Assembly: GCA_024400195.1 (NCBI GenBank)
Contig: JAKSNC010000012.1
Span: 1-49,283, forward strand
DNA from: Bacteroidales bacterium
Lineage (GTDB): Bacteria > Bacteroidota > Bacteroidia > Bacteroidales > F082
Reading direction: 5' to 3'
Length of the DNA: 49,283 nucleotides
In this document: positions 1 to 49,283 of the stretch, one piece after another
Position numbering within the stretch: the stretch's first letter is position 1
Layout of the letters: each line of letters begins with the position of its first letter
The notes under the pieces: generated by a model
The model's input: the letters and a program-made list of their open reading frames with translations, nothing else
Database searches by the model: none
What the model was told of the DNA's origin: nothing
Translations under genes and position numbers: made by a program

Positions 1-812
1 CTGTATTTACAAGGGGTTGAATGGTGCTGCATCCTGCAATTTGACCTATAGACCTCGTTTTTTATATGAAAAAGTGAGAAAAAGGTTTTATAATCAATAG
101 AATACTGAGTGTTTTTCTTTATTGGCGTTTTCCCTTTCTTCAGACCGTGGCAGAAGCCGTAAAAGTCGCATTTATATGGATTTTCGCATTGTTCTCCGGG
201 AATAATGTCGGGGCTGTGCGGTTGTGTGAGCATTTTTTTGAACTTGTCGATATTGCGTTCAATTGTTTTTGCGTAATCGGATGCAAAATCAACGACGGAT
301 TCTGCGATGAAGAGTTCTGACAAGTTGATGTCGCCGTGTCGAATGTAGTTTTTATTGATGTACATCAGCTGCATGTCGGAGATGTGAATTCCGCAGCCTT
401 TCAGTACGTAATATTGCAGCGCCGCGTCTTTCAGATATGTTTGCGACAGCGACATGGAACTTTTTACCTCTATTATACGCCAGCCGTCGCCGTCGCGCGT
501 CATTATATCGACCATAATGAGTGTGCCTTCGTAGATGAAGACGGCCTCGTACATCGTTTTGATGTCGGGATTCTGTATGTTTTTTGCGGTTTCTTCGGCC
601 TTTTGCTGCAAGAAGTTGGGTCGCGAAGGCGACATGTTGATGCCGTTGGGAAATAACGATTGAGCGATAATTCCCACATCAGTACCGCGTTGAAACTTAG
701 TCCTTTGCTCTATCGACAGTTTGTCTCGCAGAAATGGCCGGTTTTTCGTCAGATAAAGAAGTTTTTCACATTGTTCGCCTTTTATATAGGTAGATTTAGA
801 TAAAATATGCAT
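1..812 (-). CDS. Partial Cas4-like PD-(D/E)XK nuclease (DUF2779-type), cut by window edge
   Basis: The minus-strand frame opens with MHILSKSTYIKGEQCEK at 812 and stays open to the left edge, so the C terminus is not visible. The N terminus has the layout of Fe-S PD-(D/E)XK nucleases of the DUF2779/Cas4/AddB type. An early cysteine lies in GEQCEKLLYL, a D...EVKSS nuclease core in VDIMTRDGDGWRIIEVKSS, and a late cysteine cluster in GEQCENPYKCDFYGFC. Members usually run to well over 400 residues. After the cysteine cluster the residues (from about 140 down to 1) no longer look like the family, and a 23-bp repeat shared with the right edge sits at 33-55. Disruption by a mobile element is therefore likely but not proven. 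A TAATTTTG box at 839-832 can drive it. The family call is from memory of the motif pattern. Confidence 0.7.
   Translation of the reverse strand, partial: MHILSKSTYIKGEQCEKLLYLTKNRPFLRDKLSIEQRTKFQRGTDVGIIAQSLFPNGINMSPSRPNFLQQKAEETAKNIQNPDIKTMYEAVFIYEGTLIMVDIMTRDGDGWRIIEVKSSMSLSQTYLKDAALQYYVLKGCGIHISDMQLMYINKNYIRHGDINLSELFIAESVVDFASDYAKTIERNIDKFKKMLTQPHSPDIIPGEQCENPYKCDFYGFCHGLKKGKTPIKKNTQYSIDYKTFFSLFHIKNEVYRSNCRMQHHSTPCKY
33..55 (-). repeat. 23-bp repeat shared in inverted orientation with 49151-49173
   Basis: On the minus strand this reads AGGTCTATAGGTCAAATTGC plus three more bases. It is identical over 23 bp to plus-strand 49151-49173. Sequence on either side of the two copies differs. The second copy lies inside what looks like an insertion-sequence end, so this copy probably marks another end or fragment of the same kind of element. 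Confidence 0.6.
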
Positions 813-827
813 GTAAAGTTGAATTTT

Positions 828-859
828 TTTGCAAAATTACCCATAATGTCGTAATTTTG
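828..859 (+). promoter_or_regulatory. Bacteroidetes-type promoter (TTTG, 20-nt gap, TAATTTTG)
   Basis: TTTG at 828-831 and TAATTTTG at 852-859 are 20 nt apart, matching the -33/-7 layout of Bacteroidetes sigma-ABfr promoters. The only downstream plus-strand gene is the lipoprotein at 1098, giving an AT-rich leader of about 235 nt (863-1097) in which I see no other gene. An oppositely oriented TAATTTTG box at 839-832 could serve the nuclease gene, so the two promoters appear to overlap. Confidence 0.5.
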
Positions 860-1097
860 CACCGGATTTTTTGCCGTTAATTTTTTTTAAGCTGTGTGTA
901 TTTGTTGATTTTTGTGGAAATGCTTCCACAAATTTCCACGGTTGAAGAAAGGGTGGGTAAGTTTTGTTAAAATAAAGTATATTGATATTCAATCAAAAAA
1001 GAATAAAAAATAAGAAAAATAAATTTGGAATAAAATTTGAACACTTGAGACTTGAAAACGAGTAAAAAATCAAGTTTTAATAAAAAAATCATAATCA

Positions 1098-1931
1098 ATG
1101 AAAAAGACACTTACAATTTTATCAGTTGCCTTGGTAGCAGTGATGCTTACCTCGTGCGTTGAGAGTTCGAAGAAGTACAAACAGCTTCTTGCCGAAAAAG
1201 AGACTCTTACGGCTCAGTATCAGGAGCTTGAGAACGAGTACAACACGGCCAATGCCGTCATCAGCGAAGTCGAAAACAACCTTCAGGCTATTCGCGATGC
1301 AGAAGGTCTCGTCCAAATGATGAACGAAGGCGAAGTCACCAGAGAACGTCTTTCAGCTGAACTTATTCAGATAAAGGACGTTATGGCAGCCAATCATGCG
1401 AAACTTGATTCACTTGAGCAGGTTCTCAAGAAGTCGAAAAATGACAACGGCTATCTCCGTAACACCATCAAGAAACTTCAGGCTCAGATTACAGAGAAGG
1501 AAACTCTGATTGCTCAGATGCAGGAACAACTCAACCAGAAGGACGCTCAGATAGAAGGTCTCAACACTCAGGTCGCCGCCCTCAATACAAATGTGGCCGA
1601 ACTGAATGCTAAGAATCAGAAGCAGGAAGAGTTCATCAAGAATCAGACTGACGATATGAACGTCGTTTACTACATCGGAGCTGTGAGAAAAGAACTCAGG
1701 GCGAAGGGCATCCTTGCTTCAGGAGAAATTCTCAAGAAGAACGTTCCTACCGAAGCCTTCACAAAGGCTGACAAACGCGACCTCAACGAGGTGACGTTTG
1801 AAGGAAAAATCAGAAGAGTCTATTCTTCACATCCGGCAGGTTCCTTCACTGTTGAAGGCAACACGCTGAAGATAAATGATCCAGAGTCATTCTGGAGTAT
1901 AACCAAATATTTGGTCGTCAGAACCAAATAA
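1098..1931 (+). CDS. Coiled-coil outer lipoprotein of unknown function
   Basis: The first 20 residues form a lipoprotein signal: MKK, a hydrophobic stretch, then LTSC with Cys20 as the lipidation site. Residues about 22-185 are rich in E, Q, K and L with heptad character (LAEKETLTAQYQELENEY, then LNTQVAALNTNVAELNA) and should form a long coiled coil. The last 90 residues form a small globular domain (NVVYYIGAVRKELRAKGIL, then FTVEGNTLKINDPESFW). Such proteins are common in Bacteroidales, but I do not recognise a named function. A spacer or periplasm-spanning structural role is inference. It is a single-gene unit, closed by the strong hairpin at 1956-1994. Confidence 0.85.
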   Translation: MKKTLTILSVALVAVMLTSCVESSKKYKQLLAEKETLTAQYQELENEYNTANAVISEVENNLQAIRDAEGLVQMMNEGEVTRERLSAELIQIKDVMAANHAKLDSLEQVLKKSKNDNGYLRNTIKKLQAQITEKETLIAQMQEQLNQKDAQIEGLNTQVAALNTNVAELNAKNQKQEEFIKNQTDDMNVVYYIGAVRKELRAKGILASGEILKKNVPTEAFTKADKRDLNEVTFEGKIRRVYSSHPAGSFTVEGNTLKINDPESFWSITKYLVVRTK

Positions 1932-1955
1932 TTTTCTGCTCGTTTTCAATATTAT

Positions 1956-1994
1956 GAAAGTCCGGCGCGGAGCGCCGGACTTTCGCTTTTTTTT
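1956..1994 (+). terminator. Rho-independent terminator, 13-bp stem
   Basis: GAAAGTCCGGCGC at 1956-1968 pairs perfectly with 1972-1984 around a 3-nt GGA loop, followed by GC and eight T. It lies 24 nt after the stop of the coiled-coil lipoprotein. Confidence 0.93.
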
Positions 1995-1996
1995 CC

Positions 1997-2004
1997 TACC
2001 TTTG
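1997..2004 (+). promoter_or_regulatory. TACCTTTG promoter box, near-leaderless start
   Basis: TACCTTTG directly follows the terminator T-run and precedes the ATG at 2015 by only 10 nt. If transcription starts 4-7 nt after the box, the mRNA leader would be a few nucleotides at most. A clear TTTG at -33 is not visible because the terminator occupies that space. Confidence 0.6.
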
Positions 2005-2014
2005 CAGTCTCTTT

Positions 2015-2938
2015 ATGAAAGGGAACGGAATAGTACATATACTTGGCGTCTTCGGTATGCTCTGCTGGGGTTTGTCGTTTATCTGGTCGAATGAGGTCTA
2101 TGCCAGCCTCAACCCGACGACGACGATATTCCTGCGCCTTGTCATCTCCTGCATCGTCCTTTATATAACACTCAGCATCACGGGAAAGAAACAGAAGATA
2201 CGCCGCGAACATCTGAAACTTTTCGCACTCGCCGCCATGTTCGAGCCCTTTCTTTATTTTATCTGTGAAGGCTACGGACTGAAGGGAACATCACCCATAG
2301 TCTGTTCGGCAATCATCGCCACGATTCCGCTTTTTGGTACTTTGGCAGCCTGCATCTTCCTCAAAGAAAAGATGACCGCGTGGAATGTCGTGGGTTTTTT
2401 GGTGTCGTTCCTCGGCGTTATGATGATGCTCGTCGGTAAGAATATGGAACTCGCCGGAACGACGATAGGCATAGCCTTCCTCTTGGCAGCCGTCGTCGTG
2501 GCTGTCGGATATAGTCTTTTGCTTAGGAAATTAGCATTGATATATAATCCTCTGACAGTGACGATGACGCAGAATATGATAGGTATGATATACTTTATTC
2601 CGCTTGTCGTTATTACGGAAAAAGGCTTGCTGGGGAGCGTGTTTCCACCGTCAACGGATGTTCTCGCCGTCAAAAATTACATAGTGCCGCTGCTGCTACT
2701 CGGCGTCTTCGCAAGTTCGGTGGCGTATTTGATCTGGACACTTCTCTTCGGTCGTCTCGGTGCCGCAAAAGCCAACGTCTATTCTAACCTAATACCTGTT
2801 TTTACAGCTATTATATCATTTGCCTTCTTCGGAGAGACTTTCGCTTGGCAGAAAGTAATCGGCATAATAATGGTCATCTTCGGACTGATATTGTCGCAAG
2901 GCCAACATAAAATATTATTGATGAAAGAAACGAGATGA
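2015..2938 (+). CDS. EamA/DMT-superfamily 10-TM metabolite exporter
   Basis: The 307-residue protein is almost entirely hydrophobic, with two tandem EamA halves. The N-terminal half begins GMLCWGLSFIWSNEVYASLNP and contains FEPFLYFICEGYGLKGTSP. The second half begins near residue 155 and contains LIWTLLFGRLGAAKANVYSN. Ten helices are expected, the usual size for this family of drug/metabolite exporters in the inner membrane. The substrate cannot be read from the sequence. The stop overlaps the ATG of the next gene by 4 nt (ATGA), so it is translationally coupled to the RNA methyltransferase. Confidence 0.88.
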   Translation: MKGNGIVHILGVFGMLCWGLSFIWSNEVYASLNPTTTIFLRLVISCIVLYITLSITGKKQKIRREHLKLFALAAMFEPFLYFICEGYGLKGTSPIVCSAIIATIPLFGTLAACIFLKEKMTAWNVVGFLVSFLGVMMMLVGKNMELAGTTIGIAFLLAAVVVAVGYSLLLRKLALIYNPLTVTMTQNMIGMIYFIPLVVITEKGLLGSVFPPSTDVLAVKNYIVPLLLLGVFASSVAYLIWTLLFGRLGAAKANVYSNLIPVFTAIISFAFFGETFAWQKVIGIIMVIFGLILSQGQHKILLMKETR

Positions 2939-3708
2939 TAACCAGCAGAAATAACGATAAGGTAAAGAATGTCGTGCGTCTTGGGAAATCATCCGAAAGA
3001 CGCTCGCAGAACCGTATCATCGTTGAGGGAAAACGCGAGATAGAACGTGCCGTTCAATGCGGCTTTGTAGCAGATATTCTCTTTGTTTGTCCAGAAATAG
3101 CGACACAAAAGATTGAAATACCGTGCAATTGTTTGGAAGAAGTTACGGCGGAAGTCTTCGATAAGATGGCTTATCGCGAAGGAAGTGACGGCCTTCTTGC
3201 AGTGATGATACCGAAATATGCGTCGTTGAATGATTTTCATCCGAAAAGGAATCCGCTGATAATAGTGTTGGAAACGGTTGAGAAGCCGGGCAACCTCGGA
3301 GCCGTGATGCGTACTGCCGATGCCGCCGGAGCCGATGCCGTGATTATCGCCGACAGCCGCACAGATCTTTTTAACCCTAACGCCATCAGAGCGAGTGTCG
3401 GCTGTATCTTTAGCGTTCCATTGTTCGCATGTTCTTCCGATGAGTGTATTAAATGGTTGAAAAATAATGATATAACTATATATTGTACGTATTTGAAGGC
3501 ATCAATCGACTATCTCGAAGCCGACTTCAGAAAAGGCTGCGCCATAGTCATGGGCACTGAGGCGACGGGTATATCGCAGCAGTGGGTCGATGCGGCAGAT
3601 AAAAACATCATTATTCCAATGAACGGCATAGCCGATTCGCTTAACGTGTCGGTGTGCGCGGCAGTCGTGACCTTTGAGGCCGTCCGCCAGCGCAGGCAGT
3701 GTCGTTGA
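2935..3708 (+). CDS. TrmH/SpoU-family RNA 2'-O-methyltransferase
   Basis: This is a SPOUT-class enzyme that uses SAM to methylate ribose 2'-OH in rRNA or tRNA. The N-terminal substrate-binding domain has RNRIIVEGKREIERAV-like sequence at about residues 22-40. The C-terminal SpoU knot domain carries the three family motifs: EKPGNLGAVMRTADAAGAD, NPNAIRASVG, and GTEATGISQQW followed by IPMNGIADSLNVSVCAAV. At 257 residues it is full length. It overlaps the transporter upstream by 4 nt. Its target nucleotide is unknown; RlmB/TsnR-like is the closest guess. Confidence 0.9.
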   Translation: MITSRNNDKVKNVVRLGKSSERRSQNRIIVEGKREIERAVQCGFVADILFVCPEIATQKIEIPCNCLEEVTAEVFDKMAYREGSDGLLAVMIPKYASLNDFHPKRNPLIIVLETVEKPGNLGAVMRTADAAGADAVIIADSRTDLFNPNAIRASVGCIFSVPLFACSSDECIKWLKNNDITIYCTYLKASIDYLEADFRKGCAIVMGTEATGISQQWVDAADKNIIIPMNGIADSLNVSVCAAVVTFEAVRQRRQCR

Positions 3709-3725
3709 ATGAAAAGTCATAAAGT

Positions 3726-5474
3726 ATGATAAACGGAATCTACATATACGAAATTGTGTTGCAGGGCGCGCGAGCCTTGATAAAGTCTGAAAATTATCTT
3801 AATGAAATAAACATTTATCCTGTCGCCGACAAGGACACGGGGACGAACATGGCCGATACGATGAGAAGCGTGGTCAGCGTGTCGCAACCCGACGAAAGCG
3901 TTTCCGTGGCACTCGGTAATATCGCTGACGCCGCTATGAACGGCGCGCGTGGCGGTTCAGGTAATATCATAGGTCATCTTTTGAACGGCCTTTATCTGAA
4001 TTGCGAAAACAGAAACGCTGTTGACGAGTCGTTTTTAATTGAGATGTTCGTCAAAGCAGCCAGGCACGTGGTCGTTATCTTGTCTGATTCAATGAAGGGA
4101 ACGATAGGCGAAGTTATCGAAAAATGGGGCGAATACCTTGAAAAATCAGATAAATCGAACTACAGGGCACTCTTGACGTCGAGCGTCGCCGTCGCTGAGA
4201 AAATAGCCGACGATTCGGCGAAATGTAACGATAAAAACGCAGTGGACGCAGGCGCAAAAGGTGCGGCGATATTCATAAAAGGACTCGTTGACGGCATCTT
4301 TTCAGATAAAAATTTCTCAATAACCGATTATCATATCATCAAAACCGCCGATTTCGACAAGATAAATCATTCGTCTGTAGCAAAACGTTATTGCGTTGAC
4401 ACACTTATTATCGGTCAGAATCTTACGGAAAAAACTCTTCGCGACGAAGTCGAAATGATGGGGAATAACCTGATAATAAAGGGCTTTCCTGAAAAAATGC
4501 GCGTCCATATCGATAGCGACGAGCCATGGAATGTTATGGAGGCTCTTCAGAAACACGGTTTTGCCGCAAGTCAGAATATTCGTGACCTTCAACGCGAAAA
4601 GGAAGTCGCTTCAAAACATCTTCGTATCGGCATTCTCACGGATTCGAGTAACGACCTTCCACAGGAACTTTTAGACAAATATCTGATAGAGGTCGTTCCG
4701 CTGACAATAAACATCGGTGATGAGTGTTATGTTGACCATATCGGCATCACGTCGAAACGCTTTACCGAGAGGCTTCTTGAGAATAAGTGTGTTCCGACTA
4801 CGGCGCAACCTTGCTTTAAGGCTTTTTACGACCGTTATATGTCGATGACGAAATATTGTGATGCCGTCATCGCGGTACATTTGAGCGATTCGTTGAGCGG
4901 TACGCAGAAAAACAGCCGTCGTGCCGCGCAGACCGTGAGCCGTGAAACGGGTAAGAGGATTGTCGTTGTTGATGGAAACAGTGCGACATGCGGTTTGGGA
5001 CTGCTTCTCGTACGCGTCGCTGAAGAAATAGAAAAAGGAACTGATTTTGATGAAGTTATCGCAAAAACGAAGGCGTGGAGCGGCGAAAATAGAATCTTCA
5101 TCTCGTGCTTGACGACGAAATATTTGCTTAACAGCGGTCGTTTAGGCTCTGTAAAAGGCACTCTGACGTCATTCATCGGGCTGAAGCCGATAATTTATTT
5201 CTCTTCTGAAAGAAAACTCACGAAGCTAAGGATTGATTTTCTTAAGAAAACCAACCGCCGCCATATTTTGGAGTATATCCGCAATTTTGTCGAAGGGAAG
5301 AAGATTTGGAACTATAGTCTTGCTCACGTTGACAACATGGAGGCGATGGAGGCTTATACGTCGTTTATGCGCGAACTCACAGGCAGGGAACCTCTTTTCG
5401 TATCAGATCCGTCGCCTATGTTAGTCGGAAAGGTCGGGCCTCAGGCTTCTGCCATAGCCATCGCACTTGAGTAA
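3726..5474 (+). CDS. Fused DhaL/DAK2-DegV protein, single-chain FakA-FakB-like fatty acid kinase
   Basis: Residues 1 to about 200 are a DhaL (DAK2) nucleotide-binding domain. It has YPVADKDTGTNMADT, with Asp35 and Asp37 as Mg-ATP ligands, and the GARGGSGNIIGHLL loop. Residues about 215-295 match the FakA middle region (CVDTLIIGQNLTEKTLRDEV). Residues about 298-582 are a DegV/FakB lipid-binding domain, with GILTDSSNDLPQELLDKY, the VPTTAQP loop, HLSDSLSGTQKNS and LLNSGRLGSVKG. In Firmicutes FakA phosphorylates fatty acids carried by separate FakB proteins, so this chain appears to hold kinase and carrier together. The enzymatic role is inference from the families. It follows the methyltransferase by 17 nt and is probably in one operon with it. 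Confidence 0.85.
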   Translation: MINGIYIYEIVLQGARALIKSENYLNEINIYPVADKDTGTNMADTMRSVVSVSQPDESVSVALGNIADAAMNGARGGSGNIIGHLLNGLYLNCENRNAVDESFLIEMFVKAARHVVVILSDSMKGTIGEVIEKWGEYLEKSDKSNYRALLTSSVAVAEKIADDSAKCNDKNAVDAGAKGAAIFIKGLVDGIFSDKNFSITDYHIIKTADFDKINHSSVAKRYCVDTLIIGQNLTEKTLRDEVEMMGNNLIIKGFPEKMRVHIDSDEPWNVMEALQKHGFAASQNIRDLQREKEVASKHLRIGILTDSSNDLPQELLDKYLIEVVPLTINIGDECYVDHIGITSKRFTERLLENKCVPTTAQPCFKAFYDRYMSMTKYCDAVIAVHLSDSLSGTQKNSRRAAQTVSRETGKRIVVVDGNSATCGLGLLLVRVAEEIEKGTDFDEVIAKTKAWSGENRIFISCLTTKYLLNSGRLGSVKGTLTSFIGLKPIIYFSSERKLTKLRIDFLKKTNRRHILEYIRNFVEGKKIWNYSLAHVDNMEAMEAYTSFMRELTGREPLFVSDPSPMLVGKVGPQASAIAIALE

Positions 5475-5475
5475 A

Positions 5476-6384
5476 TCACTCTTCTTCCTCTTCCTCGTGG
5501 TAGATGTCGGTGAACGACACTTCCGAATAAGCAGTGAAAAATCCCACCGCCTTGTCTGACGGATGAATGTTCGTACTCACGTTAGATGGCATTCCCATCA
5601 TTGGGTTACTGCCGTTGCTTGACGATATGTCGCTTATATAGTTAGCATATTTTTTTGTGATAGTACCGACTAACAGCGTTATCTTGTCGCCGTCGTGGAG
5701 TTCTTCATCTTGAAGTCTCTGGTCGAGGGAATAGGCCGCTATTTCTCCGGAGAGTGCCGCCATCTCCGGCCCGTTGAAATACATTCCGGAAAAGCCTTCC
5801 ATTGAGGCAACGACGCATTCCGTTATAGTATCGCTAATAAGAGTGTCGTTTTTCATAAGTCGCCCCATATAGTAGATGTTTTTGTCGGGGAGGCTTTGAA
5901 AATAAGGATAAACGCCCAATCTGTGTTTAAATTCCAACTCGCCGAGTTTGTATTTCCCGATTCTGATTGAGTCGATTTTGTCGATATTGGGCATCATGAG
6001 ACATTCGGCGGTAAAATGTTGCGTCTCGTCTTCGCTTGCACCATACGTCGTGACATCGAGATGATAGGTGACGCCGTGCCGTCCCGCGAAAGCCGTCTCG
6101 CTCTCGTAAAGACCTTTTTCGGTTTCCACATACATCATGGTGTCGGTGTCGTCATAGACGAAGACGCTGGCTCCGCTTATACATTCGGCTGAATCGGTCG
6201 AATAAAAAGGCATCGTCTTCGTTATTTTTACGGTATGGTGCTTATATTCTGCCGTCACTATGCCGAAGATGCCCGTCATCTGGGGACCGCTTTCCGTCTC
6301 CATATTGATGTGCTCACTACAGGCTGAGACGATGACGGCGATGAGTATAAGCAGATATATCAATTTTTTCATATTCATATTCAT
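5476..6384 (-). CDS. DUF4249-family outer-membrane lipoprotein
   Basis: After a short MNMN lead comes MKKLIYLLILIAVIVSAC, a lipoprotein signal with the lipidated Cys in VSAC. The body fits DUF4249: an N-terminal beta domain with GASVFVYDDTDTMMYVETEKGLYES and a C-terminal domain. It ends in six Glu. DUF4249 proteins are usually encoded beside a TonB-dependent receptor, as here: its start overlaps the receptor's stop by one base (TAATG). A surface-exposed accessory role in uptake is inferred from this pairing. Translation may start at Met5 (6372) rather than 6384. Confidence 0.85.
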   Translation of the reverse strand: MNMNMKKLIYLLILIAVIVSACSEHINMETESGPQMTGIFGIVTAEYKHHTVKITKTMPFYSTDSAECISGASVFVYDDTDTMMYVETEKGLYESETAFAGRHGVTYHLDVTTYGASEDETQHFTAECLMMPNIDKIDSIRIGKYKLGELEFKHRLGVYPYFQSLPDKNIYYMGRLMKNDTLISDTITECVVASMEGFSGMYFNGPEMAALSGEIAAYSLDQRLQDEELHDGDKITLLVGTITKKYANYISDISSSNGSNPMMGMPSNVSTNIHPSDKAVGFFTAYSEVSFTDIYHEEEEEE

Positions 6385-8714
6385 TAGAATTTGAAGTTAT
6401 AGGTCACCGAAGGAATGATAGTGAACAAATATATCTTTTTCGTGTCGATGGTTTCGTTTTCGCCGGTGTCGAAGATGATGGCCCACGTGTTGTGCCGTCC
6501 GTAGGCGTTGTAGATGGAGAAGTTCCATTCGCTCTGCCAGCGGCGTTTGGTAGGCACTTTCCACGTGAGTGACAGGTCGAGGCGGTGATAGTCGGGGTAG
6601 CGGCTTCTGTTGCGCGAGCCGTTATATATCGCGTAAGTCTGGCCGCCGACGCTGTATTTTGCATACGGAGCCGTTATAGGCTGTCCGGTGCTATAAACCC
6701 AGTTTGCCGATATATCGACGGAATGCGACAAAGGGTAGTTGAGGACGATGCTGACGCAGTGCGGACGGTCGAAAGGCGAATTGTATTCGTCTCCAAAGTT
6801 GATTTCCTTTATAGTGCGGAATGAACGACTGTAAGTATATGAAAACCAGCCTGTGAGCTTGCCGACGTCTTTGCGTATGAGAAACTCGATGCCGTAACTT
6901 CGCCCTTTGCCGCTTCTTATCTCGCCGTCAATCTCGTCGTTTGCTATCAAGTCTGCATCAGGTAGAAAGTCGATGACGTTGTCGAGGATTTTGTAGTAGG
7001 CTTCGACGGATGTCTCTATTTTATTGTCGAAAAGGTTTCTGAAATAACCAGCCGCAAATTGATGGCACAACTGTGGCTTTATGTTGGGATTTGCCGGAAA
7101 CCAGACGTCGAGTGGCAGTCCGCCGGTTGATTTAGAGGCGACTTGCGCGTATTGAACCGTGCGCGAATATGAAGCCTTCACCGATGACAGTGGACTGAGC
7201 TCGTATTTCATTGCAAAACGCGGCTCGAGATTCCATTCCGTGTGGAAAATCTCCCAGTCTTTGTAGTCGATTTCTCCAATTTGTTGATACTGTTCGTTGA
7301 ATTTGAAGAACTTTTCTTCTCCCATATTCTGAAAGAAGCTGAGCCTCAGTCCGTAACGAATAGAGAAAGCCTCCGTTATCTTGTGGTCGTTAGTGAAATA
7401 AGCTGCGTGTTCGAGAGTGTTACGTGTTGATTTCCAATCGTTGTCGAGTTCATAATACACGGTTATGGCTCCGCCTTCGTCCTTCAACTTGCCGAGATTT
7501 ATCTTGTGAAGCGTCGTTGATACGCCGAGTTTGCTTGTGATGTTGTCGTTCCACAATATCGATACGTCGTATTTGGCTGTGTAGTCGCGTATTCCCGTTG
7601 TGACGTTAAAGTTGAACGGGTTCGTTATGACATCGACGTTGAATTTGTAGTCGGAGAAGATGAGTGACAGGTTTGAAGTCGTCTTACTGTTGAAGATATG
7701 GTTCCATCTTGCTGTCGCGGCAGCGTTTCCGTATTTTATTGATGCCGTTCCGCTCATCTTGAACATATCGTTGCCGTAATATCCTGAAATATAGAGGCGG
7801 TTGTTTTTGTTGAAGACGTGCGTTATCTTTGCGTTAAGGTCGAAAAAGTAGAGGTTTTTGTCCTTGAGGTTGTCGCCAAGAAATGGCAGGAAGAGTCCTG
7901 CGTATGTCGTTCTGCCGCCCAACATGATTGAAGTCTTGTCTCTAAAAACTGGTGTCTTGATGGTCAGATGGCTTGTTAGGATACCGATTCCGCCGTTGAT
8001 AGTCGGCACGTCGAACACTTCGTCGTAAGTACTCACATCGAGGACTGATGATAGTCGGCTCGAATATGAAGCAGGGATGTCGCCTTTATAGAGTGTTGCG
8101 TCTTTCACGACGTTGTTGTTGAACACGGAGAAGAATCCGAGGAAGTGCGACGCGTTGTAGATGGGCGCGTCGTCAAATAAAACGAGGTTTTGATCGGGGG
8201 AGCCGCCGCGAATGGTCAATCCCGACGAGCCTTCTGAAGCGGCCTGAACGCCAGGCAGAAGCTGCACGGCCTTGATGACATCGACTTCGCCAAGTAGGGC
8301 GGGAATCTTCTTTATCTGCTGCATCTCAAGCTTCTGGACGCTCATGGCCATCTCCTTGATGTTGGCATCGGCGCGTTTGCTCGAAACGACTACTTCCTGC
8401 AGCATCTCGTTGTCGGCTTGTAACATCACGTTGAATTTTTTGCTTCCTCTCGCAACCTTTATCTTGTGGTTTTGCGTGATGTATCCGATAAATGAAAAAC
8501 GAAACTCGTATTCGCCGTCGGGCAGTGTGATTTCATATTTTCCGTCAATGTCGGTCGAGGTGCCGCCCTGAATCGATTCAATATAAATCGTTACTCCCGT
8601 CAACGGGTTGCCTTCGGTGTCGCGTACAACGCCGAAAATACTGGATTTGTTTTGTCCAGATATAGATAAAGTGTTGATTATCAGAAATAATAATATAAAA
8701 ATTTTCCTTTTCAT
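6384..8714 (-). CDS. TonB-dependent outer-membrane receptor with carboxypeptidase-regulatory-like N domain
   Basis: I place the start at 8714 (MKRKIFILLFLIINTLSISGQ), which is a good Sec signal peptide. Upstream in-frame codons lie on the promoter side of the TATTTTTG box. After cleavage come a CarboxypepD_reg-like domain (IFGVVRDTEGNPLTGVTIYI), a plug domain (LPGVQAASEGSSGLTIRGG) and a long beta-barrel that ends in aromatic VTYNFKF. It should import an unidentified ligand across the outer membrane using TonB energy. Its partner is the coupled DUF4249 lipoprotein. There is no SusD homologue, so it is not a classic Sus locus. Confidence 0.9.
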   Translation of the reverse strand: MKRKIFILLFLIINTLSISGQNKSSIFGVVRDTEGNPLTGVTIYIESIQGGTSTDIDGKYEITLPDGEYEFRFSFIGYITQNHKIKVARGSKKFNVMLQADNEMLQEVVVSSKRADANIKEMAMSVQKLEMQQIKKIPALLGEVDVIKAVQLLPGVQAASEGSSGLTIRGGSPDQNLVLFDDAPIYNASHFLGFFSVFNNNVVKDATLYKGDIPASYSSRLSSVLDVSTYDEVFDVPTINGGIGILTSHLTIKTPVFRDKTSIMLGGRTTYAGLFLPFLGDNLKDKNLYFFDLNAKITHVFNKNNRLYISGYYGNDMFKMSGTASIKYGNAAATARWNHIFNSKTTSNLSLIFSDYKFNVDVITNPFNFNVTTGIRDYTAKYDVSILWNDNITSKLGVSTTLHKINLGKLKDEGGAITVYYELDNDWKSTRNTLEHAAYFTNDHKITEAFSIRYGLRLSFFQNMGEEKFFKFNEQYQQIGEIDYKDWEIFHTEWNLEPRFAMKYELSPLSSVKASYSRTVQYAQVASKSTGGLPLDVWFPANPNIKPQLCHQFAAGYFRNLFDNKIETSVEAYYKILDNVIDFLPDADLIANDEIDGEIRSGKGRSYGIEFLIRKDVGKLTGWFSYTYSRSFRTIKEINFGDEYNSPFDRPHCVSIVLNYPLSHSVDISANWVYSTGQPITAPYAKYSVGGQTYAIYNGSRNRSRYPDYHRLDLSLTWKVPTKRRWQSEWNFSIYNAYGRHNTWAIIFDTGENETIDTKKIYLFTIIPSVTYNFKF

Positions 8715-8722
8715 AGAATCCA

Positions 8723-8730
8723 CAAAAATA
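8723..8730 (-). promoter_or_regulatory. TATTTTTG promoter box for the receptor operon
   Basis: On the minus strand TATTTTTG spans 8730-8723, only 8 nt ahead of the ATG at 8714, so the transcript would be nearly leaderless. No good -33 TTTG is seen. Confidence 0.5.
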
Positions 8731-8832
8731 AAAAAATATCCGATTGTAAGGCTTCTTTTTTTTGTCCCAATTATATGACTTTTCAAGTTGAACTTTTAGA
8801 ATTTATTAATCCGCCTTTAGCAAAAAAAACAG

Positions 8833-8840
8833 TAATTTTG
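8833..8840 (+). promoter_or_regulatory. TAATTTTG promoter box for the sensor-MFS gene
   Basis: TAATTTTGCAC at 8833-8843 lies 31 nt before the ATG at 8872 and faces away from the receptor promoter, so the two form a divergent pair. Confidence 0.6.
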
Positions 8841-8871
8841 CACAATCAATCAGGCATGTTTTTTTATCGTT

Positions 8872-11577
8872 ATGAAATGTGTGAACAAGAAGAGACGCTT
8901 CTTTTGGATTTTACTCGCCTTGGCTTTAATCATTGCCGTGGGCGGCATCGGGAAATTTCACGCCAACCCTTTCACCTTTACCCTTAAAACGAATAATCCT
9001 ACGGCTTTAGTCATAGACTCGTCGGGTTCTCCGCGCGCAGTCGCCGACCGATTTGGAAGCGTTCTTCTGATTATGAACGACGACGGCAGACTACAGCGTA
9101 CCGTAAAAATTAACAACGCCGATCATCCGCATGACCGCATAACAATGCTTTACGTCGAAGACGAATTTATTTACGCCAACGTCGTAACGATAGAGAATCA
9201 ACATATTGTTCGCGAACAGATTCGGCTTTATAACAAGTCGGGCAAATGCGTGCGCACTATTACCGATAATATATATACAGACGAAATTGTTTTTGGCAAT
9301 CTAAACCAGTTGTTTATTCGTGACGAAAAGAATCTGTCGTTCGTTCGTATCGAAGATAATGTGCTGAAAACCATTTCTTTAGGCGATGACGGCGCAACGG
9401 TGACTGACAGCGTGTGTTTGAGCGAGCCGATAATCGAAGTCAAGCAGGGGAAAGACTCCGTATTGTATGTGTCAAGTCTATATGGGAAAATGTACGAATA
9501 TGTCTCGGGAAGCGGGTGTGCAAAATCCGTCAGCCTGTCCGATGAAGACTACACGAATATTATGCTTGCTGAGCCTTCCGATGCAATATCTATTGCGTAT
9601 TCTTCCCACTATGCCGTCGTCAATATATTGTTTTGGTTGTCTCTGTTGACTCTTGGAGTGATAATCATATTTTTTGCATACAGGTTTTTTCGTTACAGAT
9701 ACAATAAGACGATAGGTGTTGTCATAGCCGTCGTTTTGTTGGCGGCGGGAATCGTGGCGTTTTACACTTATCACATTTTCCGGCAGACCAAGTCGGAATT
9801 GACCCAGATGATGGTCTATCAGACGGAACTGTTGGCGTATGTGACAGAGCATAATTATATGGGGTTAGTGCAGACTTTGTCGGCCTGTAATACGGACAGC
9901 TGTCTCATGCAGCCGCACGTCGTGGAGCAGTTGACCGATTTGCATACTATACTTGCCAAGTCAAGCCGATATAACGGCAATGAGTACTATGTGGCCGTCG
10001 TGTACAAAGGTGACAGTGTTGTGCGCCAATTGGTTGATAACATGGATAAGGAATCCACGGGCAGACCGGCTTATATGGCCTCAACGGAATGGGATGCGCC
10101 GGACATCGACGGCACGGACACCGTAGTAACGGCCTATAACGAGCAGTTCCGCGGTGCAGCCTGCAATGTCATAGACAAAGCAGGGAAAATCGTCGCCAAA
10201 ATCATATCCGTGCTTCCCGAAAGGCAGTTACGCTTCAACCAAAGGGAAAAAGCCTTCGGGCAGTTTCTTTCTCTTTTGAGCATCCTGATAGGCGTTTATA
10301 CGCTGTTTACCTTCGTGAACGCCATACGCCGCAGCTTCTCCGAATATGCCCGCCGTCGTCGCGAGTCTCTTCCTTACGCCAAGGAGCAGCTGTTCCCGAC
10401 TTTCTATTCTCTGATAGTGTGGTTCAGGGAAGTGGACCGTTCGCTTATGGTGTTTATCATCCCGTATTTTGCGGCAGGCGGCTCTATTGGTGATGTCGCT
10501 TCCGTCACGGCTATTGTCCTGATGGTCTATTCGGTAGGCAGCGTCGTGATGGTGCCCTTTACTAAGATGGCTTATACGCGGTTCGGCATCCGGAATGTGG
10601 GCATCGCCGCATCGTGCGTGAACATGTTTTCTTATGTGCTGATGGTCGTCGCTTTGATTTATACGGATGTTTATCTGTTTTATGTCGCGAAATTCCTTTC
10701 CGGAGCGTCGGCCGGCAATGTCTTGACCGTGGTGTCACATAGTTTAGGCGCGTCAGTCAAAGATAAGTCGGACCGTGCGAAACTGTTTAATGAAAAACAG
10801 ACCGTCGGCAATACCATCAACGTTTTGGCTATCTTGCTCGGCGGCTATATTATCCAATACCTTAATCCCATTGTTCTGTATGTCGTTGCCATCTTGCTGT
10901 CCGCCATGCTCATCGGCGTCAGTGCCGTTACGCTGAGCGGCATTTCTAAGGAAGATAATCAAACGGAAGACGATACTCCTCATTGGCGCGACATGGTGGC
11001 GTCGTTCAAATTCTTCATCCTGCGCGATGGAATCAGCGTCGTCTGGTTTGTGCTGCTCCCGATGGCCTTGTTGTTCGGTTACTTGGACTTCATTTTCCCG
11101 CTGTATGCCTCTGAATGTGGCATTTCTCCGCTTATGCTCTCCAATATTATCGTGATAGGCCTTGCCATGAACTTACTGCTGCGCAAGCCGCTCAACGATT
11201 TTTATTCTTCCATCGGCACAAGGCGGTCTTTGATGGTACAGACTGCCGTTATCAGTGCGGCGCTGCTTATGCTGGCTGTGTCTCCCAATATCATTTGGAT
11301 GATCGTTATATGCCTGATAATCTATGTTTTAAAGATGAATTCCTGTGTCGTTTTATATCAGGTGGAGGTGATTGAACGTAATGGATTCAGGCAGCAGGAC
11401 GTGCAGTCGGACTGTCTGTTGGCCGATCAGATACTGAGGACGGTTCGAATGCCTTTTATCAATATGCTCGTGCAGGCGGGAAGAATCTCGGCATGCGTCT
11501 GGATCGGTGCTATCTGCGCCTTCCTGACGGGCGGATTGGCCGTGTTTGGTAAAGAAAAAAAGAAAAATGAATTATGA
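8872..11577 (+). CDS. Membrane sensor fused to an MFS transporter (901 aa)
   Basis: Three parts can be read. Residues about 11-27 are a membrane anchor, followed by a roughly 220-residue extracytoplasmic domain with repeated beta-strand character (LVIDSSGSPRAVADRFGS, IRLYNKSGKCVRTITD), suggestive of a beta-propeller. Two helices follow (about 248-270 and 281-300). Then comes a second extracytoplasmic region (about 301-462) with helix plus VAVVYKGDSVVRQLVDN and NVIDKAGKIVAKII, typical of a Cache/PAS-like sensor. A further helix (463-484) leads into a 12-helix MFS domain (about 505-895). No kinase, HAMP or phosphatase output domain is present. Ligand-gated transport is inference. Its stop overlaps the start of the aminotransferase by 4 nt, suggesting a linked substrate. 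Confidence 0.75.
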   Translation: MKCVNKKRRFFWILLALALIIAVGGIGKFHANPFTFTLKTNNPTALVIDSSGSPRAVADRFGSVLLIMNDDGRLQRTVKINNADHPHDRITMLYVEDEFIYANVVTIENQHIVREQIRLYNKSGKCVRTITDNIYTDEIVFGNLNQLFIRDEKNLSFVRIEDNVLKTISLGDDGATVTDSVCLSEPIIEVKQGKDSVLYVSSLYGKMYEYVSGSGCAKSVSLSDEDYTNIMLAEPSDAISIAYSSHYAVVNILFWLSLLTLGVIIIFFAYRFFRYRYNKTIGVVIAVVLLAAGIVAFYTYHIFRQTKSELTQMMVYQTELLAYVTEHNYMGLVQTLSACNTDSCLMQPHVVEQLTDLHTILAKSSRYNGNEYYVAVVYKGDSVVRQLVDNMDKESTGRPAYMASTEWDAPDIDGTDTVVTAYNEQFRGAACNVIDKAGKIVAKIISVLPERQLRFNQREKAFGQFLSLLSILIGVYTLFTFVNAIRRSFSEYARRRRESLPYAKEQLFPTFYSLIVWFREVDRSLMVFIIPYFAAGGSIGDVASVTAIVLMVYSVGSVVMVPFTKMAYTRFGIRNVGIAASCVNMFSYVLMVVALIYTDVYLFYVAKFLSGASAGNVLTVVSHSLGASVKDKSDRAKLFNEKQTVGNTINVLAILLGGYIIQYLNPIVLYVVAILLSAMLIGVSAVTLSGISKEDNQTEDDTPHWRDMVASFKFFILRDGISVVWFVLLPMALLFGYLDFIFPLYASECGISPLMLSNIIVIGLAMNLLLRKPLNDFYSSIGTRRSLMVQTAVISAALLMLAVSPNIIWMIVICLIIYVLKMNSCVVLYQVEVIERNGFRQQDVQSDCLLADQILRTVRMPFINMLVQAGRISACVWIGAICAFLTGGLAVFGKEKKKNEL

Positions 11578-12731
11578 TTTACAATTTTGATGAAATTATC
11601 GACCGCAGAGGTACTTTCTCGGTCAAGTATGACTTATGCAAGGCTGTCTTCGGACGTGCCGATGTTCTCCCGATGTGGGTCGCCGATATGGATTTCCGCA
11701 CTCCGGATTTTATTCGCGATGCCGTCATTGCTCGTGCAAAAGGCGATGTCTATGGTTATACTTTCCGCGACGACGGTTATTATCAGGCTGTCGCCGACTG
11801 GATTACTCGCCGCCATGGTTGGAAAGTCGATAGGGAATGGATTTCCTACACTCCGGGCGTCGTCGCGGCTATCAATATGGCTGTGATGGGACTTACGTCA
11901 GTCGGTGACGGCATTATCATCCAGACTCCCGTTTATCCGCCGTTCATTCATTCCGTCGCAAGCCACGGACGCAGGCTTATCACCAATACTCTCAAAGATT
12001 CCGACCACGGTTATGAGATGGATTTCGACCTTCTTGAAAAACAGGCTGAAGATGCCAAGATGCTCATCCTCAGCAATCCTCATAATCCTGTCGGGCGTTG
12101 CTGGACGAGAGACGAACTTCAGCGCCTCGGTGAAATATGCCTGAAAAACAATCTTTTGGTCATCTCCGACGAGATACATTGCGACCTTGTCCTGCCGGGC
12201 TTCAAACATATTCCTTTTGCCTCACTTAGTCCGGAGTTTGAAAAAATAAGCATAACCGCCCACGCAGCAAGCAAAACATTTAACATCGCGGGAATGGCAA
12301 CTTCGTCGATAATTATTCCGAATGACGCGCTTCGCGAAAAATATGTCGGCTTCGTCCATGATACGGAGATTGACCTCGGCAACGTGCTCGGCAAGGAGGC
12401 TACGCGCGCGGCAATGCTTCACGGCGAACCATGGCTGGCACAACTCCTGAATTATCTCAAAGACAATGCTGATTTCGCTGTCGATTTCATCCGTCGCGAG
12501 ATGCCGAAAGTCAGAGTGCACAAGCCCGAAGCGACATATCTTCTTTGGTTAGACTTCAGCGGATACGGCCTTTCTGATGAAGAGCTCAACCGCCGGATGG
12601 TTTATGAAATCGGCCTCGGACTGAATCCCGGTCACGAATTTGGCAGAGAAGGTGAAAATCATCTCCGTATGAATATCGCCTGCCCGCGTTCCGTCCTGAA
12701 AACGGCTCTCGAGAAGATGAAGAATTTCTGA
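11574..12731 (+). CDS. patB: MalY/PatB-type PLP C-S lyase (aminotransferase class I fold)
   Basis: The 385-residue protein has the family signature: N-terminal DIIDRR-like start (EIIDRRGTFSVKYD), LPMWVADMDF, VYGYTF, ILSNPHNPVGRCW, VISDEIHCDL and the PLP lysine in AASKTFNIAG (Lys234). PatB/MalY enzymes cleave cystathionine or cysteine conjugates to thiol, pyruvate and ammonia in the cytosol. The start codon lies inside the stop of the sensor-MFS gene (ATGA), so translation is coupled. Together they could import and cleave a sulfur-containing amino acid or conjugate, but that link is inference. Confidence 0.88.
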   Translation: MIYNFDEIIDRRGTFSVKYDLCKAVFGRADVLPMWVADMDFRTPDFIRDAVIARAKGDVYGYTFRDDGYYQAVADWITRRHGWKVDREWISYTPGVVAAINMAVMGLTSVGDGIIIQTPVYPPFIHSVASHGRRLITNTLKDSDHGYEMDFDLLEKQAEDAKMLILSNPHNPVGRCWTRDELQRLGEICLKNNLLVISDEIHCDLVLPGFKHIPFASLSPEFEKISITAHAASKTFNIAGMATSSIIIPNDALREKYVGFVHDTEIDLGNVLGKEATRAAMLHGEPWLAQLLNYLKDNADFAVDFIRREMPKVRVHKPEATYLLWLDFSGYGLSDEELNRRMVYEIGLGLNPGHEFGREGENHLRMNIACPRSVLKTALEKMKNF

Positions 12732-12753
12732 TTGTCTTAGAATCTTAAACATT

Positions 12754-13683
12754 ATGTCAGGTCGATTTATTTCCTGTATAAAAGAAGCTTCGCCGTCTGC
12801 CTTCCGCACGATATGGTGGCTCGCCAAACTGATGGTCGGCGTCTCGTTTGTGATATTCATCCTGCAATATGTCGGTGTTATCGGATGGCTGTCGCGCTGG
12901 CTGACTCCCATATTCGGCTGTTTCGGACTCCCGGGTGAGGCCTCGCTCGCCTTCGTGACAGGTTATTTCGTCAACTGCTATTCGGCACTCGCCGTCATAA
13001 CTACTCTCGACATCAGCCGCCGCTCCATCACCATCCTCTCGGTGATGATTCTCTGCGCGCATAATATGATTGTCGAGACTTCCGTTCAGCATAAGACGGG
13101 TTCTTCGGTGATGCGAATCGTCTGTATAAGAACACTTTCCGCTTTCTTTTTAGCCTTCATCCTCAACCTGATAATGCCTGAAGACACGTCACGTGTTTCG
13201 GCTTCGGTCGTCAATACTGATGATGTCGGTTTTATGACGCTGTTGTCGGATTGGGCTGTCAAGACTTTGAAAAACATCATCCTGATGGTCGTGTTGGTTT
13301 ATCTTCTGACCGTGTTGCAGAGAATACTTTCGGAGTTCGGTATCATCGCGAAGATTGCCGGAATGCTCAGCCCTGTGATGAGGTTTTTCGGGCTTCCGCC
13401 GAGGACGGCCTTTCTCTGGCTTGTCGCAAACACACTCGGTCTCGCGTACGGCAGTGCCGTGATGATTGACGAGACTGAACGCGGTAATACGACGAAGGAT
13501 GACAACGACCTGTTGAATCATCATATCGGCGTGTCACACAGCAATCTCGAAGATTTGACTCTGTTTACGGCCGCCGGTGGCTATTTCTTCTGGATGCTTC
13601 TGTCGCGATGGTGTATGTCGATGCTTCTCGTGTGGGGCAGAAGGTTGGAAAAGAAAGTTATCACTTGTCTTCCGTCTTCTTGA
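12754..13683 (+). CDS. Gate-domain (nucleoside recognition / SpmA-B-like) membrane protein
   Basis: The protein has 309 residues, many hydrophobic, with two Gate-type halves. The first has VIGWLSRWLTPIFGCFGLPG and GYFVNCYSALAVITTLDIS. The second has ILSEFGIIAKIAGMLSPVMRFFGLPP and GLAYGSAVMIDE. Proteins of this class sit in the inner membrane; their transport role is poorly defined. The gene follows patB by 22 nt and is probably in the same operon. Its last eight codons (KVITCLPSS region) overlap the 3' end of a convergent accessory gene by 23 bp. Its C terminus may thus have been remodelled when the accessory block joined here. Confidence 0.82.
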   Translation: MSGRFISCIKEASPSAFRTIWWLAKLMVGVSFVIFILQYVGVIGWLSRWLTPIFGCFGLPGEASLAFVTGYFVNCYSALAVITTLDISRRSITILSVMILCAHNMIVETSVQHKTGSSVMRIVCIRTLSAFFLAFILNLIMPEDTSRVSASVVNTDDVGFMTLLSDWAVKTLKNIILMVVLVYLLTVLQRILSEFGIIAKIAGMLSPVMRFFGLPPRTAFLWLVANTLGLAYGSAVMIDETERGNTTKDDNDLLNHHIGVSHSNLEDLTLFTAAGGYFFWMLLSRWCMSMLLVWGRRLEKKVITCLPSS

Positions 13684-14656
13684 ACGTCACGCTTTTCGGG
13701 TTATAAAGTTTGACCGTCTTGTCGCCTTTCGTCACCTCCACGCTCGGGCAGTTGTCGCAAGGTTCGCCCATTTCGCCGAGGGCTTCGGCTTGGCCGTCCT
13801 CGAAACCGCGAGCATAACCGGCGGCTTCACCTTCAGCATAGGCTGCGGATTTACCTTTTTCTACTTTTACAGAAAACTTACCCTTTAAAATGTCAGCCAT
13901 ATCATAGCCGGTATAATGTGGTATTTCTATTTCAGCATATAGTACACCTGCCTTGAGAAGGACTGAACTTGCCACAAAGATGTCATGGCTCTCACCTTTT
14001 TCTCCGCCACCGATACCACCTATTGCGTTAACCTCACCGCCATTGATGGTAATATTATATCCGTTTCCTTCTTTTCCTCCACCGATACCACCCATTGCGT
14101 CAACCTCACCGCCATTGATGGTAATATTATATCCGTTTCCTTCATTCCCTCCACCGATGCCGGCAGCAAAACCGTGACATTGTGCCTCAACCACACCGCC
14201 ATTGATGGTGATATTAGAACCTTCTTTTCTGTCCTTGCCACCTATTCCGGCAGAATTTCCACGACCGTGTGTCATCAGCCGACCAGTTTGATTCTTTTGA
14301 CCGTAGATAGTGAGGGAGTTGCCTTCGCCCGATACTTGGATGCCGGGGGTTTCATTTCCATCGGCTGCAGCAAGGAAGCTATTATCGGCAAGGATAAGGT
14401 GAACGTCGCCAGAGCAAGATAGATTGCGGGTTTCTACATCACCGCCCAAAGCGACATACCAGCCGGCATTCAAAGTAGCAGAAGCATTGGTGATTACGGT
14501 AGCTTCTACGCTGCCTTCTTTCCACTCCTTAATACCGCTTTTAGGGTCATCAGGGGTGTTGTACACGGGATAAAGATAAGACACCGTTTGTTTCTCTTGT
14601 GCCCACAGTCCTGCGCTCAGCGTTAGGGCGAGGAAAATTGAAAATAGTTTTTTCAT
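13661..14656 (-). CDS. Secreted beta-helix-like repeat protein with shared C-terminal tail
   Basis: A signal peptide (MKKLFSIFLALTLSAGLWAQ) is followed by a domain that also starts the paralogue at 19744 (TVSYLYPVYNTPDDPKSGI). Next come strand-rich repeats built on ITINGGxVxAxGGIGGG. Two of them are 72-bp DNA repeats nearly identical to each other (about 14037-14180). After an Ala/Gly-rich linker (AAYAEGEAAGYARGFEDG) it ends with ALGEMGEPCDNCPSVEV and VKLYNPKSVTFKK, a tail found in two neighbours. A right-handed beta-helix on the cell surface is inference; I do not recognise a named family. It overlaps the Gate-domain gene at the 3' end. The 36-bp element at 14695 lies in its promoter region. 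Confidence 0.75.
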   Translation of the reverse strand: MKKLFSIFLALTLSAGLWAQEKQTVSYLYPVYNTPDDPKSGIKEWKEGSVEATVITNASATLNAGWYVALGGDVETRNLSCSGDVHLILADNSFLAAADGNETPGIQVSGEGNSLTIYGQKNQTGRLMTHGRGNSAGIGGKDRKEGSNITINGGVVEAQCHGFAAGIGGGNEGNGYNITINGGEVDAMGGIGGGKEGNGYNITINGGEVNAIGGIGGGEKGESHDIFVASSVLLKAGVLYAEIEIPHYTGYDMADILKGKFSVKVEKGKSAAYAEGEAAGYARGFEDGQAEALGEMGEPCDNCPSVEVTKGDKTVKLYNPKSVTFKKTEDK

Positions 14657-14730
14657 TTGCGACTATATATTTCTGTTTTAGCCGCGAAGTTACAACATTT
14701 CCCCATATACGTGAGAAATATCAGCGGAAT
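14492..14730 (-). repeat. Copy A of a 239/240-bp near-identical direct repeat
   Basis: This segment covers the promoter region, signal peptide and first about 50 codons of the gene ending at 13661. It matches 20962-21201 with only about a dozen differences, including one A missing from the run after the ATG (6 here, 7 there). The coding part from about 14492 to 14620 is essentially identical. It indicates recent duplication or gene conversion. Confidence 0.9.
14695..14730 (-). promoter_or_regulatory. 36-bp palindromic promoter-proximal element, copy 1
   Basis: Plus strand runs from ACATTTCCCC to AGCGGAAT and is shared with 16259-16294 and 21166-21201. The core has the symmetry TTTCnCAnnTAnnTGnGAAA (one mismatch here). 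On the minus strand it sits immediately upstream of a TAACTTCG box, 39 nt ahead of the gene starting at 14656. An operator for a dimeric regulator is one reading; a recombination site is another. Confidence 0.6.
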
Positions 14731-14732
14731 AT

Positions 14733-14919
14733 TAGCCATTAGCCATTAGCAATGAACCCTTTAAACCTTTTGACTTTTTGACTTTTTGACCTTTTGACTT
14801 CAGAACATCTGAACATCTGAACTTCTGAACATCTGAACATCTGAACTTCTGAACATCTGAACATCTGAACATCTGAACTTCTGAACATCTGAACTTCTTA
14901 ACCCTTCTAAACCTTTTAA
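14733..14919. repeat. Tandem-repeat tract at the 3' end of the DUF4143 pseudogene
   Basis: The tract includes ATTAGCC heptamers, then four TTTTTGAC-type octamers (about 14766-14798), then exactly twelve octamers GAACATCT/GAACTTCT at 14803-14898 (96 bp). The tract ends at the stop codon of the minus-strand pseudogene. The sequence ATTAGCAATGAACCC downstream of the heptamers recurs at 16322. Confidence 0.9.
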
Positions 14920-16187
14920 CTAATTATCAAGCAGCCATTTCCAGACTGGGATGACCTCTACCGTACCGAAATTATCTTGGAAAGATGTCTCTTCATCAAA
15001 CGTGAAGATGGTTCTGCGCTCGCATTCCACAGCCTTGGGCAGTTTGGCAAGTGCAGTCATTTCGCGCTTGATAGTTTCCATGTCATGTATGGAATAGCAT
15101 ACCTGTATCGCCCATTTTTGTTCGGGAACGTAAAAGTCAACTTCATAACCATTGCTGTTGTAAAAATAGACGGTGTCGTTATCTTTGTCATGTCCAAACA
15201 GACGGAAGAGTTGCAAGGCAACCATATTTTCCAGTAAGGCTGTCTCGCCACCTAACAGGAAAAGGTTCAATACACCGTTATCCACGAAATAGTATTTGCA
15301 GATACTCTCCTTCTCGCTTAACGCCGCCGCCATATTTCGCAAACGAAGTATCAGCCACGCGTCTTCGCAATACCCGACATATCCGGCAATAGTTGGCACG
15401 GTTACTTTTCCGCTAATGGATGAAACAATATTTGCAAGGCGTGTGTATGAAATCGGCTGTCTCACGCTCTCAGCCAACTTCTTGATCATCAGCCGGAGTG
15501 CCACTGTATTGCTGATATTATTACGCGAGGCGATGTCTCCCAAATAGATTTTCTGATAGGTGCTGCTGATATAGCCCCGTTTGTCCTGTTGCCCAATGGA
15601 TTCCGGCATTCCTCCCCATAGCAAGTAGTCGTTGTAGTTCTTAATCATTTTGGCACGTCCCTTGGTAGATAATAGCGCCAGCTCATCAAAGGGAACATCC
15701 AAATAGCCCATCACCTCTTTAAAACTGAACGGGTATATATCCTTCTCCAAAAAACGTCCGCCCAACGTAGTCATAAACTCACTGCTGAGCATCTGTGCAT
15801 TGCTGCCGGTGAGGCATATAGTGTATTTATTATCCGCCATTCTGCGGGCAAATTTCTCCCAGCCTGCTATAATCTGTATTTCATCCAAGAACAGCATCGG
15901 CTTATAATCATACATTTCCGCGTATGCGTCAAGCAACCGGTCGAAGTCTTCATTTACAAAGTTTTCCAATCGGTTATCCTCAAAGTTCAGATACAGAAAC
16001 TCTTCAGGGCGGTGTCCGACGGCCACCAAATGCTGAATGTGCTGATAGAGCGCGTATGACTTGCCCGCACGCCTATGAAAGCATAATTCATATTGTCTGC
16101 TACACTCAATGAGCGTTGAAAGAGCGAGCGTTCAACAATTTCCTGCTGATTTTATAAAATGATTCGTTTAAAAATCTGTTTGTCCAT
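14920..16187 (-). pseudogene. Broken AAA ATPase of the ATP-binding/DUF4143 family
   Basis: The intact part (16029 to 14920) has Walker B MLFLDEIQIIAGWE, sensor LTGSNAQML and a DUF4143 C-terminal half ending in a nuclease-like YEVDFYVPEQKWAIQVCYS. Upstream coding sequence is damaged. From the ATG at 16187 the frame reads MDKQIFKRIIL, then a TAA at 16154-16152 where GAA is likely ancestral, then NQQEIVERSLFQRSLSVADN, NMNYAFIGVR. At about 16063-16073 the frame shifts to RAGKSYALYQHIQ. Restoring a lost 7-bp copy of CGTGCGG would rebuild GVRRAGKS, the Walker A loop. It is therefore non-functional unless translated from the internal start. The 36-bp element and a TATTTTTG box (16256-16249) precede it. 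Confidence 0.85.
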
Positions 16188-16258
16188 TTAATATATCGCT
16201 TAATAAATTTTGGTATATCTATAAAATGCCATTTAATAATTTCGGCTACAAAAATACT

Positions 16259-16294
16259 ACATTTTCCCATATACGTGAGAAATATCAGCGGAAT
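16259..16294 (-). promoter_or_regulatory. 36-bp palindromic promoter-proximal element, copy 2
   Basis: This copy contains the best palindrome, TTTCCCATATACGTGAGAAA (half-sites TTTCnCAnnT). It abuts a minus-strand TATTTTTG box at 16256-16249, upstream of the ATPase pseudogene. Same orientation as the other two copies. Confidence 0.6.
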
Positions 16295-16300
16295 ATTTCC

Positions 16301-16392
16301 ATTAGCCATTAGCCATTAGCCATTAGCAATGAACCCTTTAAACCTTTTGACCTCTCTTTACTCTCTTAACCTTTCAAACCTTTCAAACCCTT
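16301..16392. repeat. Heptamer tract at the 3' end of the intact DUF4143 ATPase gene
   Basis: Four heptamers ATTAGCC (the last ATTAGCA) at 16301-16328 are followed by AATGAACCCTTTAAACC, as at 14750, and then CTTTCAAAC-type repeats running up to the stop codon of the next minus-strand gene. Confidence 0.85.
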
Positions 16393-17685
16393 CTAAGGGC
16401 GCAGGCAGCCGACGGGAACGATGCACACGCCATCCGGACGGCGATAAACGTACTGGCCGACAGCCGTCAGTACCATCTTGAACGATGCACAACCTAATTT
16501 GTCAGTGTCAATCCTGTTCTCCAATTTGTTCAGCGACGCCACGGCTTCATTTATCAACGCCTCGCCGCCTAATTTTATCTCGACCAAACCATATCTCCCG
16601 TTTCTCAGATGAATGACGGCATCGCATTCCAGACCGGTCTTGTCACGATAATGATAAACCCTGCCACCTATCGCTTCCGCATAGACACGCAGGTCGCGCA
16701 CGCAAAGCGTCTCAAAGAGCAGCCCCAATGTGTTGATGTCGTCTATCAAGTCTTCAGGGCCGACACCCAAAGCGGCAGTCGCGATGCTCGGATCCACAAA
16801 ATACCGGGTGTCGGAAGTCCGCAATGCAGTCTTGCTACGCAAATTGGGGCTCCATGCCGCCATGTCTTCAATGACAAATATCTTACGCAGCGCGTTCAGA
16901 TAAGATTGCACCGTGTCTTCTGTCAATGTATCCGTGTCATTCACCTTCACGTCGGCAAGCAGTGTGCCCAATGTAGCTTGCTTTCCTTGATGACGGGCGT
17001 ATGAACGCATGAGGCGTCTTGCCCTTTCTTCATTGCGCGTCACGCCGTCCGCACGTGAGATGTCAGACCTCACAACCGCCTCGAAGTACTCGCGCACAGG
17101 AACCAATTGGGCGTTGGCTGTACGTTTGCTCAGTGTCTGAGGCCAACCGCCACGGCAGATAAGATGAGCTATTCGGGACAAATCCAGACTATTTGTTCCT
17201 TGCAGAGGTTCTGGGTTATTCCGAAACATCTGTTGCAGACTGACGGAGCCATTGGAATCGCCCGACTCCCAAAGGGTCATGGGGCGCATGGTCAGCCACG
17301 CGAAACGACCGGTGCCGGTGTGGGAAATCTTGTCCGTTTGCGGAGGGACTGCCGAGCCTGTGAGAATAAACTGTCCGTCCTCCGCCCGTTGATCCACGGT
17401 GAAACGGACGGCATCCCAAATCTCGGGAATCAACTGCCACTCGTCTATCAGACGGGGCGTGGCACCAGCCAACACTTGATACATATCGGTTTGTGCTAAA
17501 TACAATGTGTTCTGTTTGGTGGCGGGATCGGCCACGTACAGGATACTGCCTGCGCATTGAGCGGCAGTGGTCGTCTTGCCGCAATATTTTGGTCCTTCCA
17601 CCAACACGGCACCCATTGCATCCAATTTTTCCTGCAGTAATTCATCGACAACTCGAGGACGATATTCGTTCATGTTTTTTTGCAC
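16393..17685 (-). CDS. AAA ATPase, ATP-binding/DUF4143 family (intact)
   Basis: This 430-residue protein has Walker A in VEGPKYCGKTTT (residues about 29-40), Walker B in PRLIDEWQLIPEIW, sensor 1 in FILTGSAVPP, and a DUF4143 C-terminal region with LECDAVIHLRNG then LVEIKLGG, a PD-(D/E)XK-like D...EIK pattern. Such ATPases are abundant and variable in gut Bacteroidales; their role is unknown. Translation could also begin at Met5 (17673). It belongs to a different subfamily from the pseudogene next door. A TATCTTTG box lies at 17707-17700, and a 23-bp tandem array is further upstream. The 3' end runs straight into a repeat tract. Confidence 0.88.
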   Translation of the reverse strand: MQKNMNEYRPRVVDELLQEKLDAMGAVLVEGPKYCGKTTTAAQCAGSILYVADPATKQNTLYLAQTDMYQVLAGATPRLIDEWQLIPEIWDAVRFTVDQRAEDGQFILTGSAVPPQTDKISHTGTGRFAWLTMRPMTLWESGDSNGSVSLQQMFRNNPEPLQGTNSLDLSRIAHLICRGGWPQTLSKRTANAQLVPVREYFEAVVRSDISRADGVTRNEERARRLMRSYARHQGKQATLGTLLADVKVNDTDTLTEDTVQSYLNALRKIFVIEDMAAWSPNLRSKTALRTSDTRYFVDPSIATAALGVGPEDLIDDINTLGLLFETLCVRDLRVYAEAIGGRVYHYRDKTGLECDAVIHLRNGRYGLVEIKLGGEALINEAVASLNKLENRIDTDKLGCASFKMVLTAVGQYVYRRPDGVCIVPVGCLRP

Positions 17686-17699
17686 TTTTTTAACGACTG

Positions 17700-17707
17700 C
17701 AAAGATA
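17700..17707 (-). promoter_or_regulatory. TATCTTTG promoter box for the DUF4143 ATPase
   Basis: Reading the minus strand, TATCTTTGCAG lies 14 nt before the ATG at 17685. The 23-bp repeat array starts 44 nt further upstream. Confidence 0.6.
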
Positions 17708-17750
17708 CAATATTATTTTTTATAAATGCAAGAAAATCAGTAAAATAATT

Positions 17751-17865
17751 TTTTTATTTGGCAAGTTGGACTGTTTTTATTTGGCAAGTTGGACTGTTTT
17801 TATTTGGCAAGTTGGACTGTTTCCATTTGGCAAGTTGGACTGTTTTTATTTGGCAAGTTGGACTG
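17751..17865. repeat. Five perfect-length 23-bp tandem repeats
   Basis: Units at 17751, 17774, 17797, 17820 and 17843 each end in TTTGGCAAGTTGGACTG after a T-rich lead. Only unit 4 differs (TTTCC for TTTTT). There are no spacers. It lies between the phosphatase gene's 3' end and the ATPase promoter on the minus strand. Confidence 0.95.
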
Positions 17866-17935
17866 TATGTCAGGAAGATTTTAAGTCAACTTTCGCTCCA
17901 AAAGTTTCACCGGCAGCCTGTCAATCTCGTATAAG

Positions 17936-19219
17936 TCACCTCGCCAGGCTCTCAAATTCAGCAATAGTCTCGTCAAAGCGTTGGATAACATCTTCCATAT
18001 TGTAGAATCCGTCAGCATTTCTTGAAAGGCCGTCAAAATCTATCGGAAGAATCATAGGAGGATTGGATATAGAGATTTCCTGCGTTTCCCTTAATTGAGA
18101 AACGGCTGCGTAAATGAGTTTGACGTCTATAAACTCCGAGTTGCCTTTCTTATATCTTCTGAACACTATCTTAGAACCGATAGGGCTGGAGAACTCAACA
18201 GCATTGGCTGTCTGCGGCAACTTCATGCGGAGGGCGGACGTGATGGACGCGATATTGGAATCGTGGCCGCAGAGGAAGGTAAACTTGCGAGTGGTATCGC
18301 ATATCTCCTCCTTTATCTTTTTGACGAGGGGATTGGATATGAGTATTGCAGTGGCAGGAGTCGTAAATATCACCTCATCGTAAACGGTCTTGACTTTGCC
18401 GATTCGTCTCATATCATCCAAAGAGATGTCTTTTCCGAATGCTTTCCCCGTCTCGTAATACTGGAGGACGACTGCATCGGCGATGCTGTTCACCAGTTTA
18501 TAGTCGCCCGTCATCCCTGGTTCTTCTCCCTTCTCCAGAATGATGGACATCTCTTTTAAAGGAAGATGCTCAAGTTGATTTTCCTCGGCGTATGGAGACT
18601 CCTTGAAACCGATGACATCCTCCATATAGCGAATCTCATCCGAGATTTTTTCTACAGCCGCCCAAATGCCTTTGTAGGGTTCGTCTGCCGTTCCCGCCAC
18701 ACCACCAATCTCATTCATTTCTGCGATTATGCGTCTTTCAAGGTTGTCGTTCATGACTGTGTATGCCGGATGGAAAAGGGGGTCCATACCGTCATCGTCT
18801 TGTGGAAGATGATACACCTGCAAATCTTTCCCAAAGCCCACGAGGAAGTTTTCGGCAGTTCTGATAGTCCTTTGCTTTACGTTGGAATAGATAAGTGTAT
18901 TGTCCGCATTGAGTGATGCGTACATGTCGTGATTCTCCCGGTTGAGATCCTCACGGAACCAATTTCCCATTTTCTGCTCTATTCTTGCTCCACGGGCTGT
19001 GAGATGAGCTGTTCCGACACCCCAATCCACCCAATCGTACGGTGTAACTCGGTCAAGGTCGGAGCCTGGAGCCGAAAGCGGGGAACGGATGTTATGACGT
19101 GAGAAGACGACTTCATCTCTGAGGATGTAGCCTGTGTTGTCCGAATTGTGGTTGTCCTTCCTGCATGAGACGAACAGAAGGGCGATAATGAGAAGATAAC
19201 AGAAATGATAGCGTTTCAT
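17936..19219 (-). CDS. Histidine acid phosphatase (phytase/MINPP-like) lipoprotein
   Basis: The N terminus MKRYHFCYLLIIALLFVSC gives a lipoprotein with Cys19. The branch-2 histidine phosphatase motif RHNIRSP is at 41-47, with the catalytic His in RHxxR. The matching HD motif is in TFLCGHDSNIAS near residue 320. Length (427) fits phytases and inositol-polyphosphate phosphatases of gut Bacteroidales. It probably removes phosphate from phytate or sugar phosphates at the cell surface; the substrate is inference. It is flanked by repeat-rich DNA on both sides and has no operon partner. Confidence 0.88.
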   Translation of the reverse strand: MKRYHFCYLLIIALLFVSCRKDNHNSDNTGYILRDEVVFSRHNIRSPLSAPGSDLDRVTPYDWVDWGVGTAHLTARGARIEQKMGNWFREDLNRENHDMYASLNADNTLIYSNVKQRTIRTAENFLVGFGKDLQVYHLPQDDDGMDPLFHPAYTVMNDNLERRIIAEMNEIGGVAGTADEPYKGIWAAVEKISDEIRYMEDVIGFKESPYAEENQLEHLPLKEMSIILEKGEEPGMTGDYKLVNSIADAVVLQYYETGKAFGKDISLDDMRRIGKVKTVYDEVIFTTPATAILISNPLVKKIKEEICDTTRKFTFLCGHDSNIASITSALRMKLPQTANAVEFSSPIGSKIVFRRYKKGNSEFIDVKLIYAAVSQLRETQEISISNPPMILPIDFDGLSRNADGFYNMEDVIQRFDETIAEFESLAR

Positions 19220-19601
19220 TGTTACTGATAATTAAGAATTTTTAAATATAAGTTATTAACTAAAAATACTCTTGTACTGCAAATTCGAATTGTTGCATGA
19301 AGATTTGTTTGAAAGCATATAGGTTGTTCTGTTCATAAAAAACCGGCATTCATCATGCGAGACATTGAGACGTGCCAACTCGTCTTCACTAAACAGAGTG
19401 ACTGACGGCAGCATGTAACTGTAATATTTCTCGTTTTGTATCCATCGTTTTGAAAAAACGGTGCAAAATTATAAAAAACAATTGAAAAATCGGCTCATTG
19501 TGAATCGAAAAAATAATAAAACAGTGCACTTTCTGAACCGATTCGTTTAGCGAACTGAACATTTCGAGGTGCTCGAGAGTAACTTTTCAACCTCTTGGGC
19601 T
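19220..19601. other. Intergenic stretch with a weak promoter and a possible gene remnant
   Basis: A minus-strand TAATTTTGCAC box is at 19471-19464. Between it and the phosphatase start, the minus strand has a 52-codon open frame (19414-19256, starting MLPSVTLFSEDELARLN). That frame continues open upstream without a start codon, so it looks like the end of a decayed gene. I do not recognise it. The rest is AT-rich with no clear feature. Confidence 0.35.
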
Positions 19602-19743
19602 GTGAGCAGTGAGCAGTGAGCAGTGAGCAGTGAGCAGTGAGCAGGGGACAGGGGACAGGGGACAGGGAAACTGCTAAGCCTTGAACCCTCAACCCTCAAC
19701 CCTCAACCCTAAACCCTAAACCCTAAACCCTAAACCCTAAACA
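19602..19743. repeat. Heptamer tract at the 3' end of the second beta-helix gene
   Basis: There are six GTGAGCA units (19602-19643), three GGGGACA (19644-19664), then after a 19-nt gap three AACCCTC (19684-19704) and five AACCCTA (19705-19739). All have a 7-bp period. The tract touches the stop codon at 19744. Confidence 0.95.
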
Positions 19744-21054
19744 CTATTCCTTCTTGAACGTCACGCTCTCCGGGTTATAAAGTTTAACCGTCTTTGTGCC
19801 TTTCGTAACTTCCACGCTCGGGCAGTCGTCGCAGGGTTCACCCATTTCGCCGAGGGCTTCGGCTTTGCCGTCGTAATACGCCCCTTGGGCGGAAGCAATA
19901 TTGGAGAGGGCTTGCCCCTTGATGGCATTCACTTCTGCAACGGAAGTAGCGGCATTGATACTCGCAATGGCAATGGTAGCGATGCCTTTTATATTGTCGT
20001 TGTCGATCTCTTCCAGCTTTGCATTAATGGCTGCAATAGCATAGACTTTTTCGGTTTCAAGTGAGGGAGTGATTGTTACATAGCGTTGGCCTTTTAATTT
20101 ACCGGCCAGGTCTTCGGAACCGTCATTCTCAATCATTGTTGAAGGAGGATTATTGTTATCTGCTTTTACTTCATGAGTTGAAGCCACTTTGATGTTAGTA
20201 GAAGTAAGATTACCACCATTGCCGCAACCAATACCATCACTATTTCTTTTATGTTCATCAACCCAACATCCGTTTGCTATAACAATACCGCCATTGATAG
20301 TGATGTCATAGCCCCTGCGACCCTCGCCACCACCAATTCCGGCACCGGCACAATCGCTGTCACCTTTTCCGATTGCCGTAACCGTACCGCCATTGATGGT
20401 GATGCCAAAACCTTCAGCATTCCATCCGCCACCAATACCAGCACCACGTGTTCCACCATAAGCTGTAACCGTGCCACCATTGATGGTGATATTGGAGCCG
20501 CTACCTAAATATCCGCCACCTATACCGGCACCTCGATAAGCACCAGTTGCTGTAACTATGCCACCATTGATGGTAATATCAGAGCCATTTTTACCATTAC
20601 CACCACCAATTCCGGCAGCGCCGTAATCGTTTAAAGAATTTCCGGTTGCCTCGATTATACCACCATTGATAGTGATCTTACCATTTTCTTTACCACCAAT
20701 ACCACCAATACCGGCATTATCACCTCCTGTTCCTTTTGCAATCAGTTGACCGGATTGAGCTGCTTGACCATAGACAGTGAGACTTCCCTGACCTTTTACC
20801 ACCTGCAAACCGGGACCTGTACCAGAACCCTCTGCGTTTGTTGTGAGTTTGGCACCATCGGCAAGGATAAGGTGAACGTCGCCCGAGCAAGTCATACTGC
20901 GCGTTTTTACATCATTGCCCAAAACGACATACCAGCCGGCTTTTAGTAAGACAGTGCTTGCGATTACGGTAGCTTCTACGCTGCCTTCTTTCCACTCCTT
21001 AATACCGCTTTTAGGGTCATCAGGGGTGTTGTACACGGGATAAAGATAAGACAC
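19744..21054 (-). CDS. Beta-helix-like repeat protein, signal peptide out of frame
   Basis: It is a paralogue of the 13661 gene. The readable frame starts at MSYLYPVYNTPDD, and five ITINGGxVxAxG repeats ending in AGIGGG follow. Then comes a region with YAIAAINAKLEEIDNDN and INAATSVAEVNAIKGQALS, which is shared with the 21244 gene. The tail ALGEMGEPCDDCPSVEV and VKLYNPESVTFKK closes it. The expected signal peptide is encoded just upstream (21127-21055) but is one base out of frame, because the run after ATG has seven A instead of six. As written, the product would lack a signal peptide or not be made. This is a phase-variation candidate, a pseudogene or a sequence error. Confidence 0.72.
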   Translation of the reverse strand: MSYLYPVYNTPDDPKSGIKEWKEGSVEATVIASTVLLKAGWYVVLGNDVKTRSMTCSGDVHLILADGAKLTTNAEGSGTGPGLQVVKGQGSLTVYGQAAQSGQLIAKGTGGDNAGIGGIGGKENGKITINGGIIEATGNSLNDYGAAGIGGGNGKNGSDITINGGIVTATGAYRGAGIGGGYLGSGSNITINGGTVTAYGGTRGAGIGGGWNAEGFGITINGGTVTAIGKGDSDCAGAGIGGGEGRRGYDITINGGIVIANGCWVDEHKRNSDGIGCGNGGNLTSTNIKVASTHEVKADNNNPPSTMIENDGSEDLAGKLKGQRYVTITPSLETEKVYAIAAINAKLEEIDNDNIKGIATIAIASINAATSVAEVNAIKGQALSNIASAQGAYYDGKAEALGEMGEPCDDCPSVEVTKGTKTVKLYNPESVTFKKE

Positions 21055-21127
21055 CGTTTGTTTCTCTTGTGCCCACAGTCCTGCGCTCAGCGTCAGGGCG
21101 AGGAAGATTGAAAATAGTTTTTTTCAT
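21055..21127 (-). other. Frameshifted signal-peptide coding segment with a 7-A run
   Basis: The ATG at 21127-21125 is followed by seven A (21124-21118) and then sequence almost identical to the paralogue's signal peptide. With six A it would read MKKLFSI-like and join MSYLYP in frame; with seven it leaves frame after three codons. Confidence 0.8.
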
Positions 21128-21165
21128 TTGCGAATATATATTTCTGTTTTGGCCGCAAAAATACA

Positions 21166-21201
21166 ACATTTTTCCATATACGTGAGAAATATCAGCGGAA
21201 T
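21166..21201 (-). promoter_or_regulatory. 36-bp palindromic promoter-proximal element, copy 3
   Basis: CCATATACGTGAGAAATATC and the following AGCGGAAT are identical to the other copies; one base of the left half-site differs. On the minus strand it sits just upstream of a TATTTTTG box (21163-21156) ahead of the ATG at 21127. Confidence 0.6.
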
Positions 21202-21218
21202 GTTTCCGTTTTCCGTGA

Positions 21219-21239
21219 GTCTTTAGTCTTTAGTCTTTA
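21219..21239. repeat. Three GTCTTTA heptamers at the 3' end of the 21244 gene
   Basis: Units at 21219, 21226 and 21233 run up to 4 bp before the stop codon of the next minus-strand gene, the same placement as the other tracts. Confidence 0.85.
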
Positions 21240-21243
21240 GTCT

Positions 21244-21630
21244 CTACTCCTTCTTGAACTTCACGCTCTCCGGGTTATAAAGTTTAACCGTCTTCGTGCC
21301 TTTAGTCACCTCCACGCTCGGGCAGTCCTCGCAAGGTTCGCCCATTTCGCCGAGGGCGGAATTATAAACCACCATTGCTGAAGCGATGGCAGCGAGGGCC
21401 TGTTCTTTAATGGCGTTTATCGTCTCTACAGAGGTGGCGGCGTTGATGTCGGCGGTCAGCTTGGCACAGATGCCGTTTTGTCCGCCATTGACCTGCGCGG
21501 CGAACCATTGCAGGTCGGCGTAGTTGGTTAACAGGTAAGGGTTGGCTTGTGATCCGTCGCCCGTCGGCTGCTGGGCGTTGAGCATGATGCAGCACAGCAT
21601 GGCTGCGAGGATGAGGAATGTCTTCTTCAT
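21244..21630 (-). CDS. Short secreted protein with the shared C-terminal tail
   Basis: The 128-residue product has a signal peptide (MKKTFLILAAMLCCIMLNAQ) and a short N-terminal region, GDGSQANPYLLTNYADLQWF. That region resembles the start of many large Bacteroidales surface proteins. Next comes INAATSVETINAIKEQALA, like the 19744 product, and then directly the tail ALGEMGEPCEDCPSVEV with VKLYNPESVKFKK. It has no beta-helix repeats. It looks like an internally deleted member of the family, but the frame is intact and it may be a real small protein. Confidence 0.7.
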   Translation of the reverse strand: MKKTFLILAAMLCCIMLNAQQPTGDGSQANPYLLTNYADLQWFAAQVNGGQNGICAKLTADINAATSVETINAIKEQALAAIASAMVVYNSALGEMGEPCEDCPSVEVTKGTKTVKLYNPESVKFKKE

Positions 21631-21795
21631 TTGGTATTTAACTGTTTGTTGCTTTCAAGCAATTCGGGTTGCAGAAATACAACAAAAATCAACTGCGTAA
21701 AAAGTACTTTTTGAAAAAATACTCAAAGGATTTTGTCAACGAAGGTATCACGATGGCAGTTTATGAACCGGCCTGCAACAGGAGTTGTCTCTATT

Positions 21796-23157
21796 CTATT
21801 TCAAGTATTCCATTATATCTTTGCCCCAGATTTCCTCCATAATCTTCAATATTTCCTCTCTGTTGATTTCACCCTTCGTGGCGAGGTTTCTTTGGATGAA
21901 TATGCAGTTTTTGAGCGATGCTTTTCCGCAGGCGACATCGGCGGCGAGGGCTTCGCATGTCGGAGCACCGCAGACTCCGCAGTCAATCTGAGGCAGTTTC
22001 TTATGAATCTCACGCATCAGGTTCATCTTTTCCATCGCCTTTGAGATGTCGTTGTCGAGGCTCATCATCGAGCGTGGTTTGACTTCGCTTACGCTGCTGT
22101 GGCTCAGAAGATAATCTGCGTCTTCGGCAACCTGAAGCTCTTTTGTCTGAATGCCGTTACGTTCGCGTTCCGCCACTTTGCGGGCTCGTGCAAACATACG
22201 CTCGCATATCAGGAAACGGTTATCGCAGGTGAGGATTCCGCCCGGACAACTCTGGTCGCAAGCCCTAAGTTCGAGGAAGTCAATATCCTCTATTTCGTCA
22301 TTCTCCACTTTCTCGAGGAATTCCGTGACGTTCTGTATCTCATCAATGGAAAGAGAATGCGGAACGTTGGAAAGTCGTCTTTCGCCGTTGGTCAGCGAGG
22401 TGAGGACTCCGTCCGACGACAGCTGCGGAATCGGCAGTTTTATTTCTTGATAGTTCTTGCCTTGTTCTTTAATCTTCTTATAAACCCTGTTATAGAGCGA
22501 GTCCATATTGATAACGCCGTCAACGTTGGATTTGTCTTCTCCGACGGGATTCTTCACGGCGGCTATTTTCGCGGCGCACGGCGTGATGTAGAAAATGCCG
22601 ATTTCATCGTCGTCAAGTGACATCTGTTTCTTTAGCTGTCTTCTTGCGTAGATGGCCATAATGTCGATGGGAGCCTTGATGGGCATGATGTTTTCCACCA
22701 ATCCCGGAAAACGAACCTGTATCAGTCTTACCACAGCCGGACAAAATGACGAAATCAGCGGTTTGATGTCGGGATGAGCCGCAATGTATGCGTTTTTAGC
22801 CATCGTGAATATCGAAGTGGCGGCATCTGTCTCGAAAATATGCGTGAATCCAAGTTCTTTCAAGATATTGTAGATGCGCGACACCGTTATGTCCTGCGGA
22901 AATTGCCCGAGGAACACCGACGGCAGCAGCGCGACCCTACACTTGAACCCGAATATCGATTCAAAGTCGTCCTGTTTGATGTAAATGGCTCTGAAGCTGC
23001 AGGCTTTGAAGCAGTTTCCGCAGTCGATGCACTTGGCCTCGTCGATTACGGCTTTGCCATTCCGCACCCTGATGGCCTCTGTCGGACAGGAAGTCATACA
23101 GTGCGAACAACCCATACAGCGGTTTTCGTCAACTTGCAATGCGTGGTAGAATGTCAT
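21796..23157 (-). CDS. Sensory-type [FeFe]-hydrogenase (HydS-like)
   Basis: Two N-terminal 4Fe-4S clusters (CMGCSHCMTSCP at 14-25 and CIDCGNCFKACS at 43-54) precede the H-cluster domain. Motif L1 is SSFCPAVV (Cys139), L2 is TPCAAK (Cys194), and L3 is RACDQSCPGG (Cys300, Cys304), so all four cluster ligands are kept. The proton-relay cysteine preceding Cys139, present in catalytic enzymes (TSCCP), is Phe here. A C-terminal 4Fe-4S domain (CGVCGAPTCEAL, residues 393-404) replaces the PAS domain of some sensors. Known sensory hydrogenases also lack that relay cysteine, so a hydrogen or redox sensor is more likely than a turnover enzyme. It is the last gene of a six-gene operon. Confidence 0.88.
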   Translation of the reverse strand: MTFYHALQVDENRCMGCSHCMTSCPTEAIRVRNGKAVIDEAKCIDCGNCFKACSFRAIYIKQDDFESIFGFKCRVALLPSVFLGQFPQDITVSRIYNILKELGFTHIFETDAATSIFTMAKNAYIAAHPDIKPLISSFCPAVVRLIQVRFPGLVENIMPIKAPIDIMAIYARRQLKKQMSLDDDEIGIFYITPCAAKIAAVKNPVGEDKSNVDGVINMDSLYNRVYKKIKEQGKNYQEIKLPIPQLSSDGVLTSLTNGERRLSNVPHSLSIDEIQNVTEFLEKVENDEIEDIDFLELRACDQSCPGGILTCDNRFLICERMFARARKVAERERNGIQTKELQVAEDADYLLSHSSVSEVKPRSMMSLDNDISKAMEKMNLMREIHKKLPQIDCGVCGAPTCEALAADVACGKASLKNCIFIQRNLATKGEINREEILKIMEEIWGKDIMEYLK

Positions 23158-23206
23158 AATCTTAGTTTTAATTGTTAGTAATTTTTTTTCTGTGTTAAAT
23201 CTTTAA

Positions 23207-23620
23207 TTAACAAAGATTTACAATCATTTCGACTGTCGTTCCCACGCCGACTGTCGATTGTACGTTGAGTTGGTCAACGTTTTTCTTGATGTTGGGAAGT
23301 CCCATTCCGGCTCCGAAACCCATGTCGCGGACTTCTGGACGAGCGGTGGAGTTGCCTTCCTGCATGGCCCATTCGATGTCGGGAATGCCTGGACCCTTGT
23401 CGATGACGCGCATCGTTATCTGGTTGGATTCGATGTCGGCGGTGACAACGCCTCCGTAGGCGTGCGCAATGGCATTGACTTCAGCCTCGTATAGGGCGAC
23501 AACGACCCTTTTGACGATGGCGGGGGAGACGTTGAGCTGCTTCAGCGTCTTCTTGACCGAACTTGATGCTGAGCCGGCGTTCACAAAATCTCCTTCGATG
23601 ACGGTGTACTCGAAATGCAT
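23207..23620 (-). CDS. RsbW-like HATPase (anti-sigma/serine-kinase type)
   Basis: The 137-residue protein has the GHKL ATP-binding fold: N-box in YEAEVNAIAHAYGG, G1 box in DKGPGIPDIEWA and G2 box in GFGAGMGLPNIKKN. It lacks a dimerisation/His domain, as in RsbW/SpoIIAB-type serine kinases. It lies 49 nt upstream of the hydrogenase gene in the same operon. It is likely a partner switch that responds to the hydrogenase-like sensor; the target protein is not in the window. Confidence 0.85.
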   Translation of the reverse strand: MHFEYTVIEGDFVNAGSASSSVKKTLKQLNVSPAIVKRVVVALYEAEVNAIAHAYGGVVTADIESNQITMRVIDKGPGIPDIEWAMQEGNSTARPEVRDMGFGAGMGLPNIKKNVDQLNVQSTVGVGTTVEMIVNLC

Positions 23621-23638
23621 AATCTTATTTTTTTAGTG

Positions 23639-23983
23639 TTAAAATAGTGGCTTGAGGCCGTTTTGGTATAAGATTCCGCAGGCCTTGAACATAGAGAAGT
23701 CGCTCGAAAGCAGTATCATACCGTTTTCCTCAGCGAGTTCTATCATCTCGGGCGTCGGTTTCTTTTTTCTCACGAAGACGACGACTTCGAGGTTGCCCAT
23801 CTCGCACGTGCGTATGGTCTGCATCGTACACAACCCCGTTACGATAATGGGATTCTGGTCGCCTAAGGTGAGCACGTCGCTCATCAGGTCGGAACTGAAG
23901 CAGTAGTCGTTGTTGTCGTCTAAACGTTCTTCGCCACAAAGCACTTTGGCTTCCAATAATTCGGCTATTTGTTTTAATTTCAT
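23639..23983 (-). CDS. DRTGG-domain protein (HPr-kinase N-domain-like)
   Basis: The protein has 114 residues that match the small DRTGG-type domain also seen in its neighbour at 25330: MKLKQIAELLEAKVLCGEE, SSDLMSDVLTLGDQNPIIVTG, and MILLSSDFSMFKACGILYQ. These domains are found as single proteins beside hydrogenase and sensor operons and may bind a nucleotide or effector. Its function here is unknown; operon position between two HATPase genes suggests a regulatory part. Confidence 0.75.
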   Translation of the reverse strand: MKLKQIAELLEAKVLCGEERLDDNNDYCFSSDLMSDVLTLGDQNPIIVTGLCTMQTIRTCEMGNLEVVVFVRKKKPTPEMIELAEENGMILLSSDFSMFKACGILYQNGLKPLF

Positions 23984-23997
23984 CTTTTTTTTAATGA

Positions 23998-24546
23998 CTA
24001 ATCGTTATATTCTATTTCGTTTAAATTTTCCTGTATCATCTCTTTCAGGTATTTCATGATGGAAACATCGTGCATCGACATTCCGTCAAGTGCTTCTTTT
24101 ACCTCGTTGGTATCGAAGACGTATTCGTCTTTATCGGTGATGTGCCTGTAAATGAAGCGGATGTCTTCGTATTGCGATGTCAGCATTACGATTGTGCCCG
24201 AGATGTCGCCCATAGGCGGGCGGTCGATGTTGTCGTGCTGAAACCAGAAGTCGAGTTGTGTCCCGACACCGACTTCGCTCTTGATTTTCATTCCGCCTCC
24301 GCAGTTTTCGGTGTTCATCTTTATTAAAGGAAGTCCGATGCCGACTTTTCGCGTTGTGCGCGTCGTCGTCCATGGGTCGGTCACTTTTGCCAAGAACTCC
24401 TTGCTCATTCCTTTCCCGTTGTCTTTGATGGTGAAGGCATAGATGTTGTCTTTCAGGCTGTCGCGGATAGTGAGCTCGACGAGTGTCGCCTTTGCCGCAA
24501 TGGAGTTCTCCATTAAATCATATACGTGTAATGATAACTCTTTCAT
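23998..24546 (-). CDS. Stand-alone HATPase (GHKL ATP-binding protein)
   Basis: I place the start at 24546 (MKELSLHVYDLMENSIAA), since the longer frame from 24612 runs into the upstream gene. The N-box is LMENSIAAKA, G1 is DNGKGMS and G2 is KVGIGLPLIKMN, followed by VGVGTQLDFWF. It is a histidine-kinase-like ATPase without a phosphoacceptor domain. The C-terminal 70 residues are not recognisable. It starts 4 nt after the PHP gene ends, so the two are in one operon. Confidence 0.82.
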   Translation of the reverse strand: MKELSLHVYDLMENSIAAKATLVELTIRDSLKDNIYAFTIKDNGKGMSKEFLAKVTDPWTTTRTTRKVGIGLPLIKMNTENCGGGMKIKSEVGVGTQLDFWFQHDNIDRPPMGDISGTIVMLTSQYEDIRFIYRHITDKDEYVFDTNEVKEALDGMSMHDVSIMKYLKEMIQENLNEIEYND

Positions 24547-24550
24547 TTTT

Positions 24551-25330
24551 TTACCCAAATAACAGTTGCAGTTTTTCTTTCGGTTCTGTCTCGACGAAAC
24601 GTCCGTCTTCATTCTTCAACGCCTTGCGAAACTCCGCAAACGTAGGTTCTGCAAGGTGTAGCGCACAATGCACTTCGGCGATGATGTGTGTGAAGTGCGC
24701 GTCCGAACTCCTCGTGAAGGCGAATTTCTTCAGATACGCGAATTTCTTCAGGAAGTCGTCTTTTTTGACGTGTTTGCTTATCTCGAGGGCATCGGCTTTG
24801 ATGTCGGGCGGTATGAATCCGAGTTGACTCATCAGGCTTGATGCCGGTTTGTTGACATGTGCCGGCACGAAAAGCCCGCCGATCTCGTGAACTTTGTCGT
24901 ACAGCCCGTCCAAGTCAACGTCCAATGCCGACCATAGAAGCCATTGCTGTTCATCGACAATCTCTTCGTTTTCATCGACGATGAGTTGATAGCCGAATTT
25001 TTCCTCATCATTCGGGATGTGCGGAAGATGTTCGTCAAGAAACTCCTGAAACTTGTCTAATTGTTCGTCGGTCTCGAAGTAGGCGAGTGCGTGGGCTTCT
25101 TCCTGAGTTGTGATTTCCACGCCGCCGATGACGAAGATGCCGTTTTCGCGTCCGATTTTCTGCGTTACTTTCACCTGCCGTGTCGAGTTGTGGTCGGTGA
25201 TGGCGATGATGTCAAGATGCAGTTTCTTTGCCTGTTCGATGATGCCGGCGGGACTCATATAGATGTCGCCGCAGGGCGAAAGCACCGTGTGGATGTGAAG
25301 GTCGGCTCTATATGGCTTGATTTCCGCCAT
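24551..25330 (-). CDS. PHP-domain phosphoesterase
   Basis: All PHP metal motifs are visible: RADLHIHTVLSPCGD (HxH), AITDHNS, GGVEITTQEE, FVPAHVNKP and TRSSDAHF. At 259 residues it is a stand-alone PHP enzyme rather than a polymerase domain. PHP phosphatases occur in the conserved sensory-hydrogenase neighbourhood and may dephosphorylate a protein or small signal opposite to the HATPase kinases (inference). Its start overlaps the stop of the upstream DRTGG gene by one base. Confidence 0.87.
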   Translation of the reverse strand: MAEIKPYRADLHIHTVLSPCGDIYMSPAGIIEQAKKLHLDIIAITDHNSTRQVKVTQKIGRENGIFVIGGVEITTQEEAHALAYFETDEQLDKFQEFLDEHLPHIPNDEEKFGYQLIVDENEEIVDEQQWLLWSALDVDLDGLYDKVHEIGGLFVPAHVNKPASSLMSQLGFIPPDIKADALEISKHVKKDDFLKKFAYLKKFAFTRSSDAHFTHIIAEVHCALHLAEPTFAEFRKALKNEDGRFVETEPKEKLQLLFG

Positions 25331-25665
25331 TATTTTTCTATGAGATTGTAAACTTTTCCTGCGATTTCGTAGGTCGGAAGACTTGTTTGGAGAAGCGGAA
25401 GACCTTCTTCATTGCTTTGGTTTACAGTGTCTTCGTTGGCCGTAAGATTTTTTACCAAGATGATACAGGCTATCTCTTTGAGCGATGCGACTGCCATCAC
25501 GTTCTTGTGTGTCTGCAGCGTTATCCAGATGTTCCCTTCTTGCGCGTTTCCCATGACGTCGCTGAGTAAATCGGAAATGTAGCAGCCGTCGATTTCACGA
25601 TCCAAACCATTGGCCCCGGCGAGGACCTTCAAATTCAATTTTTCAACTAAATCCTTAACTTTCAT
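25330..25665 (-). CDS. DRTGG-domain protein, first gene of the hydrogenase-sensor operon
   Basis: The 111-residue product has MKVKDLVEKLNLKVLAGANG, then CYISDLLSDVMGNAQEGNIW, ITLQTHKNVMAVASLKEIA, and ends YEIAGKVYNLIEK. It is a paralogue of the 23639 product. The consensus promoter at 25722-25692 is directly upstream, so this is where the operon transcript begins. Confidence 0.77.
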   Translation of the reverse strand: MKVKDLVEKLNLKVLAGANGLDREIDGCYISDLLSDVMGNAQEGNIWITLQTHKNVMAVASLKEIACIILVKNLTANEDTVNQSNEEGLPLLQTSLPTYEIAGKVYNLIEK

Positions 25666-25691
25666 ATCAAAAAAATAAATAATAGTTACTG

Positions 25692-25722
25692 CAAATTTAA
25701 GAAAGCATTTTGTTCATTCAAA
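25692..25722 (-). promoter_or_regulatory. Consensus promoter (TTTG-19-TAAATTTG) of the sensor operon
   Basis: On the minus strand TTTG (25722-25719) and TAAATTTG (25699-25692) are exactly 19 nt apart, 27 nt before the ATG at 25665. It is the best-formed promoter in the window. Confidence 0.8.
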
Positions 25723-25927
25723 GAAAAAAACAATTTGTCGTAATATTTTTTTACAGCATCATATTTTACTGATTCCGCCGAAAAAATGAAGGTCTTAGCC
25801 ATTGAAAATTTCGGCAATGCGTGTAAACGGTGTAACGATAAAAATATTTCTCGCCATAATGTCTTTTGTTTGATAAAAATGCCTAACTTCGCAAACCATT
25901 TGACGTAAAACCTAAAAACTTAATATT

Positions 25928-26953
25928 ATGCAAAACATCGATTGGGCCAACCTTTCATTTGGCTATTATCCAACAAATTACAACGTCCGCTGCTACTATC
26001 GCAATGGTCAGTGGGGCGAAATCGAAGTGAGTTCGGAAACCACCATCAACATCCACATGGCTGCGACATGCCTGCACTACGGTCAGGAGGCTTTTGAGGG
26101 TATGAAGGCTTTCCGTGGCAAAGACGGTAAAGTCCGTATTTTCCGTATGGATGAAAACGGCAAGCGTCTGCAGTCATCCTGCGACGGCATCATGATGGCC
26201 AAACTTCCTCTTGAGAAGTTCGAAGAAGCTATCATCAAAGTCGTGAAACTCAATGCCGAATTTATTCCTCCGTATGAAACGGGCGCATCTCTCTACATTC
26301 GTCCTCTTCTCATCGGTACCGGTGCCCGCGTCGGTGTTAAACCGGCTGACGAATATCTGTTTGTCGTGTTCGTGACACCAGTCGGCCCTTATTTTAAAGG
26401 CGGATTCATGGCTAACCCATACGTCATTACTCGCAAATACGACCGTTCGGCTCCTCTCGGAACAGGTATCTACAAGGTCGGTGGAAACTACGCCGCTTCT
26501 ATGCGTGCCCACGTCGAAGCCTGCCACGGCGGCCAGTATGCCTGCGAATTTTATCTCGATGCAAAGGAAAAGAAGTATATCGACGAGGCCGGCGCAGCCA
26601 ACTTCTTCGCTATCAAAGATAATACATACATTACTCCTAAATCAACGTCAATTCTTCCTTCAATCACCAACAAGAGTTTGATGCAGATTGCCGAAAGCCT
26701 CGGAATGAAGGTCGAACGTCGTCAGATTGCGGAAGAAGAACTTGCTACATTCGAAGAGGCCGGCGCTTGCGGTACGGCAGCCGTCATCAGCCCGATTTCA
26801 CGCATCGACGACCCCGAAACAGGTAAATCGTATGTCTTCGGCGACGGAAAACCAGGAAAGCAGAGCGAAAAACTCTACAACAAACTCCGTGGTATTCAAT
26901 ATGGTACCGAACCTGATGAGTTCGGATGGAACACAATCGTTGAAGGAATTTAA
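25928..26953 (+). CDS. ilvE: Branched-chain amino acid aminotransferase
   Basis: This PLP fold-type IV enzyme has 341 residues. It shows HYGQEAFEGMKAFRGKDG, SLYIRPLLIGTGARVGV, the PLP lysine in GTGIYKVGGNYAAS (Lys183), DEAGAANFFAI, and EEAGACGTAAVISPI near the C terminus. It makes or degrades Leu, Ile and Val in the cytosol with glutamate/2-oxoglutarate. It is a single gene with its own terminator at 27007. A TAACTTCG box (25884-25891) is the likely promoter. Confidence 0.95.
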   Translation: MQNIDWANLSFGYYPTNYNVRCYYRNGQWGEIEVSSETTINIHMAATCLHYGQEAFEGMKAFRGKDGKVRIFRMDENGKRLQSSCDGIMMAKLPLEKFEEAIIKVVKLNAEFIPPYETGASLYIRPLLIGTGARVGVKPADEYLFVVFVTPVGPYFKGGFMANPYVITRKYDRSAPLGTGIYKVGGNYAASMRAHVEACHGGQYACEFYLDAKEKKYIDEAGAANFFAIKDNTYITPKSTSILPSITNKSLMQIAESLGMKVERRQIAEEELATFEEAGACGTAAVISPISRIDDPETGKSYVFGDGKPGKQSEKLYNKLRGIQYGTEPDEFGWNTIVEGI

Positions 26954-27006
26954 AGTTGGTTCCAAAAATTATTTCTGTAGTAGAAAAATAATGTCTTTTC
27001 TTCTTG

Positions 27007-27041
27007 AAAGGCGTGGGGTCTAAAGACTTCGCGCCTTTTTT
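27007..27041 (+). terminator. Rho-independent terminator after ilvE
   Basis: AAAGGCG (27007-27013) pairs with CGCCTTT (27032-27038); an inner GTC-TAAA-GAC stem extends it. A T-run follows. Confidence 0.8.
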
Positions 27042-27127
27042 GTAAATAAAAATTAACTTAATTATTTGATACATAATGATTCATGATGGATTTTTCTGAG
27101 TATATTGCGCAGTGAAAATCCATCAGA

Positions 27128-29161
27128 ATGAATTGGTTTAAATATCCTTTTTTAAGACTCATAATCCCTTTTGCCACAGGCATTTGGCTCGCTATGAGCC
27201 CGTATTCGCTCTGCGAAGTGTCGGCGTCATTGCTCGCCATGTCGGCCGTCGGGCTTCTTCTGATACTTGTTTTTCTGTTAAAGCTTTTTAACAAATCGTA
27301 TAACGGCACGATTTGGACTGTCGTTATGAACGTCACTTTCTTTGTGACAGGTTTCCTTACGGCGACAATAAGCCTTGGTCGTTTCGAACAGAATCGTGTT
27401 GTTGACAAAAACGGAAACGCGTTATATATTGCTCGGATTAAAGAGGAAATAACGGAGAAAACAAATGTTTGCAAGACTGAACTTGAAATTATGGCGGTAC
27501 GTGACAGCCTCGGAAATCTCTGTCCGGTTTATAGTCACGCCATCGCGTATCTTGAAAAAGATTCGGTTCTTCACGCCCTGAAATACGGAGACGTAATAGC
27601 TTTTGAAGCTGATATTGAAACCGTTAAGCCGCCTGCTAATCCCGAACAGTTTGACTATCAGCGTTATCTTTTCCGCAAAGGCGTGACACATCAGGTTTAT
27701 CTTGCTAAAAATTCATATATTACACTGAATATCAATAATAAAAATTGCCTTTTCTCGCTTTCGTACAATTTGCGTGACTTTTTACTTGAAACGATGGCGG
27801 GACTTGGAATCGAAGGTGACGAATATTCTGTCGCAGCGGCCATTTTGCTTGGTTACGACGATGAACTCCCTCCCGAACTACGGCAGAATTATGTCACGGC
27901 AGGATCAATGCACGTTCTTTGCGTGTCGGGACTGCATGTCGGCATCATTTTTCTCGTTTTCAGCACAATACTATCCTTTCTCGACAAATACGGAGCCGTT
28001 TTCAAAATATTGAAATTCTGCATCTTACTGCTGATAATGTGGACATACGCTTTTATCGCCGGACTCGCACCGTCAATTTTGCGTGCCACAATAATGATAA
28101 GTTTTATTGTCATTGGAAAAATTATTAAACGCAACGGTGTGATTATCAATTCTATAGCAGCTTCGGCCTTTGTTATTCTCGCAATAGAGCCGGAAGACCT
28201 GTTTAATATTGGTTTCCAATTGTCTTACGCCGCCGTCATCGGAATAGTTGTGTTGCAGCGTCCGATATATAACGTTTTTTATATTAAAAATAAAATTCTC
28301 GACAAAATATGGGAACTGACATCCGTCACAATGGCCGCGCAATTTGCCACGGCACCATTTACAATATTCTATTTCAATCAGTTTCCGCTTTATTTCTGGC
28401 TCAGCAATCTTTTTATGACACCGCTTTCGACGGTTGTCATCATCGGCGGAATGATTATGCTGCTCGTTTCTTTCATTCCATACCTGAATCTTGCAACGGC
28501 ATGGTGTGTGAAGAAAATGATTTGGGTGATGAATTTCGGCGTTTCGATGGTGGAAGGACTTCCTTTTTCAATGATAAAAAACTTGTATATCAATGAATTG
28601 CAGTTTTTGTCGTTGATTGTTCTTTTTATAGCGTTGTGTTTTATGGCACGCGTTGTCAATAAGCGGCCTTTAGTCTTGATTTCATTGTCATGCATCCTGC
28701 TTTTCTGCGTCGGAAATATGTTTGTTAAAATGGAAAGAGTTGATAATGATGGTTTTACGATTTATAACGCCAGAAAAAGTACCGCGATAGCTTTTTTTTA
28801 CGACCGAAATGCCGTAATCATTTGCGATAGTGCCTTTCGCGCCGACAATTCCATCTTTGATTTCAGTCTGAAAAATGATTTCGTGCGGCGAGGCGTTCAA
28901 AATATCGCTTTTGTCGATTTGGAAGATGATTTCGACAAAGATGAAACCTTCGTCAAACGACGAGATTTGATTTCATTCGGCGGCATGCTTATCGCCCTTT
29001 ATGACGGACAAAGTGTTGATAAATCATTCAAAATTAATGCAGATTGTGCCATAGTTATCGGCAGGGGACGTTATTTTATGGAAAAAGCCGCCGAACTCTT
29101 TCCTGGCAAGTGCAGAATTTTGTCTTCAGAAATATCTGCCGTCGTCGTGAACTCGTCGTAA
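27128..29161 (+). CDS. comEC: ComEC/Rec2-family DNA-uptake channel
   Basis: The 677-residue polytopic protein begins with a DUF4131-type region (FLRLIIPFATGIWLAMS). The diagnostic Competence motif is in AGSMHVLCVSGLHVGIIF at about residue 258, followed by FIAGLAPSILRATIM and NIGFQLSYAAVIGIV. ComEC forms the inner-membrane channel for single-stranded DNA in natural transformation. The C-terminal 160 residues are not a recognisable metallo-beta-lactamase domain, a shorter form common in Bacteroidetes. No other competence genes are in view. Confidence 0.9.
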   Translation: MNWFKYPFLRLIIPFATGIWLAMSPYSLCEVSASLLAMSAVGLLLILVFLLKLFNKSYNGTIWTVVMNVTFFVTGFLTATISLGRFEQNRVVDKNGNALYIARIKEEITEKTNVCKTELEIMAVRDSLGNLCPVYSHAIAYLEKDSVLHALKYGDVIAFEADIETVKPPANPEQFDYQRYLFRKGVTHQVYLAKNSYITLNINNKNCLFSLSYNLRDFLLETMAGLGIEGDEYSVAAAILLGYDDELPPELRQNYVTAGSMHVLCVSGLHVGIIFLVFSTILSFLDKYGAVFKILKFCILLLIMWTYAFIAGLAPSILRATIMISFIVIGKIIKRNGVIINSIAASAFVILAIEPEDLFNIGFQLSYAAVIGIVVLQRPIYNVFYIKNKILDKIWELTSVTMAAQFATAPFTIFYFNQFPLYFWLSNLFMTPLSTVVIIGGMIMLLVSFIPYLNLATAWCVKKMIWVMNFGVSMVEGLPFSMIKNLYINELQFLSLIVLFIALCFMARVVNKRPLVLISLSCILLFCVGNMFVKMERVDNDGFTIYNARKSTAIAFFYDRNAVIICDSAFRADNSIFDFSLKNDFVRRGVQNIAFVDLEDDFDKDETFVKRRDLISFGGMLIALYDGQSVDKSFKINADCAIVIGRGRYFMEKAAELFPGKCRILSSEISAVVVNSS

Positions 29162-29253
29162 ATATTTTAGACTGGTTCAGCAAATTATGTTTTGGCTACT
29201 AAATGATATGGAAAACGAAAGTTCAACTTGGAAGGCTGTAAAATCTTGACGAA

Positions 29254-29284
29254 AAAAGAAGCCTGACATGTCGGGTTTCTTTGG
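29254..29284 (+). terminator. Hairpin after comEC (probable terminator)
   Basis: AGAAGCCTGA pairs with TCGGGTTTCT (two G-T wobbles) around ACATGT-type centre at 29257-29280, followed by only a short T-run. Confidence 0.45.
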
Positions 29285-29292
29285 GAAAATCG

Positions 29293-29300
29293 TATCTTTG
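29293..29300 (+). promoter_or_regulatory. TATCTTTG promoter box
   Basis: TATCTTTGCAA lies 30 nt before the chosen ATG at 29331. It also argues against the upstream in-frame ATG at 29268, which would precede transcription start. Confidence 0.65.
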
Positions 29301-29330
29301 CAAATTATTCAATTGAAAAATACTTTTTTA

Positions 29331-32300
29331 ATGGACTTTAAGAAACTGAATTGTATTTCGGGCTGGGTTGTTTTTGCTTTAGCAACCATAGTCTATCTGC
29401 TCACTCTCGAACCCACGGCCAGCTGGTGGGACTGCGGAGAGTACATTGCCACGGCACATAAATTACAGGTGGGACATCCGCCAGGAGCACCGCTCTTCCA
29501 GATGATAGGGCGGTTTTTCTCGTTGTTCGCATTCGGCAATGTTACCAAAGTTGCACTGATGGTTAACATTATGTCGGCTTTGTGCAGCAGTTTCACCATA
29601 TTGTTCCTGTTTTGGTCGATTACTCTTCTCGCGAAAAAAATCTGGAACGTCGATGGAGATTGTAACAAGGGCAACCGTATAGCCGTCATCGGAGCCGGAA
29701 TCGTTGGCGCAATGGCCTATACTTTCACCGAAAGTTTTTGGTTCTCGGCCGTCGAAGGCGAAGTCTATGCTATGTCGTCAATGTTCACGGCGATAACTTT
29801 CTGGGCAATTCTTAAATGGGAAGAAAATGCTTCAGCCTCAAATAGTTATCGTTGGATTCTGTTTATAGCATATCTCATCGGACTCTCCATAGGCGTGCAC
29901 CTCCTGAATTTACTTTGCATTCCGGCTATCGTTTATGTGGTTTATTTCAAAAAATACAAGACGACGGTTAAGGGATTCATACTCGCAGGCGTGTTGTCCG
30001 TTGCGCTTCTCGCATTCATCCTGATGCTGCTTGTTCCGCAGATTGTCGCCCTCTCGGGAAGTGTCGAATTGTTTTTCGTCAATTCACTTGGACTGCCGTT
30101 CCATAGTGGGACAATATTTTATTTTGCCGCACTTATCGCATTGATTGTCTGGGGACTTTACTATACTCATCGCCATAAAAAAGTCATACTCAACGTCTGC
30201 ATCTTATCGCTGATGTTCATCATAATAGGATATTCGTCTTTCTTTATGCTGATAATCCGCGCTAATGCCGGTACTCCTATAAACGAGAACGAACCCAAGG
30301 ACGCAATATCAATGCTGTCGTATCTTAATCGCGACCAATATGGCTCGCGGCCATTGCTCTATGGTCCTTATTATATGGCCAAAATTATTGATGCTGAAGA
30401 TGAATCGCCGATTTATATCCGCGACAGCAAAAAAGGACGTTATGTCATTACTGATCCGAGAATAGCCACAAAACCTGTCTATGATGAAAACATGATGACA
30501 ATCTTCCCACGAATGTGGAACGGATCAAAAAGCACATTTACAAGCGTTTACGGTCGTTACATCGATAAGAAAAACATGGTCTATGTTGACGAACGGCTGA
30601 ATAACGGCACAACAAAACGTGTCGCTCGTCCTACCTTTGGACAAAATTTGGCTTTCTTTCTTGATTATCAGTGCGGATGGATGTATTGGCGTTATTTTAT
30701 GTGGAACTTCGTCGGTCGTCAGAATGACATTCAGGGACAGGGCGAAATCGAGAACGGCAACTGGCTGAGCGGCATAAATTTCTTAGATGAGATTCGCCTC
30801 GGAGACCAGAAAAACCTTCCGACAAGTATGAAGAATCCGTCGAGGACGAACTATTACTTCCTTCCGCTTATCCTTGGTCTGATTGGACTTTTCTTCCATC
30901 TCAAACATCAGATGAAAGACACTTGGATTGTGTTCATTCTGTTCTTTATGACGGGTCTCGCCATCGTTGTTTATCTTAACCAGACTCCTTATCAGCCGAG
31001 AGAGAGGGATTATTCATACGCCGGTTCCTTCTACGCATTCGCAATATGGATAGGCCTTGGCGTGATGTCTGTTGCGGAAATGTTGTCTAAGACTTTGAAA
31101 AACAAGAACGTCTGCTCATATATAGCTATCGTTGCGTGTCTTTCAGTTCCTGTAGTGATGGGCGCACAGGGCTGGGAAGGCCATAACAGAAGCGGTAAGA
31201 CTGCAGCCCGCGATTGGGGACGAAATTACCTGCTTAACCTTCCGAAAAATGCTGTAATTGTTACTCGTGGCGATAATGACACATTCCCTCTGTGGTATGT
31301 CCAAGAGGTCGAAGGATTCCGCACCGATGTGAGAGTGTGCAACTATATGCTCGCGTCAAGTTATTGGTATGTCCATCAGATGCAGCGCAAGGCTTACGAA
31401 TCAGACCCGCTGCCGCTTTCGCTTTCGCATGCCCAGTATGAGCAGGGTGTTAATGAAAGAGTTTATGTTGAAGATATTTTTCACGATACGATCGAATTGA
31501 AAAAGGCAATGGACTTTGTGAGAAGCGAAGACCCGCGCACAAAGGCGAAACTTCAGACAGGAGAATATATCAATGTTTTGCCGGCTAAGACTTTGAAGAT
31601 AACAATTGATGAAAAGGCCAAAGACGCCATGATTAAAAACGGTATAGTTCCCGCTGAACGTCGCAACGAGATTGTGAATCAAATAGTATGGACTATAAAG
31701 TCGAACGAGTTGTACAAAAACGACCTTATGCTTCTCGACTTCTTTGCGAACAATGACTGGAAACGCGCGGTGTATTTTACAAGCTTGAGCGATATTCAGG
31801 ATGTTCTTGGCATAGACCGCTATATGCACCAGGAAGGTCTTGCGCACCGCTTTATGCCTATTGTTGCGAAAGATGGTTATTATGCGGGCTATGGCGGTAT
31901 CAACGTCGAAGAGTCATACGATCTTCTCGTGAACAAAGTGCAGTGGGGCGGACTCAATAAACCAAATGTGTCCGTTGATCCGGAAAGCTCGCGCAGCGTC
32001 CAGTTCGTCAGACAGACGGCCTATATGCGTCTCGCAAAAGTGCTCGCTGAGAAAAAGGATTTTGAAAGGGCGGTGAATGTTCTTGATAAATGTATCGAGT
32101 TCTTCCCGAACGAAAAAATACCATTCGACTATTATATGCTGCAGTATCCGGATATTTACTACATCTGCGGTGCTGTGGATAAAGGAGATAATGTCGTGAA
32201 AACAATCGAACAGATAGCAACCGAAAATATTGAATATTACGGAAGCCTGTCAAAGAAATTACAAGTGTATTATGTGGAAGACCTCCGAGATTCAATGGCT

Positions 32301-32423
32301 ATGCTAAATCATCTGGCAGATGTTACCCGCCGCTACGGACGAACCGACATCTCCGCCACTTTGAAGAAAAAAGTCGATGATTATTGGGATCAATTCCAAC
32401 TTCTGTTTAATGAGGCTCTTTAA
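29331..32423 (+). CDS. DUF2723 membrane protein (PMT-like glycosyltransferase, GT-C)
   Basis: From MDFKKLNCISGWVVFALATI the product is 1030 residues. The DUF2723 signature ASWWDCGEYIATAHKLQVGH and PPGAPLFQMIGRFFSLFAFG follows the first helix. Several more helices reach about residue 620, including QTPYQPRERDYSYAGSF. A soluble extracytoplasmic C-terminal half has RGDNDTFPLWYVQEVEGFRT and a TPR-like end. In Bacteroidetes these proteins are thought to transfer sugars in protein O-glycosylation; the role here is inferred from family. The start was chosen because the promoter box lies between the two candidate ATGs. Confidence 0.88.
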   Translation: MDFKKLNCISGWVVFALATIVYLLTLEPTASWWDCGEYIATAHKLQVGHPPGAPLFQMIGRFFSLFAFGNVTKVALMVNIMSALCSSFTILFLFWSITLLAKKIWNVDGDCNKGNRIAVIGAGIVGAMAYTFTESFWFSAVEGEVYAMSSMFTAITFWAILKWEENASASNSYRWILFIAYLIGLSIGVHLLNLLCIPAIVYVVYFKKYKTTVKGFILAGVLSVALLAFILMLLVPQIVALSGSVELFFVNSLGLPFHSGTIFYFAALIALIVWGLYYTHRHKKVILNVCILSLMFIIIGYSSFFMLIIRANAGTPINENEPKDAISMLSYLNRDQYGSRPLLYGPYYMAKIIDAEDESPIYIRDSKKGRYVITDPRIATKPVYDENMMTIFPRMWNGSKSTFTSVYGRYIDKKNMVYVDERLNNGTTKRVARPTFGQNLAFFLDYQCGWMYWRYFMWNFVGRQNDIQGQGEIENGNWLSGINFLDEIRLGDQKNLPTSMKNPSRTNYYFLPLILGLIGLFFHLKHQMKDTWIVFILFFMTGLAIVVYLNQTPYQPRERDYSYAGSFYAFAIWIGLGVMSVAEMLSKTLKNKNVCSYIAIVACLSVPVVMGAQGWEGHNRSGKTAARDWGRNYLLNLPKNAVIVTRGDNDTFPLWYVQEVEGFRTDVRVCNYMLASSYWYVHQMQRKAYESDPLPLSLSHAQYEQGVNERVYVEDIFHDTIELKKAMDFVRSEDPRTKAKLQTGEYINVLPAKTLKITIDEKAKDAMIKNGIVPAERRNEIVNQIVWTIKSNELYKNDLMLLDFFANNDWKRAVYFTSLSDIQDVLGIDRYMHQEGLAHRFMPIVAKDGYYAGYGGINVEESYDLLVNKVQWGGLNKPNVSVDPESSRSVQFVRQTAYMRLAKVLAEKKDFERAVNVLDKCIEFFPNEKIPFDYYMLQYPDIYYICGAVDKGDNVVKTIEQIATENIEYYGSLSKKLQVYYVEDLRDSMAMLNHLADVTRRYGRTDISATLKKKVDDYWDQFQLLFNEAL

Positions 32424-32447
32424 GAGTGGATAAAATGAAATTTGTCT

Positions 32448-32455
32448 TATATTTG
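32448..32455 (+). promoter_or_regulatory. TATATTTG promoter box
   Basis: TATATTTGCAG lies 24 nt ahead of the ATG at 32480. Confidence 0.6.
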
Positions 32456-32479
32456 CAGAATTAAAAAAGAGATTTTGAT

Positions 32480-32845
32480 ATGTCAGAAACAGTAAAAATA
32501 ATAGTTTTTTCAATTTTTCAGTCGGCGTTCCTCGCTGTAGCTCAGTTACTTCTTAAGATGGGGTTCGACAGGGTTACGGCACATGCGTCAGCGACGTGGT
32601 CTTATTTGAAACTATACGTTTTCAATTGGCATCTGTGGGTCGCGGCGTTCTCATACAGCATCGGCATGGGACTGTGGTTCTATATGCTGAAAAAGTTCCC
32701 GCTGAACGTTGTCTATCCTCTTACAAGTATTAGCTACATTTTTACGGCTATCCTCGGAATAGCATTCCTTCACGAACAGATGAATGTATATTCATGGCTT
32801 GGAATAGGCCTTATTATGGCCGGCGTGGCATTTATTGCTCAGTAA
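32480..32845 (+). CDS. Small EamA/SMR-like four-helix membrane protein
   Basis: The 121-residue protein has four hydrophobic helices and the half-EamA motif FPLNVVYPLTSISYIFTAIL followed by FLHEQMNVYSWLGIGLIMAG. It resembles ArnE-type lipid-linked sugar flippase subunits and small multidrug transporters, which act as dimers. The substrate is unknown. A small lipoprotein gene follows 13 nt downstream. Confidence 0.85.
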   Translation: MSETVKIIVFSIFQSAFLAVAQLLLKMGFDRVTAHASATWSYLKLYVFNWHLWVAAFSYSIGMGLWFYMLKKFPLNVVYPLTSISYIFTAILGIAFLHEQMNVYSWLGIGLIMAGVAFIAQ

Positions 32846-32858
32846 TTTAAATACATCA

Positions 32859-33167
32859 ATGATGAAAAAGATATTCGCAGCAGCTGTAGTTCTTCTCACA
32901 ACAATGACTGTTGTCTCTTGCTCGCCTTCAATTGAGGGAAATTGGGAAGAAAAAACGACAAAAATAACGATGAATCTGTATAAGGACGGCTCTTTGAGCG
33001 TGAGCGGCTCTCCTTACACGGAATGGCAGAAGGATGGCGACAACCTCATCCTGACAATAAAAAACGAAGATTCGTCTTCGTCAGATACTTTCGAGATAAA
33101 GCAGTTGACCAAGACTGACATGGTTTTAGCTCAGGACGGATACGAATTGGAGTTCGTCAGAAAATAA
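32859..33167 (+). CDS. Small lipocalin-like lipoprotein
   Basis: I start at MMKKIFAAAVVLLTTMTVVSC (32859; 32862 is equally possible), a clear lipoprotein signal. The roughly 85-residue mature domain is all beta (IEGNWEEKTTKITMNLYKDG, LILTIKNEDSSSSDTFEIKQ, GYELEFVRK), like DUF-type lipocalin-like domains of Bacteroidales. Function is unknown. It is probably co-transcribed with the small membrane protein and ends at a strong terminator. Confidence 0.8.
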   Translation: MMKKIFAAAVVLLTTMTVVSCSPSIEGNWEEKTTKITMNLYKDGSLSVSGSPYTEWQKDGDNLILTIKNEDSSSSDTFEIKQLTKTDMVLAQDGYELEFVRK

Positions 33168-33186
33168 CAAACGAGCAGATTTTCTT

Positions 33187-33223
33187 AAAAAGGCTGTTTC
33201 CAATATAGAGCAGCCTTTTTTTT
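33187..33223 (+). terminator. Rho-independent terminator
   Basis: AAAAAGGCTG (33187-33196) pairs with CAGCCTTTTT (33211-33220), with a 14-nt loop, and the T-run continues to 33223. Confidence 0.88.
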
Positions 33224-33255
33224 GTATAGACCGTCAGACTAAGCGGTAAAATCGT

Positions 33256-33263
33256 TACCTTTG
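33256..33263 (+). promoter_or_regulatory. TACCTTTG promoter box for carbamate kinase
   Basis: TACCTTTGCAC lies 25 nt before the ATG at 33289. Confidence 0.65.
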
Positions 33264-33288
33264 CACCTTTATAATAAGGTTATACATA

Positions 33289-34224
33289 ATGGGAAAACTT
33301 GTTGTAGTCGCCCTCGGTGGCAATGCGTTATTGCGTAGTAATCAAAAAGGAACATTTCAGGAACAACTCCAAAATGTGGAAGAGACGTGTGAAGCACTTA
33401 TGGAGTTTGTAAAAAATGACGACAGACTCGTCATCGGTCATGGAAATGGCCCTCAGGTTGGTAATGTGATGCTTCAGCATGAAGCCGGTCATAAAACTTT
33501 CGGCTTGCCCGCGATGCCGATGGATTATTGTGTGAGCGAGACTCAGGGCTCAATAGGATACCTTATAGGAATGGGCTTCCATCGCGTCATGGCGAAAGCT
33601 GGCGTGAACAAGAATGTGGTTACGATGGTTACAGAGGTTGTAGTAGATAAAAACGACCCGATGTTTGGGAATCCGACCAAACCGGTAGGCCCTTATTATA
33701 CTAAGGAAGAAGCCGATGCTCTCGCCGCCGCCACCGGAACCCGTTATAATGAAGACCCGCGCGGTCGCGGCTGGAGAAAAGTCGTCCCGTCACCCAAACC
33801 CCTGAGAATAGAAAATATCGATATAGTCAGGCAATTGGCAGATAATGGCAATATCGTCGTAACAGTAGGTGGCGGCGGCATCCCCGTCGTTGTTGATAAC
33901 GGCATCGTGACAGGTGTCGAAGCAGTTATCGACAAAGACCTCGCCTCGTCACTTGCAGCCGTTCAAATCAATGCCGATGCCTTTTATATACTCACCGATG
34001 TGCCGCAGGTGTATGTCAACTTCAAAAAGGAAAATCAAAAGGCCCTGTCGGATGTCACTGTTGATGAGATGAAGCACTATCTCGCTGAAGGACAGTTTAC
34101 TGAGGGCAGTATGGCTCCTAAGGTACGTGCGGCGATAGCGTTTGTCGAAGCTACGGGAAAAGAGGCCTTTATTACTGATGCACAAGGTCTTGTGTCAAAA
34201 ACTGGCACGAAGATAAGAAGATAA
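33289..34224 (+). CDS. arcC: Carbamate kinase
   Basis: The 311-residue protein has the amino-acid-kinase fold: VVALGGNALL, VIGHGNGPQVGNVMLQ, VVTVGGGGIPVV, GVEAVIDKDLASSLAA, and TEGSMAPKVRAAIAFVE. It transfers phosphate between carbamoyl phosphate and ADP, making ATP in arginine or allantoin fermentation, or in reverse detoxifying ammonia. No arginine deiminase or ornithine carbamoyltransferase is nearby, so the pathway cannot be told from context. The stop is 6 nt from the convergent dnaB stop. Confidence 0.95.
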   Translation: MGKLVVVALGGNALLRSNQKGTFQEQLQNVEETCEALMEFVKNDDRLVIGHGNGPQVGNVMLQHEAGHKTFGLPAMPMDYCVSETQGSIGYLIGMGFHRVMAKAGVNKNVVTMVTEVVVDKNDPMFGNPTKPVGPYYTKEEADALAAATGTRYNEDPRGRGWRKVVPSPKPLRIENIDIVRQLADNGNIVVTVGGGGIPVVVDNGIVTGVEAVIDKDLASSLAAVQINADAFYILTDVPQVYVNFKKENQKALSDVTVDEMKHYLAEGQFTEGSMAPKVRAAIAFVEATGKEAFITDAQGLVSKTGTKIRR

Positions 34225-34230
34225 ATTTAA

Positions 34231-35772
34231 TTAGTAGGGAAGATCCTCGTTTGGGTCGGGCTGCGGAATGTCGTTCATTTCGTTGGCACGCGATGGCATT
34301 ATGATGCTTTTTGCCCCGTTGTCAAAATTCGTGTTGGGCGCAATCTGCATACTGCTTGACGGCATGACGATTTCTGGCTCTTCGAATCTTGTAAACATAC
34401 CGTTGAAACGAAGATTCACCTCTCCCAATTTTCCGTTACGGTGCTTCGCGATGCTGATGACAGCCAAGTTCTTCGTGTTGACACCTTCGTCTTCGGTAAG
34501 TCCGTAATATTCAGGACGATAGATGAATACAACAACGTCGGCATCCTGCTCGATAGCTCCTGATTCGCGAAGGTCGGACAAAATGGGCTTCTTTGAACCC
34601 GGACGTGATTCGACCTGACGGCTGAGCTGGGAAAGTGCGAGTACAGGGATGTTGAGCTCTTTTGCGAGACTCTTTAAAGAACGGCTTATGGTGCTTATCT
34701 CCTGTTCGCGACTGAAGCCTTTGTCTCCCTTTGCGGTCATAAGCTGCAGATAATCAATAAAAATCATTTGAATGTCGTGCTGCTCTTTCAACCTGCGGCA
34801 TTTGGCACGAAGCTCAAATATCGATAATTGCGGCGTGTCGTCAATGAAGAGTTTTGCGTTAGTGAGGTTCGTGACGCGGTTGTAAAGCCGATCCCATTCG
34901 TACTGTTCGAGGTTTCCGGTTCGGAGTTTGTCGGCAGTGATGTCCGTCTCACTTGAGATAAGACGTGTCACGAGTTGTATCGACGACATTTCGAGCGAGA
35001 AAAAGGCAATCGGTTTTCCGGCAATGGCGGCGTTTCTGGCCATGTTGAGCGCGAAAGCCGTCTTACCCATTGACGGTCTCGCAGCAAGAATTATTAAATC
35101 GGACTTTTGCCAGCCCTGCGTTATCTTGTCAAGATCCATAAAGCCTGTAGTGACACCACGGATGCCGTTACCTGCGTTTTTTGCGTTTTCAATATCTTTG
35201 ATGGCTTGGTTGACGAGGTTGAGCATATTGCCAGATTGCTTTCGTAATGTATTGTCACTCAAATCATAAATCTTGCTTTCTGCACTATCTAAAAGATCGA
35301 AAACATCGGTCGTGTCCTCAAAAGCTTCCTTTATCGTTTCGGAAGAAATCTCTATCAGCCTGCGCTGAATGTATTTCTGGATGATTATCCTCGCGTGAAA
35401 TTCGATGTTAGCAGCTGAGACGACACGGTTGGTGAGTTTTGAGATGTAGTAAGGGCCGCCGACAACATCGAGTTTGTCCATGCTTTTCAGCTTATTCGTC
35501 ACCGTGAGGAGGTCGATGGGCTCCGAATTTTTAAATAAGTCTAAAATGGCAGAGTAAATTATCTGATGCGCTTCCTTGTAGAACATCTCTGGTGTGAGGA
35601 TGTCTATTATCGCGTTAAGCGAACTCTTCTCAAGCATCATCGCTCCGAGTACAATCTCTTCTAAATCAATAGATTGTGGCGGTATCCTGCCTTGCGATAA
35701 ACTCATATCTGCTGCTTGGGAGACTGTTCTTACGCTCCCGAAATTTTGTCTTCTTCCGATTTCGTTGCTCAT
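34231..35772 (-). CDS. dnaB: Replicative DNA helicase DnaB
   Basis: The 513-residue hexameric helicase has the N-terminal DnaB domain (IDLEEIVLGAMMLEKSSLNA) and the RecA-like C-terminal domain. Walker A is ARPSMGKTAFALN (from residue 231). Walker B is MIFIDYLQLM. Further motifs are ALSQLSRQVESRPGSKKP and LRESGAIEQDADVV. The C-terminal tail after about residue 460 is extended and low in complexity (MPSSSMQIAPNTNFDNGAK). No intein is present. A TAATTTTG box lies at 35816-35809. Confidence 0.95.
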   Translation of the reverse strand: MSNEIGRRQNFGSVRTVSQAADMSLSQGRIPPQSIDLEEIVLGAMMLEKSSLNAIIDILTPEMFYKEAHQIIYSAILDLFKNSEPIDLLTVTNKLKSMDKLDVVGGPYYISKLTNRVVSAANIEFHARIIIQKYIQRRLIEISSETIKEAFEDTTDVFDLLDSAESKIYDLSDNTLRKQSGNMLNLVNQAIKDIENAKNAGNGIRGVTTGFMDLDKITQGWQKSDLIILAARPSMGKTAFALNMARNAAIAGKPIAFFSLEMSSIQLVTRLISSETDITADKLRTGNLEQYEWDRLYNRVTNLTNAKLFIDDTPQLSIFELRAKCRRLKEQHDIQMIFIDYLQLMTAKGDKGFSREQEISTISRSLKSLAKELNIPVLALSQLSRQVESRPGSKKPILSDLRESGAIEQDADVVVFIYRPEYYGLTEDEGVNTKNLAVISIAKHRNGKLGEVNLRFNGMFTRFEEPEIVMPSSSMQIAPNTNFDNGAKSIIMPSRANEMNDIPQPDPNEDLPY

Positions 35773-35808
35773 TTGCTCTTTTCTTTGTTTCTTACATCAA
35801 GATGACTG

Positions 35809-35816
35809 CAAAATTA
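35809..35816 (-). promoter_or_regulatory. TAATTTTG promoter box for dnaB
   Basis: Minus-strand TAATTTTGCAG, 36 nt before the ATG at 35772. Confidence 0.6.
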
Positions 35817-35955
35817 CGTAAAAAAAACTATGTCAATAAGATTGTTGATAACTTTATTTATAATTGATTATCAATATTGTATTGATGAATGTATTGTTTG
35901 TTTGCTCTTTTGCGACTTGCTATATGAAAACAGTCTTCTTTCTGAAAAAAATCAC

Positions 35956-35963
35956 TAAATTTG
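35956..35963 (+). promoter_or_regulatory. TAAATTTG promoter box for the C25 peptidase
   Basis: TAAATTTGCAC lies 22 nt before the ATG at 35986. Confidence 0.6.
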
Positions 35964-35985
35964 CACCTTCTAATCACAAAAAATT

Positions 35986-38262
35986 ATGAAAAAACATTTG
36001 ATTCTTTTCGCCATTGTCGCTTTTGCGATTTGCGCGTATGCACAGAAAATCGAACATGTGTATCATTTTGGTACGCCTGATTGTAGTCAGGTTGATGATT
36101 ATATCAGACTTTCTGTTGATGGATGCCTTTCAACGGCAAAATCAGGCAATCCCGCTTTGCCTTACCAAAGCGTCTGCCTCATACTTCCCGAAGGTACTGA
36201 AGCATCATCAATAGATGTTCAACTGTCTGATTTTGAGGAGATTGTGTTGCCGTGCGAAGTTTATCCATATCAGCCGTCGCGCACATTTTCTTCACCGGAA
36301 AGAATAAGTTTTGAGAAAAACAACGATGTCTATTCGTCGTCTGCAGTATATCCTTCGGATTGTCGTGGAATGCTGACCACGGCTTATCGCAACGGTGTCG
36401 CTCTTGCAGTCTCGTCGTTCACACCTGTTCAATATGAGCCGGCATCGAACAAAATACGCATCGCACATTCAGCCAAGGTGACCGTCGTCGCCGTCCCATC
36501 ATCCGTTGACAAGTCGGCTATGCGTCGTCTTACTCCGTCGGTACTTAACAGCCTGAAGTCGATGACGCAGAATTACGACGAACTTTCCTCTTATCTTGAA
36601 AGGGAAATCGAGGTTCCGGTTTACGACATCCTCGTCATCACGGGCGACAATTATGTCAATTCTTTTGACGAATATGTCGATTTTAACAATCAGAGAGGTT
36701 CTTTGTGCAGGGTCGTTGGACTTTCTGAGATATATTCTTCCGTCAGCGGCATTGATAATCAGGACAAGATACGCAACTATATCATCAATGAATACACGCA
36801 GAACGGCATTTCGATGGTCGTTCTCGGCGGTGATGTGTCGATAGTACCTTACAGGGGATTTTACTGCACGGTGCTAAGCGGAGGCGAGTATAAAATAGAT
36901 TACGCTATTCCTGCTGACCTCTACTATGCAGGCCTCGACGGAACTTGGAACGACAACGGTGACGATAAATGGGCCGAACCCGGCGAAGACGACCTCTATC
37001 CGGAAATCGGTATTGCGAGAATGCCGTTCAACAATGTTGGACAATTGCAGAATATTCTTGCAAAAAGTCTTGGCTATCAGAAGAATCCGGTACTTGGAGA
37101 ATTTAATAAGATAATCCTCGGCGGAGAATTTCTGTATAACGATCCTTATACCTGTGGAAGCGACTATCTCGAACTTCTCATAGGATACCATGATGACAAC
37201 GGCTACGCTACATACGGATTTCCGGAAAATTATACGTTTGAAAAACTTTATGAACAAATCAACGGATTCGATGGTTGGTCGTTCCGCCAACTTGTATGCG
37301 GTGGCAGCGGCTATGTCAATCACGTCGGTCATGCCAATACCAACTATGTGGCAGGTTGGTTTGTAAGTGATATAGACGACAATAATTTCGCTTCACTCGA
37401 CGGCACGACGCACAACTTCGCCATTTTCCATTCCCACGGCTGCGATTGCGGCGCATTTGACGAAGAGTGTTGTGCATTAGAGAAGATGGTCGTGATAAAC
37501 AAATTCGCCGTTTGTTCCATCGGGAACTCCCGCTACGGCTGGTTTAACGAAGGCACTACGGAAGGCCCGTCGCAACATCTGCACCGCGATATGATTGACG
37601 CATTCAGCAACGACAAGATTCCATTTATCGCCAACGCCCTGCAGGAATCGAAAAACAAGACGGCTCCGTGGGTCACTGCCGAAGGCCAGTTCGAGGAAGG
37701 CGCACTCAGATGGAACTTCTACGACCTTAATATTCTCGGGGACGGCGCCGTGAGCCTTTGGTTCGATGAGCCAATAACGCCAAGTGCAAATATCATTTCC
37801 GCTACAACATCTGCATTGAACTGCGTTGTTAAAGCCGGAGACGGAAGCAAAATAGCCGGAGCAACGTGCGCACTTCTCCAAGGTGAAAACCGCATCGCTA
37901 TCGCACAAAGTGATGAAGACGGCAATGTCAGTATGACTTTTGCACCGCTTGAAAATGTGGACGACCTCAGACTCGCCGTCTATGGCTTGAGCCTGTATTC
38001 CAAATCTTTTGATATTGATATTACCGGTGTTGGCGAACTTGATGAAAATCAATTTACAGTGTATCCAAATCCCTCCGACGGTAACTTCAGAATTATCCTC
38101 CCCGAAGGGAAATGTGATGTCCGTATCGTCAATGTCTCAGGACAAGAAGTTGCACACTTCCGTGATGTGGAAAGTGTACTGAATATCAATATGAATCTTT
38201 CAGCCGGAGTGTATTTTGTCAGCATCAACGGCGGAAATGCCCAACGTATTGTTGTGAGATAA
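35986..38262 (+). CDS. Secreted C25 (gingipain-type) cysteine peptidase with T9SS tail
   Basis: A signal peptide (MKKHLILFAIVAFAICAYAQ) and a pro-region lead to a gingipain-type caspase-like domain. YDILVITGDNYV starts it, GGDVSIVPYRGFYC lies near residue 285, and the likely catalytic His is in VNHVGHAN (His446/His449). The Cys is in FHSHGCDCGAF (Cys486/Cys488). The last about 75 residues are a type A T9SS sorting domain (FTVYPNPSDGNFRI, LSAGVYFVSINGG). It should be exported across the outer membrane by the type IX system. Which of the paired His and Cys residues act is not certain. Downstream is a methyltransferase gene after 9 nt. Confidence 0.9.
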   Translation: MKKHLILFAIVAFAICAYAQKIEHVYHFGTPDCSQVDDYIRLSVDGCLSTAKSGNPALPYQSVCLILPEGTEASSIDVQLSDFEEIVLPCEVYPYQPSRTFSSPERISFEKNNDVYSSSAVYPSDCRGMLTTAYRNGVALAVSSFTPVQYEPASNKIRIAHSAKVTVVAVPSSVDKSAMRRLTPSVLNSLKSMTQNYDELSSYLEREIEVPVYDILVITGDNYVNSFDEYVDFNNQRGSLCRVVGLSEIYSSVSGIDNQDKIRNYIINEYTQNGISMVVLGGDVSIVPYRGFYCTVLSGGEYKIDYAIPADLYYAGLDGTWNDNGDDKWAEPGEDDLYPEIGIARMPFNNVGQLQNILAKSLGYQKNPVLGEFNKIILGGEFLYNDPYTCGSDYLELLIGYHDDNGYATYGFPENYTFEKLYEQINGFDGWSFRQLVCGGSGYVNHVGHANTNYVAGWFVSDIDDNNFASLDGTTHNFAIFHSHGCDCGAFDEECCALEKMVVINKFAVCSIGNSRYGWFNEGTTEGPSQHLHRDMIDAFSNDKIPFIANALQESKNKTAPWVTAEGQFEEGALRWNFYDLNILGDGAVSLWFDEPITPSANIISATTSALNCVVKAGDGSKIAGATCALLQGENRIAIAQSDEDGNVSMTFAPLENVDDLRLAVYGLSLYSKSFDIDITGVGELDENQFTVYPNPSDGNFRIILPEGKCDVRIVNVSGQEVAHFRDVESVLNINMNLSAGVYFVSINGGNAQRIVVR

Positions 38263-38271
38263 CTTTCAAAG

Positions 38272-39438
38272 ATGATTGACACTTTTTTCAACGAACTTTC
38301 CGAAGTGTTGTCGTCTGACAAGTTCGTCGGAATGACAATCTCGAAGCCTTTGAAGTCGGGCGATGAACTGCGCAACGTTTATGTCAAACCTGTTGTGATA
38401 AAGGGGAATAAGTTTTTTTCTTTCACGTTCAGGTATCTCAAACGAGATGAGACGAAGAATTTTGACGCTGTGCAGACAATGGAACAGACTAAAATGCTTC
38501 TGCCAGAACGATTTCTTAATGCCGCACTCTTCACGACGGAAGAAGATGTTTCGTTGCTCGTAAGCAAGAAGGGTAAAGCGACCGTTATTCGTCGTCCTGT
38601 GAAAGAACAAAGGTCGCAGAATACACAGCACGACCATCTGAAAAACAGGCTGATAGATGTCGCAAATCCATGGTGGTTCAAACTCGGGTTGACGACGCGC
38701 GAAGGTGACGTGCTCGCCGAGATGCAGCACAAATACAAACAGATCTGCAAGTATGTAGAAATCGTAGCCGGTTTGCTGAAACCTCTCAAGATCAATAGCG
38801 GCAGGAAGATACGAATTGCGGATATGGGGGCGGGGAAGGGCTATCTGACGTTCGCCTTGTACGAATATCTTACATCAAATAATATCGACGTCGAAATCGA
38901 AGGTGTAGAGATTCGCCCAGATTTAGTACAGAAAATCAATAACATAATTAAAGAATCCGCCATACACGGTTTCCGTTTCGTCGAAAACAGCATAGCCGAC
39001 TATGTGGCTGAAAATCTTGACGTGATGATTGCACTGCACGCGTGTAATACCGCCACTGACGACGCCATATCAAAAGGTATAGAGAATGATGCGGAACTGC
39101 TTATCTGCGCACCGTGCTGCCACAAACAGATTCGTATCGAAATGGAAAAATCGGGTGTGACCGACTGCATTACGAGATACGGCATTCTTTTGGAACGACA
39201 AGCCGCCATGGTGACTGATGCCGTGCGCGCCCTCGTGATGGAATATTTCGGCTATAAGACTCAGATAATGGAGTTTATCGAGATGGAGCATACGCCGAAA
39301 AATATACTTATTGTTGGGACAAAAGATAAAAATGTGCGTCCAAAGTCGGTGATTCTTGCCGAGATACGCGACATACTCGCTCGCTACGGCATCTCACATC
39401 ATTATCTTGTAGATAAAATGAAAATGAACCTTTATTGA
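38272..39438 (+). CDS. SAM-dependent methyltransferase (Methyltransf_32/METTL25-like)
   Basis: The 388-residue protein has an N-terminal domain of its own (residues 1-140, with RYLKRDETKNFDAVQTMEQT). A class I methyltransferase core follows: SAM loop IRIADMGAGKGYLTFALYEY, then VEIEGVEIRPDLV and VMIALHACNTATDDAI, then LLICAPCCHKQI. This LHACN/CCH arrangement is typical of the Methyltransf_32 group, some members of which act on RNA or ribosomal proteins. The target here is unknown. It follows the peptidase closely and ends before a bidirectional terminator. Confidence 0.82.
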   Translation: MIDTFFNELSEVLSSDKFVGMTISKPLKSGDELRNVYVKPVVIKGNKFFSFTFRYLKRDETKNFDAVQTMEQTKMLLPERFLNAALFTTEEDVSLLVSKKGKATVIRRPVKEQRSQNTQHDHLKNRLIDVANPWWFKLGLTTREGDVLAEMQHKYKQICKYVEIVAGLLKPLKINSGRKIRIADMGAGKGYLTFALYEYLTSNNIDVEIEGVEIRPDLVQKINNIIKESAIHGFRFVENSIADYVAENLDVMIALHACNTATDDAISKGIENDAELLICAPCCHKQIRIEMEKSGVTDCITRYGILLERQAAMVTDAVRALVMEYFGYKTQIMEFIEMEHTPKNILIVGTKDKNVRPKSVILAEIRDILARYGISHHYLVDKMKMNLY

Positions 39439-39464
39439 CGATTTGGCAATTGCCCGCGTTGACA

Positions 39465-39512
39465 CAGATACAAAAACGGGTTGTGAATCTTCACAACCCG
39501 TTTTTGTATCTG
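39465..39512. terminator. Bidirectional terminator with a ~22-bp stem
   Basis: CAGATACAAAAACGGGTTGT at 39465 pairs perfectly with the end of the segment. The A-run on the left and T-run on the right make it work in both directions, between convergent genes ending at 39438 and 39528. Confidence 0.92.
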
Positions 39513-39527
39513 TATAGCCTCGAATCA

Positions 39528-40760
39528 CTATTTGATACCGAGAGCTTTCTTTATGTTCTTTGGAAGAGCGTCCTTGTGAACAACGATGTTCATGGTCTTG
39601 TAGCGTGCGAAAGCCTTGCTGACATAGAAGTTGCCATGGAATTGGTTGTAGTCGCCCCAGCTGTTTTTGACCATGTAGTATTCGTTACCCATTTGGTCTT
39701 TTGCTGTGCCGTAGATGAGCATTCCGTGGTCGTCCGTGGTCGTCCAGTTGTCGAAACCGAGCTGGCGTTCTTCTTGGCTGACCCAGCGTTGTGCTGTAGG
39801 ATGTTTTGCGGCTTCGTCGTATGCGGCTTTTCTCTGCTCCTGGCTCAAACCAAGCCAATGTGACTGGTCGCTTCCGGCTTTGCCGTCGTTGTTGAGTGCA
39901 TCTGGGAGGACACATGCACCGGTCTTGCGACCAAGGCGGAATCCCATTTCGCTGACATCACTTCCCCAAGCGATGGTATAACCATTATCAATGGCATTGT
40001 CGAAAACCTCCATAAACTCGTCAAGAGGCAGATTGTAGCATTGCGACCATCTCCAGTTGTCCTGAATCTCGAGAACGAATTTCTCGTAGAAGGGATGATG
40101 TGTGTAAGATGTAAGGCTGACATAGTCATCGGAGTTAAGACCGAGCGATTCGTAGAATGTTGCAGGAGTGTATTTCTTGCCGTTGTATGTGAATTCTTCA
40201 GGGCATTCGCCGAGATATACGTCATGAACAGCTTTGACTGCTTTCGCCCACAACATCTCGTTTTCGGCATTTGACTGCAGCATGCGATGATCACCTTTGG
40301 CGATAGCCTTAACCATGGCATCGGTAAGAGCTGAAAGTTCGCTATGGTCTGCCAAAGAATCATTGTACATAACGCCCGGACGCATGACTTCTTCTGGAAC
40401 AACACCAAAAGTCTTCATTCCGTAAATGACATCATAGAAAGAGCCGCCTTGTGAGAAACTCACATCGCCGTGTGTGCGGACAGCCGCCATAGCACGGTCA
40501 TCGTATGTCTTGTGTACAATGTACATCTCGCTGAGGTCGTATTCTCCTTTACCCATGCGGAGAAGTTCGGCCTCAATGAAACCGAGACCACTGTAGCACC
40601 AGCATGTACCGGAATTGTTCTGATCTTTGACAGATGTCACTGGAATCTCCTTCACGGTCGTGAAGACATAGCCTTCTTCTTTTTCTTGTTCTTCAGCTTC
40701 TTGGGCTGAGACTGCGAACGGCATTATCAAAGCCGCCGCCATGATGAATTGTTTGAACAT
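39528..40760 (-). CDS. Secreted bleomycin-hydrolase-like C1 peptidase (paralogue 1)
   Basis: A signal peptide MFKQFIMAAALIMPFAVSAQ precedes a C1B (PepC/bleomycin hydrolase) domain. The active site is complete: Gln47 and Cys53 in VKDQNNSGTCWCYSG, His345 in TTDDHGMLIYG and Asn366 in VKNSWGDY. At 410 residues it is slightly shorter than cytosolic PepC. It is expected to act as an aminopeptidase in the periplasm or outside. It lies 28 nt after a paralogue and is probably in one operon with it. Confidence 0.9.
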   Translation of the reverse strand: MFKQFIMAAALIMPFAVSAQEAEEQEKEEGYVFTTVKEIPVTSVKDQNNSGTCWCYSGLGFIEAELLRMGKGEYDLSEMYIVHKTYDDRAMAAVRTHGDVSFSQGGSFYDVIYGMKTFGVVPEEVMRPGVMYNDSLADHSELSALTDAMVKAIAKGDHRMLQSNAENEMLWAKAVKAVHDVYLGECPEEFTYNGKKYTPATFYESLGLNSDDYVSLTSYTHHPFYEKFVLEIQDNWRWSQCYNLPLDEFMEVFDNAIDNGYTIAWGSDVSEMGFRLGRKTGACVLPDALNNDGKAGSDQSHWLGLSQEQRKAAYDEAAKHPTAQRWVSQEERQLGFDNWTTTDDHGMLIYGTAKDQMGNEYYMVKNSWGDYNQFHGNFYVSKAFARYKTMNIVVHKDALPKNIKKALGIK

Positions 40761-40788
40761 GATTTTAAAAATTTGATATTATTTATGA

Positions 40789-41976
40789 TTAGTATCCAAC
40801 GTTAAAATTGAGAGCTTCCTTGTTGACCGTCACAAATACGGTGTGAAGCCTTACGAACGGGACAGAACAATACCAGTAGCCTTTATACGGACCGGCCTCG
40901 CCCCATGAATTCTTTACCTTATAATATTTATTGCCGTCCTGATCGTAGGCAATTCCGACTATGAGCATGCTGTGGTCGTCGCCTGTCTGCCAGTTGTCGT
41001 ATGCCGTCTGGTGCATCTCTTCAGTTACTTCTTTTTCTGGCATCATGAAGTCGAATTTGTAGATGGCCTCGCTGAGTTCGTCATCACTGAGTTCTTTGAA
41101 TCTTTTCGGATCGCTTTCGCGTATTTTTGCAATATCGTCTTCAAGATATACGGCAATGCCTTTTTTGCGGCTGAAACCCTTGTCGCTGACATCTTGAGCC
41201 CATCCTACCGTGTATCCGGCCTCCAAAGCGTGGTCGATAGCCTCCATCAGTTCGTCCAACGTCAGGTTGTAGGAAGGCGTGTTCGTCCAGTTGTCGGGAA
41301 TCTCCATGATGAACGGCTTGTGAAGCTCGCGGTGCGTGAAGGCTGCAAGTTGAACGTAGTCGTTAGTGTTCAGACGGTACTTTTCCGCAAACGATTTGGC
41401 GTCGTATTTGATGCCGTTGTGTTCAAACGACTCCGGCACTTTTCCGAGATAAACATCCAAGATAGACTGCACCATGTCAGGCCATACTGTTGAGATGTCG
41501 CCGTTGCTCTTCTTCGTCACGACTTTGCCGTATTCCGCCAAAATGCTGTTCATCTCCGCATGTTTGTGAATGGGAAGTCCTAAAACGAGACCGTCGTATG
41601 ATTTGTCCGGCACCATGCCGTTCTCGTTGAGGGCGTAAAGTACGTCGCAAACTTCACCTCCCTGGCTTATCGGGGTCGTGCCGTGCATCCTGACGTGCTT
41701 CATGAATTTGTGCATAAAAGCCCATCTGACGAAATACATTTCCGACAAGTTCAATTCTACGCCGTATTTGCGGAGAATCTCGGCCTCGACGAAACCTGTC
41801 CCTGCAAAACACCAGCATGTTCCGGAACTTCCTTGATTCTGAACCATTGTGTGCGGAACGACGAATTTGTCGGTTATTTCATACTGCTTGTCGTTCTTCT
41901 TGCTCTGAGCCTGAATACTTCCGCACAAAATCACTGCGAAAGACGTGGCTAAAATGAATGCTGTGATACTTCTCAT
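40789..41976 (-). CDS. Secreted bleomycin-hydrolase-like C1 peptidase (paralogue 2)
   Basis: The signal peptide is MRSITAFILATSFAVILCGS. The C1B domain has Gln48 and Cys54 in VQNQGSSGTCWCFAG, the His in QTGDDHSMLIVG and the Asn in VKNSWGEAG. The sequence is clearly related to, but well diverged from, the downstream gene, so the duplication is old. It comes first in the operon. A TAACTTTG box lies at 42017-42010. Confidence 0.9.
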   Translation of the reverse strand: MRSITAFILATSFAVILCGSIQAQSKKNDKQYEITDKFVVPHTMVQNQGSSGTCWCFAGTGFVEAEILRKYGVELNLSEMYFVRWAFMHKFMKHVRMHGTTPISQGGEVCDVLYALNENGMVPDKSYDGLVLGLPIHKHAEMNSILAEYGKVVTKKSNGDISTVWPDMVQSILDVYLGKVPESFEHNGIKYDAKSFAEKYRLNTNDYVQLAAFTHRELHKPFIMEIPDNWTNTPSYNLTLDELMEAIDHALEAGYTVGWAQDVSDKGFSRKKGIAVYLEDDIAKIRESDPKRFKELSDDELSEAIYKFDFMMPEKEVTEEMHQTAYDNWQTGDDHSMLIVGIAYDQDGNKYYKVKNSWGEAGPYKGYWYCSVPFVRLHTVFVTVNKEALNFNVGY

Positions 41977-42009
41977 GTTTTTTATGATGATGATTTTACC
42001 AAAAGACTA

Positions 42010-42017
42010 CAAAGTTA
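42010..42017 (-). promoter_or_regulatory. TAACTTTG promoter box for the C1 peptidase pair
   Basis: Minus-strand TAACTTTGTAG, 33 nt before the ATG at 41976. Confidence 0.5.
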
Positions 42018-42105
42018 ACAACTTTTTTGATGTGTTGAAGAAGTTTTATATGTTTTTTGTTGATGATAATTACAATGCAGAAACATTGAAAAAGGCTTTT
42101 TTTCT

Positions 42106-42113
42106 TAATTTTG
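42106..42113 (+). promoter_or_regulatory. TAATTTTG promoter box for cysteate synthase
   Basis: TAATTTTGCAG lies 37 nt before the ATG at 42151. Confidence 0.55.
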
Positions 42114-42150
42114 CAGTTTGTTGATTATGTTTTGATACCAATAAAATTTT

Positions 42151-43446
42151 GTGATTATGAATAATGTGTTCAAACCTACGGAATACAAACTCAGGAGTGT
42201 CGCGACAGACGAAATTCGTGATGACAGCGGATGGCTCCTCGGTTTTGACGGCGACTCCGGTCTGATACGTGCGGAATATGCTTCCAAGCAATTGAATGTT
42301 AATTCAAATCAGGGACTCTATAAGTTTTCCGACTGGCTCCCGGTAAAAAGACTTTTGAAAGGTGCGTCTTCGCCTGTCACATACAAAAGCGAGAGACTTG
42401 CCGAAAAACTTCAAATGACTAATCTATACATCACGTTCAACGGCTATTGGCCTGAAAAAGGTGCCTATATGAAGACCTGCTCATTTAAGGAAACAGAGGC
42501 GTATTCTGTTTGTGCACGTCTTCCCGAATCGAAGAAAGATGAGGTGCTCGTCGTGTCTTCCGCTGGAAATACAGCCCGCGCCTTTGCACAAGTCTGTTCA
42601 GATAATAATATAAAACTCCTGATAACCATCCCTGAAGATAATATTGACGCGCTGTGGTTCGAAAAACCGCTGAATCCGTGCGTCAAAGTCATAGCAACAG
42701 AATCTGGCAGCGACTATTTCGATGCAATAAATATAGGTAATACAGCTTGCGAAGTTGAAGGCTTCTTCGCCGAAGGTGGAGCTAAAAACATTGCCCGCCG
42801 TGACGGCATGGGGACGACAATGCTTTCCGCAGCCACTACAATAGGACGTGTTCCGGACTGCTATTTTCAGGCTGTTGGCAGCGGAACCGGAGCCATCGCC
42901 GCATGGGAAAACAATCTTCGACTTATAGCCGACGGACGCTTCGGTAATGTTAAAGCAAGACTGATGGTGTCGCAAAATAAACCGTTCACTCCAATGTTTG
43001 ATGCTTGGAAACAGGATTCACGCACTTTGCTGCCGTATGATGACGAAACGGCGAGAAAAGATGCCGGACGTATAGCCGCAAGCGTGCTTTCAAACAGGAA
43101 ACCACCGTATTCTCTTATCGGAGGACTTTATGATGCGATGAAAGACACAAATGGAGACTTCTTTGCTGTTTCTAATGAAGAGGGACTTGTGGCGCAAAAT
43201 CTTTTTGAAGAAACCGAAGGCATTGACATACACCCGGCTGCCGGCATCGCCCTCGCCTCATTGATGCAGGCCCTTGACTCCGGAAAAATCGCACACAACG
43301 AGGTCGTGATGCTTAATATAACAGGCGGCGGCGAAAAACACTTTAAAAAGAACAAGGAAATCTTTAAACTTATGCCATCAAAAGTGTTTAAAATAAATAC
43401 AGACAAAGACCAGATAAAGAATTACTTGAGAAAAATAGTGTTTTAA
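42151..43446 (+). CDS. Cysteate synthase (threonine-synthase-like PLP enzyme)
   Basis: The 431-residue fold-type II PLP enzyme matches the cysteate synthase branch rather than true threonine synthase: YKFSDWLPVKRLL, LYITFNGYWPEKGAYMKTCS (PLP Lys113 in TCSFKE), VVSSAGNTARAFA, ARRDGMGTTMLSAATT, and QAVGSGTGAIAAWE. It converts O-phosphoserine and sulfite to L-cysteate. In Methanosarcina this feeds coenzyme M; in Bacteroidetes cysteate is the head-group precursor of sulfonolipids. The N-terminal zinc-ribbon-like cysteines of the archaeal enzyme are absent. Identification rests on remembered family sequence; a novel beta-replacement enzyme is the alternative. It is a single-gene unit. Met3 (42157) is an alternative start. 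Confidence 0.82.
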   Translation: MIMNNVFKPTEYKLRSVATDEIRDDSGWLLGFDGDSGLIRAEYASKQLNVNSNQGLYKFSDWLPVKRLLKGASSPVTYKSERLAEKLQMTNLYITFNGYWPEKGAYMKTCSFKETEAYSVCARLPESKKDEVLVVSSAGNTARAFAQVCSDNNIKLLITIPEDNIDALWFEKPLNPCVKVIATESGSDYFDAINIGNTACEVEGFFAEGGAKNIARRDGMGTTMLSAATTIGRVPDCYFQAVGSGTGAIAAWENNLRLIADGRFGNVKARLMVSQNKPFTPMFDAWKQDSRTLLPYDDETARKDAGRIAASVLSNRKPPYSLIGGLYDAMKDTNGDFFAVSNEEGLVAQNLFEETEGIDIHPAAGIALASLMQALDSGKIAHNEVVMLNITGGGEKHFKKNKEIFKLMPSKVFKINTDKDQIKNYLRKIVF

Positions 43447-43511
43447 GGTAAGTTCTGTATGAGAATTTGTAAATACAAAAAAAATAAATATAATTGTATG
43501 AAAAAAAAGTG

Positions 43512-43519
43512 TAAATTTG
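43512..43519 (+). promoter_or_regulatory. TAAATTTG promoter box for the OmpA-like gene
   Basis: TAAATTTGCGG lies 60 nt before the ATG at 43580. Confidence 0.55.
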
Positions 43520-43579
43520 CGGTTCGATAATATTTGTCGAAGTAGGTAAAGAAGTATAATCGTTAAATAAAAAAAAAGA

Positions 43580-45556
43580 ATGAAAAAAATCGTTACCATG
43601 ATTGTGACCGTATTGGGAATGGCTTTCGTGCCGTTTACCTCGTTTGGTCAGGAAAAAGTTAATGCAAGGACTGATTTTAAAGACTACATCTACATCAGCG
43701 GCGATGCTGGTCTGATGTTCTTAAATGGTCAAATTGATAACATCAAGCCGGCTTTTGACTGCCGCTTGGGACTTGGTTATCAAATGACTAACGTGTTAGG
43801 TTTTAAACTTAACGTTGGTGCAGGCCTGATGAAAGGTGAGTTTGAGAATGATTGGAAGTCGAACGGCGATTTTTATAGTGCCGATGTCAATTTGACTCTC
43901 AACATGATGGACATAATCCTCGGTTACAAGCCAGGCCGTAGGTTTAACATTACTCCCCATATCGGTATAGGAACGCTTCACTTTAGATCTGCTCTCAAAG
44001 ATGAAAATGATGAGTTTGTGGTTTCGTATGGTGAGAAGGGAAACAACAAGCCGTATAATGAATCGGGAAATGGTATTATTGGAAGAAAAACCGCGACAAC
44101 GGTTCCGATGGGAGCAAGTGTGAGTTATCAATTGTCAACTCATTGGGGAATTTATGCTGATTGGACATATTATTTCGTTGATACAGACAAACTTGATGCC
44201 GTTGTTATGGGTGATCATCAGGATAGAATGAATAATGTGCATATAGGTGCGACATATCGTATAAAAAACAACTACAATCCGTTTATAAGGTATGAAGAAT
44301 ACTGCAATAACTGGTTCATTATGTTCGAGGCTGGTGCAGTCAATACTCACGGCGACATCTCAAGCACTTTCGATTATCTCAAATCCAACTTTGGCATTGG
44401 TGCCGGTTATCGTTTCCATAATATCTTCAGCGTGTATGCAAAACTCAATAGAGGTGGAATCGATGGTAGGATGAAGAGTGGTAGTAACATACATGCAATC
44501 ATAAATTATGGTGAATACTATAATGCTACAATGAACTTCTCGTTTGACCTTGTCGGTGCTATACTTGGATATAGGGAAGATCGCCCGATGTCAGTTTCTC
44601 CGCATATCGGTATAGGCCTTATCAATTACAAAAACGATTTGATTTATAGCAACGGCGAACATGCTTACGTCGGCTATAACGAAACCGGTCGCAAAGGGGG
44701 TAATGGCATTGGCGGTATGGAAATGGCTATGTCAATACCGGCTGGTTTGGAAGTCGCTTACAACATGACTCCGCGTTGGGATATCTATCTTGATGGAACT
44801 GTTACATACGTCAATAAGGATAATCTTGATGGATTAAGTACCGGTCCTCATACTGACTACTTGGCTTCTCTTAACGCAGGTCTCCGTTATAAGTTCAAGA
44901 ATAGTTGTGAACGTGCTCAGAATGACTTTGAAGAAGAAAAACCTCTGCCTCAGATGAGTTGCTGCGACAGCATTCCTGCTATGGTACAGAAAGCTGTTGA
45001 CGAGGCTATAAAGAAAGCTACAGAGGAAGGTACTATCGGTGCTAATACTGTTCAGAAAGAAACTGTTTCATATTTCAAGTGCTACACAGATATTATGTTC
45101 CCTGTTTCCAAGTCTGATAGAATAGACTCTCAGTCGAATCGTGATGCTTTAGCAAGAGTTAGTTCTGAAATGGGTTATGGTTCAAAACTCCTTGGTATAG
45201 TTGTTGAAGGTTACGCCTCACCTGAGGGAGAAAACGAAAATAATCAGAAGTTGTCAGAAGACCGTGCTAAAGAAGCTGCAGATTTCGTTAAGTCTGAGAT
45301 CGGTAAGAAAGTTAGAATAGAAGGTGCTGAAATAGAGGTCATCGGTATGGGTTCTGACTGGGAAGGCCTTATCATGGCTATCGCTAATGAAAACTTTGAA
45401 GGTGCACAGGATGTTGCTAACGAACTTCGTAATGCTGATAATGAAAATCGTCCTGCCATCCTCAGAAAAGCAATGGCTAAATATCCTCAGATTAGATATC
45501 TGTTCCCACAACTGCGTCGTGCAAATGTTACTATCAAAACTATGAGAGAAGAATAG
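43580..45556 (+). CDS. OmpA-family outer-membrane protein with two tandem barrel domains
   Basis: The signal peptide (MKKIVTMIVTVLGMAFVPFT) is followed by two homologous beta-barrel-like domains. Each repeats the order AGxxFLNG/GAVNTHGDIS, GLGYQMTN/GAGYRFHN, IILGYKPGR/AILGYREDR, TPHIGIG/SPHIGIG. The first spans about residues 35-235 and the second about 245-450. A short cysteine-containing linker (QMSCCDSIPAMVQ) leads to a C-terminal OmpA peptidoglycan-binding domain (VEGYASPEGENENNQKLSED). Most OmpA proteins carry one barrel, so an internal duplication is likely. Use of common codons suggests high expression. It ends at a strong terminator. Confidence 0.87.
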   Translation: MKKIVTMIVTVLGMAFVPFTSFGQEKVNARTDFKDYIYISGDAGLMFLNGQIDNIKPAFDCRLGLGYQMTNVLGFKLNVGAGLMKGEFENDWKSNGDFYSADVNLTLNMMDIILGYKPGRRFNITPHIGIGTLHFRSALKDENDEFVVSYGEKGNNKPYNESGNGIIGRKTATTVPMGASVSYQLSTHWGIYADWTYYFVDTDKLDAVVMGDHQDRMNNVHIGATYRIKNNYNPFIRYEEYCNNWFIMFEAGAVNTHGDISSTFDYLKSNFGIGAGYRFHNIFSVYAKLNRGGIDGRMKSGSNIHAIINYGEYYNATMNFSFDLVGAILGYREDRPMSVSPHIGIGLINYKNDLIYSNGEHAYVGYNETGRKGGNGIGGMEMAMSIPAGLEVAYNMTPRWDIYLDGTVTYVNKDNLDGLSTGPHTDYLASLNAGLRYKFKNSCERAQNDFEEEKPLPQMSCCDSIPAMVQKAVDEAIKKATEEGTIGANTVQKETVSYFKCYTDIMFPVSKSDRIDSQSNRDALARVSSEMGYGSKLLGIVVEGYASPEGENENNQKLSEDRAKEAADFVKSEIGKKVRIEGAEIEVIGMGSDWEGLIMAIANENFEGAQDVANELRNADNENRPAILRKAMAKYPQIRYLFPQLRRANVTIKTMREE

Positions 45557-45574
45557 TTCTTCAACATAATTCTG

Positions 45575-45610
45575 AAGAGCCGGCTCCTTCAAAGGAGCCG
45601 GCTCTTTTTT
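45575..45610 (+). terminator. Rho-independent terminator, 15-bp stem
   Basis: AAGAGCCGGCTCCTT (45575-45589) pairs with AAGGAGCCGGCTCTT around a 2-3-nt loop, followed by a T-run. Confidence 0.93.
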
Positions 45611-45740
45611 ATGAAAAACAACGGCTGCGCCAATTGTTTCGGAGAGTTCAGTTCCGATTTTGTGTCCGTCGCCTTTACATAGGAAAGATAAATTTGTGCG
45701 TCACCATTCAAAATGTATTGTCTTTTTAACATTTAATTGT

Positions 45741-45748
45741 TAAATTTG
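45741..45748 (+). promoter_or_regulatory. TAAATTTG promoter box for the lpxD-lpxC operon
   Basis: TAAATTTGCGT lies 17 nt before the ATG at 45766. No other box is seen before lpxD or lpxC, so this probably drives all four genes to 49080. Confidence 0.6.
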
Positions 45749-45765
45749 CGTCAAATATATTCAAA

Positions 45766-46302
45766 ATGAATTTATCGCTGACGTATTGTTTTATAGCATT
45801 GTTTGCCTTGGAAATCTTGTTGTTTGGAGTGGTGATAGTACTCCTTTTCAAACTAACAAAGTCTTTTAGTGCTGTAACAGTTCATCTGACGGCAGACAAA
45901 CAGACGGCGAACCATTCGTCGAAATCTTGCGAGCAAGTCGTGACACTTAAAATACAGGCTCTTGAAAGACTACTTCTGTTTGTTGAAAGAATACAGTTTG
46001 TAGTTGTGGTAAAGCGTGTCTTTCAACCTGATTTTTCTTTGAATGACTTCTATGTCGCGATAGTGCAAAACGTTCAAGACGAATTTGAACACAATATGGC
46101 TCAGCGTCTTTATGTTTCAGAGAATGTGTGGCGTATGGTCGTTGCTGCAAAGGACGAGATTTTTAAGAAAACGGAAGATGTCTTTTCTCAAAATAACGAA
46201 GTTTCAGTCGTTAAAATGGCAGAATTGTTAGCCTCGATTAAAAATGATGTGACAGATTCGGCCGTTATGACAATTAAGGAAGAGTTTAATAAATTAATGT
46301 AA
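45766..46302 (+). CDS. Membrane-anchored protein of unknown function upstream of lpxD
   Basis: The 178-residue product has one N-terminal helix (LTYCFIALFALEILLFGVVI) and a cytoplasmic domain. A short coiled coil (CEQVVTLKIQALERLLLFVE) is followed by FQPDFSLNDFYVAIVQNVQD and FEHNMAQRLYVSENVWRMVV. I do not recognise a named family with certainty; similar small proteins exist across Bacteroidetes. It is 6 nt upstream of lpxD, so an envelope-linked role is plausible but unproven. Confidence 0.75.
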   Translation: MNLSLTYCFIALFALEILLFGVVIVLLFKLTKSFSAVTVHLTADKQTANHSSKSCEQVVTLKIQALERLLLFVERIQFVVVVKRVFQPDFSLNDFYVAIVQNVQDEFEHNMAQRLYVSENVWRMVVAAKDEIFKKTEDVFSQNNEVSVVKMAELLASIKNDVTDSAVMTIKEEFNKLM

Positions 46303-46308
46303 AAAGAT

Positions 46309-47340
46309 ATGGAATTTACAGCTGCTCAAATAGCCGCTTTTTTAGGCGGAACAGTTGAAGGAAACCCAGAAGCCAAGGTGTGCAACGTGGCAAAGATTGA
46401 AGAAGGTGCTCCGGGCATGCTCAGTTTTCTCGCCAATCCCAAATATAATCATTATCTGTATGAGACGAAATCATCAATAGTCTTGATAAATAACGATTTC
46501 CAACTTCAGGGCGAAGTCTCGGCTACATTGGTTCGCGTTCCTGATGCGTATGCTGCTTTTGCCAAACTTCTCGAACTATACGCCCAGTTTACACAATCAA
46601 AATGTGGAATTTCATCTCTCGCATTTGTTTCACAGGATGCTGTCATTGGTGAAGATACCTACATTGGCGAGTTCTCTTATATTGGGAACCGTGCAAAAAT
46701 AGGCAAGCGCGTCAAGATTTATCCCCAGGTCTATATCGGTGATGATGCTGTAATCGGAGACGATACGACGATTTATGCTGGCGTGAAACTTTATGACAGA
46801 ACAGTCGTCGGTAAGTCGTGCATCATTCATTCAGGCTGCGTGTGTGGAGCTGACGGATTCGGCTTTGCTCCTCAGGAAGACGGCTCTTACAAGAAGATAC
46901 CTCAGGTTGGAAATGTCGAGATAGAGGATAATGTCGAAATCGGAGCCAATACAACGATAGATAGGGCCACAATGGGTTCGACAAGGATACGTCATGGTGT
47001 AAAACTTGACAACCTTATCCAGATAGCACATAACGTGGAAATTGGTGCTAATACTGGTGCTGCAGCCCAAACGGGTATCAGTGGTTCGACAAAGGTAGGA
47101 GAACGCTGTATAATAGCAGGACAGGTCGGAATGGTCGGACATATCACTATCGCCGACGGCACGATAATCGGCGCGCAGGCTGGTGTGAGTAACAGCGTGA
47201 AAGAGTCGGGAAGGACACTTTTCGGTACTCCGGCAATAAACCTCGGTGAATTTAAACGTATGTTCGTATATATGAAACAACTTGAGAAACTTAATAAACG
47301 AGTTGATGAACTTGAGAAAAAACTGAAAGAACAACAATAA
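46309..47340 (+). CDS. lpxD: UDP-3-O-acylglucosamine N-acyltransferase LpxD
   Basis: The 343-residue lipid A enzyme adds the second hydroxyacyl chain from acyl-ACP. It has the LpxD N-terminal uridine-binding domain (GMLSFLANPKYNHYLYE) and a left-handed beta-helix of hexapeptide repeats from about residue 110 (IGEDTYIGEFSYIGNRAKIG). It also has the HSGCVCGADGFGFAP segment and the catalytic-His region LIQIAHNVEIGANT. The C-terminal helix is KQLEKLNKRVDELEKKLKEQ. It is directly followed by lpxC. Confidence 0.95.
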   Translation: MEFTAAQIAAFLGGTVEGNPEAKVCNVAKIEEGAPGMLSFLANPKYNHYLYETKSSIVLINNDFQLQGEVSATLVRVPDAYAAFAKLLELYAQFTQSKCGISSLAFVSQDAVIGEDTYIGEFSYIGNRAKIGKRVKIYPQVYIGDDAVIGDDTTIYAGVKLYDRTVVGKSCIIHSGCVCGADGFGFAPQEDGSYKKIPQVGNVEIEDNVEIGANTTIDRATMGSTRIRHGVKLDNLIQIAHNVEIGANTGAAAQTGISGSTKVGERCIIAGQVGMVGHITIADGTIIGAQAGVSNSVKESGRTLFGTPAINLGEFKRMFVYMKQLEKLNKRVDELEKKLKEQQ

Positions 47341-47349
47341 TTTACTTCT

Positions 47350-48261
47350 ATGGAAAAACAATGTACTATTGGAAATAGTGTCAGTATAAGCGGGACAGGT
47401 TTACATACCGGACAAAAAGGAACACTGACGTTTAATCCGTCCGACCCTGATACCGGAATACGTTTCAGACGTATAGACCTTCAGAATCGTCCCATAGTCG
47501 AGGCAAAAGTTGAAAATGTTGTTGACACTTCTCGTGGAACGACGATCGCCCAAAACGGCGTCAGAATTTTTACGATAGAGCATATAATGGCAGCCATTCG
47601 CGGAGCCGGAATAGATAATGTCCTGATAGACATTGATGCGGAAGAACCTCCTATTGATGACGGTAGCGCAGTGAATATGATAAACGCTTTGAAGTCAGTC
47701 GGCGTTATCGAGCAAAATGCCGAACGCAGGTATTTCAAAGTCGAAAAAAAGACAACTTATATCAATGAAAAAGTCGGGTGCGAACTCGTGATTGAGCCAG
47801 CCGACAAGTTTTCAATAGACGTCAAAGTCGAATATGACTCAAAAGTCCTTCATACTCAGGAAGCGCATCTCGGTAATATCGCCGATTTTGAGAAAGAAAT
47901 TGCCCCCTGCCGCACATTCGTATTCTTCCACGAACTCGAAATGTTGTTGAAAATGAATCTTATTAAGGGCGGAGATCTGTCGAATGCCGTCGTTTTCGTT
48001 GAGAAGGATGCCGCTGATGAAGAACTTCGTCGCGTCGCGGCCATCTTCCATAGGGAAACCGTCGGAATCCGCAAGGAAAGAGGAATGCTGAATAACACGG
48101 ATCTGCGTTTCGAAAACGAACCGGCGCGTCATAAGCTTCTCGACCTTATCGGTGACCTTACTCTTGTTGGAAGACCTCTTATAGGACATGTAACGGCTTA
48201 TAAACCAGGACATTTTGCAAATACGGAATTTGCTAAAGAAATAAAAAATCAGATTGGTTAA
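47350..48261 (+). CDS. lpxC: UDP-3-O-acyl-N-acetylglucosamine deacetylase LpxC, not fused to FabZ
   Basis: The 303-residue zinc enzyme carries out the committed step of lipid A synthesis. Zinc ligands and catalytic residues are present: Glu77/His78 in TIEHIMAA, His261 and Asp265 in ARHKLLDLIGD, and His288 in KPGHFANTEF. It starts 9 nt after lpxD. In most Bacteroidetes lpxC continues into a FabZ dehydratase domain, giving about 460 residues. Here it stops after the LpxC domain, and the next gene begins on the following base. There is no FabZ sequence after it, so fabZ must lie elsewhere. Confidence 0.95.
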   Translation: MEKQCTIGNSVSISGTGLHTGQKGTLTFNPSDPDTGIRFRRIDLQNRPIVEAKVENVVDTSRGTTIAQNGVRIFTIEHIMAAIRGAGIDNVLIDIDAEEPPIDDGSAVNMINALKSVGVIEQNAERRYFKVEKKTTYINEKVGCELVIEPADKFSIDVKVEYDSKVLHTQEAHLGNIADFEKEIAPCRTFVFFHELEMLLKMNLIKGGDLSNAVVFVEKDAADEELRRVAAIFHRETVGIRKERGMLNNTDLRFENEPARHKLLDLIGDLTLVGRPLIGHVTAYKPGHFANTEFAKEIKNQIG

Positions 48262-49080
48262 ATGAATCTTAATCTAACTCGTCCGATAGTCTTTTTTGAT
48301 TTGGAAACTACCGGACTGAATCCTTCGCACGATAAAATCGTTCAGATCAGCATACTGAAAATAAATGTTGACGGAAAAGAGATTCAAAAGACATGGCTTG
48401 TCAACCCTGGTATTCATATTCCGGAAGAGACGACGGCAGTTCATGGTATCACCGACGAGATGGTGAAAGACAAACCGAGTTTCCTACAGATAGCGTCGGA
48501 GGTGATGAATTTCATAGGCAAAGCCGACATAGCCGGCTATAACATCATCAAGTTCGATTTGCCGATGTTGGCCGAAGAAATGATAAGGGCCGGCGTTGAT
48601 TTCGACGTTACTGATCGTAATCTGATGGATGTGATGAACATCTATATGAAGATGGAACCGCGAAATCTAAGCGCAGCGTACCATTTCTTCACCGGCAAAC
48701 AACTCGACGACGCTCATTCGGCTGATGCCGATACACGCGCCACGTATGATGTATTGTGTGCTATGCTTGACCATTATAAGGATGCCGAAGTAAAGGACAA
48801 AAACGGCATTGTTTCAAAGCCGATTGTTAACGATGTGAAGACCTTGGCTGATTTTTCACTGCATCATAAAAATGTCGATTTGTCAGGACAGATTGTTTAT
48901 GATGATAAGGGCGTGGCGGTTTTTAATTTCGGGAAGCACAAAGGAAAGTCGGTTGTAGATGTTTTCAGACGTGAACCACAATATTATGATTGGATGATGA
49001 ACAGCGACTTTCCGGAATATACGAAGAAAATCATCACTAAAATAAAGATGAGCTTGAAGTTCAAGACGACACTGTTTTAA
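48262..49080 (+). CDS. DEDDh 3'-5' exonuclease (DnaQ-like)
   Basis: The 272-residue protein has ExoI IVFFDLETTGLNP (Asp13, Glu15), ExoII GYNIIKFDLPMLAEE and ExoIII HSADADTRATYDVLC. An extra C-terminal region has VFNFGKHKGKSVVDVFRREP and YYDWMMNSDFP. It is a stand-alone proofreading or repair nuclease rather than the polymerase III subunit in an operon. Its ATG abuts the lpxC stop with no gap, so translation is likely coupled. Confidence 0.9.
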   Translation: MNLNLTRPIVFFDLETTGLNPSHDKIVQISILKINVDGKEIQKTWLVNPGIHIPEETTAVHGITDEMVKDKPSFLQIASEVMNFIGKADIAGYNIIKFDLPMLAEEMIRAGVDFDVTDRNLMDVMNIYMKMEPRNLSAAYHFFTGKQLDDAHSADADTRATYDVLCAMLDHYKDAEVKDKNGIVSKPIVNDVKTLADFSLHHKNVDLSGQIVYDDKGVAVFNFGKHKGKSVVDVFRREPQYYDWMMNSDFPEYTKKIITKIKMSLKFKTTLF

Positions 49081-49089
49081 TCAGGTTTG

Positions 49090-49197
49090 TAGGTGTAATG
49101 GACAATTTTTAGGCTGTTTTTGAGACGTTGCTCTCAAGTGGACAAAAATTAGGTCTATAGGTCAAATTGCAGGTCCTGACTTTGACAATGAGGCACC
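49090..49197. mobile_element. Probable insertion-sequence terminus (IS21-like layout)
   Basis: Two similar short repeats, TGGACAATTTTTAGG (about 49099) and TGGACAAAAATTAGG (about 49138), point inward, followed by the 23-bp segment 49151-49173 that recurs inverted at 33-55. Multiple TGGACA-type terminal repeats are typical of IS21-family ends. The end of a minus-strand gene follows at 49198. Family is a guess. Confidence 0.5.
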
Positions 49198-49283
49198 TTA
49201 TTCGCCGTCGCCTATTTTTAGGGCGTCCAGTAGCGGCCTGAGAGCTTCCTGCTGAGGAGTGGTGAGGAGGGTCTGGGAGTAGG
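49198..49283 (-). CDS. C-terminal fragment of a gene in the right-edge mobile element
   Basis: On the minus strand the edge encodes TLLTTPQQEALRPLLDALK and then IGDGE before TAA at 49200-49198. Only 27 residues are visible. Its position just inside the terminal repeats suggests a transposition protein, but the fragment is too short to identify. Confidence 0.4.
   Translation of the reverse strand, partial: YSQTLLTTPQQEALRPLLDALKIGDGE

Follow-up and report, generated by a model that had tools for sequence, protein, structure and literature searches.

A putative propagating promoter module ahead of varied accessory genes in a few Candidatus Limimorpha species

Introduction

Putative mobile promoters, and with them a process of "promoter propagation", were reportedly described by Matus-Garcia et al. 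in 2012. A passage of PMC4596501 cites that work on putative mobile promoters, and the same paper describes, in the part considered here, the BrickBuilt MITE of Porphyromonas gingivalis, with a 23-nt unit and terminal inverted repeats. Horizontal regulatory transfer, also called intergenic switching, is treated in a section of PMC5890482 which cites Oren 2014. For the sigma-ABfr promoters of Bacteroidota, an excerpt of PMC7366714 gives TAnnTTTG at -7 and TTTG at -33, with no -33 motif identifiable in F. johnsoniae. Arrays of TAACTGA and other heptamers are placed in Beggiatoaceae, cyanobacteria and some Bacteroidetes by an excerpt of PMC4679880.

The window, that is, the whole stretch of 49,283 nucleotides of a Bacteroidales bacterium analysed here, holds three copies (c1, c2 and c3) of a short repeat, which a first-pass annotation described as palindromic. 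Judging from sequence comparison, this repeat probably (at about 0.72) forms the core of a vegetative-type promoter that propagates, carries an additional 22-bp upstream motif, has been redistributed by recombination and perhaps marks a regulon.

The repeat and its promoter signature

The 20-mer CCATATACGTGAGAAATATC occurs exactly at 14703–14722, 16267–16286 and 21174–21193, each time on the plus strand of the window, and 100 dinucleotide shuffles gave no match to it with up to three mismatches. The adjoining AGCGGAAT is identical too, which brings to 28 bp the invariant part of c1, c2 and c3 (from 14703, 16267 and 21174) and bears out the single-orientation, three-copy core noticed at first pass. 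These 28 bp are the centre of a conserved unit of about 55 bp which, in the sense of the gene, ends in the Bacteroidota -7 box TAnnTTTG (Table 1). Read towards the gene, this module consists of GGAAATATTYYGCTGATWTTTC, a spacer of 21–24 bp that includes an A-tract and ACGTATATG or a variant of it, and finally TAnnTTTG, after which the next base is usually C; its best-kept parts are GGAAATATTTYGYTGATTTTTC, the A-tract and the -7 box. Such a box had been reported beside every copy on the minus strand, which holds for c2 and c3 (both TATTTTTG), whereas that of c1, TAACTTCG, departs from the consensus. The c1 equivalent in Ca. Limimorpha caballi (Q64b) has TATCTTTG.

Among the 27 tabulated copies, TAnnTTTG is present in 26 (all except c1), and TTTC is found in 26 (all except P49, which has TTTG) where the -33 TTTG would be expected, in agreement with the earlier remark that this region lacks TTTG. 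The 28th strong copy (G105), excluded from this set, has both TTTC and TAnnTTTG. The TTTC ends the conserved 22-bp motif, and its spacing to the box is 21–24 bp in all 23 copies measured; the intervening spacer is less conserved (columns 0.24–1.00, ungapped). The module thus carries the -7 box of sigma-ABfr promoters without their -33 TTTG. An ATG opening an ORF of 120 aa or more lies 24–84 nt after 19 of the 27 copies; the weak copy R1b was excluded from this count, from the copy comparison and from the dyad test. More generally, 84 of 231 ORFs have TAnnTTTGC in the 150 bp ahead of them, versus 31 on the reverse-strand control; the 231 include unscanned ORFs that start less than 230 bases from a fragment end.

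With each of the 14 downstream families represented by one member, pairwise identity averages 0.78 over the 26 bp ending in TTTC and 0.85 at the -7 box, then 0.55 in the next 6 bases and 0.32 at +6..+59. On the other side it declines to 0.58 across the 7-bp arrays and to 0.31 far upstream. Similarity stops at the module limits, sharply downstream and gradually upstream. The -7 box would be of the Bacteroidota housekeeping (sigma-ABfr) type, RNA polymerase would start just past TTTGCAG, and transcription would then cover the gene beginning 24–84 nt further on.

Table 1. Features of the window around the three module copies
Feature	Position	Strand	Remarks
Module copy c1	14682..14736	-	precedes beta-helix gene 13661-14656; -7 box TAACTTCG
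Module copy c2	16246..16300	-	precedes frame-broken AAA_14/DUF4143 ATPase; -7 box TATTTTTG
Module copy c3	21153..21207	-	precedes beta-helix gene 19744-21054 (5' frame broken); -7 box TATTTTTG
Weak module-like putative promoter of ATPase 16393-17685	17697..17750	-	R2 model E=4e-5
7-bp tandem array ATTAGCC, c1 upstream side	14731..14750	.	
7-bp tandem array CCATTAG, c2 upstream side	16299..16327	.	
7-bp tandem array AGTCTTT, c3 upstream side	21218..21243	.	
Beta-helix surface-type protein, tail ...VKLYNPKSVTFKK	13661..14656	-	
AAA_14/DUF4143 ATPase, broken 5' end	14920..16029	-	
Beta-helix surface-type protein	19744..21054	-	frame from the ATG behind c3 ends after 35 codons

Different 7-bp tandem arrays stand directly upstream of the three modules. 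They are separable from the module rather than part of it: GACTAA arrays occur in 27 of the 99 genus genomes, 21 of which have no strong module copy, as compared with strong copies in 6 of 99. A role of the array as terminator of the preceding gene was likewise rejected, since only two of four folded stretches form strong hairpins (z -4.8 and -4.6) and the two others, including that of copy 2, do not (z 0.6 and 1.3). A scan of the window with Rfam at gathering scores gave no RNA family match. The genes behind c2 and c3 have frames broken near their 5' ends; in Ca. L. caballi, the counterpart of c2 is a module copy with an intact ATPase.

Distribution and downstream genes

The whole-genome and related-genome search proposed at first pass was carried out with a sequence model. 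It found 8 strong copies on 3 of the 54 contigs of the genome itself, five of them beyond the window (three on contig C13, two on contig C16), and 28 strong copies in 6 of the 99 genomes of the genus. An E-value gap (6.4e-10 to 4.4e-7) separates these from weaker, generic-looking matches, many of which cover the generic 3' promoter half only and which were left out of the copy counts. Under strict filters, no strong copy was found in the further genomes of the family that were searched, nor in genomes drawn evenly from the order. The genus, family and order searches scored up to 57, 33 and 14 candidates per genome, respectively, so that weak copies may be missed under these filters. The genomes are draft assemblies, many module copies lie close to contig ends, and one broken-gene case (L304) was dropped before counting.

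A contig scan with a single degenerate motif reported 86 stretches, 80 of which were turned into loci. TAnnTTTG follows within the next 54 bases in 5 of the 80, with 7 matches (L107, L120, L128, and twice each in L156 and L158), all five being in Bacteroidales assemblies (Horse_feces139, Ca. Limimorpha caballi and Horse_feces136). A phage or plasmid origin was rejected, as 101 bases had no match in plasmid or phage records; no viral contig has GAAAYATTYYGYYGRTWTTTC with TAYYTTTG 15–35 bases on.

The 14 downstream families, spread over four genomes, are mutually dissimilar in DNA, and six of them encode DUF4143 ATPases. In the window, the two beta-helix genes and one ATPase announced behind the copies were confirmed (PF18889; AAA_14/DUF4143), and over the whole genome the strong copies precede beta-helix, BspA-type surface protein, Fic and ATPase genes. 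Homologous promoter-like DNA therefore stands ahead of non-homologous genes within one genome. Among 17 listed DUF4143 genes of this genome, a tally which leaves out three further ones, an R2 match with E<=1 stands directly upstream of 8 (2 strong and 6 weak, judged by eye), and paralogy could be the source of these matches.

The palindrome and the operator question

The dyad on which a dimeric operator had been proposed, TTTC-n-CA-nn-TA-nn-TG-n-GAAA, is matched at 6/7, 7/7 and 6/7 in c1, c2 and c3. In 25 distinct 46-mers its pairing is 0.72, a level attained by 327 of 500 column shuffles, which average 0.722; only 3 of the 25 have 7/7, and the sole change on both sides is in one sequence, at the central TA. 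Pairing thus equals the shuffle mean, with no covariation, which speaks against an operator so defined and led to the rejection of the palindrome as the conserved unit. The dyad does exceed all six slid registers (0.15–0.54), as expected anyway of one read off these same sequences.

Binding of a dedicated putative regulator to the 22-bp upstream motif, or to the whole module, switching the accessory clusters together, is a tentative proposal with a little less than an even chance. It would fit the retention of GGAAATATTTYGYTGATTTTTC across copies, 67 other promoter-like sites sampled being nearly unconserved that far upstream, and the position of the motif ahead of a limited set of accessory genes. 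Apart from the first dyad, however, a second one, GAAATAT/ATATTTC, pairs at 0.75 (slid registers <=0.50), which is near its shuffle mean of 0.731 (53 of 500 reach 0.75). Instead of being part of the promoter, the 22-bp motif may serve as an operator or as a signal for recombination; with a propagating promoter, it could permit co-control of these genes.

Gene exchange at the module

Related genomes retain the upstream gene and the module with another downstream gene. Copies C13b and R65a are identical from the end of a surface gene through TTTTGCAG, save one substitution and a 21-bp gap in the array, and differ beyond. Copies c2 and R1a have the upstream gene in common (99%, 495 nt) and similar modules, with different arrays and downstream genes; C13c and Q15b have 120 nt upstream (92%) and, within the module, its 3' two thirds in common before they diverge. 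The switch points fall at -4..+3 for R65a and C13b, which may be a single event, -2..0 for R1a and -12..+1 for C13c, and that of c1 is at the upstream edge of the module. Wrong-side informative sites (upstream-like sites right of the best switch/downstream-like sites left of it) are 0/6 for R65a, 0/31 and 0/4 for C13b with two comparators, 0/15 for R1a, 2/14 for C13c and 2/12 for c1; Q15a gave 22/0 and an interval too wide to place the switch (-127..+13). These exchange events are few, and the triples were hand-picked. The gene start of R1a and that at window position 21630 are 95% alike over 149 nt, as far as roughly the -7 box, and differ before it, although BLAST similarity continues to some 12 nt ahead of the -7 G. 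A putatively equivalent gene thus has an unrelated upstream region elsewhere.

In accessory-gene clusters of a few Ca. Limimorpha species, the module would have been copied ahead of varied members (surface proteins, DUF4143 ATPases, Fic). The genes downstream of it would have been exchanged through homologous or microhomology-driven recombination, acting on the -7/start-site sequence common to promoters or close by. The first-pass annotation had seen in the repeat a possible site of cassette joining. Switch points do lie at module edges (three at the -7 box, R65a/C13b counted once, and c1 at the upstream edge), but the palindrome centre holds no resolved one and ordinary recombination gives the same pattern. 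Site-specific joining of units made of gene, array and module, with strand exchange at TTTGC^AG, is therefore unlikely. The narrow switches (-4..+3, -2..0) and the wider one (-12..+1) do overlap at the same few bases, and the module stays with the upstream gene in C13b/R65a and C13c/Q15b; however, ordinary promoters share the -7 box, so that short homology there yields the same joints, c1 joins at the opposite edge, and no recombinase was found among 20 proteins scanned with Pfam. It is just as doubtful that the module is a dedicated exchange joint, where each surface-protein or DUF4143 ATPase gene is a unit closed by array and promoter and an incoming gene is installed precisely at the -7/start-site edge of the preceding unit's module, gaining the shared promoter, possibly with the aid of the DUF4143 ATPases.

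The genes after the copies had also been called unrelated, which is true of c2, having no gene start in common with c1 or c3, but not of the latter two, whose starts are 99% alike over 162 nt; c1 and c3 therefore partly reflect a duplicated gene, and since six of the 14 families are DUF4143 paralogues, gene duplication may account for part of the promoter similarity. That a beta-helix or ATPase gene was duplicated and the repeat is only its passive upstream end is nevertheless very improbable, and duplication as sole cause is refuted, because c2 shares the module with c1 and c3, and C16a (Fic), C16b (BspA) and Q15b share it with the rest, with no DNA similarity detected past it.

Comparison with known systems

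The module looks like a travelling "on-switch" of some uncultured gut bacteria and not like a palindromic repressor site. It yields a few promoter-swap junctions for Bacteroidales, of which two could be placed to within a few bases, and these hint at how newly acquired surface and ATPase genes may join one shared putative promoter; joints are predicted to fall at the -7 box.

As far as the cited excerpts describe them, TAACTGA-type arrays are similar in being intergenic 7-bp direct repeats upstream of genes, but they lie by the start codon and their units differ, the present arrays being upstream of a promoter-like module. BrickBuilt is likewise a tandem-repeat element of Bacteroidales intergenic DNA, but the sequence of its 23-nt unit is other than that of the module, and the two are not the same element. 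With sigma-ABfr promoters, as outlined in that source, the module has TAnnTTTG at -7 in common, and it differs by TTTC instead of TTTG at -33 and by the conserved 22-bp upstream motif. Horizontal regulatory transfer, in the section cited, resembles the case of the R1a gene and window position 21630, with similar gene starts and different upstream regions between genomes; in C13b/R65a and C13c/Q15b, in contrast, it is the downstream gene that changes, the promoter being kept beside the upstream one. The likeness to putative mobile promoters lies in homologous promoter sequence before non-homologous genes of one genome, the differences being that the module clusters with accessory genes, is flanked by 7-bp arrays and has between-species junctions near the -7 box. 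Mobile promoters and regulatory transfer are thus already known as a phenomenon, which is new in this lineage.

The repeated module and its distribution

The 36-bp repeat described in the first-pass annotation was confirmed, with 28 bp exact in all three copies (copies 1, 2 and 3, at 14703, 16267 and 21174) on a single strand, far above chance expectation. Read on the minus strand, each copy runs as proposed into a -7-type box and then a gene, encoding a beta-helix protein after copies 1 and 3 and an AAA_14/DUF4143 ATPase after copy 2. This ATPase gene is broken close to its 5' end, an intact relative being carried by Ca. Limimorpha caballi (copy Q64a). The beta-helix gene after copy 3 loses frame shortly after its ATG; phase variation, decay and misassembly are all possible causes.

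Within its own genome (1.84 Mb, 54 contigs), the exact 20-mer is confined to the window, and two relatives at 3 mismatches lie on contigs C13 and C16. Ungapped alignment of the own-genome copies, relatives and one copy from another genome, G024, defined a 55-bp unit, hereafter the module. A sequence-only model (R1) and a second one built from 21 copies (R2) retrieved eight strong copies in the own genome, the next match reaching only E=4e-5. Strong copies were found in 6 of 99 genomes of the genus (8, 6, 4, 6, 3 and 1, 28 in total), weaker matches beginning at 4.4e-7; those inspected look like ordinary promoters. Six of 173 family genomes were positive, every one within the window's genus, and of 393 order genomes drawn evenly, the own genome alone was positive, both searches using strict filters. 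A pattern scan of named-species genomes returned Ca. L. caballi and two horse-faeces Bacteroidales assemblies; the Ca. L. caballi assembly (G084) has its matches at the same places as G088, a genome of the window's genus. Several copies sit no more than about 800 bases from the end of a contig (G024 C11, C49 and C50; G085 C65; G105 C224), which would fit assemblies interrupted by repeats or structural variants. The element was not recognised in the open-access library searched for papers on heptamers, mobile promoters, promoter consensus, Limimorpha, DUF4143 or regulatory transfer, and no paper was found there linking DUF4143 with Bacteroid, ATPase and repeat.

Coordinates of the module copies and neighbouring features
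Feature	Location	Positions	Remark
Strong module copies	C4 (window)	14682, 16246, 21153	R1/R2 models
Strong module copies	C13	16075, 17896, 18226	R1/R2 models
Strong module copies	C16	17138, 21076	R1/R2 models
Broken ATPase gene	window	14920-16300	after copy 2
Frame loss, beta-helix gene	window	21054-21130	after copy 3
C13b copy	L069	about 10003-10106	before ATPase remnant
23-bp-unit arrays	window; also L294-L298	17751-17866	upstream of DUF4143 ATPase promoters
7-/8-bp tandem arrays	window	14731-14902, 16299-16327, 19602-19746, 21218-21243	
Shared surface-gene 3' ends	window	13676-13798, 19750-19872, 21250-21372	

Promoter-like features

The -7 box TAnnTTTG ends 26 of the 27 tabulated copies (copy 1 has TAACTTCG), and TTTC is likewise present in 26 (P49 has TTTG), 21-24 bp before the box in the 23 copies measured. 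TAnnTTTGC occurs within 150 bp upstream of 84 of 231 ORFs, a total including ORFs near fragment ends that were counted though outside the scan, versus 31 on the reverse-strand control; by sequence, it is a predicted promoter signature in these genomes. ORFs of 120 aa or more start 24-84 nt past the box in 19/27 copies. The others precede broken or remnant genes (copies 2 and 3, C13b), lie about 100 bases or less from a contig end (R65b, P49), have no long ORF nearby (P21, U11b), or have a 178-aa ORF first at 314 nt (U55). After C13b, all that is left of an ATPase carried at full length by relatives is a few codons at the start and the final 24.

By downstream DNA, 23 copies (the weak copy R1b being excluded) fall into 14 families. 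Compared across one representative per family, the 26 bp up to and including TTTC reach an identity of 0.78 and the -7 box 0.85, followed by 0.55 over the next 6 bases and 0.32 further on; the arrays immediately upstream reach 0.58. On Pfam matches and visual inspection, six of the 14 families are DUF4143 ATPase groups related at the protein level. Four more are surface or secreted, one of these having no Pfam match; the remaining four are one Fic, one lipoprotein-like family that also lacks a Pfam match, and two unassigned.

A regulator may bind at the upstream motif, a candidate site. The proposed palindrome did not hold as a conserved unit, its pairing over 25 distinct sequences being 0.72 versus 0.722 in shuffled columns. 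It pairs better than slid registers in the same set; variant copies lose its CA/TG arms, and the sole both-sided change affects one sequence, at the central pair. Conserved instead are GGAAATATTTYGYTGATTTTTC, the A-tract and the -7 box.

Neighbouring genes and arrays

DUF4143 ATPases are abundant, with 20 matches in the own genome and 35, 39, 34 and 34 in G024, G088, G102 and G103. In six of 16 such genes examined in the own genome, a tandem array of exactly 23-bp units adjoins the promoter on its upstream side; it may serve in self-recognition or autoregulation. The units are gene-specific, yet by eye have a common theme (~AAAAnnnrGCCAAnTT); at up to 3 mismatches, the window's unit is confined to its own array in the own genome. 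Arrays of any kind lie within 350 bp of 11/16 DUF4143 genes, versus 34/198 other ORFs without P-loop, and of 10/16 other ORFs with P-loop; a second set of 30 loci from five genomes, partly the same genes, gave 17.

Tandem arrays of 7 and 8 bp occupy several intergenic regions of the window cluster. GACTAA-type arrays occur in 27/99 genus genomes, some as inverted pairs between genes. Three surface-protein genes are conserved at the 3' end (82-90% to the first over 123 nt), which encodes ...KTVKLYNPxSVxFKK, and otherwise vary in length and content; they are perhaps a mosaic family.

Probable exchange at the module

Copy 1 resembles copy 2 upstream and copy 3 downstream, since an upstream stretch of 44 nt is identical between copies 1 and 2 and the beta-helix gene start is common to copies 1 and 3 (162 nt at 99%). 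Junctions were also compared between genomes. Between C13b (own genome) and R65a (Horse_feces139), the sequence from the end of the preceding surface gene up to and including TTTTGCAG differs only by one substitution and by three units (21 bp) of an array; past it, the two lead to different ATPase genes. Copies 2 and R1a have the preceding ATPase in common (99% over 495 nt), with similar modules and different arrays, and lead to an ATPase and to a 1482-aa beta-helix protein, respectively. C13c and Q15b are alike upstream, Q60/R65a and C13c/Q15a downstream; copy 2 and Q64a have both flanking genes and the module in common, with different arrays. From these and other junction comparisons, promoter, array and gene seem to exchange separately from one another.

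Seven hand-picked three-way comparisons placed the switch at -4..+3 (R65a once and C13b twice, three results that may reflect a single event), -2..0 (R1a), -12..+1 (C13c) and only within -127..+13 (Q15a); that of copy 1 falls at the module's upstream edge (-53/-52), with 2 and 12 informative sites on the wrong sides. The module is possibly a dedicated recombination site, but short-homology exchange suffices for the joints because the -7 box is shared. A propagating promoter module is the simplest account of the repeat.
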